A stretch of 41,048 nt of DNA from IMG/VR virus record IMGVR_UViG_3300020420_000032, positions 1 through 41,048 of that record. One strand, written 5' to 3'. The notes beneath the pieces were generated by a model. It ran no database searches. It saw only the letters and a program-made list of their open reading frames with translations, and had not been told where the DNA came from. This stretch comes from a virus. Both the position numbers and the translations under genes were made by a program. Numbering within the stretch: the first letter of the stretch is position 1; every line of letters starts with the position of its first letter. This document shows positions 1 to 41,048 of the stretch, in pieces.

Positions 1-231
1 CTTGTAGATATGTTACATCCACATTTTATGGGTCAAGTTGGTATGAGAATTATGCAACGTCCACAAGGTGCATCTGTGTTCAAAGATGAGAATGGTAATT
101 TTGATAAGGCTGCAATGGATGAATTTATGGATAGAACATATATAGAGAATATTTGGTATTTCAGTAAAGATAAAAACAAAGATATTTTTAGACATATAAA
201 AAGAAATACTTTAGAAAGTTTCTTTTCATGA
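1..231 (+). CDS. 3' end of an unidentified phage protein (partial)
   Basis: The reading frame is open from the first base of the window (first codon CTT) and ends at TGA 229-231, so only the last 76 residues are present and the true start lies upstream. The fragment is hydrophilic, with a Met-rich start and a basic, Phe-ending C-terminus. I do not recognise the family. It overlaps the next gene by 4 bases (ATGA), which suggests translational coupling with the methyltransferase downstream. Confidence 0.7.
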   Translation, partial: LVDMLHPHFMGQVGMRIMQRPQGASVFKDENGNFDKAAMDEFMDRTYIENIWYFSKDKNKDIFRHIKRNTLESFFS

Positions 232-857
232 TACATTTAGAAAGTTGTATAGACACATTAAAAAGAGATATTCAGTATGACTATGTGCTTACATCTCCAC
301 CAGATTATGCAGAATTAGGTATTCAAGCACATACATCTGAGTGGGAAGATTTTTTAGATAGTTGGATATCATTATTAAAACCTACAAAAAACCTAGTTAC
401 TGTCTGCACTACTGATAGAAAAGGTGATGGTAGAATATACCCAAAACACATTAAGGTAATTAATGTATTTGAAAAGAATAATTGGTTTCTTAGAAAAACT
501 AATATCTGGGTCAAGTCTTATAAAGTAAATATGTTTCGTATGAACTATATGCATATACTTACTTTCGCAAAGAAACCATTTAAGTTGAAAAATCCACATA
601 TGGTAGATGTAATATTGGATGAAAAGTCCACCATAATAGATGGGTTTAAGTATGGTATGAGTCCACTAGTTTGTCGTATGATGATAGAAAATCATACAAA
701 TGAAAACGATATAGTTTATGACCCATTCATGGGAAGTGGAACTACTGCAATTGCAGCCTTAGAGGTTGGAAGAAATTATCTTGGAAGCGAGATAAATGAA
801 GAGTATTATAAATTATCCAACAATAGAATTAAAAGACCAAATTTACTTGACTTTTAA
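228..857 (+). CDS. DNA (N4/N6) methyltransferase, beta-class order
   Basis: This 209-residue protein is a likely S-adenosylmethionine-dependent DNA methyltransferase acting on an exocyclic amino group of adenine or cytosine. The catalytic motif TSPPDY lies near the N-terminus (residues 22-27). The SAM-binding motif DPFMGSGTT is near the C-terminus (165-173), followed by a GRNYLGSEI strand. Catalytic motif before SAM motif is the beta-class arrangement. No restriction partner is seen in the window, so it looks like an orphan phage methylase that could protect phage DNA or alter its regulation. The start ATG overlaps the stop of the upstream gene (ATGA). The target sequence cannot be read from the gene. 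Confidence 0.88.
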   Translation: MIHLESCIDTLKRDIQYDYVLTSPPDYAELGIQAHTSEWEDFLDSWISLLKPTKNLVTVCTTDRKGDGRIYPKHIKVINVFEKNNWFLRKTNIWVKSYKVNMFRMNYMHILTFAKKPFKLKNPHMVDVILDEKSTIIDGFKYGMSPLVCRMMIENHTNENDIVYDPFMGSGTTAIAALEVGRNYLGSEINEEYYKLSNNRIKRPNLLDF

Positions 858-875
858 AACTAAATAGTGTAATAT
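847..875 (+). promoter_or_regulatory. Sigma70-like promoter, class ACTTGACTTTT
   Basis: A -35 TTGACT at 847-852 and a -10 TAATAT at 870-875 are separated by 17 bases. The predicted start near 882 gives a 15-base leader before mazG with the SD AGGAG. The extended -35 ACTTGACTTTT recurs at 22899, 31205 and 35849. The -35 overlaps the last codons of the methyltransferase gene. Confidence 0.6.
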
Positions 876-896
876 AGTTGAAAATAGGAGAATGAT

Positions 897-1301
897 ATGG
901 ATTCAGATTTACTGAGTGATTATCAAGATTTTGTTGACATGGTTACATCTGATGCATCTAAGAACATGGATGACTTTGGTGATGCACTCGATATCATGGA
1001 TGAACAAGGTGTTGAACCAACAAGACTAATGACTGCGAGTATCGGTCTATCTGGTGAAGTTGGTGAATTTAATGACATTGTAAAGAAATGTCTTTTTCAA
1101 GGTAAAGAAATGGATGAGAATACTGTAACTCATCTGAAAAAAGAATTAGGCGATGTAATGTGGTATATCGCTCAAGGTTGTATCGCATTAGGTACTGACA
1201 TTGAAGAGTTAATAGATATTAATACTGCAAAACTAAAAGATAGATACCCAGATGGATTTGATGGGTTTCGTTCTGATAACAGAGATGAGGATGATGTATG
1301 A
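897..1301 (+). CDS. mazG: MazG-like NTP pyrophosphohydrolase
   Basis: This 134-residue protein belongs to the all-alpha MazG/dUTPase-like superfamily, which hydrolyses (d)NTPs or alarmones to monophosphates and pyrophosphate. The metal-binding pattern is visible as EVGE (E54, E57) and ELGD (E83, D86), the usual ExxE...ExxD of the family, in a single MazG domain. It is preceded by the SD AGGAG and the promoter at 847, and its end overlaps uvsX by 4 bases. MazG proteins are common in marine T4-like phages, where they are thought to adjust nucleotide or ppGpp pools. The exact substrate is unknown. Confidence 0.87.
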
Positions 1302-2329
1302 TAGATTTTTTAAAAGAGATTGCTAAAAATGCAGGCAATGAATATGCGGCTTTGGTGAGTGATGGTGTAGAGGCAGGAGATGTTGATAAGTTTATTGACT
1401 CTGGTTCTTATATATTTAATGCACTATTGTCTGGAAGTATTCATGGTGGACTTGCATCAAATAAGATTACTGCAATCGCTGGTGAAAGCGCAACGGGCAA
1501 GACGTTTTTTGTACTAGGTATGTGTAAACACTTTCTGGATAGTAATCCAGATGCTGGTGTAATATTTTTTGAGAGTGAAAGTGCAATTACTAAACAGATG
1601 GTAATTGATAGAGGTATTGATGCAAAGAGAATGTACATGATGCCTGTAACTACAGTTCAAGAGTTTAGAACACAAGCACTCAAAGTACTTGATAATTATC
1701 TTGCACAAAATGAAGCAGATAGAAAACCAATTATGATATGTCTAGACTCACTTGGTATGTTGTCTACTACAAAAGAAGTAGAAGATACTAGTGATGGAAA
1801 AGAGACTAGAGATATGACAAGAGCACAAGTTCTCAAGGCTGCATTTCGTGTGTTGACTTTGAAACTTGGTCGTGCAAAAGTTCCTATGGTTGTAACGAAC
1901 CATACATATGATGTAGTAGGTTCAATGTTCCCAACAAAAGAAATGGGTGGTGGTTCTGGTCTGAAGTATGCAGCTTCATCTATTGTGTATCTCTCCAAAA
2001 AGAAAGAGAAGGATGGAACTGAAGTAATAGGTAATATTGTACACTGTAAAAATCATAAATCACGTTTGACTATTGAAAACAAAATGGTAGATGTACGTCT
2101 AACATATGACAAAGGACTTGATAGACATTATGGACTACTTGACCTTGCACTTAAATATGATATATTTAAAAGTGTATCTACTCGTATTGAATTACCAGAT
2201 GGTACTAAACAATATGCAAAGACTATTAATAATGACCCCACAAAGTATTTTACTGAGGACATTATGAGACAATTAGATGAATGTGCAATGAAAGAATTTA
2301 AATATGGAAACTTACATACGGAACTATGA
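1298..2329 (+). CDS. uvsX: UvsX, RecA-like recombinase
   Basis: This 343-residue ATP-dependent strand-exchange protein forms filaments on ssDNA for recombination-dependent replication in T4-like phages. Walker A is GESATGKT (residues 62-69) and Walker B is MICLD (146-150). A Gly-rich DNA-binding L2 region, [10 protein letters not shown], follows near residue 217. Length and motif spacing fit T4 UvsX-type RecA proteins, which are shorter than bacterial RecA. It sits between mazG and the oxygenase/gp41 genes, overlapping both neighbours, so it belongs to the replication operon. Confidence 0.93.
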
Positions 2330-2948
2330 AAATGTAATTAGTGATGAAGTTTGTCATGATATCATAAATATTTACGAAAGACTCTGGAAAGAGAAAACTG
2401 AAGAAATTCAGTCTATGAGTTTATGTTATGATACTGAAGGTAATAAAACTTGTGGTGCGTGTAATTGCCAACGATTAGATATTATGCAACATAATGAGTA
2501 TCAACAGTATACAAATATTATACTTCATTATTTGCAAAGTGTAATTCAGAGATATACTGAAGATACAAAAATTATTAAAAACCAGTGGCCTGCAAAATAT
2601 GGATTTGAACATTTTAGAGTGAAAAGATATTTACCAGATGGAATTCAACAACATGATTTACATTCAGATGTAAATAATAAATCATCTGCAAAAAGATTCC
2701 TTTCTATTATCTGTTATCTTAATGAAGATTTCTCTGGAGGTGAAACCACGTTTCCTAATTTTAATCATACTAGTAAAGTGACAACTGGTGGTATTATTAT
2801 GTTCCCTTGTACATGGAGTTATTTACATAAAGGTAATCCAGTAAAAAGTGGTTCTGGTAAATATGTTCTGGGAACATTTTTAAATTACATTACTACACAA
2901 AAGTTAAATAGAGTAGGTGATAAAACATTAGGAACGGATAATGTCTGA
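2304..2948 (+). CDS. 2OG-Fe(II) dioxygenase, prolyl 4-hydroxylase type
   Basis: This 214-residue protein resembles the prolyl 4-hydroxylase alpha-subunit-like family of 2-oxoglutarate/Fe(II) oxygenases. Iron ligands are visible as H120-x-D122 (HSD) and H175. K186 sits about ten residues after the distal His, where the 2-oxoglutarate carboxylate is bound. The core GGETTFPNF and the strand following CYLN are typical of the family. The start overlaps the end of uvsX by 26 bases in another frame. The substrate is unknown; hydroxylation of a phage or host protein is the usual guess for this family in marine phages. Confidence 0.85.
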
Positions 2949-3276
2949 TATCGAAAAGAAGTATACCTTTGTAGAAAATAAGGGTGCAAAGTGGCAAGGT
3001 ATAGGACTTACCAAAGAGGCTGGTTTTTATCAAGGTGTGGTTTACAGATATGGAAAGGTTACACCGATTGAAGAGAACGATAAATTACGATTACAGTTTG
3101 ACTGGCAAATATTAGACTCTAATGGGTTAGGAAAAGAATATTTTAAAAATGATTTTTTTAACTTGATTGGTGACATACTTTATGATATAATGGATAAACA
3201 ATTAGAAGATGGAAGTTTGCAATATGTTAACACAGACGATAGAAAGAACAACGCTATCACACTTAATTCACAATGA
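2941..3276 (+). CDS. Conserved hypothetical protein upstream of gp41
   Basis: This 111-residue hydrophilic protein has no motif I can assign. It starts 8 bases inside the end of the oxygenase gene and ends about 50 bases inside the gp41 gene, so it is translationally embedded in the replication cluster. Beta-strand-like segments (YTFVEN, FYQGVVYRYG, LRLQFDWQIL) suggest a small beta-rich domain. A role with the helicase or ssDNA is possible from position only. Confidence 0.7.
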   Translation: MSDIEKKYTFVENKGAKWQGIGLTKEAGFYQGVVYRYGKVTPIEENDKLRLQFDWQILDSNGLGKEYFKNDFFNLIGDILYDIMDKQLEDGSLQYVNTDDRKNNAITLNSQ

Positions 3277-4633
3277 GAATTACTGTAGAAAAGTTCTCCC
3301 TTTTATAAAATCGGAATACTTTTCTAATCGAAGTGAAAGAGTAGTATTTGAAGAAATCAATAAGTTTCTTGAAAAATATAATTCACTACCTACAAAAGAA
3401 ACACTCACAATTGGAATTGATAATCGTAAAGATATTAATGATGATGAGTATAAAAAGATTGTTGAGGTCATCACTTCACTTGATAAAACTGAAGTAGACT
3501 TACAATGGTTACATGACGAAACAGAAAAGTTCTGTAAAGACAAAGCGATATATAATGCAGTTCTTGATGGTATCAAGATTATTGATGGTAAAGATAAAGA
3601 TAGAACACCAGAAGCAATACCATCTATATTATCAGAAGCATTAGGTGTTGCGTTTGATTTATCTGTAGGTCATGACTATGTTGAAGATGGTTTAGAAAGA
3701 TATGAATTCTATCATAAGAAAGAAGAAAAGATACAATTCGATTTAGATTATTTCAATAAGATTACGAAAGGTGGATTACCACAAAAAACTTTGAACATTG
3801 CACTTGCTGGTACTGGAGTAGGTAAATCACTATTCATGTGTCATATGGCTGCATCGACTCTCATGCAAGGTAAGAATGTTCTATATATTACATTAGAGAT
3901 GGCAGAGGAACGTATTGCAGAACGAATAGATGCTAATCTAATGAACGTAACTATAGATGATTTACATACACTCCCTAAAAAGATGTTTGAGAATTATCTA
4001 ACTAAAATACAAAAGAAGACAAATGGTAAATTAATTGTCAAAGAATACCCAACTGCATCTGCTCATGTTGGAAACTTTAGAAGTCTAATTAAGGAACTCG
4101 CACTCAAGAGGAGTTTCAAACCAGATATTATATTCATTGATTATTTGAATATTTGTGCGTCATCTAGATTCAAGGGGAACGCAAATGTCGGTTCGTACTT
4201 TTATATTAAAGCGATTGCAGAAGAACTTAGGGGTCTTGCCGTTGAAACTAATGTTCCAATTATGTCAGCGACACAAACTACTAGAAGTGGATTTGTCTCA
4301 AGCGACATTGGGTTGGAAGATACGTCAGAAAGTTTTGGTCTACCAGCTACGGCTGACCTTATGTTTGCTCTCATATCTACCGAAGAATTAGAAGACTTAA
4401 ATCAGATATGTGTTAAACAATTGAAGAATCGTTATAATGACCCAACTATAAATAAAAGATTTATATTAGGTATTGACAGAGCAAAGATGAGATTATATGA
4501 TGTGGAACAACACGCACAAAGAGATATAGTAGATTCTGGACAAGAAAAAGATGAAGTGGTTTTCGACAATACGCCATTTGCTGGAAAGACTAGCAAATAT
4601 GAGAAATTCTCAGACATCAAGGTTTCCTCGTAG
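3224..4633 (+). CDS. gp41: gp41-like replicative DNA helicase (DnaB family)
   Basis: This hexameric 5'-3' helicase unwinds DNA at the fork and works with gp61 primase and gp59 loader, both encoded downstream. From ATG 3224 it has 469 residues. The N-terminal part (HLIHNENYCRKVLPFIKSEY) resembles the start of T4 gp41. Walker A AGTGVGKS is at 195-202, Walker B is in IFIDYLN, and the DnaB-type SATQTTRSG motif follows. ATG 3224 is preferred because GGAAG lies 8 bases upstream; an in-frame ATG at 3209 would add five residues. The C-terminus overlaps the next small gene by 35 bases. Confidence 0.93.
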   Translation: MLTQTIERTTLSHLIHNENYCRKVLPFIKSEYFSNRSERVVFEEINKFLEKYNSLPTKETLTIGIDNRKDINDDEYKKIVEVITSLDKTEVDLQWLHDETEKFCKDKAIYNAVLDGIKIIDGKDKDRTPEAIPSILSEALGVAFDLSVGHDYVEDGLERYEFYHKKEEKIQFDLDYFNKITKGGLPQKTLNIALAGTGVGKSLFMCHMAASTLMQGKNVLYITLEMAEERIAERIDANLMNVTIDDLHTLPKKMFENYLTKIQKKTNGKLIVKEYPTASAHVGNFRSLIKELALKRSFKPDIIFIDYLNICASSRFKGNANVGSYFYIKAIAEELRGLAVETNVPIMSATQTTRSGFVSSDIGLEDTSESFGLPATADLMFALISTEELEDLNQICVKQLKNRYNDPTINKRFILGIDRAKMRLYDVEQHAQRDIVDSGQEKDEVVFDNTPFAGKTSKYEKFSDIKVSS

Positions 4634-4823
4634 AGCCTATAAAGTAAAATATTATCACGATATAAATCCAGACACCCAGAAGTGGGAAGTCATAGAACTA
4701 CCATCTAACAATGTTATCATAACATATGACTTTGAAGAAGATGCGTCTGAAGTATCACACAAATTAAATACATCCAAACCCTTTGGTGATTATGGTTTCC
4801 CAAATTTCCTATCACATAAATAA
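4599..4823 (+). CDS. Small hypothetical protein, gp41 operon end
   Basis: This 74-residue basic-to-acidic protein has an N-terminal RFPRRAYKVKYYHD segment and no recognised domain. ATG 4599 is chosen because GGAAAG lies about 10 bases upstream. The same frame is open from an ATG at 4551, which would overlap gp41 further. Its stop overlaps the late-type motif at 4815-4822, so it is probably the last gene of the replication cluster. Confidence 0.6.
   Translation: MRNSQTSRFPRRAYKVKYYHDINPDTQKWEVIELPSNNVIITYDFEEDASEVSHKLNTSKPFGDYGFPNFLSHK
4815..4822 (+). promoter_or_regulatory. T4 late-type promoter motif CATAAATA
   Basis: CATAAATA closely matches the T4 late promoter element TATAAATA, with no sigma70-like -35 upstream. 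It lies 25 bases before the first gene of the virion-type block. T4 late promoters use gp55/gp33; a gp33-like gene is present at 39168. Similar motifs occur at 14639 and 26995. Confidence 0.5.
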
Positions 4824-4847
4824 TAATATTATACATGGAGTAATTGG

Positions 4848-6170
4848 ATGTTAGGATTTAAAGGTTTTCTCGCAGAAGCTTCTATGGACAAGACACAACT
4901 TCTGAAAAGAGATAACATTAATATATTAAAAACTGCAATAGAAAAAGGCACACCTTTGGAAACTACCAAGGGTTTAACTCCTCTTACTTTTATCAATGAT
5001 GTAGACAAAGTTGCTTTTGAAAGTGGTGACTTGGATACTGCATTTTATCTCAATAGAAAATTTAAAAAGGTATTTCGCACACAAGAAGGCGAAGAGATTA
5101 CACTAAAAGATGTTACCAAAACATCTATGTTTGGTGGTGGTCGTGGTTCTGGTGGTGGTGCAGAAAATACTGATATAACAGAGTGTATGCAATGTGTTTA
5201 TTGTTCTGAGATGCAAAATGGTGTGAAACCAGATGATATAGATTTTAAATCACTAAAATCTAAAGATTTTGAAATTGATACTCAATTGACTAAAATAGAA
5301 GCTGCATTAGATGATTCATGGATTGAGTCATCTATATTAATTGCAGAACTTATGCAAAAGAAAATGAAGGGTAAGTTTACTTTTCATAAGGGTTCACCTT
5401 TAGTTAAGGATTTAGAGGGTAAGTGGAAAGCACTTAATAAAAATGAGAAAGCGTTTTCAAATATTAATAAATGGAATCCAGCAGATATATGGGCAGTAAA
5501 GAAAGGTTTTACTCCAAACTTTTCACAATATGAAACTCTTGGTGAGTTTAATAATTATTTCAAAGAAATGTATGATGCACAGAATTTAATGGGTATATCA
5601 CTCAAAAAAGCAAAAGGTTCTGTTCCATATGGTGAATATAACACTAGTGGATTTATTCGTAGACCAGTTACATTTGGTGGTTACACTTTATATACCAGAG
5701 ATTTTTTTAATTCAAAAGATATGTATTTTCAAATGAAGGGTGCTGGAAATATTCAACTTAGAACATTTGGTAACTTCCAATTTCAAGGTGAAATAAAAGG
5801 AAGAACTGCATCTGCTGGTAAAATAGGTGGAGGAATAATTCTTGCGATATTAGAAAAAGTAACTGGTATTACAAATAAATTATCTGCAAGACAAGTTAAA
5901 TCACTTGCAACTAAACCATCACCACAATTTTTACAAGAATTCTATGAATTATATCTTTCATTAGAAACTAAGAAAAAGATGGAACAAGAAGAATTTAATA
6001 AATTACTTGACAAAGAGAAACCAGATTTCTTATACTCAAAGTATTGGGCAATGTTTATTGTTTCAAGTATGATTAATAGTAGAAAACAAAACGAGGTTAC
6101 AGATGCAATCGCTGGATACGCAGCTTCACAATCAGATTTATCTGGCCCCTATGCAAAGTATGGTGATTAA
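4848..6170 (+). CDS. Putative virion-associated protein with capsid-targeting-like N-terminus
   Basis: This 440-residue protein is of unknown function. It opens with MLGFKGFLAEAS, whose FLAE-A resembles the T4 internal-protein capsid-targeting peptide (hydrophobic-x-E followed by a small residue) cut by the prohead protease. A Gly-rich stretch (GGGRGSGGG, about residues 96-104) precedes a CMQCVYC cysteine cluster. It follows a late-type motif and overlaps the next gene by one base (TAATG), and the next protein also has an LLE-G start. Packaging in the head is inference. Confidence 0.7.
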   Translation: MLGFKGFLAEASMDKTQLLKRDNINILKTAIEKGTPLETTKGLTPLTFINDVDKVAFESGDLDTAFYLNRKFKKVFRTQEGEEITLKDVTKTSMFGGGRGSGGGAENTDITECMQCVYCSEMQNGVKPDDIDFKSLKSKDFEIDTQLTKIEAALDDSWIESSILIAELMQKKMKGKFTFHKGSPLVKDLEGKWKALNKNEKAFSNINKWNPADIWAVKKGFTPNFSQYETLGEFNNYFKEMYDAQNLMGISLKKAKGSVPYGEYNTSGFIRRPVTFGGYTLYTRDFFNSKDMYFQMKGAGNIQLRTFGNFQFQGEIKGRTASAGKIGGGIILAILEKVTGITNKLSARQVKSLATKPSPQFLQEFYELYLSLETKKKMEQEEFNKLLDKEKPDFLYSKYWAMFIVSSMINSRKQNEVTDAIAGYAASQSDLSGPYAKYGD

Positions 6171-7402
6171 TGTTTAATTTATTAGAAGGAAAAGAAGGTA
6201 AAAACCTACACTTAGAACATATCGAAGATGAGATATTAAACTTTGGTGTGCCTGGGGGTAGGGCTGCAATTAACTTTGTTCGTTCCCTAAGAGATATGCT
6301 TGCTGGGGAGTCTAGGTCTTCAGTCAACATGACAGTCAAGTGGGATGGTGCGCCTGCGATATTCGCTGGAACTGACCCAAGTGATGGTAAGTTCTTTGTT
6401 GCAAAGAAATCAGTATTCAATGTAAGTCCAAAGTTATATAAAACAGATGCAGAGATAGATGCAGACTTGTCTGGAGATTTAAATGCAAAATTCAAAGTCG
6501 CACTTGCAGAGTTCTCAAAACTTGGAATCAAAGGAGTCCTCCAAGGTGACCTCATGTTCACAGATGACATATCGAAAGAAAATATTGAAGGGGTATCATA
6601 TTACACTTTCCAGCCTAATACTATTGTTTACGCTGTGCCTGTTGATAGTTCTCTTGGTAAGGTAATGAATACTGCAAAGATTGGTGTTGTATGGCATACG
6701 ACATATTCTGGTTCTACACTTCAAGATATGAAAGCATCTTTCGGTGCAAATATAAAAGGACTAAGTAAACCTACTTCAGTATGGATGGATGATGCAACTT
6801 ATAAAGATGCGTCTGGTACTGCAACAATGACTGCAAAAGAAACTGCTGAAGTGACTGCACATTTATCAAATGCTGGTAAAACATTTCAGAGAATAAATGC
6901 AGTAAGACTAAAGAAGTTTCTGAACCTACAAGATTCACTCACTGGTAAATTGGTAGGTGCATCACTCAAGACATACAATAATACAAAGGTTCGTGCTGGT
7001 CAAAAAATTACAGACCCAAAAGGACACGCAAATGGTTACATTACTCATGTTGAGAATCATTTTCAGAAAGAGATTGATAAACTTAAAACGGATAAATCTA
7101 AAGATGTTCTCAAAACAAAGATGACAGAATATATTCGTGAGTTCAAAAAAGACTTGGGCAATCTACAACAAATGATTGCGTTTCAATCACATTTGGTAGA
7201 TGCAAAGATGGGGATTGTTAAAAAACTAAATAGTGTAAAAGGTTTAACCGATACTTTTATCAAGACTGCAAATGGATTTAAAGTGACAAACCCAGAGGGA
7301 TACGTTGCAATTGATAGAATATCTGGTGATGCTGTGAAGTTAGTCGATAGAATGGAATTTAGTTTTAATAACTTTACTGCAATTAAGGCATGGGATAAAT
7401 GA
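6170..7402 (+). CDS. DNA/RNA ligase-like nucleotidyltransferase family protein
   Basis: This 410-residue protein carries VKWDG (K57-W-D-G60), matching the KxDG motif I of covalent nucleotidyltransferases (DNA/RNA ligases and capping enzymes). FVAKKS and GVLQGDLMF follow in positions that could be motifs III/IIIa. The C-terminal half is helical and Lys-rich. The N-terminus MFNLLEGKEG again looks like a short targeting peptide with a possible cleavage site after LLE. It is coupled to neighbours by 1- and 4-base overlaps. Ligase activity is likely from motif I but not proven; a nucleotidylated structural protein is an alternative. Confidence 0.68.
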   Translation: MFNLLEGKEGKNLHLEHIEDEILNFGVPGGRAAINFVRSLRDMLAGESRSSVNMTVKWDGAPAIFAGTDPSDGKFFVAKKSVFNVSPKLYKTDAEIDADLSGDLNAKFKVALAEFSKLGIKGVLQGDLMFTDDISKENIEGVSYYTFQPNTIVYAVPVDSSLGKVMNTAKIGVVWHTTYSGSTLQDMKASFGANIKGLSKPTSVWMDDATYKDASGTATMTAKETAEVTAHLSNAGKTFQRINAVRLKKFLNLQDSLTGKLVGASLKTYNNTKVRAGQKITDPKGHANGYITHVENHFQKEIDKLKTDKSKDVLKTKMTEYIREFKKDLGNLQQMIAFQSHLVDAKMGIVKKLNSVKGLTDTFIKTANGFKVTNPEGYVAIDRISGDAVKLVDRMEFSFNNFTAIKAWDK

Positions 7403-7872
7403 AAACTTTAAAAGAAAGATATTACGAGTCTAGTGAAGAATACGTTCAACTTGAATTGTTTATGAAAGAACTAAACAAATTGAATGATGAATCATTAGAC
7501 GAAAACGTATTAAAGAAAGTTGCAAAGAGTGTCAAAGCACGATACTTAGAATTAAGTAGACGCATGAAAAAAGTTGCAAGGTCTGCTATTGCAAAGTTCA
7601 AAAGAAAAAGAACTCAAACTCGTAAAAGAGATTCTGCACAACTCCTCCAAGCCGCACAAAGACAAGCAAAGATGAAGGTTCTAAAAAAAGTATTAGGGCC
7701 TAAAGTTAACTATAAAGAACTCCCTATTGATAAGAGAATACAAATCAATCAAAAAATAGTTGCAAAACATAAGAAGAAGATTGATAAAATGACTAAGAAG
7801 ATTTTGAGAACTCTTAAAACAAAAGAGGGTGAAAGAATCGCAAAGAACAAAGCGGCTCAACAAGAGAAATAA
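7399..7872 (+). CDS. Very basic helical protein, possible internal head protein
   Basis: This 157-residue protein is extremely Lys/Arg-rich in its central and C-terminal parts (for example KFKRKRTQTRKRD, KHKKKIDKMTKK) and predicted helical, with an acidic N-terminal 35 residues. Such composition suits nucleic acid binding or a head-core role. No catalytic motif is seen. It overlaps the ligase-like gene by 4 bases and is followed after one base by the HIGH-motif nucleotidyltransferase gene. Function is unknown. Confidence 0.65.
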   Translation: MKTLKERYYESSEEYVQLELFMKELNKLNDESLDENVLKKVAKSVKARYLELSRRMKKVARSAIAKFKRKRTQTRKRDSAQLLQAAQRQAKMKVLKKVLGPKVNYKELPIDKRIQINQKIVAKHKKKIDKMTKKILRTLKTKEGERIAKNKAAQQEK

Positions 7873-7873
7873 T

Positions 7874-10800
7874 ATGAAAACATTATTGCAGTTACAAGAA
7901 CAACCTAAAAAAGTTGCATTTACTTTTGGTAGATTTAATCCACCAACCACTGGACACGAAAAGTTAATTCAAAAACTTGCAAATCAAGGTGGTGAGATTA
8001 TGGTATTTCCATCACATTCTCAAGACCCAAAGAAGAATCCTTTACCACATCCCAGAAAAATTGCATATATGAAGAAGATGTTTCCTCGTTACTCAAAGAG
8101 TATCATGACGAGTAAGGCACGAAACGTCTTTGAAATATCTACTGACCTTTACAATAAAGGGTACACAGATATCACAATGGTTGTTGGTTCTGATAGAGTA
8201 AAAGAGTTTGATGCACTTCTTAAAAAGTATAATGGAGTAAAAGGAACACATGGTTTCTACGACTTTGATTCTATTAGTGTTGTATCTGCTGGAGAACGTG
8301 ACCCAGATGCAGAAGGTGTCGAAGGTATGTCTGCATCAAAGATGAGAGCAGCTGCAGTTGCAAATGATTTTGATTCTTTTGAAATGGGATTACCCAGAGG
8401 TTTCAGAGATGGAAAGAAATTGTTTGATGATATTCGCAAGGCGATGAAAGTCAACGAAACAAACTGGTCAACCGAAGAGATACTAAGAGATTTATATATT
8501 CGTGGGGAAGTCTTTAATATAAATGAGGAAGTACAAACCACAGACGGATTTGTCGGTAAGATTGTTCGCAAGGGAACGAACTATGTTGTTCTGGAAACAA
8601 ATGGTGAGTTTAGAAAATCATGGATTACTGATTTGATTGAAGCGAAGAAGATTACCAAAACCAAACAAGCAAAAGGTGAAGTCGGAGATGTAAAGGGAAC
8701 ACAACCAGCAAAATACTATTCTAAAGATGCAGAGGGTGATGCAATGTCAAAAGACACTAAACTTGCTCGTGCAAAGTATTTTGCAAAAGGTGGTTCTAGA
8801 AAAGATGCGCCTGGAGATATAGACCCAAAAACTGGTGAAAGACAAAAGACCAAACCATCTCAATATACCAAGAAGTTCAAACAGATGTATGGTGAACAAG
8901 AGAAAGAACCAGCAAAGTCTGACGCACAAAAAGATAGAGAAGAATTTAAGAAACTGCAAAAGGATAAGAAAGTTGCACAACTACAATATCGCATGGCAAA
9001 AGATGCAGAGATGGTTGCACGACTTTCACAACAAGAGGATAGTATTTCAGAAAATCTAGAGAAGTTTATCAAAACAAATCTTGATAAGATTGGTGTAGAA
9101 TACAAACATGATTATAGACAAGGAACAAGAACACATATTGTAAAGATAGACCCTAAAGACCATCAAAAGGTGACCAAAGCATTAAAACATAAATTACTTC
9201 ACCTTAAAATTTTAATAAAAAGAATGGATGGAAGTAAAATCGCAAGAAATCCAAATAGAACATATAAAAATGAGTATGTACCAGAGAAATATGATAGTGA
9301 TAAGTTTTTTGGTGGGAAAGGAACACCAGCACAGAGAACACAACTCCTCAAACTTCAAAATAAAGCGTTGAGAGCTCTTGGTGGTTCACCCAAACAAAAA
9401 GAAATTAAAAAGGAAATAGATGCATTACGAAAAAAAATGGGAATGAAAGTTTCAGAAAGAAAACTTACTGACGCAGAAAAAGATAAAATGAAGAAATATG
9501 AGAAAGATATTGACATCAAGGATTTTATTGATAGGTATGGTGAAGAAGAAGGTAAATCAATCTACTATGCAACTATAACCAAAATGGCTAAGGGTGAAGG
9601 TCTTTGGGATAATATCAGAAAGAAGAAAGCAAGAATTGCAAGGGGTTCTGGTGAACGCATGAGAAAGAAAGGTGAGAAGGGTGCGCCTACTGCTGACCAG
9701 ATAAAGAGAGCACAAGAATCTGTAAATGAGATGACAGGCATAAATGTTCCAGAACTTATCAAAACTACGATTCATAGGTTGACACATCCAAAAGGGTATA
9801 AAGATATAGTAACAAAATATACTCAAGCAGTCGCAAAAGAAAAAGAAAAGTCTGGACACCAAGATAGTAATGGTGCAATCCTATCAAAAATTGCAACCCA
9901 GTTTGGTATGGATAGAATTAAACCTTTACAGATGTATATTAATAAATTGGTGCGAAAAGGTCAACTCCCACAGATGTTAGCTGCAGAACTAGAAAAAGAG
10001 GGTGACTATAAACAAACTGAACTTGATAATCAATTGACACACTCAAATGAATCTAAAGGTTTCTTCTCCAAATCTAAATCTCCATCAAGTAAAGGTAAAA
10101 CATTACTTAAAACAGTGAAACCAGATTTAGAAAAGACATTAAAAGGTATTGACCACAAACTAGAACCAGATAGTTCTGGTAACAGAATTGTTATAACTGT
10201 TGATAAATCAGATGTTGAGAAAGTTAAAAAGATGGTGGGTATGCCTAACTTAACAAAAGTTGTATCAGAAAATCCAATAATGGTTGCTAGAGGTGTTTCT
10301 GCATTATCAAAGATTAGTCCATCATCTGCAGCTGGTGTTGCAACTACTGTCGGTCAAGGATTATCTAAAATGTCAAAGAGTAAAACAACATCATCTAAAT
10401 CTAGAAAACAATTAAGAGATGAATTGTTAGATGAGAAGATTGCTGGTCTTGTAAACAAGTCAGAGAAAACTGGTGTTCCATATGGTATCCTCAAGAAGAG
10501 TTATGATAGAGGAATGGCCGCATGGAAGGGTGGACATAGACCAGGCGCCACTCAACAACAATGGGCATTTGCAAGAGTGAACTCTATGTTAACTGGTGGA
10601 AAAGCAGACCCAGACCTACAAGCACAAATCAAAAAGGGTGGATACAAAAAGAAGAAGAAAGCAAAAAAAGAAGACGTTACAGAGTGGTATCATAATGTAA
10701 ACACCCATAAGATGTATGAAGATAGATATGGTCTTGAGTGGAGAAATAAACTAAATATAACATACGAAACGATGTTATCAAAACTTTCTGAAGGATTATA

Positions 10801-11092
10801 TGACCTTGTTATTACAGAAGCAGAATACCAAGGTAGAAAAGTAAAACTAAATGACCCTTTTAGATTACCAAGTGGAAGTAATAAAAAGTTTGGTGTGTAT
10901 GTAATTAATGATAAGGGTAACGTAGTAAAAGTTACATTTGGTGACCCAAACATGGGAATTAATCGTGATGACCCAGAAGCAAGAAAGAATTTTCGTGCAA
11001 GACATCAATGTGACACTAATCCAGGCCCTAAGTATAAAGCAAGATATTGGAGTTGTTACCAATGGAGAGCTGGTGCGAAAGTAGATAACTAA
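7874..11092 (+). CDS. HIGH-motif nucleotidyltransferase fused to a long modular virion-type protein
   Basis: From ATG 7874 this is a 1072-residue fusion. Residues 12-195 form a cytidylyltransferase/NMN-adenylyltransferase-like domain: GRFNPPTTGH (19-28, HIGH-type) and GMSASKMR (ISSTxxR-type) with MVVGSDRV between. The remaining ~870 residues are Lys-rich modules. One reads GVPYGILKKSYDRGMAAW with GHRPG (about 865-895, DUF5824-like). A C-terminal module has VKVTFGDPNMG and a Cys-containing end, a tag I recall on several marine phage proteins. ATG 7829 is in frame but lies inside the previous gene. Packaging with the virion is inference from the block it sits in. Confidence 0.8.
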   Translation: MKTLLQLQEQPKKVAFTFGRFNPPTTGHEKLIQKLANQGGEIMVFPSHSQDPKKNPLPHPRKIAYMKKMFPRYSKSIMTSKARNVFEISTDLYNKGYTDITMVVGSDRVKEFDALLKKYNGVKGTHGFYDFDSISVVSAGERDPDAEGVEGMSASKMRAAAVANDFDSFEMGLPRGFRDGKKLFDDIRKAMKVNETNWSTEEILRDLYIRGEVFNINEEVQTTDGFVGKIVRKGTNYVVLETNGEFRKSWITDLIEAKKITKTKQAKGEVGDVKGTQPAKYYSKDAEGDAMSKDTKLARAKYFAKGGSRKDAPGDIDPKTGERQKTKPSQYTKKFKQMYGEQEKEPAKSDAQKDREEFKKLQKDKKVAQLQYRMAKDAEMVARLSQQEDSISENLEKFIKTNLDKIGVEYKHDYRQGTRTHIVKIDPKDHQKVTKALKHKLLHLKILIKRMDGSKIARNPNRTYKNEYVPEKYDSDKFFGGKGTPAQRTQLLKLQNKALRALGGSPKQKEIKKEIDALRKKMGMKVSERKLTDAEKDKMKKYEKDIDIKDFIDRYGEEEGKSIYYATITKMAKGEGLWDNIRKKKARIARGSGERMRKKGEKGAPTADQIKRAQESVNEMTGINVPELIKTTIHRLTHPKGYKDIVTKYTQAVAKEKEKSGHQDSNGAILSKIATQFGMDRIKPLQMYINKLVRKGQLPQMLAAELEKEGDYKQTELDNQLTHSNESKGFFSKSKSPSSKGKTLLKTVKPDLEKTLKGIDHKLEPDSSGNRIVITVDKSDVEKVKKMVGMPNLTKVVSENPIMVARGVSALSKISPSSAAGVATTVGQGLSKMSKSKTTSSKSRKQLRDELLDEKIAGLVNKSEKTGVPYGILKKSYDRGMAAWKGGHRPGATQQQWAFARVNSMLTGGKADPDLQAQIKKGGYKKKKKAKKEDVTEWYHNVNTHKMYEDRYGLEWRNKLNITYETMLSKLSEGLYDLVITEAEYQGRKVKLNDPFRLPSGSNKKFGVYVINDKGNVVKVTFGDPNMGINRDDPEARKNFRARHQCDTNPGPKYKARYWSCYQWRAGAKVDN

Positions 11093-11102
11093 GGAAACTA
11101 TT

Positions 11103-14100
11103 ATGAGTAAACATGGACAACCAATGAGTCAGACACTTGCACAAATGCATTTGAATGAATTAAAAATGACTGACCCAAAGTTAAACAAAATGTTTGATAA
11201 ACTAAAAAAGGGTGATACAGTTAAAATTAAACATAGTTCCACCTTGGAAAGAGGTAAGGATTTTATCGAATACATTGTTAAATCAAAGAATGTGGTAAAC
11301 AAGGGTAGAGTTGAAAAGATTACACTTGCGACTAAAGATAATCCTACTGCTGTAAAGAAGTTTCTATACAAAAGAGATGGTAAGGTAACATTTGCAGTTG
11401 GTGATATGGGTGCATCTATTGATGACATCAAAGAAAAGTATTCTATAATTAATCATGAGATTATTGAAGACATTGAAATTGATGAAATGATACCTAAGAG
11501 TACTATGTATGCATTGGTAAAGGATGGTAAGGTTATCGCAAAAGGTTCTAAAAGTGATATGATGAGTAAAAAGAAAAAAGAGGGGGGAACAGTTTACAAT
11601 TCTCCAGGCACGAAAGTAGGTGACACTATCAAAGAGGGTGTCGATATCCAAGAAGATGGACATGATGATGTTGCATCTGCAATACGTCAATGTAAGACTA
11701 TCACAGAAGATGCAATGCAGATACTACAGAAACTACAGACCATGAGTCCAGAGGATGCACTACCGACTTGGTGGACAAACAAACTTGCAGTCGCATCAAA
11801 TAGTATGAACAAGATGAGAGACTATCTTCTAGTTCCTTCTGTATCAGAAGAAACTGAACTTGATGAAGCACTTAAACATACACATATGGTTTTGGGGCCA
11901 GATGGTAGAGTGATAGGTATGTCATCTAATGAAAGAGGTGCAAATGATATTGCAAAAAATAATCTATTAAAGGTGAGAGGTAGAGTTGTTAAACTTAGAA
12001 AACCAATGTCATCAACAAGAGGTGATAGATTAATTGGTATGTTACCGGCAGATAATCTTGGTGAAGCACTTGACAAAGAAGATGAACCCAAAGTAAAAAA
12101 GATTATTGGTAAACTTAAAAAGGCAAGTGATGCACACGCTGGACAAGCAAAAGATTTAGAGAAAGCGATTAGTGAACAATCAGAACATGAGATACAAGTG
12201 GGTAATTATACTACAAAACATTTTCATATGTGTGGGTCTGCACAAAAAGTCATGAAGAAACACGCAGATAAAGATGGTGCAGAAGAACTTGCAAAATTAC
12301 AAGATAAATTTTATGAAATAGAAATGATGGCGATGAACGCTGGTAAACCAACTGACGAACAAATATCCCAGACAAAAACTTTATACAATCAGATAATGAG
12401 TAAAGCAAAAGAAATGGGTATTGATGATGAAGTTGGTGGTTATATGAAAATGCATATGGACTCAATGGAAAAAGGTGACCCAAAACTAGGATTTGGTAGA
12501 ACCGATAAAGATGATGGAAAAGAACCTATTGATGAAAAGAAAAGACTTTATAGGGTTTCTTCAAGTAAAATGCAAGGTAATATTCATGCAAAAGATGAGA
12601 AAGAAGCAGAAAAGATTGCGAGGAGTAAGGGTATGAAAGGTAAAATTACTATTCAAGATAGGGGTGAATATAAGGGTCAACCAACATTTGAAAAGTATGA
12701 CTTGTATCATAGTACATTCTCTGGTGCAATGCAACACGCATATGACTATGCAAAGAAGAAGTTGGGTATTACTGTAGACCCAAAAGAGATTGACAGTAAA
12801 GTTGCAACCGGCCCTAGAAAACCATCTGAGGGTAAAACTAATAAGTACAGACTCAAAGGTAAAGGTGGAAACCTACAAATCCAAGTATACAACAAGGGTG
12901 GTTCAAAACCATTTGAATTGAATATGTACAAAGAGGAGAATGAGATGAACGAGAAGAATAAATTGAAGCCTGGCGTTAAGTTTGACTTTAGACTTTTTGA
13001 CCCAGAAGACTCGCCTGGTTCAGACAAAGCAAATGATGATATGAACAAAGAGATACAAAAAGCAGTTAGAATGAAAGACAAAGAAACTGCAAGACAATAC
13101 ATGATGAAAGTTCAAAAGAAACACTCCAAACATGGTGCAACAGATACAGAACCAAGAGAGATTATTGACGCAATTCTTGACAAAATCTACGAAGCGAGAG
13201 AAAGAGTTAATGAAGGTTACGAGAGTGAAGTTAAAAAGGTTCTAGATGATGAAGGTATTGATGGGTATTTTAAGAATGGTAAATTGTATGTGAGTAAACG
13301 AGATGCGAAAGATGCTAAGAAAGCGCTTGAGGATTCGGACGAAATAACAAAATTACCACCAATGGTAAAAGAGGAAAATGACATGACTAAAAATCTAAAA
13401 GATACAATCATGGATATGTGGAAAGAAGCAGTTAGTCCAGCACAACAAGCCGCAATCGCAATATCCAAAAAAGAAAAAGAAAAAGAAGAAGGTAACGCAT
13501 TTACTGGTGCATTAAAAGCTGCAAAAGACAAGGGTGAAAAAACCTTTACTGTTGCTGGTAAAGAGTATGATGTGAAAACTGAAAAACTTGTCGGTGGTCA
13601 AAAGAAACTTGACAAGGATAAAGATGGTGACATTGATGGTAAAGACTTTGCAATGTTACGAAAACAAAAGAAGAACGAAGAGTTAGAAGATGAGAGATAT
13701 AGGTATCTTGAAACTAAAAAAGGTTCTTTAAGAGATGCAGTTCTTAAAATGTGGGGTGAAGTCAACGAAAAGATTGAGTATGTTGAGTATGATTTCAAAA
13801 ACAAAAATGATGCAATGAAAGCAAAGAAGATGCTTGATGGTATACAACTCATGAATTTTGATATTAATGATGATGGTATATCCAGAGGTATGTTGACTGT
13901 AGATGCTGGTAATAGAGATATGACAAAGTATCATAAAGAAATCATGAAGATGTACAAACCAAGGATTGTTGCACAAGAAAAAAAGGACTTGACAAAATCC
14001 GAAAAACATGATACAAATAAAGAGACTGATACTGGTAAGGAAATGACTCCAGTAGATATGTCACCTAAGATGCCAAAAGTAAAAGAAAGTAAAAATAAGG

Positions 14101-14105
14101 TGTAA
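11103..14105 (+). CDS. 1000-residue modular Lys-rich protein with an EF-hand-like loop
   Basis: This appears to be a mosaic of short modules separated by acidic, Met/Trp-rich linkers. A YKRDGKVTFAVGDMG module lies near residues 80-105. Later come HTHMVLGPDGRVIGMS, a His/Met-rich helical region, SPAQQAAIAISKKEKEKEE and AGKEYDVKTEK. An EF-hand-type loop DKDKDGDIDGKD lies at residues 837-848 (13611-13646). Two similar segments, KDTIMDMWKEAVS and RDAVLKMWGEVNE, precede separate modules. I recall such modules in T4-like marine phage virion-associated proteins. No enzyme motif is visible. It follows the nucleotidyltransferase fusion by 10 bases with the SD AAGGAAAC. Confidence 0.75.
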   Translation: MSKHGQPMSQTLAQMHLNELKMTDPKLNKMFDKLKKGDTVKIKHSSTLERGKDFIEYIVKSKNVVNKGRVEKITLATKDNPTAVKKFLYKRDGKVTFAVGDMGASIDDIKEKYSIINHEIIEDIEIDEMIPKSTMYALVKDGKVIAKGSKSDMMSKKKKEGGTVYNSPGTKVGDTIKEGVDIQEDGHDDVASAIRQCKTITEDAMQILQKLQTMSPEDALPTWWTNKLAVASNSMNKMRDYLLVPSVSEETELDEALKHTHMVLGPDGRVIGMSSNERGANDIAKNNLLKVRGRVVKLRKPMSSTRGDRLIGMLPADNLGEALDKEDEPKVKKIIGKLKKASDAHAGQAKDLEKAISEQSEHEIQVGNYTTKHFHMCGSAQKVMKKHADKDGAEELAKLQDKFYEIEMMAMNAGKPTDEQISQTKTLYNQIMSKAKEMGIDDEVGGYMKMHMDSMEKGDPKLGFGRTDKDDGKEPIDEKKRLYRVSSSKMQGNIHAKDEKEAEKIARSKGMKGKITIQDRGEYKGQPTFEKYDLYHSTFSGAMQHAYDYAKKKLGITVDPKEIDSKVATGPRKPSEGKTNKYRLKGKGGNLQIQVYNKGGSKPFELNMYKEENEMNEKNKLKPGVKFDFRLFDPEDSPGSDKANDDMNKEIQKAVRMKDKETARQYMMKVQKKHSKHGATDTEPREIIDAILDKIYEARERVNEGYESEVKKVLDDEGIDGYFKNGKLYVSKRDAKDAKKALEDSDEITKLPPMVKEENDMTKNLKDTIMDMWKEAVSPAQQAAIAISKKEKEKEEGNAFTGALKAAKDKGEKTFTVAGKEYDVKTEKLVGGQKKLDKDKDGDIDGKDFAMLRKQKKNEELEDERYRYLETKKGSLRDAVLKMWGEVNEKIEYVEYDFKNKNDAMKAKKMLDGIQLMNFDINDDGISRGMLTVDAGNRDMTKYHKEIMKMYKPRIVAQEKKDLTKSEKHDTNKETDTGKEMTPVDMSPKMPKVKESKNKV

Positions 14106-14110
14106 AAAAA

Positions 14111-14638
14111 GTGAGAAATTTATATGATGTTATTAACGAAGTTACAGAAGCGGTTGATGATTTACCGACAATTTATTGTGATATGGATATGGTGCTCTGT
14201 GACTTTATAGGTGGAACTGAAGAGGTTCTAGGTGTTCCTTTTCCAAAAGCAGATAAGACCAAAAGATGGCCTATGATATCTGCAAAGAAAGATTTTTGGG
14301 AAACATTAGAATGGATGCCTGGTGCTCAAAGAATGTGGTCTTTTATTAATAAATACGATGCACATATTCTATCTGCATATTCTACTAAAGATGCGAATTC
14401 AAGAAAAGGTAAGATGAAGTGGTTGAAAGACAAAGCAAGACTTACCCAGAAAAGTAGGATACATCTTGTTCTTAGAGAACAAAAACAAAAGTTTGCTATG
14501 ACTAATGGGAAACCAAATTTATTGATTGACGATTATATTAAGAATGTTAATGAATGGAAGTCAGTGGGTGGTATTGGTATACATCACACATCACCAACTG
14601 TTACTATGGGTGAATTGAAAAGGTTAGGTTTCAAATAA
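14111..14638 (+). CDS. HAD-family 5'(3')-deoxyribonucleotidase-like phosphatase
   Basis: This 175-residue protein starts at GTG 14111; no in-frame ATG gives the full domain. HAD motif I is DMDMVLCDF (nucleophile D24, D26), and LLIDDYIKNVNEW near the C-terminus carries the acidic metal-binding pair. The pattern fits the NT5C-type deoxyribonucleotidase branch, which removes phosphate from (d)NMPs. The N-terminus MRNLYDVINEVTEA precedes the HAD fold like a small leader, resembling other proteins of this block. A housekeeping nucleotide role or virion packaging are both possible. Confidence 0.8.
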   Translation: MRNLYDVINEVTEAVDDLPTIYCDMDMVLCDFIGGTEEVLGVPFPKADKTKRWPMISAKKDFWETLEWMPGAQRMWSFINKYDAHILSAYSTKDANSRKGKMKWLKDKARLTQKSRIHLVLREQKQKFAMTNGKPNLLIDDYIKNVNEWKSVGGIGIHHTSPTVTMGELKRLGFK

Positions 14639-14646
14639 CATAAATA
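14639..14646 (+). promoter_or_regulatory. T4 late-type promoter motif CATAAATA plus palindrome
   Basis: CATAAATA is followed by the 12-base palindrome TAGTATATACTA (14651-14662), the SD TTAGGAG and the structural gene at 14679. No -35 box is visible. The late-type element fits the start of a fibre/structural gene set. Confidence 0.5.
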
Positions 14647-14678
14647 GAGGTAGTATATACTAACTTAGGAGAATTAAA

Positions 14679-16181
14679 ATGAGCTCATGGAGTATGGATG
14701 ACGGCTCTTCATTATCTGGAACATTCACTTTCACAAACGGAAGTGCAGTCGTTCAAGGTAATTCAAGTGCCGACACAACAGAAATAAAAGTTGGTGACAT
14801 TGTAATAGATGACAATGGAGATAAAGTTAGGGTGAAGGATATTCAACCTAATCGTGTTGTTGCAACATCTGCTGTCAATGCATCCAACGACCAAGTAACA
14901 ATAACAAATCATGGATTTGTTGCAAACCAAACAGTACACTATAAAGCAAATGGTGGAACTGCAATCGCTGGTCTAACAGATGAAACAACTTTCTTTGTGA
15001 AGACAAGGGTAGATGCAGACGCATTTACATTATCTGCAACCGAAGGTGGTGCATTGATTGATATTACTGGAACTGGAAATAACGCACAATCATTTTCTGG
15101 TACATCAACAAAAGCATTCACAATAACTGATAACTTTTCACCATCTACAAATAGTGGGTCTGCGTGTACAGTAACAAGACCACCAATAAGTGGTGACGGA
15201 ACTGTAATTGATGCATCTATCTTTGGTGTGACATCTGGTGAATCATTAGGTGGTGTAGATAATATTACAAGTATTGCAGTAAATGAAGATGGTGCAAGAT
15301 ACGTTCAAGCACCCACAATTACTATTGCAGCTCCAACTACACGAACTATTGCAACTGCAAAGGTTTCAACTACTGATGATACGATTACTGTAGATGCTGG
15401 ACACAATATGCGAACTGGTACAAAGTTAACTTACACTTCTGGTGGTACAAATATGACTGTAGGTGGTTCAAACCTTGCAGATGGTACTGCTGTATTTGTA
15501 ATCAATACTGGTTCAACTACTGCATTTAAGATTGCATCTAATCTAGCTAATGCACTTGCTGGAACTGCATTAGATATTGATGGTGCTGGTAACAACGCAC
15601 AAACATTTGTAGGTGACACTGCAACTGCAACTGCGACTGTTTCTGGTGGAGTGGTAACTGGAATAACAGTATCAGCAGTTGGTTCTGACTATCAGGCAGC
15701 TCCTGCTGTAACAGTTGAAGTTCCAAAAATGACTATACCTACAAGTGCAGTAAACGCTGGTACAGATGTTATCACATTCGCTGGACATGGTTTATCTGAT
15801 ACAGACCAGATTACTTACAACCAAGTTGGTGGTGGTACTTTGATGAGTAACGTAACCGATGGTCAAACTGTTTTCGTAAGAGATAAGACTGACAATACTT
15901 TCAAGATTGCAGCTACTTCTGGTGGAACTGCAATTGATATCGGTACTGGTCATAACGCACAAACCTTTACAATTGTAACTGGTGCGACTCAAGGAACTGC
16001 TGTTGCAAACCTTGGTCTTGGTGTCGATGGTGATGATGACCGAAGAGAAATTGCACACGTTGGTTGGGTAAAACGAACTGTAGGTACTGGTGGTCGTGCT
16101 GGTAGAGTTCACTATGAAACTCTAGTTGCAGCCTCAAGTATATCTGGTGATGCAGAGGATATTGCAACCCCAGATAGTTAA
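14679..16181 (+). CDS. Repeat-containing virion structural/fibre-like protein
   Basis: This 500-residue Thr/Gly/Ala-rich beta protein has three related repeats, at about residues 63-140, 226-311 and 355-431. Each ends in a GxGNNAQ-F or GTGHNAQTF signature after a V-FV....AF(T/K)(L/I)A strand. Between them lie two G-x-Y-x-x-A-P-x-(I/V)T segments. The N-terminus (SSLSGTFTFTNGS) and C-terminus (HVGWVKRTVGTGGRAG, then SISGDAED near the end) resemble structural proteins of T4-like cyanophages. A late-type motif and a good SD precede it. The exact place in the virion cannot be stated. Confidence 0.75.
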   Translation: MSSWSMDDGSSLSGTFTFTNGSAVVQGNSSADTTEIKVGDIVIDDNGDKVRVKDIQPNRVVATSAVNASNDQVTITNHGFVANQTVHYKANGGTAIAGLTDETTFFVKTRVDADAFTLSATEGGALIDITGTGNNAQSFSGTSTKAFTITDNFSPSTNSGSACTVTRPPISGDGTVIDASIFGVTSGESLGGVDNITSIAVNEDGARYVQAPTITIAAPTTRTIATAKVSTTDDTITVDAGHNMRTGTKLTYTSGGTNMTVGGSNLADGTAVFVINTGSTTAFKIASNLANALAGTALDIDGAGNNAQTFVGDTATATATVSGGVVTGITVSAVGSDYQAAPAVTVEVPKMTIPTSAVNAGTDVITFAGHGLSDTDQITYNQVGGGTLMSNVTDGQTVFVRDKTDNTFKIAATSGGTAIDIGTGHNAQTFTIVTGATQGTAVANLGLGVDGDDDRREIAHVGWVKRTVGTGGRAGRVHYETLVAASSISGDAEDIATPDS

Positions 16182-16218
16182 TATATAATTATATAATTTT
16201 TAATAATGGAGATAAAAT

Positions 16219-16446
16219 ATGCCTCAATTGACTGAGACTGAAATTAATATTCGTAAACAAACACTGGAAAGTGATTTACAACAAGTGAAAGAAAGTTTGA
16301 ATAAACTTGATGCAGAAAGAACAAATTTAGTTGCACAGCACCACGCAATTAGTGGTGCTATACAACAATGTGATTTGTTTCTAACTGAATTAGAGGTGGT
16401 GTCGGAAACTACCGACAGTAGCATTCCCAAAAGTAAAAAGGGTTAA
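16219..16446 (+). CDS. Small coiled-coil protein in structural cluster
   Basis: This 75-residue protein has a heptad-like helical core (about residues 5-60) and a Lys-rich tail. No enzyme motif is seen. The SD ATGGAGATAAA precedes ATG 16219. It lies between two probable fibre/structural genes, so it is probably a minor virion protein or assembly factor. The 37-base AT-only spacer before it holds no convincing terminator. Confidence 0.65.
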   Translation: MPQLTETEINIRKQTLESDLQQVKESLNKLDAERTNLVAQHHAISGAIQQCDLFLTELEVVSETTDSSIPKSKKG

Positions 16447-16459
16447 TAGGAGAAACTAA

Positions 16460-16936
16460 ATGGCTGATAAGAAAATAACTGCACTTACCGATTTAGGTAA
16501 CGCAATTGCTGGTGAAGATTTACTTCATGTAATTGATGACCCATCTGGTACACCAGTAAATAAGAAAATTAGTGTTGCAAATGTATTCAATAATATTCCA
16601 ACATACATTGGATTAGACGGAACTGCACAAAATATTACTGGTACAACTGCACCAAGTGTGGCAACATCAATAAGTACGATTGATTTGAGTAGTGCATCCA
16701 ATAGTACAACAGCAACTGGAACACTTGCAGATGGAACAAATGGACAAGTGAAAATCTTTGTTATGACAACTGCACCATCAACTGGTTCATCATATCGTAT
16801 AACTGTGACAAACTGGGGTTCAACTGCAACTGGTACTGCACAACTACAATTTAATGCGATTGGTGAATCTGCGACTTGTTTATTTACAAATAGCAAATGG
16901 TATGTAATTGCAAGTAATGGAAGTGTTGTTAACTAA
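16460..16936 (+). CDS. Phage tail-fibre/structural-type protein
   Basis: This 158-residue protein begins [10 protein letters not shown] and continues [19 protein letters not shown], a start I associate with marine phage fibre or capsid-decoration proteins. The rest is Thr/Ser/Gly-rich beta ([28 protein letters not shown]), ending in [12 protein letters not shown] as many tail fibre domains do. A strong SD (AGGAG) lies 13 bases after the previous gene. The precise location in the particle is unknown. Confidence 0.72.
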
Positions 16937-16947
16937 GGAGATTTGAT

Positions 16948-17136
16948 ATGGTCGAACCAATTAGATATGGTGCTGGTGGTGTACCTATGGTAAATCAATC
17001 AACACCAAAGAAAGTAGAGGTTGCACAAAAGACTGCAACTACTAAAAAGGAAAAAAAGTCACTACAAGAGATTTATCCACAACCAGAAGATGAAGATGGT
17101 TTTGATGAAGAACACAGTGACGGAGCAAAAAAATGA
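16948..17136 (+). CDS. Small charged hypothetical protein
   Basis: This 62-residue protein has a Lys-rich middle and a strongly acidic C-terminus (PEDEDGFDEEHSD). The SD AAGGAG precedes ATG 16948, and it overlaps the next gene by 4 bases (ATGA). No domain is recognised; it is likely a small virion or assembly component by position. Confidence 0.6.
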   Translation: MVEPIRYGAGGVPMVNQSTPKKVEVAQKTATTKKEKKSLQEIYPQPEDEDGFDEEHSDGAKK

Positions 17137-17531
17137 AAACTTTTTTAGAATATTCATCTATCAAGGGTGATGAAAATGTACACATTGATGAGGATGGTAA
17201 TCTATTTGATATAAATGATGATTCTGTAGTAGAGAAACTTAATGCATATGTAGGTTCAATTGGAATAAGAGAATATCTTAATCCAGAAGCTGCAGTAAAT
17301 GAGTTACGACAAAAGTTGATGCGAATAGGATTACATTTTGGAGATGTGCAATTTACTGGAGAAAGTGGTGAAATGTCTATGCCTATTATTGCAAGAGGTG
17401 GTAAGTTTGGAAAAGAATTAGACACACCTATGGACGAGTTTGTAGATGAACCAGAGAGTGGTAGAAGTATCAACTTTGTTTTTGAAAGACTTGCAACTGG
17501 AACACATAAGGTATTTGCACAAATTTCTTAA
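17133..17531 (+). CDS. Hypothetical virion-associated protein with MKTFLEYSS start
   Basis: This 132-residue acidic protein starts MKTFLEYSS, close in form to the T4 internal-protein targeting peptide (MKTYxEFIAEA type). The rest is alpha/beta (IREYLNPEAAVNELRQKL; RSINFVFERLATG) with no catalytic motif. It starts 4 bases inside the previous gene and the next gene starts immediately after its stop, so the set is probably co-translated. Head packaging is a hypothesis from the N-terminus. Confidence 0.65.
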   Translation: MKTFLEYSSIKGDENVHIDEDGNLFDINDDSVVEKLNAYVGSIGIREYLNPEAAVNELRQKLMRIGLHFGDVQFTGESGEMSMPIIARGGKFGKELDTPMDEFVDEPESGRSINFVFERLATGTHKVFAQIS

Positions 17532-17894
17532 ATGTTTGAAAAAATAACGAATGATAATGTTTTACTATTTGCATTACGACACTATGATAATCCACAATGT
17601 GAAGGTGAAAAAGAGTTTTATGATGACATGAAACGATTTAAGTACATCAAACGATTACTTAAAAAGTATAAAGTTGATGGTATCGTTAAGGAAAGATTAC
17701 TACTCAATCATATCATCATATTAAATAATGTATTCGGGCCTGATGCGGCTTCTACTTTATTATTATTCAAAATTGAACCAGAACATTGGCCCCAACTTAA
17801 ATCTTTTTTAGTGTTCTTAAATATGTTACCAGAACATGAATTAAAAGAGATTGATGATGATGAACATATATCTGAGGTTTTAAGGAAACTATAA
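17532..17894 (+). CDS. Hypothetical protein, structural cluster
   Basis: This 120-residue mostly helical protein (KRLLKKYKVDGIVKERLL, FGPDAASTLLLFKIEP) has no recognised motif. It starts directly after the preceding stop and shares one base with the next start (TAATG). Marine T4-like phages commonly carry such small proteins of unknown role beside internal virion proteins. Confidence 0.65.
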   Translation: MFEKITNDNVLLFALRHYDNPQCEGEKEFYDDMKRFKYIKRLLKKYKVDGIVKERLLLNHIIILNNVFGPDAASTLLLFKIEPEHWPQLKSFLVFLNMLPEHELKEIDDDEHISEVLRKL

Positions 17895-18532
17895 TGGGAA
17901 GAGCGATAGACTTATTTGTTACCTACAGATTTTTAAAAATCTTGGTAACACCTTTTGAGAAACAAGAGGCATATAAACTTGGTATCATCGACAAAGATGG
18001 TAATCGTACTCTTGTTCCAGGCACAACAAACAAACCCACTATCCTAAACACTGCAAAAGAAAAGAATTCTTATACAGTTCTTCACAAATTAGTTTTCAAT
18101 ATTAAAAAGTTATTTGCAAAAATTCCAGGCTTGAGAACCAAGTTAGGAACATATGCAGCTGCATTGTTTTTATTGAAGGATACTTTTAAAGAAGATGTTG
18201 ACCCACAAATGTGGGAAAAACAATTTATGAAGTATATTAAAGAAAACAATATTGAATTAGATGATACAATATCTGAAGAAGTTACTCTAGACGATGGTAA
18301 ACTACCAAAGGGAATATATAAGCTTAAACAAGATATTACTTTTGACAAAGAGGATGCAGACTCCCCAGATGCATTAGAAGGTGATGAGGTTCAAGTATTT
18401 GATGCAACATCACCATCTGATACAGTTTTGGGTGTGGAAATCTATCCAGTTATACATATACCAACACAAACAAAAATATATGTAAGCACTGAAGATATAG
18501 AAGAAGTCGGATTAGAGGATTTAGAACTATGA
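17894..18532 (+). CDS. Conserved structural-cluster protein, two-part
   Basis: This 212-residue protein has an N-terminal half starting MGRAIDLFVTYRFLKILVTPFE, with a hydrophobic segment around AAALFLLKDTF. Its acidic beta C-terminal half (KLPKGIYKLKQDITFD, VIHIPTQTKIYVS) could be a small beta-barrel. I recall similar conserved proteins among cyanophage virion-type genes but cannot name a function. It overlaps both neighbours by 1-4 bases. Confidence 0.65.
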   Translation: MGRAIDLFVTYRFLKILVTPFEKQEAYKLGIIDKDGNRTLVPGTTNKPTILNTAKEKNSYTVLHKLVFNIKKLFAKIPGLRTKLGTYAAALFLLKDTFKEDVDPQMWEKQFMKYIKENNIELDDTISEEVTLDDGKLPKGIYKLKQDITFDKEDADSPDALEGDEVQVFDATSPSDTVLGVEIYPVIHIPTQTKIYVSTEDIEEVGLEDLEL

Positions 18533-19035
18533 TAAAATTTAATGATATAATGCAAAAATTCTACGATGATGAAAGGTTAGGTATTCAATCAGAAGATGCA
18601 CCAGCAAACTCTGTCGCTGGTGGTGGGGTTTCTCTCCCTGCTGATGCAGTAAGTAAAAAGAAACAAAAAGAAATGCAAAAGAAACCTTATGATGGTAGAA
18701 CAAAAGAAGCAAGAGCTTTCATGAGTAGAATGTTAGAACTTAGAAAGAAAAGAGATGAGACTTTTAGGAATTCTGTAAAGGAAAATATCGAGTCTTTTGG
18801 AAACGAATATCTGTTTGAAGCAAATGTAGATATTTTACAAAAGATTGTAAAAGACAAACAGAATAATAAAATCAAACTGAAAGATGGTACTCTTAGAATT
18901 GACTTGTTTTCTGCATCTGCATTGACACAAGCACTTGACAAAGTAAAACCAGATACAAAGAAGAAGATGGAAGATATCATCAACTCTGGTAGTAAGGGTC
19001 AATTGATGAAACTTCTTAGTGTAATAATGAAGTAA
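18529..19035 (+). CDS. Hypothetical virion-type protein with SEDAPANS motif
   Basis: This 168-residue basic protein starts MIKFNDIMQKFYDDERLG, followed by SEDAPANSVAGGGVSLP, a Gly/Ala linker I associate with marine T4-like virion proteins. A Lys-rich helical region (KKKQKEMQKKPYDGRTKEAR) and a C-terminal helical domain follow. The short FYDDE leader before a disordered linker could be a packaging signal. It is coupled to its neighbours by 4- and 1-base overlaps. Confidence 0.62.
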   Translation: MIKFNDIMQKFYDDERLGIQSEDAPANSVAGGGVSLPADAVSKKKQKEMQKKPYDGRTKEARAFMSRMLELRKKRDETFRNSVKENIESFGNEYLFEANVDILQKIVKDKQNNKIKLKDGTLRIDLFSASALTQALDKVKPDTKKKMEDIINSGSKGQLMKLLSVIMK

Positions 19036-19256
19036 TGATACACGCATTTGTTCTTGTGTTTATATTAGGTGGTGCTGAACAAAGAGGTCAACCTATGTAT
19101 TTTATTGACGTTAATAGGTGTAATTATTTTGCATCTAGAATAGTTAAGAGGTATGGTAATTACCACTATTCTGCACAAGTTCCCCCAGAACATAAAGCAA
19201 CTGCATACTGTAAACCAGTGTTTATAGATAGAAACACACAAGGATTGTATAACTAA
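19035..19256 (+). CDS. Small membrane/periplasmic protein
   Basis: This 73-residue protein has a short hydrophobic start (MIHAFVLVFILGG) followed by a Cys-containing domain (DVNRCNYFASRIV, TAYCKPVF). The two cysteines 30-odd residues apart could form a disulfide if exported. The start overlaps the preceding stop by one base. It recalls small conserved proteins of T4-like cyanophages; function unknown. Confidence 0.6.
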   Translation: MIHAFVLVFILGGAEQRGQPMYFIDVNRCNYFASRIVKRYGNYHYSAQVPPEHKATAYCKPVFIDRNTQGLYN

Positions 19257-20065
19257 TGGTCGGACAATATAACATAATGTATCCAGTTGCAGACTTAAAT
19301 GCAATGAAATTAAACCTCGTTGCGAAGGCGACTAAACGTATTGCAAGAAAGAAAGGACAACACCAAAATAGTCCTAGTCACTCTGACTTGTATACTGATG
19401 AGAATCCAAAGGGTACGATACATGGTTTAAAGTTTGCAACAGTACAAGATGCAAAAGATAGTGTAAAGAAGATAGAGAGTTCTGGTAAGTCACACGCACA
19501 CAAGATACAAGCTGCAATCGCAATGGAACAACGTGCAAGAGTAATGGGTAAGACAGCAGAAGCTGGTATCTATCGTGCGTATATTGAAAAGATGAAAAAG
19601 ATTACGAAACAAAGAAATGAGGATTTTACCCAGAGAGATGTTAACGATTTAGAAAAGTTTGCAGATAGAATACTAAAGAAGTATGACATAGATGTGGAGT
19701 TTACAAGACATTTCGTAGACAGACTGAATGACCCCAGAAACAGTCCAGAGATAAAAGTCGCAGAGTTACAGAAGTTTTTTAAAAAGATACAGAGGAACAA
19801 AGGTAGAAATATTAGAAATAATCCAGATGTAGAAGCAGTTCTAAAAGATATGTCTACAAATCTGAATTTACCAGTCGTTATTAAAACAAGAGGTGATGAG
19901 TTTGTTGTTACAAATAAAACCATCATGAGAAAGAAAGATTTTAAAACGACTAGTAAAGTAATTAATTATGAGCGAAAGTGGAGTGACAAGTACAAAAGTA
20001 GTATAGACTGTGATAATCCAAAAGGGTTCTCACAAAAAGCTCACTGTCAAGGGAGAAACAAATAA
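19256..20065 (+). CDS. Modular basic protein with C-terminal DC..NPKGFSQKAHC tag
   Basis: This 269-residue protein is built from three modules. A helical repeat-like segment SHAHKIQAAIAMEQRARVMG lies around residues 80-100. A central domain follows with FTRHFVDRLNDPRN, LPVVIKTRGDEFVVTNKT and IMRKKDFKT. A short C-terminal Cys-tag reads SSIDCDNPKGFSQKAHCQGR. I recall these modules in many marine phage proteins in different combinations. The central domain looks like a small enzyme or toxin-type fold, but no catalytic residues can be named safely. It overlaps both flanking genes by one base. Confidence 0.68.
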   Translation: MVGQYNIMYPVADLNAMKLNLVAKATKRIARKKGQHQNSPSHSDLYTDENPKGTIHGLKFATVQDAKDSVKKIESSGKSHAHKIQAAIAMEQRARVMGKTAEAGIYRAYIEKMKKITKQRNEDFTQRDVNDLEKFADRILKKYDIDVEFTRHFVDRLNDPRNSPEIKVAELQKFFKKIQRNKGRNIRNNPDVEAVLKDMSTNLNLPVVIKTRGDEFVVTNKTIMRKKDFKTTSKVINYERKWSDKYKSSIDCDNPKGFSQKAHCQGRNK

Positions 20066-20322
20066 TGCAAATAGGAACAGTCACTAATCAATATATAAAC
20101 AATTATCATAATACTGCAACTGTCCAAACTTACAATGACCAACAAGTAAGACAAGTTCAAGATATGTCTGAGACACGACTAATGAAGTATCAACAAGAAC
20201 AATATCGTGAACAACAAAGATGGTTAGCATATATCATGATGATGCAGTTCTTTGCTAAAGAGAATATGTGGTCATTGTTAAATCAAATGAAAATACAAAG
20301 AACACTTGATATCACAGCATAA
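20065..20322 (+). CDS. Gln-rich hypothetical protein
   Basis: This 85-residue protein is Asn/Gln/Tyr-rich at its N-terminus and has a helical C-terminus with a Met-rich patch (YIMMMQFFAKENMW). Its start overlaps the previous stop by one base. It sits at the junction between virion-type genes and the membrane-protein genes. No function is recognised. Confidence 0.6.
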   Translation: MQIGTVTNQYINNYHNTATVQTYNDQQVRQVQDMSETRLMKYQQEQYREQQRWLAYIMMMQFFAKENMWSLLNQMKIQRTLDITA

Positions 20323-20332
20323 GGAGAAAAGC

Positions 20333-20494
20333 ATGATTAAATGGATTAAAGGAAGAATCGGAGAGAGAACTACATGGGATGGTGCAGTATGTGTTGCACT
20401 AGGACTCATGATACTTTTCATGGCACCACTTGCAAAGATTGCCGCTGGAGTTGCAATCGTGTGGGGTCTTTGGACTATGTGGAAGTCTGAATAA
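20333..20494 (+). CDS. Small membrane protein, holin-like candidate
   Basis: From ATG 20333 this is 53 residues: a basic N-terminus (MIKWIKGRIGER), then a hydrophobic region (about residues 15-48) that could form one long or two short transmembrane helices, ending WKSE. The SD AAGGAG lies 7 bases upstream, which favours this start over an in-frame ATG at 20306. Size, topology and position immediately before spanin-like genes make a holin or lysis regulator possible, but this is inference. Confidence 0.6.
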   Translation: MIKWIKGRIGERTTWDGAVCVALGLMILFMAPLAKIAAGVAIVWGLWTMWKSE

Positions 20495-20718
20495 TGGAAG
20501 AGAACAATATAGTCATAGAACAAACGACTGGTGATATTGCTGGGGGTAAATCCATCAATATTGGAACTGGTGGTGAGTCTATGGGAGATGTTCAAGCAGG
20601 GATAGAGTTCGTCTATCATATGCGAGAACACCTTGTAGATATAGGTGTTGCAACTATCTATGCATTAGTTGTATATGCAGCTGTTCTCTACATAAAGAGA
20701 AGAATTGACAATCTATAA
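20494..20718 (+). CDS. Small C-terminally anchored membrane protein
   Basis: This 74-residue protein has a soluble Gly-rich N-terminal half and one hydrophobic helix near the C-terminus (VATIYALVVYAAVLYI) followed by KRRIDNL. It overlaps the previous gene by one base. With the adjacent 53-residue membrane protein it precedes the spanin pair, so it may belong to the lysis module. Confidence 0.6.
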   Translation: MEENNIVIEQTTGDIAGGKSINIGTGGESMGDVQAGIEFVYHMREHLVDIGVATIYALVVYAAVLYIKRRIDNL

Positions 20719-20727
20719 GAGGTAATG

Positions 20728-21117
20728 ATGTTACGAGTATATTTGATTATAATTATTTTAGGAGTTCTTAGTACTGGTGCGTATGCAGCCAAATATTACT
20801 ATGATACTACTCAAGCAAAAATTGCACAATTAAGAGAAAACAATGTAAAGTTAGAAGTTGCAAATGAAGAGAACCAACAAACCATAAAGAAGATGGGTGA
20901 GGATAAACAACGTCTAAATGCATTAACAGACCAATTAAGTGCAGATTTAAGAAAAGCAGAAGAGTATGGTGACCAACTAAGAGATACTTTAAACAAACAC
21001 GATTTAACCCATCTTGCAAATAAGAAGCCTGGGTTGATTGAAAAGAGGATGCAAAATGCGACAGATAAACTTTGGGATGACCTTGAGTCTATTACTAGCG
21101 ACAACACTACTGATTAG
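20728..21117 (+). CDS. Inner-membrane spanin (Rz-like)
   Basis: From ATG 20728 this is 129 residues: an N-terminal signal-anchor (LRVYLIIIILGVLSTGAYA), then a long coiled-coil periplasmic segment (about 30-95) and a short C-terminal tail. This is the build of i-spanins such as lambda Rz, which link to an outer-membrane lipoprotein and fuse the membranes at lysis. The SD GAGGT fits ATG 20728 better than ATG 20725. The 3' end overlaps the lipoprotein gene in another frame, the classic Rz/Rz1 layout. Confidence 0.72.
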   Translation: MLRVYLIIIILGVLSTGAYAAKYYYDTTQAKIAQLRENNVKLEVANEENQQTIKKMGEDKQRLNALTDQLSADLRKAEEYGDQLRDTLNKHDLTHLANKKPGLIEKRMQNATDKLWDDLESITSDNTTD

Positions 21118-21448
21118 TGGTTGTTCTAGTTTTTATAAACCAGAAAAGGAAATTGTTACGATAACAAAGTTGGTTGAACGAGAGATACCAACTGTACCAC
21201 ATCCAAAAACTGTGCAAATGAATGACGTAAAAGTATATGTCGTTTCACCATCCGAAAATTACGAGGATTTTATTAAAGAGTTTTCAAAGAAGAATGGTAC
21301 TGACTCGTATGTTGCAATCTCTGTCAAGGACTATGAAAATCTGTCGAAAAACTTTGCCGAGTTGAGAAGATACATTGACCAACAAAAGCAAATCATTCTC
21401 TATTACGAGGAGGCAGTAAAACCAAATGACCCAAAACCTACCGAATAA
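21056..21448 (+). CDS. Outer-membrane spanin-like lipoprotein (Rz1-like)
   Basis: From ATG 21056 this is 130 residues with a lipoprotein signal peptide ending LLISG-C (lipobox Cys 23). A Pro-containing segment (PTVPHPKTV) and a periplasmic domain with a short coiled coil (YRYIDQQ-like) follow. It overlaps the i-spanin gene by 62 bases in another frame and the lipase gene by 23 bases. AGAGGA upstream supports this start; ATG 21038 is an alternative. It is longer than lambda Rz1, so the o-spanin assignment rests on lipobox, overlap and context. Confidence 0.68.
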   Translation: MRQINFGMTLSLLLATTLLISGCSSFYKPEKEIVTITKLVEREIPTVPHPKTVQMNDVKVYVVSPSENYEDFIKEFSKKNGTDSYVAISVKDYENLSKNFAELRRYIDQQKQIILYYEEAVKPNDPKPTE

Positions 21449-22190
21449 AGCACATATCATGGCCGAGTTGTCTGCGGCCGCATATCAAGAACCAGATATT
21501 GCAAAAAGAGTATTCCAACAATTTAACTTTAATGACTACAAGTTCATTTCAAGACATGGAGCGCAATGTTATGTTATCTGGAGAGAAACAGACATAGTAA
21601 TTATCTTTAGAGGTACAGAACCAAAACAATGGTCTGATATCAAAGCAGACCTAGATGCAAGACAACGAACTGGTCTACACAATCATGGTAAAGTTCATAA
21701 AGGATTTCAAGGTGAATTAGAAAAAGTGTGGCATGATTTAATACGTCAAGTCAACTACGTTCTAGAAGGAAGTTATGATATTGATATTCATATTACTGGA
21801 CACTCACTTGGTGGTGCGATGGCGACTATCTGTGCGAAAAGATTAGACGAAGAGTTAGATAATGTTTGTTGTCTTTATACTTTTGGTTCACCAAGGGTAG
21901 GAAATAAGAAGTGGTGTAAATCATTACAAGTACCACACTATCGTTTTCAAAACAACAATGACATGGTTTGCAAAGTTCCATTTTGGATTATGGGATACAG
22001 ACATCATGGTAAAAATGTATACATAAATTATAAAGGAAAGATTGTGAAGTATAGATGGTGGAGAAGAGTAATTGATAACTTGCGTGGACGATTAAGAGCG
22101 TTGACTAAGTTTCAACTATTCGATGGTATCTATGACCACGATATTTCAACATATGCAAAGAGGGTAAACAATGTGGTTCTGGATGATTAG
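21426..22190 (+). CDS. Class 3 lipase (alpha/beta hydrolase)
   Basis: This 254-residue protein has the nucleophile elbow GHSLGG (residues 125-130, Ser127). It also has the class 3 lipase segments IIFRGTEPKQW (oxyanion-hole strand), HKGFQ and YTFGSPRVGN. A candidate Asp lies in NNNDMV (D179) and a His in the C-terminal half (H193/H194 or the YDHDIS His). It has no signal peptide. Its gene sits beside the spanins, so it may attack membrane lipids during lysis, or act in entry if virion-borne. ATG 21459 (MAELSAAAY) is an alternative start. Confidence 0.85.
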   Translation: MTQNLPNKAHIMAELSAAAYQEPDIAKRVFQQFNFNDYKFISRHGAQCYVIWRETDIVIIFRGTEPKQWSDIKADLDARQRTGLHNHGKVHKGFQGELEKVWHDLIRQVNYVLEGSYDIDIHITGHSLGGAMATICAKRLDEELDNVCCLYTFGSPRVGNKKWCKSLQVPHYRFQNNNDMVCKVPFWIMGYRHHGKNVYINYKGKIVKYRWWRRVIDNLRGRLRALTKFQLFDGIYDHDISTYAKRVNNVVLDD

Positions 22191-22479
22191 TGCAATAAGT
22201 GGTTCTATATTAGGGAGTGCAACTTCATCGTGGTTTGAGAAAACTGCAATGGGTAGATGGTTCTATGAAAAGATGGACAATATCTATAACTGGGCTGCAG
22301 ATAGATATGGTCTGGAAGTTCTAAAGTCTGAGGATAAGTGGAGAAAGAAATATCCAAATATTGCAAATAAAATGGATGACTTGGAACGGAGATTGCATAA
22401 GTTAGAGAATGTACAAAAAACTGACAAACCTAAACGACAAATTAATATGCCCGTCAAATCGTTGACAAGGACTAAATAG
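22171..22479 (+). CDS. Small membrane-associated protein
   Basis: This 102-residue protein has a hydrophobic N-terminus (MWFWMISAISGSILGSATSS), then amphipathic helices and a coiled-coil-like C-terminus (KMDDLERRLHKLENVQK) with a basic tail. It starts 20 bases inside the lipase gene. A membrane-bound accessory to the neighbouring lysis/envelope proteins is plausible; no family is recognised. Confidence 0.6.
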   Translation: MWFWMISAISGSILGSATSSWFEKTAMGRWFYEKMDNIYNWAADRYGLEVLKSEDKWRKKYPNIANKMDDLERRLHKLENVQKTDKPKRQINMPVKSLTRTK

Positions 22480-22483
22480 TAAT

Positions 22484-22897
22484 ATGACAAATGTAGAAAC
22501 AGAACTTGCCCTTCTTAAAAGAGAAGTAAATGACATGAAACAAATTCATGTGAGGCTTGATACTGCGATTGAAAAGATTGCAGATGTTTCTTCATCTCTT
22601 AAAACCATCATGTCTGTTCACGAAGAAAAGATTATCAGACAAGAGGAAGCACTCGACCAGCAGGAGAAACAGTTGAGGGATAATATTCAAGAACTACATT
22701 CTCGTATTACTACTAATGCAAAAGATAGTACCAGACACATGAACGAAATGGAAAGACGATTACAAGAGGAGTTTTCACGACTCCGAAGTGATTTGAGTAG
22801 TAGAGTTGGTGTGTTAGAAAAATGGAAATGGGTTATTATTGGTGGTTCTATTGTCGCTGGGTTTATTCTACAAAAACTAATTTCAATAAATATCTGA
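22484..22897 (+). CDS. Coiled-coil protein with C-terminal membrane anchor
   Basis: This 137-residue protein is almost entirely coiled coil (about residues 1-108, with heptads such as VNDMKQIHVRLDTAIEKI) followed by one transmembrane helix (WVIIGGSIVAGFILQKLI). It is the last gene of the membrane/lysis block before the gp61 promoter. The layout suggests a tail-anchored membrane protein; function is unknown. Confidence 0.65.
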   Translation: MTNVETELALLKREVNDMKQIHVRLDTAIEKIADVSSSLKTIMSVHEEKIIRQEEALDQQEKQLRDNIQELHSRITTNAKDSTRHMNEMERRLQEEFSRLRSDLSSRVGVLEKWKWVIIGGSIVAGFILQKLISINI

Positions 22898-22898
22898 C

Positions 22899-22927
22899 TT
22901 GACTTTTAGTCGAATATAGTATATTAT
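22899..22927 (+). promoter_or_regulatory. Sigma70-like promoter before gp61, class ACTTGACTTTT
   Basis: TTGACT (22899-22904) and TATTAT (22922-22927) are 17 bases apart, with the extended ACTTGACTTTT shared with other promoters here. The predicted start near 22934 lies only about two bases before the primase ATG, so the mRNA may be nearly leaderless. Confidence 0.6.
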
Positions 22928-22935
22928 GAGTAACT

Positions 22936-23949
22936 ATGAATACATATGTGGATGTGAAGTATCTCAACTTAATGTCACACCGATTAGAAAGGTTCTCCAA
23001 GAAAGGAGATAACCTTTGGAATTTTCGTTGTCCTTATTGTGGAGATTCAGAGAAAAACAAATCGAAGGCCAGGGGTTATGTTTATAGGGTGAAGGTAGAC
23101 CTATTCTATAAATGTCACAACTGTGGAAAGGGAACTAACTTACCGAATTTAATTCGTGAAGTTGACGAATCCCTATATAAAGAATACTTGTTTGAAAGAT
23201 ATAAGGGTGTCGATAAGTCTGAGACTGTAATAGAAAAATTTACAACCAGACCTCTTTTCCTAAAGGGTAAATCGCCTCTTAAATCTAACTTGATAAAGAA
23301 GATATCTTCATTAAGTCATAATCATTATGCAAAGAAGTATGTAGAGAAAAGACGTATTCCGTCTGATAAACATTATCTTCTCTATCATACTGACTCTTTT
23401 GAGAAATGGTCTAATGAATGGTGTCCTAACAAGTTAGATGATAATAATGATACTGCAAGGTTAATTATACCTTGTATTGATGAAACGAATAAATTTTTTG
23501 CGTGTCAAGGAAGAACCTATGATTTTAACACAAATCAATTACGATATCAAACTAGTAAAGTTGATAAAGACAGGCAAATTATCTTTGGTCAAGACAGACT
23601 TAATCCAGACATACCAAAATACGCAGTAGAAGGCCCGATTGATTCACTCTTTGTGGACAACTGTGTCGCTGTACTTGGTTTCAATAAGTTTAAGTTACTG
23701 TCACAAGATTATACGATACTACCAGATAATGACAGACGGAATTATGAGGTATTAAGTAATCTTAAAAACCGAATAGAAGACGGATATAAGGTTGTTCTAT
23801 GGCCTGATGAAATTGAAGAGAAAGATATTAATGATATGATTACGTCTGGAACAACAAAAGAGCAGTTAAAAACTATAATAGAAAATAACACATATCAAGG
23901 TAACATGGCCTTGTTAAAATTTACAACTTGGAGTAAGAGGAATGTCTAA
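22936..23949 (+). CDS. gp61: gp61-like DNA primase
   Basis: This 337-residue primase makes RNA primers for lagging-strand synthesis with the gp41 helicase. A zinc-binding domain is clear: CPYC (C32, C35) and CHNC (C60, C63). A TOPRIM-like catalytic region follows, with YAVEGPIDSLFVDNC and VVLWPDEIEEKDINDM carrying acidic metal ligands. The start MNTYVDVKYLNL is supported by an in-frame stop three codons upstream. The end overlaps the ribonucleotide reductase gene by 8 bases. Confidence 0.88.
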   Translation: MNTYVDVKYLNLMSHRLERFSKKGDNLWNFRCPYCGDSEKNKSKARGYVYRVKVDLFYKCHNCGKGTNLPNLIREVDESLYKEYLFERYKGVDKSETVIEKFTTRPLFLKGKSPLKSNLIKKISSLSHNHYAKKYVEKRRIPSDKHYLLYHTDSFEKWSNEWCPNKLDDNNDTARLIIPCIDETNKFFACQGRTYDFNTNQLRYQTSKVDKDRQIIFGQDRLNPDIPKYAVEGPIDSLFVDNCVAVLGFNKFKLLSQDYTILPDNDRRNYEVLSNLKNRIEDGYKVVLWPDEIEEKDINDMITSGTTKEQLKTIIENNTYQGNMALLKFTTWSKRNV

Positions 23950-25864
23950 TCAATTACCAACACAATATCAACAATTCATTCATCTTTCAAGATACTCTCG
24001 TTGGTTACCAGATGAAGGTAGACGAGAAACTTGGAATGAAACAGTAGGAAGATACTTTAACTTTTTCAAAGAACATCTAAAAGAAATGCATGATTTTGAA
24101 ATGGATTCTAAAACTGAAAGGGAACTTGAAGAAGGAGTCATGGATACATCTGTAATGCCTTCTATGAGGTGTTTAATGACCGCTGGAGAGGCATTACGAA
24201 GGGAAAATATTGCTGGATACAATTGTTCTTATGTTGCAGTTGATAGGGTTGCAGCCTTTGATGAAATCCTCTATGTGTTGATGAATGGTACTGGTGTTGG
24301 TTTTTCTGTTGAAAGACAATTTACTACAAAACTTCCAGTTGTTGCAGAAGAGTTTTACCATTCAGATACAATGATTACTGTTGCAGATAGTAAACTAGGT
24401 TGGGCGAAAGCACTCAAAGAACTAATCGGTATGTTGTATATCGGTCAAATACCAAAGTGGGATTTATCAAAGGTACGTCCTGCTGGTGCTCCACTTAAAA
24501 CATTTGGTGGTCGTGCGTCTGGCCCAGAACCATTAGAAAGATTATTTCAATTCTGTTCAACAACATTCCAAAATGCAAAAGGTACAAAACTATCATCACT
24601 ACAATGTCATGATATTGTATGTAAGATTGCAGAGATTGTTGTGGTGGGTGGTGTTCGTAGAAGCGCATTGATATCATTATCTAACCTATCAGACGATAGG
24701 ATGCGTCATGCAAAATCTGGTCAATGGTGGGAACAGAACGCACAGAGAGCACTTGCAAATAACTCTGCGTGTTATACAGAGAAACCAGATATTGGTATAT
24801 TCATGGACGAGTGGAAAGCACTCTATGATTCAAAGTCTGGTGAAAGAGGTATCTTCAATCGTGAGTCTGCAAATAAGATGGCTGCAAAGAATGGTCGAAG
24901 AACTATTGATGGTCATGAGTTTGGAACAAACCCTTGTTCTGAAATCATATTGAGAGATAGAGAGTTCTGTAATCTTTCAGAGGTTGTTGTCAGACCAAAC
25001 GATACAGAGGAAACTCTTTTGAAGAAAGTAGAACTTGCAACGATTCTGGGTACATTTCAATCAACACTAGTAAACTTTAAATATGTTTCTAATATGTGGA
25101 GAAAGAACTGTTCTGAAGAAAGATTACTTGGTGTATCACTCACTGGTATTATGGACTGTGTTCTTACGAATGGTAAACAAGGTGGTGTTGCATTAGAATC
25201 ACTTCTTAACAAACTAAGAAAACACGCAGTGGAAACAAATAAAAAGTGGGCGAAAAAGATTGGTATCAGTCGTGCAGCTGCAATCACTTGTGTAAAACCA
25301 TCTGGTACAGTATCACAACTCGTAGATGCAGCCTCTGGTATTCATGCAAGACATAACGAATACTACATTCGTACAGTAAGAGGTGATAAGAAAGACCCAT
25401 TGACCCAGATGATGTCTGATGCTGGATTTCCAGTAGAGGATGATGTAATGAATCCAAGTCACACTGCTGTGTTTTCTTTTCCAATGAAAGTAGATAAGGG
25501 TGCAGTATTCAGAACAGATATGACTGCAATAGAACAACTTGAGTTGTGGTTGGTGTATCAAAAACATTGGTGTGAACATAAACCATCTGTGACTATATCT
25601 GTAAAAGAAGATGAGTGGATGGAAGTTGGTGCATGGGTGTATAAACACTTTGATTGGATGAGTGGTGTAAGTTTCTTACCATTTTCGGAACATACATATA
25701 AACAAGCACCTTATCAAGATTGTGATAAGGAAGAGTACGAAAAGATACTCAAGAGTATGCCGAAGATTGTAGATTGGTCGCTACTAGGTGAATATGAAAA
25801 ACAAGATATGACTATCGGCTCTCAAGAACTTGCTTGTTCTGCGGCTGGTGGTTGTGAGATATGA
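23942..25864 (+). CDS. nrdJ: Class II (B12-dependent) ribonucleoside-triphosphate reductase
   Basis: This 640-residue enzyme reduces ribonucleotides to deoxyribonucleotides using adenosylcobalamin. The thiyl-radical site is NPCSEI (C332, E334). The redox pair is C95 (NCSYV) and C343 (FCNLSE). Conserved GVRRSAL and VKPSGTVSQL segments are present, and the C-terminal re-reducing cysteines are CSAAGGC (632-638). Size and single-chain form match the monomeric Lactobacillus-type enzyme rather than T4 NrdA/NrdB. No radical-generating partner is needed, but the host must supply B12. It is translationally coupled to gp61 and to a small Cys-protein gene downstream. Confidence 0.92.
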   Translation: MSNQLPTQYQQFIHLSRYSRWLPDEGRRETWNETVGRYFNFFKEHLKEMHDFEMDSKTERELEEGVMDTSVMPSMRCLMTAGEALRRENIAGYNCSYVAVDRVAAFDEILYVLMNGTGVGFSVERQFTTKLPVVAEEFYHSDTMITVADSKLGWAKALKELIGMLYIGQIPKWDLSKVRPAGAPLKTFGGRASGPEPLERLFQFCSTTFQNAKGTKLSSLQCHDIVCKIAEIVVVGGVRRSALISLSNLSDDRMRHAKSGQWWEQNAQRALANNSACYTEKPDIGIFMDEWKALYDSKSGERGIFNRESANKMAAKNGRRTIDGHEFGTNPCSEIILRDREFCNLSEVVVRPNDTEETLLKKVELATILGTFQSTLVNFKYVSNMWRKNCSEERLLGVSLTGIMDCVLTNGKQGGVALESLLNKLRKHAVETNKKWAKKIGISRAAAITCVKPSGTVSQLVDAASGIHARHNEYYIRTVRGDKKDPLTQMMSDAGFPVEDDVMNPSHTAVFSFPMKVDKGAVFRTDMTAIEQLELWLVYQKHWCEHKPSVTISVKEDEWMEVGAWVYKHFDWMSGVSFLPFSEHTYKQAPYQDCDKEEYEKILKSMPKIVDWSLLGEYEKQDMTIGSQELACSAAGGCEI

Positions 25865-26019
25865 AACTAATTGTATGTGAGTCATGTGACGCTGAGTTTA
25901 AAATAAAACACACGATGGACAAAAGATTATATAACGAAAGATTTTGTCCATTTTGTGGTGATGCAATAAAAGAAGAAATGGAAGATATAATAGAGGATTA
26001 CGAAGATGAATATGAATAA
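25861..26019 (+). CDS. 52-residue zinc-ribbon-like protein
   Basis: This small ORF starts at ATG 25861, overlapping the reductase stop by 4 bases. It encodes 52 residues with two CxxC pairs (C6/C9 in CESC and C29/C32 in CPFC) and an acidic C-terminus. The spacing fits a treble-clef or zinc-ribbon metal site. Coupling to the reductase suggests a role in redox or DNA metabolism, but this is position-based only. It is the first of three consecutive Cys-rich genes. Confidence 0.65.
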   Translation: MKLIVCESCDAEFKIKHTMDKRLYNERFCPFCGDAIKEEMEDIIEDYEDEYE

Positions 26020-26143
26020 CTGTATATGTACAAGTTGTAACCATGATGACCATTGTTACGAAACTTGTAAAAAAGAAAATTGTGAATGTGAAGTGTGTGA
26101 GTGTGTATGTTGTAATGAAGTGACTGCCGATGATGGGATGTAG
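26006..26143 (+). CDS. Cys-rich microprotein (metallothionein-like composition)
   Basis: ATG 26006 (or the in-frame ATG 26012) opens a 45-residue ORF with twelve cysteines, arranged as CICTSC, a C-x3-C pair, then CECEVCECVCC. Over a quarter of the residues are Cys. The density and CxC/CxxC spacing resemble metal-cluster proteins such as metallothioneins, but no family match is claimed. It overlaps the preceding gene by 14 bases and the next by 14 bases in other frames. A spurious ORF is possible, though the Cys pattern argues for selection. Confidence 0.5.
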   Translation: MNMNNCICTSCNHDDHCYETCKKENCECEVCECVCCNEVTADDGM

Positions 26144-26354
26144 AAACTGTGGTCATAACTCACATTGTGGATTACCATTAAGAGATGTTGGATTATTTGG
26201 AAGAGAAAATTCAGATAGTCTAGGTGCAATAATATGTCACAATTGTATTTGTGAGAAATGTGAAAAAGATTATGCAAAATGGTCTAAGACTTCAGACCAA
26301 TATAGTGAATGGGTAGATGATGAAGATAGTTATACGGATGAAAGAATTGTATGA
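26130..26354 (+). CDS. Small zinc-finger-like protein
   Basis: This 74-residue protein has an N-terminal CRNCGHNSHCG cluster and a second CHNCICEKC cluster (about residues 36-44), enough Cys/His for one or two zinc sites, then an acidic C-terminus. The start overlaps the Cys-rich microprotein and its stop overlaps the nuclease gene by 4 bases. Function is unknown; nucleic-acid or protein binding is a guess from the metal sites. Confidence 0.62.
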   Translation: MMGCRNCGHNSHCGLPLRDVGLFGRENSDSLGAIICHNCICEKCEKDYAKWSKTSDQYSEWVDDEDSYTDERIV

Positions 26355-26692
26355 AAACGCAAAGTGCGAAGGCGAAAGGTCGCAGACTCCAACAATGGTT
26401 TCGTGACCAATTGATTGAAAAATTAGAGGTACATCCAGAGGACATTGAATCAAGGTCAATGGGTGCTGGTGGAGAAGATTTAATTATGGCGAGGGCTGCA
26501 AGAGAGAAGTTCCCTTATTCTGTTGAATGTAAAAACCAAGAAAAACTAAACATCTGGGAATCATATTCTCAAGCAGTCGATAATTGTAAAGACTACGAAC
26601 CAGTGGTTGTTATTAAAAGAAACAATCATAAAGCACTGGTTGTGGTTGACGCAGAATATTTTGTAGGACTGCACAAGAATGAGAAGATATGA
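26351..26692 (+). CDS. PD-(D/E)xK nuclease, resolvase-like
   Basis: This 113-residue protein has the restriction/resolvase-like nuclease core: an early basic helix (KAKGRRLQQWFRDQL), GGEDL with D43, and VECKN giving E59-x-K61. This is the compact arrangement seen in phage Holliday junction resolvase-like or nicking nucleases. The position after the primase-reductase genes supports a replication or recombination role. The substrate is not determined by sequence. Confidence 0.75.
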   Translation: MKTQSAKAKGRRLQQWFRDQLIEKLEVHPEDIESRSMGAGGEDLIMARAAREKFPYSVECKNQEKLNIWESYSQAVDNCKDYEPVVVIKRNNHKALVVVDAEYFVGLHKNEKI

Positions 26693-26966
26693 TTATAAGA
26701 ATCATGTACTTGAACTTAAAGGAAGTAAGGGTACACTGTACACAGACGATAAACTCCTTTTTAGAGGTGATGGATATATTGCAATCAAGATGTTCATTGA
26801 TAAATCTGAACGTGACCCAAACGTGGTAAAGATATTCAGAGCACAACTTGATATGCGAGAAGATTGTAAATATAAAATACAAGATGAGGTGATGAGAAGA
26901 AAAAAAGAAGAAGAAATGATGCGACAAGCGAACCAACCAAAGAGTGTTTCCAAAAAGAAAAAATAG
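26679..26966 (+). CDS. Small basic hypothetical protein
   Basis: This 95-residue protein has a beta-rich N-terminal half (HVLELKGSKGTLYTDDKLLF) and a Lys/Arg/Met-rich helical tail ending KKKK. It begins 14 bases inside the nuclease gene. No family is recognised; it could bind nucleic acid given its charged tail. Confidence 0.6.
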   Translation: MRRYDYKNHVLELKGSKGTLYTDDKLLFRGDGYIAIKMFIDKSERDPNVVKIFRAQLDMREDCKYKIQDEVMRRKKEEEMMRQANQPKSVSKKKK

Positions 26967-26994
26967 ATATGCAAATTTGGAATGGATGTCTTGT

Positions 26995-27002
26995 TATAAA
27001 TA
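26995..27002 (+). promoter_or_regulatory. T4 late-type promoter motif TATAAATA
   Basis: An exact TATAAATA, without a -35 box at the proper distance, lies in the 88-base gap before the gene at 27055. The predicted start falls at about 27008, the base of the adjoining hairpin. A late-type promoter is the best reading. Confidence 0.5.
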
Positions 27003-27007
27003 GTACC

Positions 27008-27034
27008 GATAGTTTAAGTCTGAACTATCTTTTT
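27008..27034 (+). terminator. Hairpin plus short U-run, terminator or 5' leader hairpin
   Basis: GATAGTT (27008-27014) pairs with AACTATC (27023-27029), loop eight bases, followed by five T. It could end the upstream operon. Since it begins where the late-type promoter would start transcription, it may also serve as a 5' stabilising hairpin for the following mRNA. Confidence 0.4.
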
Positions 27035-27054
27035 CAAAAATAAAGGAGAACAGA

Positions 27055-27321
27055 ATGTCTGTGGCAGAAGCCGTATACGAAGGAACGTGTCATATATGTG
27101 ACGCAGTGAAATCTTCCTTCTTAAAAATATTTTATAATATACAAAGAGGAAGACAGTTAAGTGCAAACCAAAGAATATTTCAAGAGATGATGCACATTGA
27201 TAGAGATGCTGGTTATCACTTAGCAAATTTGAATGAAAGAACCAACCAAGAATATGACCAGAAAATTAGTGAATTGAGAACTGGTTTTAAATGGGGTTGG
27301 GAAGATAACGGAGAAGATTAA
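27055..27321 (+). CDS. Hypothetical protein preceding the copper protein
   Basis: This 88-residue protein has a CHIC motif near the N-terminus (residues 12-15) and a largely helical remainder (SFLKIFYNIQRGRQLS; HLANLNERTNQEYDQKI). The strong SD AAAGGAG precedes it. It is one base from the pseudoazurin-like gene, so both are probably co-expressed. Membrane association of the amphipathic middle is possible; function is unknown. Confidence 0.65.
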   Translation: MSVAEAVYEGTCHICDAVKSSFLKIFYNIQRGRQLSANQRIFQEMMHIDRDAGYHLANLNERTNQEYDQKISELRTGFKWGWEDNGED

Positions 27322-27322
27322 T

Positions 27323-27769
27323 ATGAAATTTTATTTACCATTTTTTGTAGTAGTTATGATGTGTACCATGTTATTATCATCAGTTCATTCAGAAGAAGTT
27401 GTAGAGCCAACTTTGACGATTGAGATGTTGAATAAAAGAGATAAAGAGAAGATGTTGTATAGTGATGAACTTGTTAGAGTTGAGGTAGGTGACACGATTA
27501 GTTGGGTGCCTACATCAAAAGGACACAATGTTCAGTTTGTATCTGTACCAGAGGGTGTAGAAAAAGTAAAGAGTAAACTAAGTAAAGAATTCTCCTATAC
27601 TTTTGAAACTGAGGGTGTGTATCTTTATCTATGTACTCCCCATGCTGGAATGGGAATGATTGGATTAGTCGTTGTGGGTGATTCGCTAGATAACCTAAAA
27701 TCGGTGAAAAAACACAAATTAATGGGTAAATCCAAGAAAAAGTTCAAAAAACTTCTAAAAAATATTTAA
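27323..27769 (+). CDS. Pseudoazurin-like blue copper protein
   Basis: This 148-residue exported cupredoxin has a signal peptide (residues 1-23, ending VHS). Type 1 copper ligands are visible as H68 (KGHNV), C104, H107 and M112 in CTPHAGMGM. The C-x2-H-x4-M spacing is that of pseudoazurin, a periplasmic one-electron carrier of alphaproteobacteria. A Lys-rich C-terminal tail (about 129-146) is extra. In a phage this is a candidate auxiliary metabolic gene affecting periplasmic electron flow. A strong terminator follows. An amicyanin/plastocyanin-like role is the alternative. Confidence 0.82.
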   Translation: MKFYLPFFVVVMMCTMLLSSVHSEEVVEPTLTIEMLNKRDKEKMLYSDELVRVEVGDTISWVPTSKGHNVQFVSVPEGVEKVKSKLSKEFSYTFETEGVYLYLCTPHAGMGMIGLVVVGDSLDNLKSVKKHKLMGKSKKKFKKLLKNI

Positions 27770-27780
27770 AAAAAATACTA

Positions 27781-27808
27781 AACCCTTGATTTTCAAGGGT
27801 TTTTTTTT
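27781..27808 (+). terminator. Rho-independent terminator
   Basis: AACCCTTGA (27781-27789) pairs with TCAAGGGTT (27793-27801) around a three-base loop and runs into eight or more T. It closes the operon ending in the copper-protein gene. Confidence 0.85.
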
Positions 27809-27819
27809 ACCTTTTTTAC

Positions 27820-27848
27820 TTGACATTGTTCTCAGAACATGGTACATT
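27820..27848 (+). promoter_or_regulatory. Promoter with palindromic operator TGTTCTCAGAACA
   Basis: TTGACA (27820-27825), a 17-base spacer and TACATT (27843-27848). The spacer holds the perfect palindrome TGTTCT-C-AGAACA (27827-27839), placed where a bound repressor would block RNA polymerase. The same AACATGG context occurs at 31329 and 31818. Confidence 0.6.
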
Positions 27849-27876
27849 CTATATGTAATCAAGAGAAAGAGAATCA

Positions 27877-28044
27877 ATGTTAGAACAATACGAAAATGAA
27901 ATCAAGGTCTGGGAAAAAGAACTTGCTAAGTTAGAGAAAATGAAGAAGACGCCAGGTATTGGTTATGCAAAAATTGTTGCGAAAAAAAAGATTGCAGTAT
28001 ACAAAGATATTGTTAATGAAATGAAGTTAATACTTGCTATATAA
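27877..28044 (+). CDS. Small Lys-rich coiled-coil protein
   Basis: This 55-residue protein is mostly helical (EIKVWEKELAKLEKMKK, then KIVAKKKIAVYKDIV) with a short TPGIGYA break. It follows the operator-bearing promoter at 27820 with an AAGAGAAAGAG leader acting as SD. It is below the usual size limit, but promoter, terminator context and composition support it. Function is unknown. Confidence 0.6.
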   Translation: MLEQYENEIKVWEKELAKLEKMKKTPGIGYAKIVAKKKIAVYKDIVNEMKLILAI

Positions 28045-28057
28045 GAAAGGTAAAAAT

Positions 28058-28261
28058 ATGGGAATGTCAAGTTACGTTTTAGATTGTGAAGAAAAGTTTT
28101 GGGATGGTGTTGTAGACATCATCAAAGAGTCAGATACTATTCAAGAAGCAACTGGAAAGGCTATGGAACTTTGGAAGAAAGAAGTTCCCTTCTTAGATGA
28201 AGATGATGTGTTTGGTCAAGTCGAAGATTATTGGCAAGACTTTTGGTCAAATTATCTTTAA
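28058..28261 (+). CDS. Small acidic hypothetical protein
   Basis: From ATG 28058 (SD GAAAGG upstream) this is 67 residues, strongly acidic and Trp-rich (FWDGVVDIIKESD, EDYWQDFWSNYL). An in-frame ATG at 28034 lies inside the previous gene. Small acidic early proteins of phages often bind or inhibit host proteins, but nothing in the sequence identifies a target. Confidence 0.62.
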   Translation: MGMSSYVLDCEEKFWDGVVDIIKESDTIQEATGKAMELWKKEVPFLDEDDVFGQVEDYWQDFWSNYL

Positions 28262-28268
28262 ATAGTTG

Positions 28269-28299
28269 TTGACATATTATGAGAATATGTTATTATAAT
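28269..28299 (+). promoter_or_regulatory. Promoter copy A with inverted repeat in spacer
   Basis: TTGACA (28269-28274) is followed by TATTAT (28291-28296, spacing 16) or TATAAT (28294-28299, spacing 19). The inverted repeat ATATT-ATGAG-AATAT (28274-28288) lies between them. It is nearly identical to the promoter at 28535 apart from this core. Confidence 0.6.
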
Positions 28300-28329
28300 A
28301 GTGTAAGTGATTCGTTTTTAATATGAAAG
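28284..28329 (+). repeat. 46-base direct repeat, copy 1
   Basis: This stretch, from the AATATG half of the operator through the -10 and leader to ATATGAAAG, is repeated exactly at 28550-28595. The upstream AATAGTTGTTGACA is also shared, so the whole promoter-leader unit is duplicated, differing only in the operator centre. Confidence 0.85.
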
Positions 28330-28336
28330 GTAAAAT

Positions 28337-28525
28337 ATGTTTGATAATTTAAAAAATTGTGTTGTTAAAGATTTAAATGAGTTGTCTAAGTTGGGTGTGG
28401 ATATAGGGTCTGCATTAACCAAGGTCAATGCTGGTTTCTTTGACGAAGACATTCAAAATTGGTCTGAGGGTGGTTGCTCAACTACCGAAGCAACTGACAT
28501 TATATTAGTTATGTCAACACTATGA
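28337..28525 (+). CDS. Small acidic early-type protein
   Basis: This 62-residue protein (MFDNLKNCVVKDLNELSK..., GGCSTTEATDIILVMSTL) has two cysteines and no recognised motif. It has its own operator-bearing promoter and the SD AAAGGTAAAAT. Bracketing by two nearly identical promoters suggests a recent cassette arrangement. Function is unknown. Confidence 0.62.
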   Translation: MFDNLKNCVVKDLNELSKLGVDIGSALTKVNAGFFDEDIQNWSEGGCSTTEATDIILVMSTL

Positions 28526-28534
28526 AAATAGTTG

Positions 28535-28565
28535 TTGACAAATATTGTCAATATGTTATTATAAT
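28535..28565 (+). promoter_or_regulatory. Promoter copy B with different palindrome
   Basis: TTGACA (28535-28540) is followed by TATTAT (28557-28562) or TATAAT (28560-28565). The spacer carries ATATTG-T-CAATAT (28542-28554), a perfect 6-base inverted repeat that differs from copy A at 28274 while the flanks are the same. Confidence 0.6.
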
Positions 28566-28595
28566 AGTGTAAGTGATTCGTTTTTAATATGAAAG
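28550..28595 (+). repeat. 46-base direct repeat, copy 2
   Basis: Exact second copy of 28284-28329, running from the operator's right half into the leader of the gene at 28610. Its leader keeps GTAAGTGATTCG, which also occurs in copy 1. Confidence 0.85.
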
Positions 28596-28609
28596 AAAGT
28601 GAGAAAAAT

Positions 28610-28846
28610 ATGAAATACATTGTCTATCCTACATTGGGAAAAAAGTCTAACAAGGTTGAATTCGATACTGCGAAAGATGCCGTAAAGTGGTCGAAAGACA
28701 ACATCCATGCATTTGATTATGTCAAGGAAAAGAAGGATGAGTGGGAAGACTTGTTCTATGAGTTGTTGGTCGGTATTGATAAGGGTGAAGGCCCTATGAC
28801 CCTTGATGAATATTTCTTGACGAAAGGAGAAGTTATAGATGTCTAA
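28610..28846 (+). CDS. Small acidic hypothetical protein
   Basis: From ATG 28610 this is 78 residues (MKYIVYPTLGKKSNKVEFD...), alpha/beta with acidic helices (KDEWEDLFYELLVGID). The leader AAAGTGAGAAAAAT immediately upstream matches that of the gene at 31878, favouring this start over the in-frame ATG 28589. It overlaps the next gene by 8 bases. Function is unknown. Confidence 0.63.
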   Translation: MKYIVYPTLGKKSNKVEFDTAKDAVKWSKDNIHAFDYVKEKKDEWEDLFYELLVGIDKGEGPMTLDEYFLTKGEVIDV

Positions 28847-29156
28847 TTTTGTTGCGTGTGATTCTATTGATGTTAATGGTACTTCCTACCAAGGAGTTAT
28901 CAATACGACATTTGATGATATAGTAAATAAGTTTGGTGAACCTACATATACGGATGCATCACCATACGAGAAAGTCAATGCACAATGGTCATTACAGTTT
29001 GATGTTCCTACCGAAGATGGTGAGGACTACGAGTTAGTGACTGCTACTATTTACAATTGGAAACTAGGATATATACCTACTGATAAGTATGAGTGGCACA
29101 TTGGTGGATTTGATTTCAATTCAGTTGACTTAGTTCAAGGTGTACTTGACTCCTAA
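28839..29156 (+). CDS. Conserved hypothetical protein
   Basis: This 105-residue acidic beta-rich protein (NGTSYQGVINTTFDDIVNKF, GEPTYTDASPYEKVNAQW, ATIYNWKLGY) is of unknown function. It begins 8 bases inside the preceding gene with SD AAAGGAG, and its last codons contain the -35 of the bS21 promoter. I recall similar small proteins in phages but cannot name a function. Confidence 0.63.
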   Translation: MSNFVACDSIDVNGTSYQGVINTTFDDIVNKFGEPTYTDASPYEKVNAQWSLQFDVPTEDGEDYELVTATIYNWKLGYIPTDKYEWHIGGFDFNSVDLVQGVLDS

Positions 29157-29174
29157 GTAATACTGTGATAGAAT
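29146..29174 (+). promoter_or_regulatory. Sigma70-like promoter for the bS21 gene
   Basis: TTGACT (29146-29151) and TAGAAT (29169-29174) with a 17-base spacer. The predicted start near 29181 leads straight into the leader hairpin at 29187-29209. Confidence 0.55.
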
Positions 29175-29186
29175 AATAATAAACTT

Positions 29187-29209
29187 GGAGAGGTACTAGT
29201 TGCCTCTCC
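29187..29209 (+). promoter_or_regulatory. bS21 leader hairpin with sequestered SD-like GGAGAGG
   Basis: GGAGAGG (29187-29193) pairs fully with CCTCTCC (29203-29209) around a nine-base loop. The gene's own SD, AGGAG (29218-29222), lies just downstream. Ribosomal proteins often control their own mRNA through such leader structures, so autoregulation is possible; no binding site is proven. Confidence 0.55.
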
Positions 29210-29226
29210 CATTGTATAGGAGCATT

Positions 29227-29520
29227 ATGAAATATAATAATAAAAGAAACTTTCAAAAGAAAGATAAATATAATAAGGAACTGAGTGGAATGACAGTATC
29301 AGTTCGACAAGTAAAGAATAAAGATGGTGAACTTGTTTCAGATGTAAATGGTGCATTACGAGTTCTTAAAAAGAGAATGATGAAAGATGGGTTCTTTCAG
29401 ACACTAAGAGAAAGAAGTCATTTTACAAGTAAGGGTGAACAGAAACGAAAAGCAAAAGCTGCTGGTCGTAGACGATGGTTAAAGAAGATAGAAAAAAGAA
29501 AAACGGAGTTCGGTTATTGA
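29227..29520 (+). CDS. rpsU: Phage-encoded ribosomal protein bS21 homologue
   Basis: From ATG 29227 (SD AGGAG) this is 97 residues. After a Lys/Asn-rich extension, the bS21 core begins VSVRQVKNKDGELVSD and runs through ALRVLKKRMMKDGF and LRERSHF to a Lys/Arg-rich tail (KRKAKAAGRRRWLKKI). This is the expected bS21 pattern: one helical subunit by the anti-SD of 16S rRNA. Phage bS21 genes are known from aquatic phages and are thought to enter host ribosomes and bias initiation. The extended N-terminus is longer than usual. It has its own promoter and leader hairpin. Confidence 0.8.
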   Translation: MKYNNKRNFQKKDKYNKELSGMTVSVRQVKNKDGELVSDVNGALRVLKKRMMKDGFFQTLRERSHFTSKGEQKRKAKAAGRRRWLKKIEKRKTEFGY

Positions 29521-29912
29521 CAAATAATATCGTAAAATTTCCCAAGAATTTTAAGGGAAAGAAATCACCAAAGATTGTGGATTTGGATGCAGTTAGGGTT
29601 CAAGAGGATATTCGATTCTGTGATGAACTTGTTGAGGGCCTAATGGTCAATCTAATTCATAATGTTGGTGAAAATGGATTCGATATAAAGAAAGATAAAT
29701 TCATTGGAGATATTAGTTTTCTCAATGAAGCAGTAAGAGGTGCTCTCTATCGACAAATGGGTTTTGGTCACCCAATGCAAGGTTTTATGGATATGATTGT
29801 AAAGACCGAAAAAGATGATAGAGAAATTTTGACAAGGGTTGATTTAGATTTAATTGATAGAATGAATAAATCAAATCCTAAAGATGATGGTAACGGAGAT
29901 GATATTAGTTGA
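29517..29912 (+). CDS. Conserved hypothetical protein (TTG start)
   Basis: The likely start is TTG 29517, overlapping the bS21 stop by 4 bases (TTGA), with GGAG about 8 bases upstream. It gives 131 residues beginning TNNIVKFPKNF, a start seen in small marine phage proteins. The body is helical and acidic with FLNEAVRGALYRQMGFGHPM. An ATG at 29475 would extend it further into bS21 but lacks an SD. The C-terminus overlaps the RNase H gene. Function is unknown. Confidence 0.6.
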   Translation: MTNNIVKFPKNFKGKKSPKIVDLDAVRVQEDIRFCDELVEGLMVNLIHNVGENGFDIKKDKFIGDISFLNEAVRGALYRQMGFGHPMQGFMDMIVKTEKDDREILTRVDLDLIDRMNKSNPKDDGNGDDIS

Positions 29913-30753
29913 TATGAATCAAGTGACACTATCAAATTTGATGGTGCAGATTGGTGGAAAAAATACAGTAGACCCAGACCTAGTTAGGCATATGGTTCTA
30001 AATTCTCTTAGAAGTTATCGAACTAAATTTACAGAAGAGTTCGGTGAACTAGTCTTGTGTTATGATAACAAGACTAATTGGAGAAGAGATGTATTTCCTA
30101 ATTATAAACATAGTCGAAGAAAAGACAGAAAAAGTTCTAAATTAGATTGGAATGCTATCTTTGATACATTGCATTTAATTCGTGACGAACTTGTAGAATA
30201 TTTCCCATACAAAGTACTAGAAGTAGAAAATGCAGAAGCAGATGATATTATTGCATCTGTTGTATTTCATGTTGCATCAGAACCAAAGAACTATGAAAAG
30301 GTATTGATACTCTCTGGAGACAAGGATTTCATACAGTTACAGAAACACAAATTTGTATCTCAATATAGTCCTATACAAAAGAAATTCATGAATGGTGTAG
30401 ACCCTACTACATATATTAAGACACATATACTTCAAGGTGATAGGAGTGATGGTGTTCCAAACTTCTTATCACCAGATAATACTTTTGTAGATGAGTTACG
30501 ACAAAAACCTATCTCTAAAAGAAAACTTGAAACTTGGATTGATTTGGAGCCTGAAGACTTCTGTAATGAGAACATGATGAGAAACTATCATAGAAACAGA
30601 ACTTTAATAGACTTGGATTATATTCCAAAAGAAATAGTTGATTTGTGCATCAAGACGTTTATAGATGCAGAACATAAGGATAGAAAGAATCTACTAAATT
30701 ATTTTGTAAAGTATAGATTAAGAAACCTAACAGAGAATATTGGAGACTTTTAA
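29899..30753 (+). CDS. rnh: T4 RNase H-like 5'-3' exonuclease (FEN family)
   Basis: This 284-residue flap/5'-nuclease removes RNA primers from Okazaki fragments. It closely parallels T4 RNase H: ILVDMNQV, LVLCYDNKTNWRRDVFPNYK, NAEADDIIAS, ILSGDKDFIQLQKH, SQYSPIQKKF and ILQGDRSDGVP, with the conserved acidic residues of both metal sites. The C-terminus has the T4-like NYFVKYRLRNLTENI end. ATG 29899 is chosen by homology; ATG 29884/29887 are in frame. It overlaps the preceding gene by 14 bases and the next by one. Confidence 0.88.
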   Translation: MILVDMNQVTLSNLMVQIGGKNTVDPDLVRHMVLNSLRSYRTKFTEEFGELVLCYDNKTNWRRDVFPNYKHSRRKDRKSSKLDWNAIFDTLHLIRDELVEYFPYKVLEVENAEADDIIASVVFHVASEPKNYEKVLILSGDKDFIQLQKHKFVSQYSPIQKKFMNGVDPTTYIKTHILQGDRSDGVPNFLSPDNTFVDELRQKPISKRKLETWIDLEPEDFCNENMMRNYHRNRTLIDLDYIPKEIVDLCIKTFIDAEHKDRKNLLNYFVKYRLRNLTENIGDF

Positions 30754-31208
30754 TGGTAGTAAAAACTTACACTCCTAGTCTTGCAGAAGTTCTAACTAAA
30801 GTGAACAATGCAAAAACTAAGGATAAAAAAATTGCAATTCTAAAAGAGAATGATAGTGAAGCTCTCAGAGCGATTATCAAATCATCTTTCGACCCAAACA
30901 TTCAGTGGGTCATGCCTGAGGGTGATGTTCCTTATAAACCAAATGATGTTCCAGAAGGAACAGAACATACTAGACTCAATCAAGAGTACAGACAACTCTG
31001 GCACTATATTAAAGGTGCAGACGCAAAAACCCCACAGTTTAGAAAAGAACAAATGTTTGTTCAATTACTAGAGGGTTTACATATTGATGAAGCAAAAGTT
31101 TTATGTCATGCAAAAGATAAAGTTCTTCATCAAAAGTACAAAGGACTATCTGATAATGTAGTGAAAGAGGCCTTTGGTTGGAATGAGAATTATACTAGGG
31201 CGACTTGA
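30753..31208 (+). CDS. Conserved T4-like marine phage protein (DUF6433-like)
   Basis: This 151-residue helical protein opens with TPSLAEVLTKVNNAKTKD and KKIAILKEN, followed by IIKSSFDPNIQWVMPEG and a C-terminal region on KDKVLHQKYKGLS. It resembles a conserved protein of T4-like cyanophages that lies near replication genes; the DUF number is from memory. It is coupled to RNase H by TAATG-type overlap and ends inside the promoter of the small RNA. Function is unknown. Confidence 0.68.
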   Translation: MVVKTYTPSLAEVLTKVNNAKTKDKKIAILKENDSEALRAIIKSSFDPNIQWVMPEGDVPYKPNDVPEGTEHTRLNQEYRQLWHYIKGADAKTPQFRKEQMFVQLLEGLHIDEAKVLCHAKDKVLHQKYKGLSDNVVKEAFGWNENYTRAT

Positions 31209-31233
31209 CTTTTACAGTTGATTCGTGTATAAC
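31205..31233 (+). promoter_or_regulatory. Promoter of the candidate small RNA, class ACTTGACTTTT
   Basis: TTGACT (31205-31210) and TATAAC (31228-31233) with 17-base spacing. The predicted start at about 31240-31241 coincides with the base of the perfect hairpin at 31241. No protein gene follows before the terminator at 31283. Confidence 0.6.
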
Positions 31234-31240
31234 TATAGAT

Positions 31241-31320
31241 GTGATACCAAACTCCTCTCTCTCACTTACAAGGTATCACACCAAAGATAGGGGGTTTCCT
31301 TTCTCCCCCTATCTTTTTTA
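31241..31320 (+). ncRNA. Candidate ~80-nt small regulatory RNA
   Basis: Promoter, hairpin and terminator lie in order with no ORF. GTGATACC (31241-31248) pairs perfectly with GGTATCAC (31272-31279), leaving a 23-base CU-rich loop that includes CTCTCTCTCACTTAC (31255-31269). Then comes the terminator hairpin at 31283-31316. The loop is complementary to leader segments of nearby genes (GTAAGTGA at 28303 and 28569, AAGTGAG at 28597 and 31865, TGAGAGAGAG at 31369). A trans-acting RNA or an anti-SD decoy are both possible. An attenuator of the upstream operon is the main alternative. Confidence 0.55.
31283..31320 (+). terminator. Strong rho-independent terminator
   Basis: AAAGATAGGGGG (31283-31294) pairs with CCCCCTATCTTT (31305-31316), 12 pairs, ten-base loop, followed by a T-rich run. 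It ends the small RNA and any read-through from the RNase H operon. Confidence 0.85.
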
Positions 31321-31328
31321 TTATTTAC

Positions 31329-31358
31329 TTGACAAATGTTATGAAAACATGGTATCAT
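31329..31358 (+). promoter_or_regulatory. Promoter with operator ATGTT-ATGAA-AACAT
   Basis: TTGACA (31329-31334) and TATCAT (31353-31358), spacer 18. The spacer contains the inverted repeat at 31336-31350 followed by GG, as at 27820 and 31818. The leader then carries GAGAGAGAGTGATTCG before the zincin gene. Confidence 0.6.
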
Positions 31359-31387
31359 TAAGTATAAATGAGAGAGAGTGATTCGTT

Positions 31388-31816
31388 ATGAACATGGTAG
31401 AAGTAATTGGTGGAAATAGGACGCAGAGAGAAATCTGTCATAATGTGGTTTCTCATATAATTAGTCTTTTACTCCCCAGATACAGAACATTAGATATCAC
31501 TGTTACGTTGAAGACGTTACATGGTGATGCACTTGGTTATTGTATGATGGAAGAGAATAACCGAACCTTTGAAATTGAACTTCATAATAAAGTTAGTATA
31601 AAAGAATTAGTGACAAATCTTTGTCATGAAATGGTACATCTAAAACAGTATGCAAGAAAAGAAATGAATGATGGTGATGTACAAAGTGGTAGTGCTGTTT
31701 GGAAAGGTAGAAAAGTAAACCCTAATACGGACTACTACAACCTACCTTGGGAAAAAGAAGCCTACAGAATGGAAAAGTGTCTTTCAAATAGTGTTTGGGT
31801 AAATGATGTTATTTGA
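31388..31816 (+). CDS. SprT/zincin-like metallopeptidase
   Basis: This 142-residue protein has LCHEMVHLKQYAR, an HExxH zinc site (H80, E81, H84), in a helix after a beta-rich N-terminal half. WEKEAYRME near the C-terminus could supply a third ligand. The small size resembles SprT-like or minimal gluzincin phage proteins. It is transcribed from an operator-bearing promoter of the early-type family, so a host-protein target is possible. It has no signal peptide, which argues against a direct cell-wall role. Confidence 0.72.
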   Translation: MNMVEVIGGNRTQREICHNVVSHIISLLLPRYRTLDITVTLKTLHGDALGYCMMEENNRTFEIELHNKVSIKELVTNLCHEMVHLKQYARKEMNDGDVQSGSAVWKGRKVNPNTDYYNLPWEKEAYRMEKCLSNSVWVNDVI

Positions 31817-31817
31817 C

Positions 31818-31846
31818 TTGACAATGTTATCAGAACATGGTATAGT
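31818..31846 (+). promoter_or_regulatory. Promoter with operator ATGTT-ATCAG-AACAT
   Basis: TTGACA (31818-31823), 17-base spacer, TATAGT (31841-31846). The inverted repeat at 31824-31838 is followed by GG, matching the sites at 27826 and 31336. The leader AAAGAAAGTGAGAAAAAA precedes ATG 31878. Confidence 0.62.
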
Positions 31847-31877
31847 GATTCTATAAGATAAAGAAAGTGAGAAAAAA

Positions 31878-32102
31878 ATGATAAGTGAAACAGTAGAGAA
31901 TATTGCAAGAATGAATATCCAAGAAAGAGATTCATTTGTCAAGACACTCGTTACAAAGTGGCCTGACCTTGCAACTAGTGTAAATAATATGATAACACTA
32001 GAACAGATGGTTCAAGATAAGTTATACGAGAAACATCTAAATGAACAGGCAGAATCTTTTGATATACAAAAGGCTGCAGAAAATGGAACTAAATTATATT
32101 AA
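31878..32102 (+). CDS. Small helical hypothetical protein
   Basis: This 74-residue protein, mainly helical (VENIARMNIQERDSFVKTLV, EQMVQDKLYEKHLNEQAES), is the first gene after the operator-bearing promoter at 31818. The SD-like AAGTGAG lies 6 bases upstream of the ATG. Its stop overlaps the next ATG region by one base. Function is unknown. Confidence 0.62.
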   Translation: MISETVENIARMNIQERDSFVKTLVTKWPDLATSVNNMITLEQMVQDKLYEKHLNEQAESFDIQKAAENGTKLY

Positions 32103-32113
32103 TGGAGAAAGTG

Positions 32114-32473
32114 ATGAAATATAAAGTTTATCAAATACATTTAACCGATGCAGAGTATGACATGGTTAATGCAAAAGGTCATGATTCAGTTGAGAAACAA
32201 ACACTGAAACTTGATATGGGTTTAATGAAGTCTGATACTAAAGCTATCGCACAAGAAGCGTTTGACAAGGGTTATTATACACACGTTTCAAATATTACTG
32301 CACCAAGTCTAGATAAAGTATTTGAGTATGGTAACATTGGCCCAGAGGAAAACATTCAAAGATTATCCCCAATGTATTCAGTTAGTGTTGGTGATGTTAT
32401 TGAGGATGAGAGTGGTGTTAAAAATGTTGTTGCGAGTTTTGGTTTTGAAACATTAGAGAAGGAGGCTGCATAA
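32114..32473 (+). CDS. Conserved phage hypothetical protein (MKYKVYQIHLTD)
   Basis: From ATG 32114 (GGAG 7 bases upstream) this is 119 residues; the in-frame ATG 32102 adds MEKV. The start MKYKVYQIHLTDAEYDMVN and the later YGNIGPEENIQRLSPMYSVSVGD are shared, from memory, with small proteins of T4-like cyanophages. It has an alpha/beta fold without catalytic motif. It overlaps the next gene by one base. Confidence 0.65.
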   Translation: MKYKVYQIHLTDAEYDMVNAKGHDSVEKQTLKLDMGLMKSDTKAIAQEAFDKGYYTHVSNITAPSLDKVFEYGNIGPEENIQRLSPMYSVSVGDVIEDESGVKNVVASFGFETLEKEAA

Positions 32474-32745
32474 TGTCAGTAGTTGCAAAAGGTAGACAAG
32501 GTACTACAGTAATAGACCTTGATGGTTCACAAGGGAACGCATTTGTTCTTTTGGGTATCGCTGGACAAACCATGAGAGAAAGTGGTTTTGACAAAAAGAT
32601 GCAAGATAGTATTTTGAATGAGATGAAGTCTGGTGATTATATCAATCTTCTAAAAACATTTGAAAAGTATTTTGGTAGTGCATATACTTTACAAACATCT
32701 AATCCAGCGTATCTTGACGCATTTATGGTAGAGAAGTCTGCATGA
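32473..32745 (+). CDS. Conserved small phage protein (IDLDGSQGNAF)
   Basis: This 90-residue protein contains IDLDGSQGNAFVLLGIAG near the N-terminus, a pattern I recall in small conserved phage proteins, then a helical C-terminal half (MQDSILNEMKSGDYINLLKTF). It is coupled on both sides by 1- and 4-base overlaps in the 31818 operon. Function is unknown. Confidence 0.65.
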   Translation: MSVVAKGRQGTTVIDLDGSQGNAFVLLGIAGQTMRESGFDKKMQDSILNEMKSGDYINLLKTFEKYFGSAYTLQTSNPAYLDAFMVEKSA

Positions 32746-33182
32746 TTTTAGAAACTGCATTTTTATGTCTTGCACTCAATACTTATCATGAGGCGAAGAA
32801 TCAATCCATGATAGGACAGATTGCAACGGCACAAGTAGTCATGAACAGAGTTGAGGATAGTAGATATCCTAACACTGTTTGTGAAGTAGTTAAACAAGGC
32901 CCGACAAGAACTTCATGGAAAGACCCAAGTAAACGGATTCCAGTAAAACACAGATGTCAATTTAGCTGGTACTGCGATGGTAAAAGCGATGTTCCTAGAA
33001 ATAAAAAAGCATGGAAGAAAGCACAAGACTATGCATATCTTGTTCTAAACAATAGAATACAGATAGATGTTACAGAAGGTGCAACACATTATCATGCAAC
33101 TTATGTAAAACCAAGTTGGGCAAAAACAAAGACTAGAACAACAAGAATTGAAACACATATATTTTATAGATGGGAAAAGTGA
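32742..33182 (+). CDS. SleB-type cell wall hydrolase (endolysin candidate)
   Basis: This 146-residue protein belongs to the Hydrolase_2/SleB family, which cleaves peptidoglycan glycan strands. Family features are ALNTYHEAKNQS with the candidate catalytic E17, GQIATAQVVMNRV, CQFSWYCDGK and ATHYHATYVKPSW. The first ~12 residues are hydrophobic and could act as a weak export signal. With the M15 peptidase at 35377 the phage encodes two peptidoglycan-cleaving activities, and spanins lie at 20728. Confidence 0.85.
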   Translation: MILETAFLCLALNTYHEAKNQSMIGQIATAQVVMNRVEDSRYPNTVCEVVKQGPTRTSWKDPSKRIPVKHRCQFSWYCDGKSDVPRNKKAWKKAQDYAYLVLNNRIQIDVTEGATHYHATYVKPSWAKTKTRTTRIETHIFYRWEK

Positions 33183-33433
33183 TGTTAAAAGATTATACAC
33201 GAAAATATAATATGTTCAATGGACATGGATGGGTATATGAATTTGAAAATGGATATGGTGCATCTGTAATTAAACATGATGCGTCTTATGGTGGTAAACA
33301 AGGATTGTATGAAATTGCAGTACTTGACTCCAAGGGTGAGTTTTGTTATACTACAGACATTACTGATGATGTAGTTGGATTTGCATCTGAAGAAACAGTA
33401 TATGAAACTTTAGATAGGATTAAGTCGTTATGA
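33182..33433 (+). CDS. Small hypothetical protein
   Basis: From ATG 33182 (sharing a base with the previous stop, SD GGGAAAAG) this is 83 residues. It is beta-rich: GHGWVYEFENGYGASVIKHD, then YEIAVLDSKGEFCYTTDIT. The in-frame ATG 33170 would add four residues. I recall no function. It overlaps the next gene by 4 bases, and an intragenic promoter-like pair lies at 33324-33352. Confidence 0.62.
   Translation: MLKDYTRKYNMFNGHGWVYEFENGYGASVIKHDASYGGKQGLYEIAVLDSKGEFCYTTDITDDVVGFASEETVYETLDRIKSL
33324..33352 (+). promoter_or_regulatory. Possible intragenic promoter
   Basis: TTGACT (33324-33329), 17-base spacer and TATACT (33347-33352) within the preceding gene would start RNA about 70 bases before ATG 33430. 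ACTTGACT resembles the other promoters, but it lies in coding sequence, so chance is possible. Confidence 0.35.
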
Positions 33434-34020
33434 ATTTATTTTGGTTAGATGAAGACCCATTCAAGTCTATTGAATACCATTGTGATAAACACATTGTCAA
33501 GATGCCCACAGAGTACAAACAAATGTTGAGTACTGCACATAGGGTTCTTGATGGTGAAATGTATATTGATAGAACTGCAAATGGTCGTAGGATAAAAAGA
33601 TGGAAACTCAAAGATAGAAAGATGGACAAGGCTCTTTATCTTGCTGGTCATGTAAATCACCCAACGAACATATGGGTTAGAATGTGTAGAGAAAACTATG
33701 CAGTAATGTTTACTTATTATAAGTTGATTTGTGACGAGTATACATATAGGTATGGAAGAGAACATGGTGCGAAGGAGAACTGGCACTTATTAAGAGAACC
33801 ACCAAAGAATATGCCTTCTTGTGTAATGGGTCACACTCCAGTACCACAAGCGATGCAGGCATTTCCAGAGTGTATGGTTGAGGGTGATACAGTACAGGCG
33901 TATCGAAACTTTTATAATACTGCAAAAAGGAGATTTGCAACATGGAGAGAACGTCCGACACCGAATTGGTTTATGACCCAGAACCACCCAGATACTATGA
34001 TTGGATACTCTGGAAGATGA
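33430..34020 (+). CDS. Conserved phage protein with HCDKHIVKM motif
   Basis: This 196-residue protein starts NLFWLDEDPFKSIEYHCDKH and continues IVKMPTEYKQMLSTAHRVLD, a signature of a widespread phage family of unknown function. It is rich in His, Cys, Trp and Tyr (HVNHPTNIWVRMCRENY), suggesting a buried active or metal site. The C-terminus has RERPTPNWF. It is coupled to the preceding gene by a 4-base overlap. No enzymatic activity can be named. Confidence 0.72.
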   Translation: MNLFWLDEDPFKSIEYHCDKHIVKMPTEYKQMLSTAHRVLDGEMYIDRTANGRRIKRWKLKDRKMDKALYLAGHVNHPTNIWVRMCRENYAVMFTYYKLICDEYTYRYGREHGAKENWHLLREPPKNMPSCVMGHTPVPQAMQAFPECMVEGDTVQAYRNFYNTAKRRFATWRERPTPNWFMTQNHPDTMIGYSGR

Positions 34021-34037
34021 GACAAGAAAGGAATAAT

Positions 34038-34256
34038 ATGTCAGATGACATTTTAGATGACCCAACTGATGATGTTACAAAAGGTGACTTATATGGTTGG
34101 ATACAAGATTCAGAAAAACCTCATATGTCAAAAGAGGATTTATTTCGTAAAGAAATTGCAGAAATGCAAAAAACTAATCATATCTTGATGATGCGTGTTA
34201 AAGAACAAGCAGAAGAGATTTCTAAATTACAGAAGAAGTTAGATGCCAAGTTATAG
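34038..34256 (+). CDS. Small acidic coiled-coil protein
   Basis: From ATG 34038 (SD AAGGAA) this is 72 residues: an acidic N-terminus (MSDDILDDPTDDVTKGD) and a C-terminal coiled coil (ILMMRVKEQAEEISKLQKKL). The frame is open from ATG 33942 inside the preceding gene, but that start lacks support. It overlaps the next gene by 14 bases. Function is unknown. Confidence 0.6.
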   Translation: MSDDILDDPTDDVTKGDLYGWIQDSEKPHMSKEDLFRKEIAEMQKTNHILMMRVKEQAEEISKLQKKLDAKL

Positions 34257-34536
34257 TTTTAAAAACACCGAAACTGGTGAGGAATGGGAAGATATAATTT
34301 CCATATCAGAGAGAGAAAAGTTCTTAGAACAAAATCCACACATTCAACAGTTGCCTTCTAAGGTATCTATCGTTGGTGGACATGGTGATAGAATTAAAAA
34401 TGATGGTGGATGGAAAGAGAATATGTCTAGAATTGCAGAAGCACATCCAGGCTCTCCTCTTGCATCACGATATGGTAAGGATTCTACAAAGAACATAAAT
34501 ACTAGAAACGTATTGAAAAAACACAAGGTATTATAA
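34243..34536 (+). CDS. FmdB-like small phage protein
   Basis: This 97-residue protein starts MPSYSFKNTETGEEWED, like the N-terminus of FmdB-type regulatory proteins but without their zinc-ribbon cysteines. A conserved EQNPHIQQLPSKVSIVGGHG segment and AEAHPGSPLASRYG follow. I recall this arrangement from T4-like cyanophages, next to phoH. It shares one base with the phoH start. Function is unknown. Confidence 0.66.
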   Translation: MPSYSFKNTETGEEWEDIISISEREKFLEQNPHIQQLPSKVSIVGGHGDRIKNDGGWKENMSRIAEAHPGSPLASRYGKDSTKNINTRNVLKKHKVL

Positions 34537-35240
34537 TGGCGAAAAAACAAGATGTAAAAATTGATGACTTAGTTACAATCAAACCTATAACAGATAATCA
34601 AGAAGCAGTTTTCGATGCATATAAAAAGGATAAGAAAAATCTATTCTTACATGGTGCAGCTGGAACTGGAAAAACTTTCATATCACTCTTTCTCGCATTA
34701 GAACAAGCACTAGACCCATCAACACCATATGATTGTGTCTATATTATTCGTAGTGCAGTTCCGACTAGAGAGATTGGTTTTCTTCCAGGCGATGAAGAAG
34801 ATAAGACTGCATTGTATCAAATACCCTATCAGAATATGGTACAGTTCATGTTTGAACAACCTAGTGACCAAGCATTTAGTATGTTGTATGATAGACTAAA
34901 AGCACAAGGTTCTATTATGTTTTTGACTACATCATACTTGCGAGGTATCACATTGGATAATTGTATAGTAATTGTAGATGAGTGTCAGAATATGAACTTT
35001 CATGAACTAGATACAATTATGACTCGTATTGGTCAAGAGAGTAAGATAATCTACTCTGGTGATTTCTTCCAATCAGATTTACTGAAAAATACTGATAGAG
35101 AAGGATTTGGTAAGTTTCTAAGTATAATAAATGATATGAATGAATTTAAATCCATAGAGTTCAATATTGGTGATATTGTTCGTTCTGGTTTAGTAAGAAG
35201 TTATCTGATTGCAAAAACCAAACAAGGGATGAATACATAA
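34536..35240 (+). CDS. phoH: PhoH-like ATPase
   Basis: This 234-residue P-loop ATPase has Walker A GAAGTGKT (residues 40-47) and Walker B IVIVDECQNM. YLRGITLDN precedes the latter and IIYSGDFFQ follows, all standard for PhoH. PhoH genes are very common in marine phages; an RNA-related or phosphate-stress role has been proposed but remains unsettled. It lies in a run of tightly overlapping genes between the FmdB-like protein and a small basic protein. Confidence 0.92.
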   Translation: MAKKQDVKIDDLVTIKPITDNQEAVFDAYKKDKKNLFLHGAAGTGKTFISLFLALEQALDPSTPYDCVYIIRSAVPTREIGFLPGDEEDKTALYQIPYQNMVQFMFEQPSDQAFSMLYDRLKAQGSIMFLTTSYLRGITLDNCIVIVDECQNMNFHELDTIMTRIGQESKIIYSGDFFQSDLLKNTDREGFGKFLSIINDMNEFKSIEFNIGDIVRSGLVRSYLIAKTKQGMNT

Positions 35241-35377
35241 TGGCAAAAATGTTTAGAGTTGTATCCACCCACGAACCAGTAAAGAAGGGAACTTCTCAAG
35301 GAAAGAAACCTATAACTTCTACAATGAATAAACATAAAAGACGAAGTTATAAACAATATAGAGGACAAGGAAAATAA
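35240..35377 (+). CDS. 45-residue very basic protein
   Basis: ATG 35240 shares a base with the phoH stop and the ORF ends at 35377, where the M15 peptidase ATG begins. It contains VVSTHEPVKKG and ends STMNKHKRRSYKQYRGQGK. Conserved coupling on both sides and the ordered, basic composition support a real gene. Nucleic-acid or ribosome binding is possible from charge alone. Confidence 0.62.
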   Translation: MAKMFRVVSTHEPVKKGTSQGKKPITSTMNKHKRRSYKQYRGQGK

Positions 35378-35847
35378 TGGCTTTTAAATTATCTACTAGA
35401 AGTAAAAACAAATTAAAGGGTGTACACCCAGATATGGTTGCAGTTGTTGAACGTGCCATCGAACTGACGAAAGTGGACTTTGGAGTCACATATGGGGTCA
35501 GAACCAAAGCTGAGCAAGAAAAACTTGTAGCATCAGGCCGTTCACAAACAATGAAAAGTAAACATCTAATTCAAGATACTGGATATTCTCATGCAGTAGA
35601 TGTTGTTGCTTATGATGGTTCAAATGTAATCTGGGAAATAAATGTCTATGATGATATCTGTGATGCGTTTAAACAAGCTGCAATTGAAAAGGGTGTTGCA
35701 ATCAAATGGGGAGCTGCATGGTCAGAAGGTGATATTCGTACATATAAAAGTACAGCAGAATATGCAATGAACAAATATATTGACCGAAGACGAGCAGAGG
35801 GCAGACGCCCATTTATTGATGGCCCACATTTTGAGCTTATAGTATAA
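35377..35847 (+). CDS. M15-family D-Ala/L-Ala-D-Glu peptidase (endolysin-type)
   Basis: This 156-residue VanY-like metallopeptidase has the family core VTYGVRTKAEQEKL, then SKH (H63), SHAVDVV (H72, D75) and a C-terminal GPHFEL (H151). These supply zinc ligands and the catalytic site. About five extra residues separate SKH from HAVD compared with the usual SxHxxGxAxD. The family cleaves peptidoglycan peptide cross-links and serves as endolysin in several phages. It has no signal peptide, so a holin or other route is needed. Confidence 0.86.
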   Translation: MAFKLSTRSKNKLKGVHPDMVAVVERAIELTKVDFGVTYGVRTKAEQEKLVASGRSQTMKSKHLIQDTGYSHAVDVVAYDGSNVIWEINVYDDICDAFKQAAIEKGVAIKWGAAWSEGDIRTYKSTAEYAMNKYIDRRRAEGRRPFIDGPHFELIV

Positions 35848-35848
35848 C

Positions 35849-35877
35849 TTGACTTTTTAGTTGATTTATGATAATAT
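35849..35877 (+). promoter_or_regulatory. Sigma70-like promoter, class ACTTGACTTTT
   Basis: TTGACT (35849-35854), 17-base spacer, TAATAT (35872-35877), immediately after the M15 gene. The predicted start near 35884 gives a leader of about 22 bases with the SD GAGGA before ATG 35906. Confidence 0.6.
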
Positions 35878-35905
35878 GGTAAGAAATTACCAGTGAGGAT
35901 ATATA

Positions 35906-36616
35906 ATGTTTACACACAAATCAGTAGAGTTACCAGAACTCTCAACAAAGAATATTAATCGTAAAAGATTTTACCAAACTCCAGACGGAAAACTGTATCC
36001 ATCTATTACTACTGTTTTGCAAAGACGCAAGATGCAAGGTCTTATGGAGTGGAGAAAAAGAGTAGGTGAAGATGTTGCAAACTATGTTGCAAGAACTGCC
36101 GCTCATAGAGGTACAAAAGTCCATCATATGTGTGAGGACTTTCTTAATAACGATTTTGATGAAGAGGTTCATAAGAAGAACTTCTTACCTTATGTATTAT
36201 TTAATCAGATAAAACCAGTACTCATGCAAAAAGTGAATAACATCTTTGCACAAGAGTGTGGTCTATACTCTGATAAATATAAGGTAGCAGGACGAGTAGA
36301 TTGTATCGCAGAGTATGATGGTATCCCATCTATTGTAGATTTCAAAACATCCACTAAAGAACGTAACGATGACTGGAATGAGTCCTACTATATTCAGGCG
36401 TCTGCATATGCAGAAATGTTTGAAGAAAGAACTGGAAACGAAATCAATCAGATTGTTATCCTAGTTGTAACTGAAGATGGTGTTGTTCAAGAGTTTGTAA
36501 AAACTAAAAACGACTATCTTCCGTTGCTCGTGGAAACTATTGATGATTTTACTACTAATTGGGAAAGAGAAGAAAATGAATTGGTTCATAATAGTAATAA
36601 TGACACAGCAGCTTAA
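35906..36616 (+). CDS. RecB/Cas4-like PD-(D/E)xK exonuclease
   Basis: This 236-residue nuclease has the RecB-family order of catalytic residues: a His in GTKVHHMCE (about H73), D132 in GRVDCIAE, DFKTS (D145, K147) and the QASAY motif (Q164, Y168). Similar exonucleases are conserved in T4-like cyanophages and may process DNA ends for recombination or degrade host DNA. It has its own promoter. The gene overlaps the following one by 41 bases. Confidence 0.83.
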   Translation: MFTHKSVELPELSTKNINRKRFYQTPDGKLYPSITTVLQRRKMQGLMEWRKRVGEDVANYVARTAAHRGTKVHHMCEDFLNNDFDEEVHKKNFLPYVLFNQIKPVLMQKVNNIFAQECGLYSDKYKVAGRVDCIAEYDGIPSIVDFKTSTKERNDDWNESYYIQASAYAEMFEERTGNEINQIVILVVTEDGVVQEFVKTKNDYLPLLVETIDDFTTNWEREENELVHNSNNDTAA

Positions 36617-36848
36617 TGCATTTGGTAAACCAGAAACACCTTTGTGGATACCAGAAATGGTATTTGAAGGAAAAGAAGAGTGTATGACATTTGCAAGAAA
36701 TAATCAACTAAGGTTATTTAGAAAGTCAACTGAAGCGTATGGTAATTCTATTCTACCTACAAGATTGAATTGTGTAAATGAAGATATCATGGTACAAATT
36801 GGTCAGTTGAAAAGTAAAGAGGACAAAAAAAATGAAGAGGATATTTAG
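36576..36848 (+). CDS. Small exported or membrane-anchored protein
   Basis: From ATG 36576 (SD GGAAAGAGAAG) this is 90 residues: a hydrophobic N-terminus (MNWFIIVIM), then PLWIPEMVFEGKEECMTFARNN with one of two cysteines and an acidic tail. It overlaps the exonuclease gene by 41 bases and the next secreted protein by 17. A periplasmic role is suggested by its neighbour; no family is recognised. Confidence 0.58.
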   Translation: MNWFIIVIMTQQLNAFGKPETPLWIPEMVFEGKEECMTFARNNQLRLFRKSTEAYGNSILPTRLNCVNEDIMVQIGQLKSKEDKKNEEDI

Positions 36849-37197
36849 TCTACTTGCATTATCTTTTGTTCTCACAACAAGTGCATATGCAGAACATGAA
36901 AAGTTTAATTATAATTCACAGAAACCAGTGACTTGTACAACTCCAGAAAGAGTCAAAGATATACTTGGTAATACATTAGGAGAGCTACCTTATTTCCAAG
37001 GTGAAGGAACAGCACCATCACAAGATGGTAAAACTTTCATTAAGACAAATGTTATTATATCAGTAAATCTAGATACTGGTACTTTTAGTGTCGTTGAGAT
37101 GTTAAATGAATATACTATGTGTGTCATTGCTGGTGGTCAGAAGTTTCAATTTAATGCACCACCAAAACGAAAGATAAATATATCACTGGAGAACTAA
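36832..37197 (+). CDS. Secreted/periplasmic protein with signal peptide
   Basis: This 121-residue protein has a clear signal peptide (MKRIFSLLALSFVLTTSAYA, cleavage after AYA) and a beta-rich domain with two cysteines (PVTCTT, TMCVIAGG) that probably form a disulfide. No family is recognised. It is one of several proteins in the window sent to the periplasm (copper protein, spanins), and abuts the SNase gene exactly. Confidence 0.7.
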   Translation: MKRIFSLLALSFVLTTSAYAEHEKFNYNSQKPVTCTTPERVKDILGNTLGELPYFQGEGTAPSQDGKTFIKTNVIISVNLDTGTFSVVEMLNEYTMCVIAGGQKFQFNAPPKRKINISLEN

Positions 37198-37617
37198 ATG
37201 TACGAATATAAATGTAAAATGGTCAGAGTAGTCGATGGAGATACAGTTGATGTAGATATTGACTTAGGGTTTGGTGTTTGGTTACGAAAACAACGTATCC
37301 GAATGTATGGTATTGATACACCAGAATCACGAACATCTGACGATGAGGAAAAGATTTATGGAAAGGCTGCATCTGCATTTTTGACTAAGTGGACAAACGC
37401 TGGTGACCTAACACTCAAGACATTCAAAGATGGTAAAGGTAAGTATGGTAGAATACTTGGTGAACTCTGGTATGGTGGAACTCATAACATTAATCAACTA
37501 TTAGTAGATAATCACCATGCAGTTCGTTATCATGGTCAATCTAAAGAAGATATTGCAGAAGAACATCTTGCAAATCGTGAAAAAGTAGAATTGTTAGACT
37601 TGACAACAGAGGAATAA
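37198..37617 (+). CDS. Staphylococcal nuclease-like (SNase) protein
   Basis: This 139-residue OB-fold nuclease has VVDGDTVDVD, RIRMYGIDTPES (R35, D40, E43) and KYGRILGEL (R85). These give the Arg-Glu-Arg catalytic set and calcium ligands known from staphylococcal nuclease. It has no signal peptide, so it probably acts in the cytoplasm on host or phage nucleic acid, unless exported in another way. The -35 of the tmRNA promoter lies in its final codons. Confidence 0.88.
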   Translation: MYEYKCKMVRVVDGDTVDVDIDLGFGVWLRKQRIRMYGIDTPESRTSDDEEKIYGKAASAFLTKWTNAGDLTLKTFKDGKGKYGRILGELWYGGTHNINQLLVDNHHAVRYHGQSKEDIAEEHLANREKVELLDLTTEE

Positions 37618-37628
37618 TCTGGTATAAA
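37600..37628 (+). promoter_or_regulatory. Strong promoter of the tmRNA gene (TTGACA-N17-TATAAA)
   Basis: TTGACA (37600-37605) matches consensus and TATAAA (37623-37628) lies 17 bases on. The same -10 reads TATAAATA, the late T4 motif, so both sigma70 and late polymerase could use it. Either predicts a start near 37635-37636, the first base of the P2 strand of the tmRNA. Confidence 0.65.
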
Positions 37629-37634
37629 TAGAAC

Positions 37635-38106
37635 ATAGTTTGTTGATACAAATCGAATGACGGGCAGGACGAGGGTGCGATACCCTCCACCTCCACCATA
37701 ACTAAACCTCGATTGAGGGGGTGAAATAGGTTCGACTGACGTAGATAGAGGAGAGTAGAACTATCGGATGACTCCGTTAATGGTCATTAAACTAAATGCA
37801 AATGATGATTTTGCGCCTGTTGATTACGCACTAGCTGCCTAATCGTACTGAGTTTTGGTGGTGTACTTGGAAACAGAAACATCACCACGAATTTTAAGGT
37901 TTTCGGTGACGGCCGAAATCGCATCGTGCAAGGAATAAGTATCTCACCAAGAGATATGAACTTGACTAGTTAGAGGTGGTACTCAGGCATGGTTGCAGAA
38001 ATGCGTTGTGTCACATCAATCTACCGATTGGAGCTAGGTTCTGGAAGTAACAAGAATGGTATCTTGGTCTTTCGGTTGTAGGTGAACCCACAGTCCTACC
38101 GATGCA
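37635..38106 (+). ncRNA. ssrA: Circularly permuted tmRNA (SsrA), alphaproteobacterial type
   Basis: The acceptor part comes first: P2 strand ATAGTTT (37635-37641), T-arm GAGGG/CCCTC (37671-37687), then CACCTCC-A-CCA ending at 37698. After an 18-base intervening segment, GGGGGTG (37717-37723) pairs with CACCTCC to form a 7-bp acceptor stem with G3-U, the alanine identity pair. GGTTCGAC follows. GAACTAT (37758-37764) pairs with the P2 strand, and PK1 (CGG/CCG; ATGAC/GTCAT, 37765-37787) precedes the resume codon GCA 37798. The tag is ANDDFAPVDYALAA, stop TAA 37840-37842. Hairpins at 37856-37887 and 37901-37918 and a branched domain 37921-38106 follow; the exact 3' end is uncertain. Confidence 0.85.
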
Positions 38107-38128
38107 CTATTATAATTAAGGAGAAGGT

Positions 38129-38485
38129 ATGCAAGAATTTATTTACGATAGTTGGAATGGTGTCATGAACGCTGACAAAAATCCACTAAGACATATTCCA
38201 GATAACATGACAAGACACATGATACTTCAAATTCTTGCATGGACATGGTGTACGTCATTTTCATTATGGATAGGAAGTATCACATTTTTTGGATTTACTG
38301 CAATTGCACATACGTTTATACTTGCAGCTATTGTTATTACAGTTATGACATTTAATACTGCAAAACGTAACCCAACATTTTTTATTAAAAAAGGATATCA
38401 CACACCTAGTCGTAGTAGAAGTTTATGGTATAATGGAAAGAAAATTGAAACTGACCCTAAAGACGTAGGTGGAGAACATGACTGA
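38129..38485 (+). CDS. Two-helix membrane protein
   Basis: This 118-residue protein has two adjacent hydrophobic segments (about residues 34-55 and 58-76: LAWTWCTSFSLWIG; IAHTFILAAIVITVMTF), a soluble N-terminus and a basic C-terminus. The SD AAGGAG precedes it, 22 bases after the structured RNA. A small membrane protein of this topology is common in phages; function is unknown. It overlaps the next gene by 8 bases. Confidence 0.65.
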   Translation: MQEFIYDSWNGVMNADKNPLRHIPDNMTRHMILQILAWTWCTSFSLWIGSITFFGFTAIAHTFILAAIVITVMTFNTAKRNPTFFIKKGYHTPSRSRSLWYNGKKIETDPKDVGGEHD

Positions 38486-39164
38486 TATTAATTTTAGACC
38501 CATATTTCCATCACCACTTGGATATGTTAATTTTGGTGAAGGTAATCGTGATTTAAATAAACGATTAATTGAAGACATTGAAACTGAAATGTCAGAGAGT
38601 GATGGAAAATCAAAAACATTTAGAAAAAATAATATGTCATGGCAATCTTTCCCAAGAATGGAGAGGAAGTATAGTAGTTTTGAAGAACTTAGATTATACA
38701 TTTCTGACTCTGCAAAACCAATATTACATGAAAGTGGTGTGGGTCGTGGTGCATCAGATTTACATAGAACAGAGGGTCTTTGGGCAAATGTAATTTTGGG
38801 GGCTGGTGGATATTCAAGACCACATATACATGGACATGGTAGAACTTTATGGAGTGGTGTTTATTACCCTAATGGTTTACAAGGTGATGAAAACTTAGAT
38901 GACTTTAATGAAGACGATTATATCTTACTTGGTTATAAAAATAATATTGATGGTGCATTAGTTATATTTGATAATGCAAAAGTTGAAAAGGGATTAGTCC
39001 TTACAGAGTTTGATAATAGAGAATTTTATGGAAATGAAATTATGGTGAAACCTAGAGAGTCATTACTTATACTTTTTCCAGTGTGGTTAATTCATATGGT
39101 AACACCCTTGACAACTAACGAAAAAAGATATAGTATATCTTTTGCAATCAACAAACCAGCGTGA
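38478..39164 (+). CDS. 2OG-Fe(II) oxygenase, family 5 type
   Basis: This 228-residue protein from ATG 38478 (GGAG upstream) resembles the 2OG-Fe(II) oxygenase group with RPHIHGHGRTLWSGVYYP. It supplies His ligands in HIHGH (116-120), distal H206 (LFPVWLIHMV) and R217 for 2-oxoglutarate. T4-like cyanophages carry related genes near their late-control genes. It is unlike the prolyl hydroxylase-type oxygenase at 2304, so the phage has two different members. The substrate is unknown. ATG 38469 is an alternative start. Confidence 0.8.
   Translation: MTDINFRPIFPSPLGYVNFGEGNRDLNKRLIEDIETEMSESDGKSKTFRKNNMSWQSFPRMERKYSSFEELRLYISDSAKPILHESGVGRGASDLHRTEGLWANVILGAGGYSRPHIHGHGRTLWSGVYYPNGLQGDENLDDFNEDDYILLGYKNNIDGALVIFDNAKVEKGLVLTEFDNREFYGNEIMVKPRESLLILFPVWLIHMVTPLTTNEKRYSISFAINKPA
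39108..39136 (+). promoter_or_regulatory. Possible promoter for gp33/gp59
   Basis: TTGACA (39108-39113), 17-base spacer, TAGTAT (39131-39136), inside the end of the oxygenase gene. The predicted start near 39143 gives a 25-base leader before the gp33-like gene. Intragenic, so not certain. Confidence 0.4.
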
Positions 39165-39167
39165 GGT

Positions 39168-39404
39168 ATGATGGAAGAAGTAGAAGAAAAACTTATGACA
39201 CCTAAAAAGTTTTCTATTGCAATAGAGAAAAAGGTTAAAGAGTTTGACATGAGTTATCTTGATGCATTATTAGATTATTGTGAAAAGTATGAATTAGAAC
39301 CAGAGATGATTAAACCACTTATTACTAAATCACTCAAAGAAAAAGTCGAGGTAGATGCAAGGAATTTAAACTTTCTACCAAGAGTTGCACAACTACCAAT
39401 TTAA
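39168..39404 (+). CDS. gp33: gp33-like late transcription coactivator
   Basis: This 78-residue helical protein has MTPKKFSIAIEKKVKEFDMSY near the N-terminus and DARNLNFLPRVAQLPI at the end. From memory this matches the protein annotated gp33 in T4-like cyanophages. gp33 bridges RNA polymerase and the sliding clamp for late transcription; the NLNFL segment could be the clamp-binding motif. Its presence fits the TATAAATA-type late motifs found here. It lies between an oxygenase and gp59. Start ATG 39168 or 39171. Confidence 0.68.
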   Translation: MMEEVEEKLMTPKKFSIAIEKKVKEFDMSYLDALLDYCEKYELEPEMIKPLITKSLKEKVEVDARNLNFLPRVAQLPI

Positions 39405-39406
39405 TT

Positions 39407-40015
39407 ATGGGAAATAATATGGAAGCGTATGATGCATATAAGATATATCACGCACTAAAACTACACTTCAATAGTGAATATGATTATAACAAATACAATG
39501 GTAAAGCAAAAGTTACTGTTGATTCATATCTTAAAAGAAAAGATAGACCTTTCTTTGCAAGAGTCGCTAGAAAGTATATTACTCCCCACAACACAAAAGA
39601 ATTCTTTGTATCTAATTTCATCGTTAATCCTAAAGGATGGATTGGTGACTTTAATGAACAAAATCATGCAGACTATAGAAAAAGAGTTGAGAGTTTAGGG
39701 TACAATTATCAGAATGAATTACTAGAACTATTTGCAAAGGTAAAGAAGTTTGATGATATATTCTATGTAGAAGAAGGACAACACCCTTTGTTATTAAAAC
39801 AATACCTTGCAAAGAAAGTTAGTCTGGAAAGTATGTGTATTCTACAAGAGTTATTGAACTATTGTAAATATTGGAATGATGATATCAATGAAAAGTATGT
39901 ATGGCCTGCACAAGAGAAACTTATAAAAAACTACTTGAGAGTCTTGACTTTCAATAAAGAATCATGTAAGATGGTAACAATGCAAACAGTAAAGGAGTCA
40001 TTTGATGGAAAGTGA
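39407..40015 (+). CDS. gp59: gp59-like loader of gp41 helicase
   Basis: This 202-residue protein parallels T4 gp59 along its length: AYKIYHALKLHFNSEYDYNK, YLKRKDRPFFARVARKY, FFVSNFIVNPKGWIGDF, SMCILQELLNYCKYW and VWPAQEKLIKNYLRVL. gp59 binds forked DNA and loads gp41 onto gp32-coated ssDNA. Its gene lies far from gp41 but is needed with gp41 (3224) and gp61 (22936). ATG 39419 is an alternative start that drops MGNN. Confidence 0.87.
   Translation: MGNNMEAYDAYKIYHALKLHFNSEYDYNKYNGKAKVTVDSYLKRKDRPFFARVARKYITPHNTKEFFVSNFIVNPKGWIGDFNEQNHADYRKRVESLGYNYQNELLELFAKVKKFDDIFYVEEGQHPLLLKQYLAKKVSLESMCILQELLNYCKYWNDDINEKYVWPAQEKLIKNYLRVLTFNKESCKMVTMQTVKESFDGK
39944..39972 (+). promoter_or_regulatory. Possible promoter inside gp59 end
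   Basis: TTGACT (39944-39949), 17-base spacer and TAAGAT (39967-39972) lie within the gp59 gene, about 30 bases before ATG 40002, with CTTGACTTT resembling the other promoters here. It may be chance coding sequence. Confidence 0.3.
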
Positions 40016-40208
40016 AATTCTATCGGTAATGAAAGAACGTGACTTTTATCGTGCAAAGGTTAACGAACTTAAAGAAAGTATTCGTAAACTAGAGTACGAT
40101 AATGCAGAACTCGTTAAGTCTAACGAGGAGTTCTCAGCAAGGGTGAAAGACCTTGCAATGAAGACACCATATAGAAAACCATATAAGAGGTTTAATCGTG
40201 TCCAGTAA
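40002..40208 (+). CDS. Small coiled-coil protein
   Basis: This 68-residue protein is almost all coiled coil (YRAKVNELKESIRKLEYDN, ELVKSNEEFSARVKDL) with a basic C-terminus (YRKPYKRFNRVQ). The SD AAAGGAG lies before ATG 40002, which is 14 bases inside the gp59 gene. It overlaps the next gene, whose GTG lies within its last codons. Function is unknown. Confidence 0.63.
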   Translation: MMESEILSVMKERDFYRAKVNELKESIRKLEYDNAELVKSNEEFSARVKDLAMKTPYRKPYKRFNRVQ

Positions 40209-40407
40209 AACTTTTAAAGTTTATCAAGCAAAGTATCTTATACCTAAGTCCGATAAAGGGCCTGCGTTTACTTTGCTTGCTGACCCAGTAAAGTTTCATA
40301 CAGAACTTTACAACAATGGTGTTCTATCTGCATTTCTCACCAGAGATAGTTTATCAGAAGCACAACGAGAAGGTGAGGAATATGTTAGGAGAGACAATGC
40401 GAGTTAA
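40198..40407 (+). CDS. Small hypothetical protein (GTG start)
   Basis: This 69-residue protein starts at GTG 40198 (SD AAGAGG upstream) with SSKTFKVYQAKYLIPKSDKG, followed by alpha/beta sequence ending YVRRDNAS. It overlaps the coiled-coil gene by 11 bases and thyX by 11 bases. No family is recognised. Confidence 0.6.
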   Translation: MSSKTFKVYQAKYLIPKSDKGPAFTLLADPVKFHTELYNNGVLSAFLTRDSLSEAQREGEEYVRRDNAS

Positions 40408-41048
40408 ACTCATGGATAAGATGGGTTCTGACCTAACGATTGTAAATGCAGCTCGTGTATCATTTGCAAAAGAGTCTGAGTGGGATACGATTCCAGAGGG
40501 TGGTCAAACTGAAGGAATATTAAAACACTCAGATGAAAGACTAATTAGTTATCTTGCAAAACACAATCATTGGAGTCCTTTTGGACATTGCAGTATGCAG
40601 TTTCATATTAAGGCTCCAATCTTTGTTGCAAGACAACTTGTGAAACACCAAGTCGGTTTGGTGTGGAACGAAGTATCTAGAAGATACGTTGAAAATGAAC
40701 CAGAGTTTTATATTCCTAAAAACTGGAGATTACGTCCAGAGGGTGGTATAAAACAAGGTTCTAGTCATAAAACCATTGAGTATGATATATCTGGAACAAT
40801 GGAGTATGTAAAACAAACATATCAAAACTTGTTACGAGAACGAGTTGCACCAGAGTTAGCAAGAATGGTTTTACCACAAAATATGTACACTGAATGGTAT
40901 TGGTCTGGTACATTGATGGCTTTCGCAAGAGTGTGTAACCTTAGATGTCAAAAGGACACACAGTGGGAAACAAGACAAATTGCATATCAGATTGATAGAT
41001 TTGGTGCAGAATTCTTTCCATATTCATGGGTAGAATTACGAAAATCGA
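40397..41048 (+). CDS. thyX: Flavin-dependent thymidylate synthase ThyX (3' truncated)
   Basis: This frame is open to the window edge, giving 217 residues of an incomplete protein. ThyX makes dTMP from dUMP with FAD, NADPH and methylenetetrahydrofolate. The substrate-binding signature is QLVKHQVGLVWNEVSRRY, a variant of the ThyX RHRxxSxNExSxRY motif in which the first Arg is Lys and RHR reads KHQ. HNHWSPFGH near residue 57 and the Arg/Cys region NLRCQKDTQWETR are also typical. ATG 40397 has AGGAGA upstream; ATG 40382 is in frame. With NrdJ it supplies dNTPs independently of host ThyA. Confidence 0.88.
   Translation, partial: MRVKLMDKMGSDLTIVNAARVSFAKESEWDTIPEGGQTEGILKHSDERLISYLAKHNHWSPFGHCSMQFHIKAPIFVARQLVKHQVGLVWNEVSRRYVENEPEFYIPKNWRLRPEGGIKQGSSHKTIEYDISGTMEYVKQTYQNLLRERVAPELARMVLPQNMYTEWYWSGTLMAFARVCNLRCQKDTQWETRQIAYQIDRFGAEFFPYSWVELRKS

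What the first reader, a model, noticed from the sequence alone, without database searches (positions are those of the whole stretch)
37635..37842. Circularly permuted tmRNA gene in a T4-like phage
The acceptor half with T-arm and CCA precedes the 5' half. The two halves rebuild a perfect 7-bp acceptor stem with G3-U, a P2 helix, PK1 and a 14-codon tag ending in ALAA. Permuted tmRNA is known from alphaproteobacteria and some other lineages. I do not know of a description in this type of phage. It would let the phage tag stalled proteins for host ClpXP, or replace host tmRNA. The tag is longer than the 10-codon E. coli one.
Basis: partly seen in the sequence, partly recalled or inferred. Interest (0 to 1): 0.92.

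Follow-up and report, generated by a model that had tools for sequence, protein, structure and literature searches.

The report
Split tmRNA gene in marine phage
This marine T4-like phage carries its own two-piece, ribosome-rescuing tmRNA gene; such genes were already described in two related cultured phages, so the gene itself is a new member of a known kind, although its setting (a dual-type promoter, a riboswitch-like RNA right behind it, and relatives that hold protein genes between the two halves) is not described in the papers I could read.

Summary
Rfam tmRNA_permuted (109 bits), alpha_tmRNA (101 bits) and ARAGORN all call a circularly permuted tmRNA at about 37636-37888 (+), tag ANDDFAPVDYALAA. 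In viral relatives the T-stem, P2 helices and 3'-terminal helix covary strongly, acceptor pair 6 switches U-A to C-G in step, and G3-U70 is invariant. PK1 support is weaker and lineage-specific.

It is not new to this type of phage. Melnitz (OM43 host, Buchholz 2022) and Mosig (SAR11 host) carry annotated permuted ssrA genes in a similar neighbourhood. Melnitz's tag is ANDNYVPVDYALAA and its UvsX is 84% identical to the window's. Tags of 13-14 codons are normal in this family.

Most likely function: the phage supplies extra tmRNA, working with host SmpB, AlaRS and ClpXP, to free ribosomes stalled on broken mRNA during infection. No phage SmpB was found.

New details: a TTGACA-N17-TATAAATA promoter at a near-fixed distance (sigma70-like and T4-late-like at once); a manA RNA directly downstream, where Melnitz has a glutamine riboswitch; and, in relatives but not here, an intervening sequence carrying small protein genes under purifying selection or a conserved unknown RNA.

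The parts
37600..37630 (+). Predicted promoter: -35 TTGACA 37600-37605, 17-nt spacer, TATAAATA 37623-37630 (fits sigma70 -10 and the T4 late motif); predicted start near 37636
   Evidence: Only TATAAATA in the window with such a -35; TATAAATA 69-82 nt before the CCA end in 66 of 119 viral clusters, 0.44 expected from shuffles, 0 of 29 bacterial clusters. Function inferred from consensus.
37636..37698 (+). Acceptor piece of the tmRNA: 5' strand of P2, T-arm, acceptor 3' strand CACCUCC, encoded ACCA
   Evidence: RF04321 and RF01849 hits; covariation
37699..37716 (+). Intervening sequence, 18 nt, absent from mature tmRNA by analogy with the family
   Evidence: Read from sequence; 3-499 nt in viral relatives
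37717..37888 (+). Coding piece: acceptor 5' strand GGGGGUG, P2 3' strand, PK1, tag, 3'-terminal helix GGUGGUG/CAUCACC
   Evidence: Rfam and ARAGORN; covariation of P2 and the terminal helix
37798..37842 (+). Tag reading frame ANDDFAPVDYALAA and stop TAA
   Evidence: ARAGORN; no identical tag among 35 distinct sampled bacterial tags, pattern for ANDD/NFAPVDY/FALAA absent from 385 alphaproteobacterial genomes
37901..38109 (+). manA RNA (RF01745), riboswitch-like leader directly behind the tmRNA
   Evidence: 69.1 bits against cut-off 55.2; same tandem in relatives
38129..38485 (+). 118-aa predicted membrane protein, likely controlled by the manA RNA; found downstream of the tmRNA in many relatives and inside the intervening sequence in L247
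   Evidence: tblastn over fetched loci; only a sub-threshold Pfam match, DUF1360

Best explanation
The locus encodes a functional two-piece (circularly permuted) transfer-messenger RNA of the alphaproteobacterial type, in a Melnitz-like T4-type marine phage. Shown by sequence: gene order acceptor piece, 18-nt spacer, coding piece; intact acceptor stem with G3-U70, T-arm, P2 and tag frame. Inferred: transcription starts near 37636 from a promoter that looks both sigma70 and T4-late; host processing removes the spacer; the two RNAs stay paired through the acceptor stem and P2; host AlaRS charges the acceptor; host SmpB brings it to ribosomes stalled on broken mRNAs; the nascent chain receives Ala plus ANDDFAPVDYALAA and goes to ClpXP. 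The phage gains recycled ribosomes while mRNA is being destroyed during takeover. The manA RNA behind it most likely controls the downstream membrane-protein operon, not the tmRNA.
For: Rfam and ARAGORN calls. Covariation in 48 de-duplicated viral sequences: T-stem 240/240 cells paired with 70 double-change cells against 16.8 in shuffles; P2 parts 95, 88 and 85% paired; terminal helix 78% paired with 96 double-change cells against 32.3. 55 of 75 distinct viral tags end in ALAA, the kind of end ClpXP recognises (established knowledge). No SmpB in 28 phage records, including four of 141-148 kb, while the control found it in 10 of 14 bacterial genomes. Close relatives in cultured phages.
Against: No expression, processing, charging or phenotype data exist here. 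PK1 is weakly conserved across the family and seems absent from some members. The host and its own tmRNA and SmpB are unknown. Benefit to the phage is inferred.
Confidence: 0.8

Rival explanations
1. The phage uses its tmRNA mainly as a degradation tool: it tags host proteins, or proteins from destroyed host mRNA, to recycle amino acids early in infection (proposed by Buchholz et al. for Melnitz).
For: Tag ends in ALAA; a sigma70-type promoter is present; the idea is in PMC9004378.
Against: Trans-translation tags whatever is stalled and nothing in the sequence gives it a target preference. The TATAAATA element is equally compatible with late expression.
Confidence: 0.1
2. It is an inhibitor or decoy that titrates host SmpB or AlaRS, as proposed for the tag-less tmRNA of mycobacteriophage DS6A.
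For: A tag-less relative exists here too (L008 against L016); a TLD-only RNA inhibits tmRNA in E. coli (PMC11915505 and PMC4131195).
Against: The window's tag frame is intact, and intact degradation-type tags prevail among relatives.
Confidence: 0.05
3. It is a recently captured host gene or relic without a function in the phage.
For: Phages can pick up ssrA fragments on excision (raised in PMC9004378). One viral locus, L082, groups with bacterial sequences and may be a recent capture.
Against: Compensatory changes across many viral lineages, a conserved promoter position, no tag shared with the sampled hosts, and a tree in which the 21 bacterial sequences plus L082 form one group (support 0.998) apart from the other 47 viral sequences (short alignment, midpoint root, pattern-biased sampling).
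Confidence: 0.03

Closest known systems
Two-piece tmRNA of Methylophilales phage Melnitz (Buchholz et al. 2022, PMC9004378; MZ577095)
   Same: Permuted alpha-type tmRNA, 14-codon tag differing at three positions (ANDNYVPVDYALAA), same kind of neighbourhood, TTGACA-TATAAATA promoter, UvsX 84% identical
   Different: Acceptor pair 6 is C-G instead of U-A; a glutamine riboswitch instead of a manA RNA behind it; a 142-nt intervening sequence with an ORF instead of 18 nt
SsrA of Pelagibacter phage Mosig (MT647606)
   Same: Permuted tmRNA upstream of gp33 and gp59 in a T4-like phage; the genome also has a manA RNA
   Different: Tag GEDNFALAA; the manA RNA lies about 3.2 kb downstream, before a rubrerythrin gene, and not next to the tmRNA
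Alphaproteobacterial permuted tmRNA (RF01849), e.g. SAR11
   Same: Gene order, acceptor piece, P2, G3-U70, coding piece
   Different: Sampled SAR11 tags have 9 codons (ANESYALAA, ANESYAIAA, ANDDLALAA); bacterial genes show a hairpin where the phage gene has its promoter and start
manA RNA motif (RF01745; Weinberg et al. 2010, PMC2864571)
   Same: Above cut-off; known as a 5' leader from T4-like cyanophages and marine metagenomes
   Different: Here it directly follows a tmRNA; that paper's main text does not mention tmRNA

Membership tests
Permuted (two-piece) tmRNA, RF04321/RF01849 | Covariance-model score above the curated cut-off | tested here: met
   109.2 against 47 bits and 100.7 against 50 bits
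Permuted (two-piece) tmRNA, RF04321/RF01849 | Acceptor half with T-arm and CCA before the 5' half; 7-bp acceptor stem with G3-U70 | tested here: met
   Read from sequence; pair 6 covaries and G3-U70 is invariant over 226 loci
Permuted (two-piece) tmRNA, RF04321/RF01849 | P2 helix joining the two pieces | tested here: met
   95, 88 and 85% of cells paired in its three parts, with double changes above shuffles
Permuted (two-piece) tmRNA, RF04321/RF01849 | PK1 before the tag | tested here: inconclusive
   Can be drawn in the window (37765-37786); family support only moderately above shuffles
Permuted (two-piece) tmRNA, RF04321/RF01849 | Tag reading frame with hydrophobic -LAA type end and stop codon | tested here: met
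   ANDDFAPVDYALAA*
Permuted (two-piece) tmRNA, RF04321/RF01849 | Processing into two RNAs, charging with alanine, SmpB-dependent tagging | not testable with these tools
   Needs RNA and protein experiments
manA RNA (RF01745) | Match above gathering score, placed as a 5' leader of a gene | tested here: met
   69.1 against 55.2 bits, ends about 20 nt before the ORF at 38129
Glutamine riboswitch (RF01739), as behind Melnitz ssrA | Match above gathering score | tested here: not met
   No match in the window; present in Melnitz

The most novel reading that the evidence does not exclude
In this marine phage group the split tmRNA gene is a modular RNA operon. One promoter that looks both early and late fixes the 5' end of the acceptor piece; a swappable regulatory-RNA slot follows (manA RNA or glutamine riboswitch); and the intervening sequence between the two RNA halves is a cargo slot, which in relatives holds small protein genes under purifying selection or a conserved RNA of unknown type, so that tmRNA processing would release an mRNA. 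The window is the minimal, cargo-free form with the manA slot filled.
Probability: 0.6. Interest if true: 0.65.

Novelty: new member of a known kind. Interest (0 to 1): 0.42.

Why it matters
It adds a clear case to a little-studied idea: lytic marine phages bring their own ribosome-rescue RNA yet appear to rely on host SmpB. The near-fixed promoter allows a test of when the RNA is made. The 226 related loci give enough variation for structural work. Protein genes nested between the two halves of a tmRNA gene, if confirmed at RNA level, would be a new gene arrangement and would make the processing of split tmRNA testable in a cultured phage, since Melnitz also has an ORF there.

Tried and rejected
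A chance or pseudogene reading was rejected on Rfam scores and covariation. Recent capture from a sampled host: no tag shared between 75 viral and 35 bacterial tags and none in 385 alphaproteobacterial genomes; the tree is short and pattern-biased but sets phage and bacterial sequences apart. A phage-borne SmpB: none found. A terminator between tmRNA and the downstream ORF: none found. The same scan did not list the proposed tmRNA promoter because it requires T at the sixth position of the -10, and the promoter-like sites it did list were no more than chance; the promoter claim rests on its conserved position. Acceptor covariation could not be seen in the first alignment because the search pattern fixed that half, so a second scan with GGGGGCG was run. 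Rfam gave no name to the conserved RNA in some intervening sequences. PHROGs named only one of ten cargo ORFs, an HNH-type endonuclease match in L105; two others had weak matches to unknown families. A weak second tmRNA-like hit at 599-761 (21 bits, below cut-off) was taken as chance.

Full report
What is there. The window is a 41,048-base IMG/VR virus record. Between a nuclease gene ending at 37617 and an ORF starting at 38129 lies a non-coding island of about 510 bases. Rfam finds three models in it above their cut-offs: tmRNA_permuted 37636-37842 (109.2 bits), alpha_tmRNA 37596-37889 (100.7 bits) and manA RNA 37901-38109 (69.1 bits). ARAGORN independently calls a permuted tmRNA with tag ANDDFAPVDYALAA. 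Read base by base, the acceptor piece (T-arm GAGGG/CCCUC, then CACCUCC-ACCA) comes first, then 18 nt, then GGGGGUGAAAUAGGUUCGAC. The rebuilt acceptor stem has 7 of 7 pairs with G3-U70.

Is it more than chance? One viral scan fixed both ends of the intervening sequence; two fixed only the 5' half. With Melnitz, Mosig and the window they gave 226 viral loci in 119 clusters. In 48 de-duplicated sequences from the first two scans, with the intervening sequence removed, the T-stem pairs in 240/240 cells with 70 double-change cells (16.8 in shuffles). The P2 parts pair in 95, 88 and 85% of cells with 29, 40 and 79 double-change cells (10.0, 11.1 and 26.6 in shuffles). The 3'-terminal helix pairs in 78% with 96 (32.3 in shuffles). 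PK1 is modest: 64% and 71% against 46% and 61%. The shuffles do not remove relatedness. Acceptor pair 6 is U-A in 113, C-G in 110, U-G in 2 and C-A in 1.

Which phage. UvsX is 84% identical to that of phage Melnitz (host OM43) and 76% to that of Pelagibacter phage HTVC008M. Next to the tmRNA are an SNase-like nuclease upstream and, downstream, a 118-aa membrane protein, a 2OG-Fe(II) oxygenase, the late-transcription coactivator gp33 and the helicase loader gp59. Mosig has SsrA followed by gp33, thyX and gp59; Melnitz has SsrA downstream of a PhoH gene, as here. The host of the window's phage is not known.

Already known? Buchholz et al. 2022 (PMC9004378) describe the two-piece tmRNA of Melnitz, report permuted tmRNA in 17 of 47 related contigs and count 53 two-piece tmRNAs among phage genomes. 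The finding is therefore a new member of a described kind. Melnitz's tag, ANDNYVPVDYALAA, differs from the window's at three positions.

Promoter. TTGACA-N17-TATAAATA precedes the acceptor piece at 37600-37630 and is the only TATAAATA with such a -35 in the window. TATAAATA lies 69-82 nt before the CCA end in 66 of 119 viral clusters (0.44 expected from shuffled flanks), 54 of them with a sigma70-type -35, and in none of 29 bacterial clusters. The sequence fits a sigma70 promoter (Buchholz et al. call Melnitz's an early promoter) and the T4 late motif alike. The predicted start, 37635-37636, coincides with the beginning of the distal P2 helix. In bacterial genes a hairpin occupies this place. 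That the phage RNA gets its 5' end by initiation and not by processing is inference.

The manA RNA. It starts about 12 nt after the tmRNA and ends about 20 nt before the ORF at 38129, with no terminator found between. The same tandem is seen in relatives. Of 50 records searched, 14 had a manA match, 11 above the cut-off; 10 of the 11 belong to loci where a manA-like motif lies within 620 nt of the tmRNA, and the eleventh is Mosig's, 3.2 kb away. In L092 and L291 a tRNA-Gly stands between tmRNA and manA RNA. Melnitz has a glutamine riboswitch in that position. Homologues of ORF 38129 lie downstream of the tmRNA in 51 tblastn placements, about 190 nt from the 5' half in many loci and 412 nt here. 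The simplest reading is that riboswitch-like leaders are inserted between tmRNA and this gene and control the gene. Because they lie behind the tmRNA, 'tmRNA controlled by a riboswitch' is not the natural reading; that is an inference from position.

Intervening-sequence cargo in relatives. The window's spacer is 18 nt. In viral relatives it runs from 3 to 499 nt. Many long ones hold an ORF longer than shuffles give: L247 120 aa (a homologue of the window's downstream ORF), L042 117 aa, L085/L118/L248, L037/L079, L048/L233/L307; a 38-59 aa membrane-peptide family recurs in 11 loci. dN/dS is 0.02 for L085-L118, 0.11 for L037-L079 and 0.06-0.23 for the pairs computed in the membrane-peptide family. 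Several ORFs end on the TAG of GAAATAG inside the tmRNA (...MMGAK*). Evidence for the Melnitz ORF itself is weaker: it is longer than in shuffles, but its dN/dS against L338 and L341 is 0.55 and 1.24. Other spacers carry a conserved RNA element that Rfam does not name (L035, L092, L094, L112, L115, L033, L050). The tmRNA database paper reports a tRNA-Ala gene and a repetitive element in such spacers, not protein genes (PMC11915505). I found no description of protein genes there in the library searched, which is not the whole literature.

Mechanism. Most likely the phage adds rescue capacity: broken mRNAs stall ribosomes during infection; phage tmRNA charged by host AlaRS, with host SmpB, frees them and tags the product for ClpXP. 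Shown: the RNA's anatomy, its conservation, and no SmpB gene in the records searched. Not shown: expression, processing, charging, benefit. The rivals (protein-degradation tool, SmpB decoy, relic) are weighed in their own section; the first cannot be excluded from sequence.

Limits. The samples were found by sequence pattern, so they over-represent genes with this 5' half and, for bacteria, genes with short spacers; bacterial and viral spacer lengths can therefore not be compared. The tree is short and midpoint-rooted. Many contigs are fragments. Promoter and start-site statements rest on consensus and position.

Noticed in passing
   Followed up: yes
L247, L042, L085, L118, L248, L037, L079, L048, L233, L307, L263, L276, L308 and others: between CCA and GGGGG of the tmRNA: Small protein genes lie inside the intervening sequence of split phage tmRNA genes; several families show dN/dS well below 1, and some ORFs stop at the TAG of GAAATAG within the tmRNA.
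   Followed up: partly
L035, L092, L094, L112, L115, L033, L050: intervening sequence: A conserved RNA element of about 100 nt (CAGTAC...GCCTT...GGTAAGACATTTTAGGATTT...) with no Rfam match, once followed by a small ORF.
   Followed up: partly
L003 (Melnitz) about 3860-4010: Even the cultured phage Melnitz has an ORF in its tmRNA intervening sequence, running into the coding piece; its coding status is uncertain.
   Followed up: partly
L008 compared with L016: A relative whose tmRNA coding piece has lost PK1 and most of the tag region, leaving GCATTAGCAGCTTAG.
   Followed up: no
L092 1384-1457; L291 3358-3431: A tRNA-Gly (acc) sits between the tmRNA and the manA RNA.
   Followed up: no
L105, intervening sequence: An HNH-type endonuclease match (PHROG 5046, E 1.1e-10) inside a 457-nt tmRNA intervening sequence, suggesting a homing element.
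   Followed up: no
L082: A viral tmRNA that groups with bacterial ones, without the TATAAATA promoter and with a sub-threshold suhB/mmgR-like RNA just upstream: possibly a recent host capture.
   Followed up: no
window 28269 and 28535: Two similar strong sigma70-like promoters (TTGACA...TTATTATAAT) 266 bases apart, possibly early promoters.
   Followed up: no
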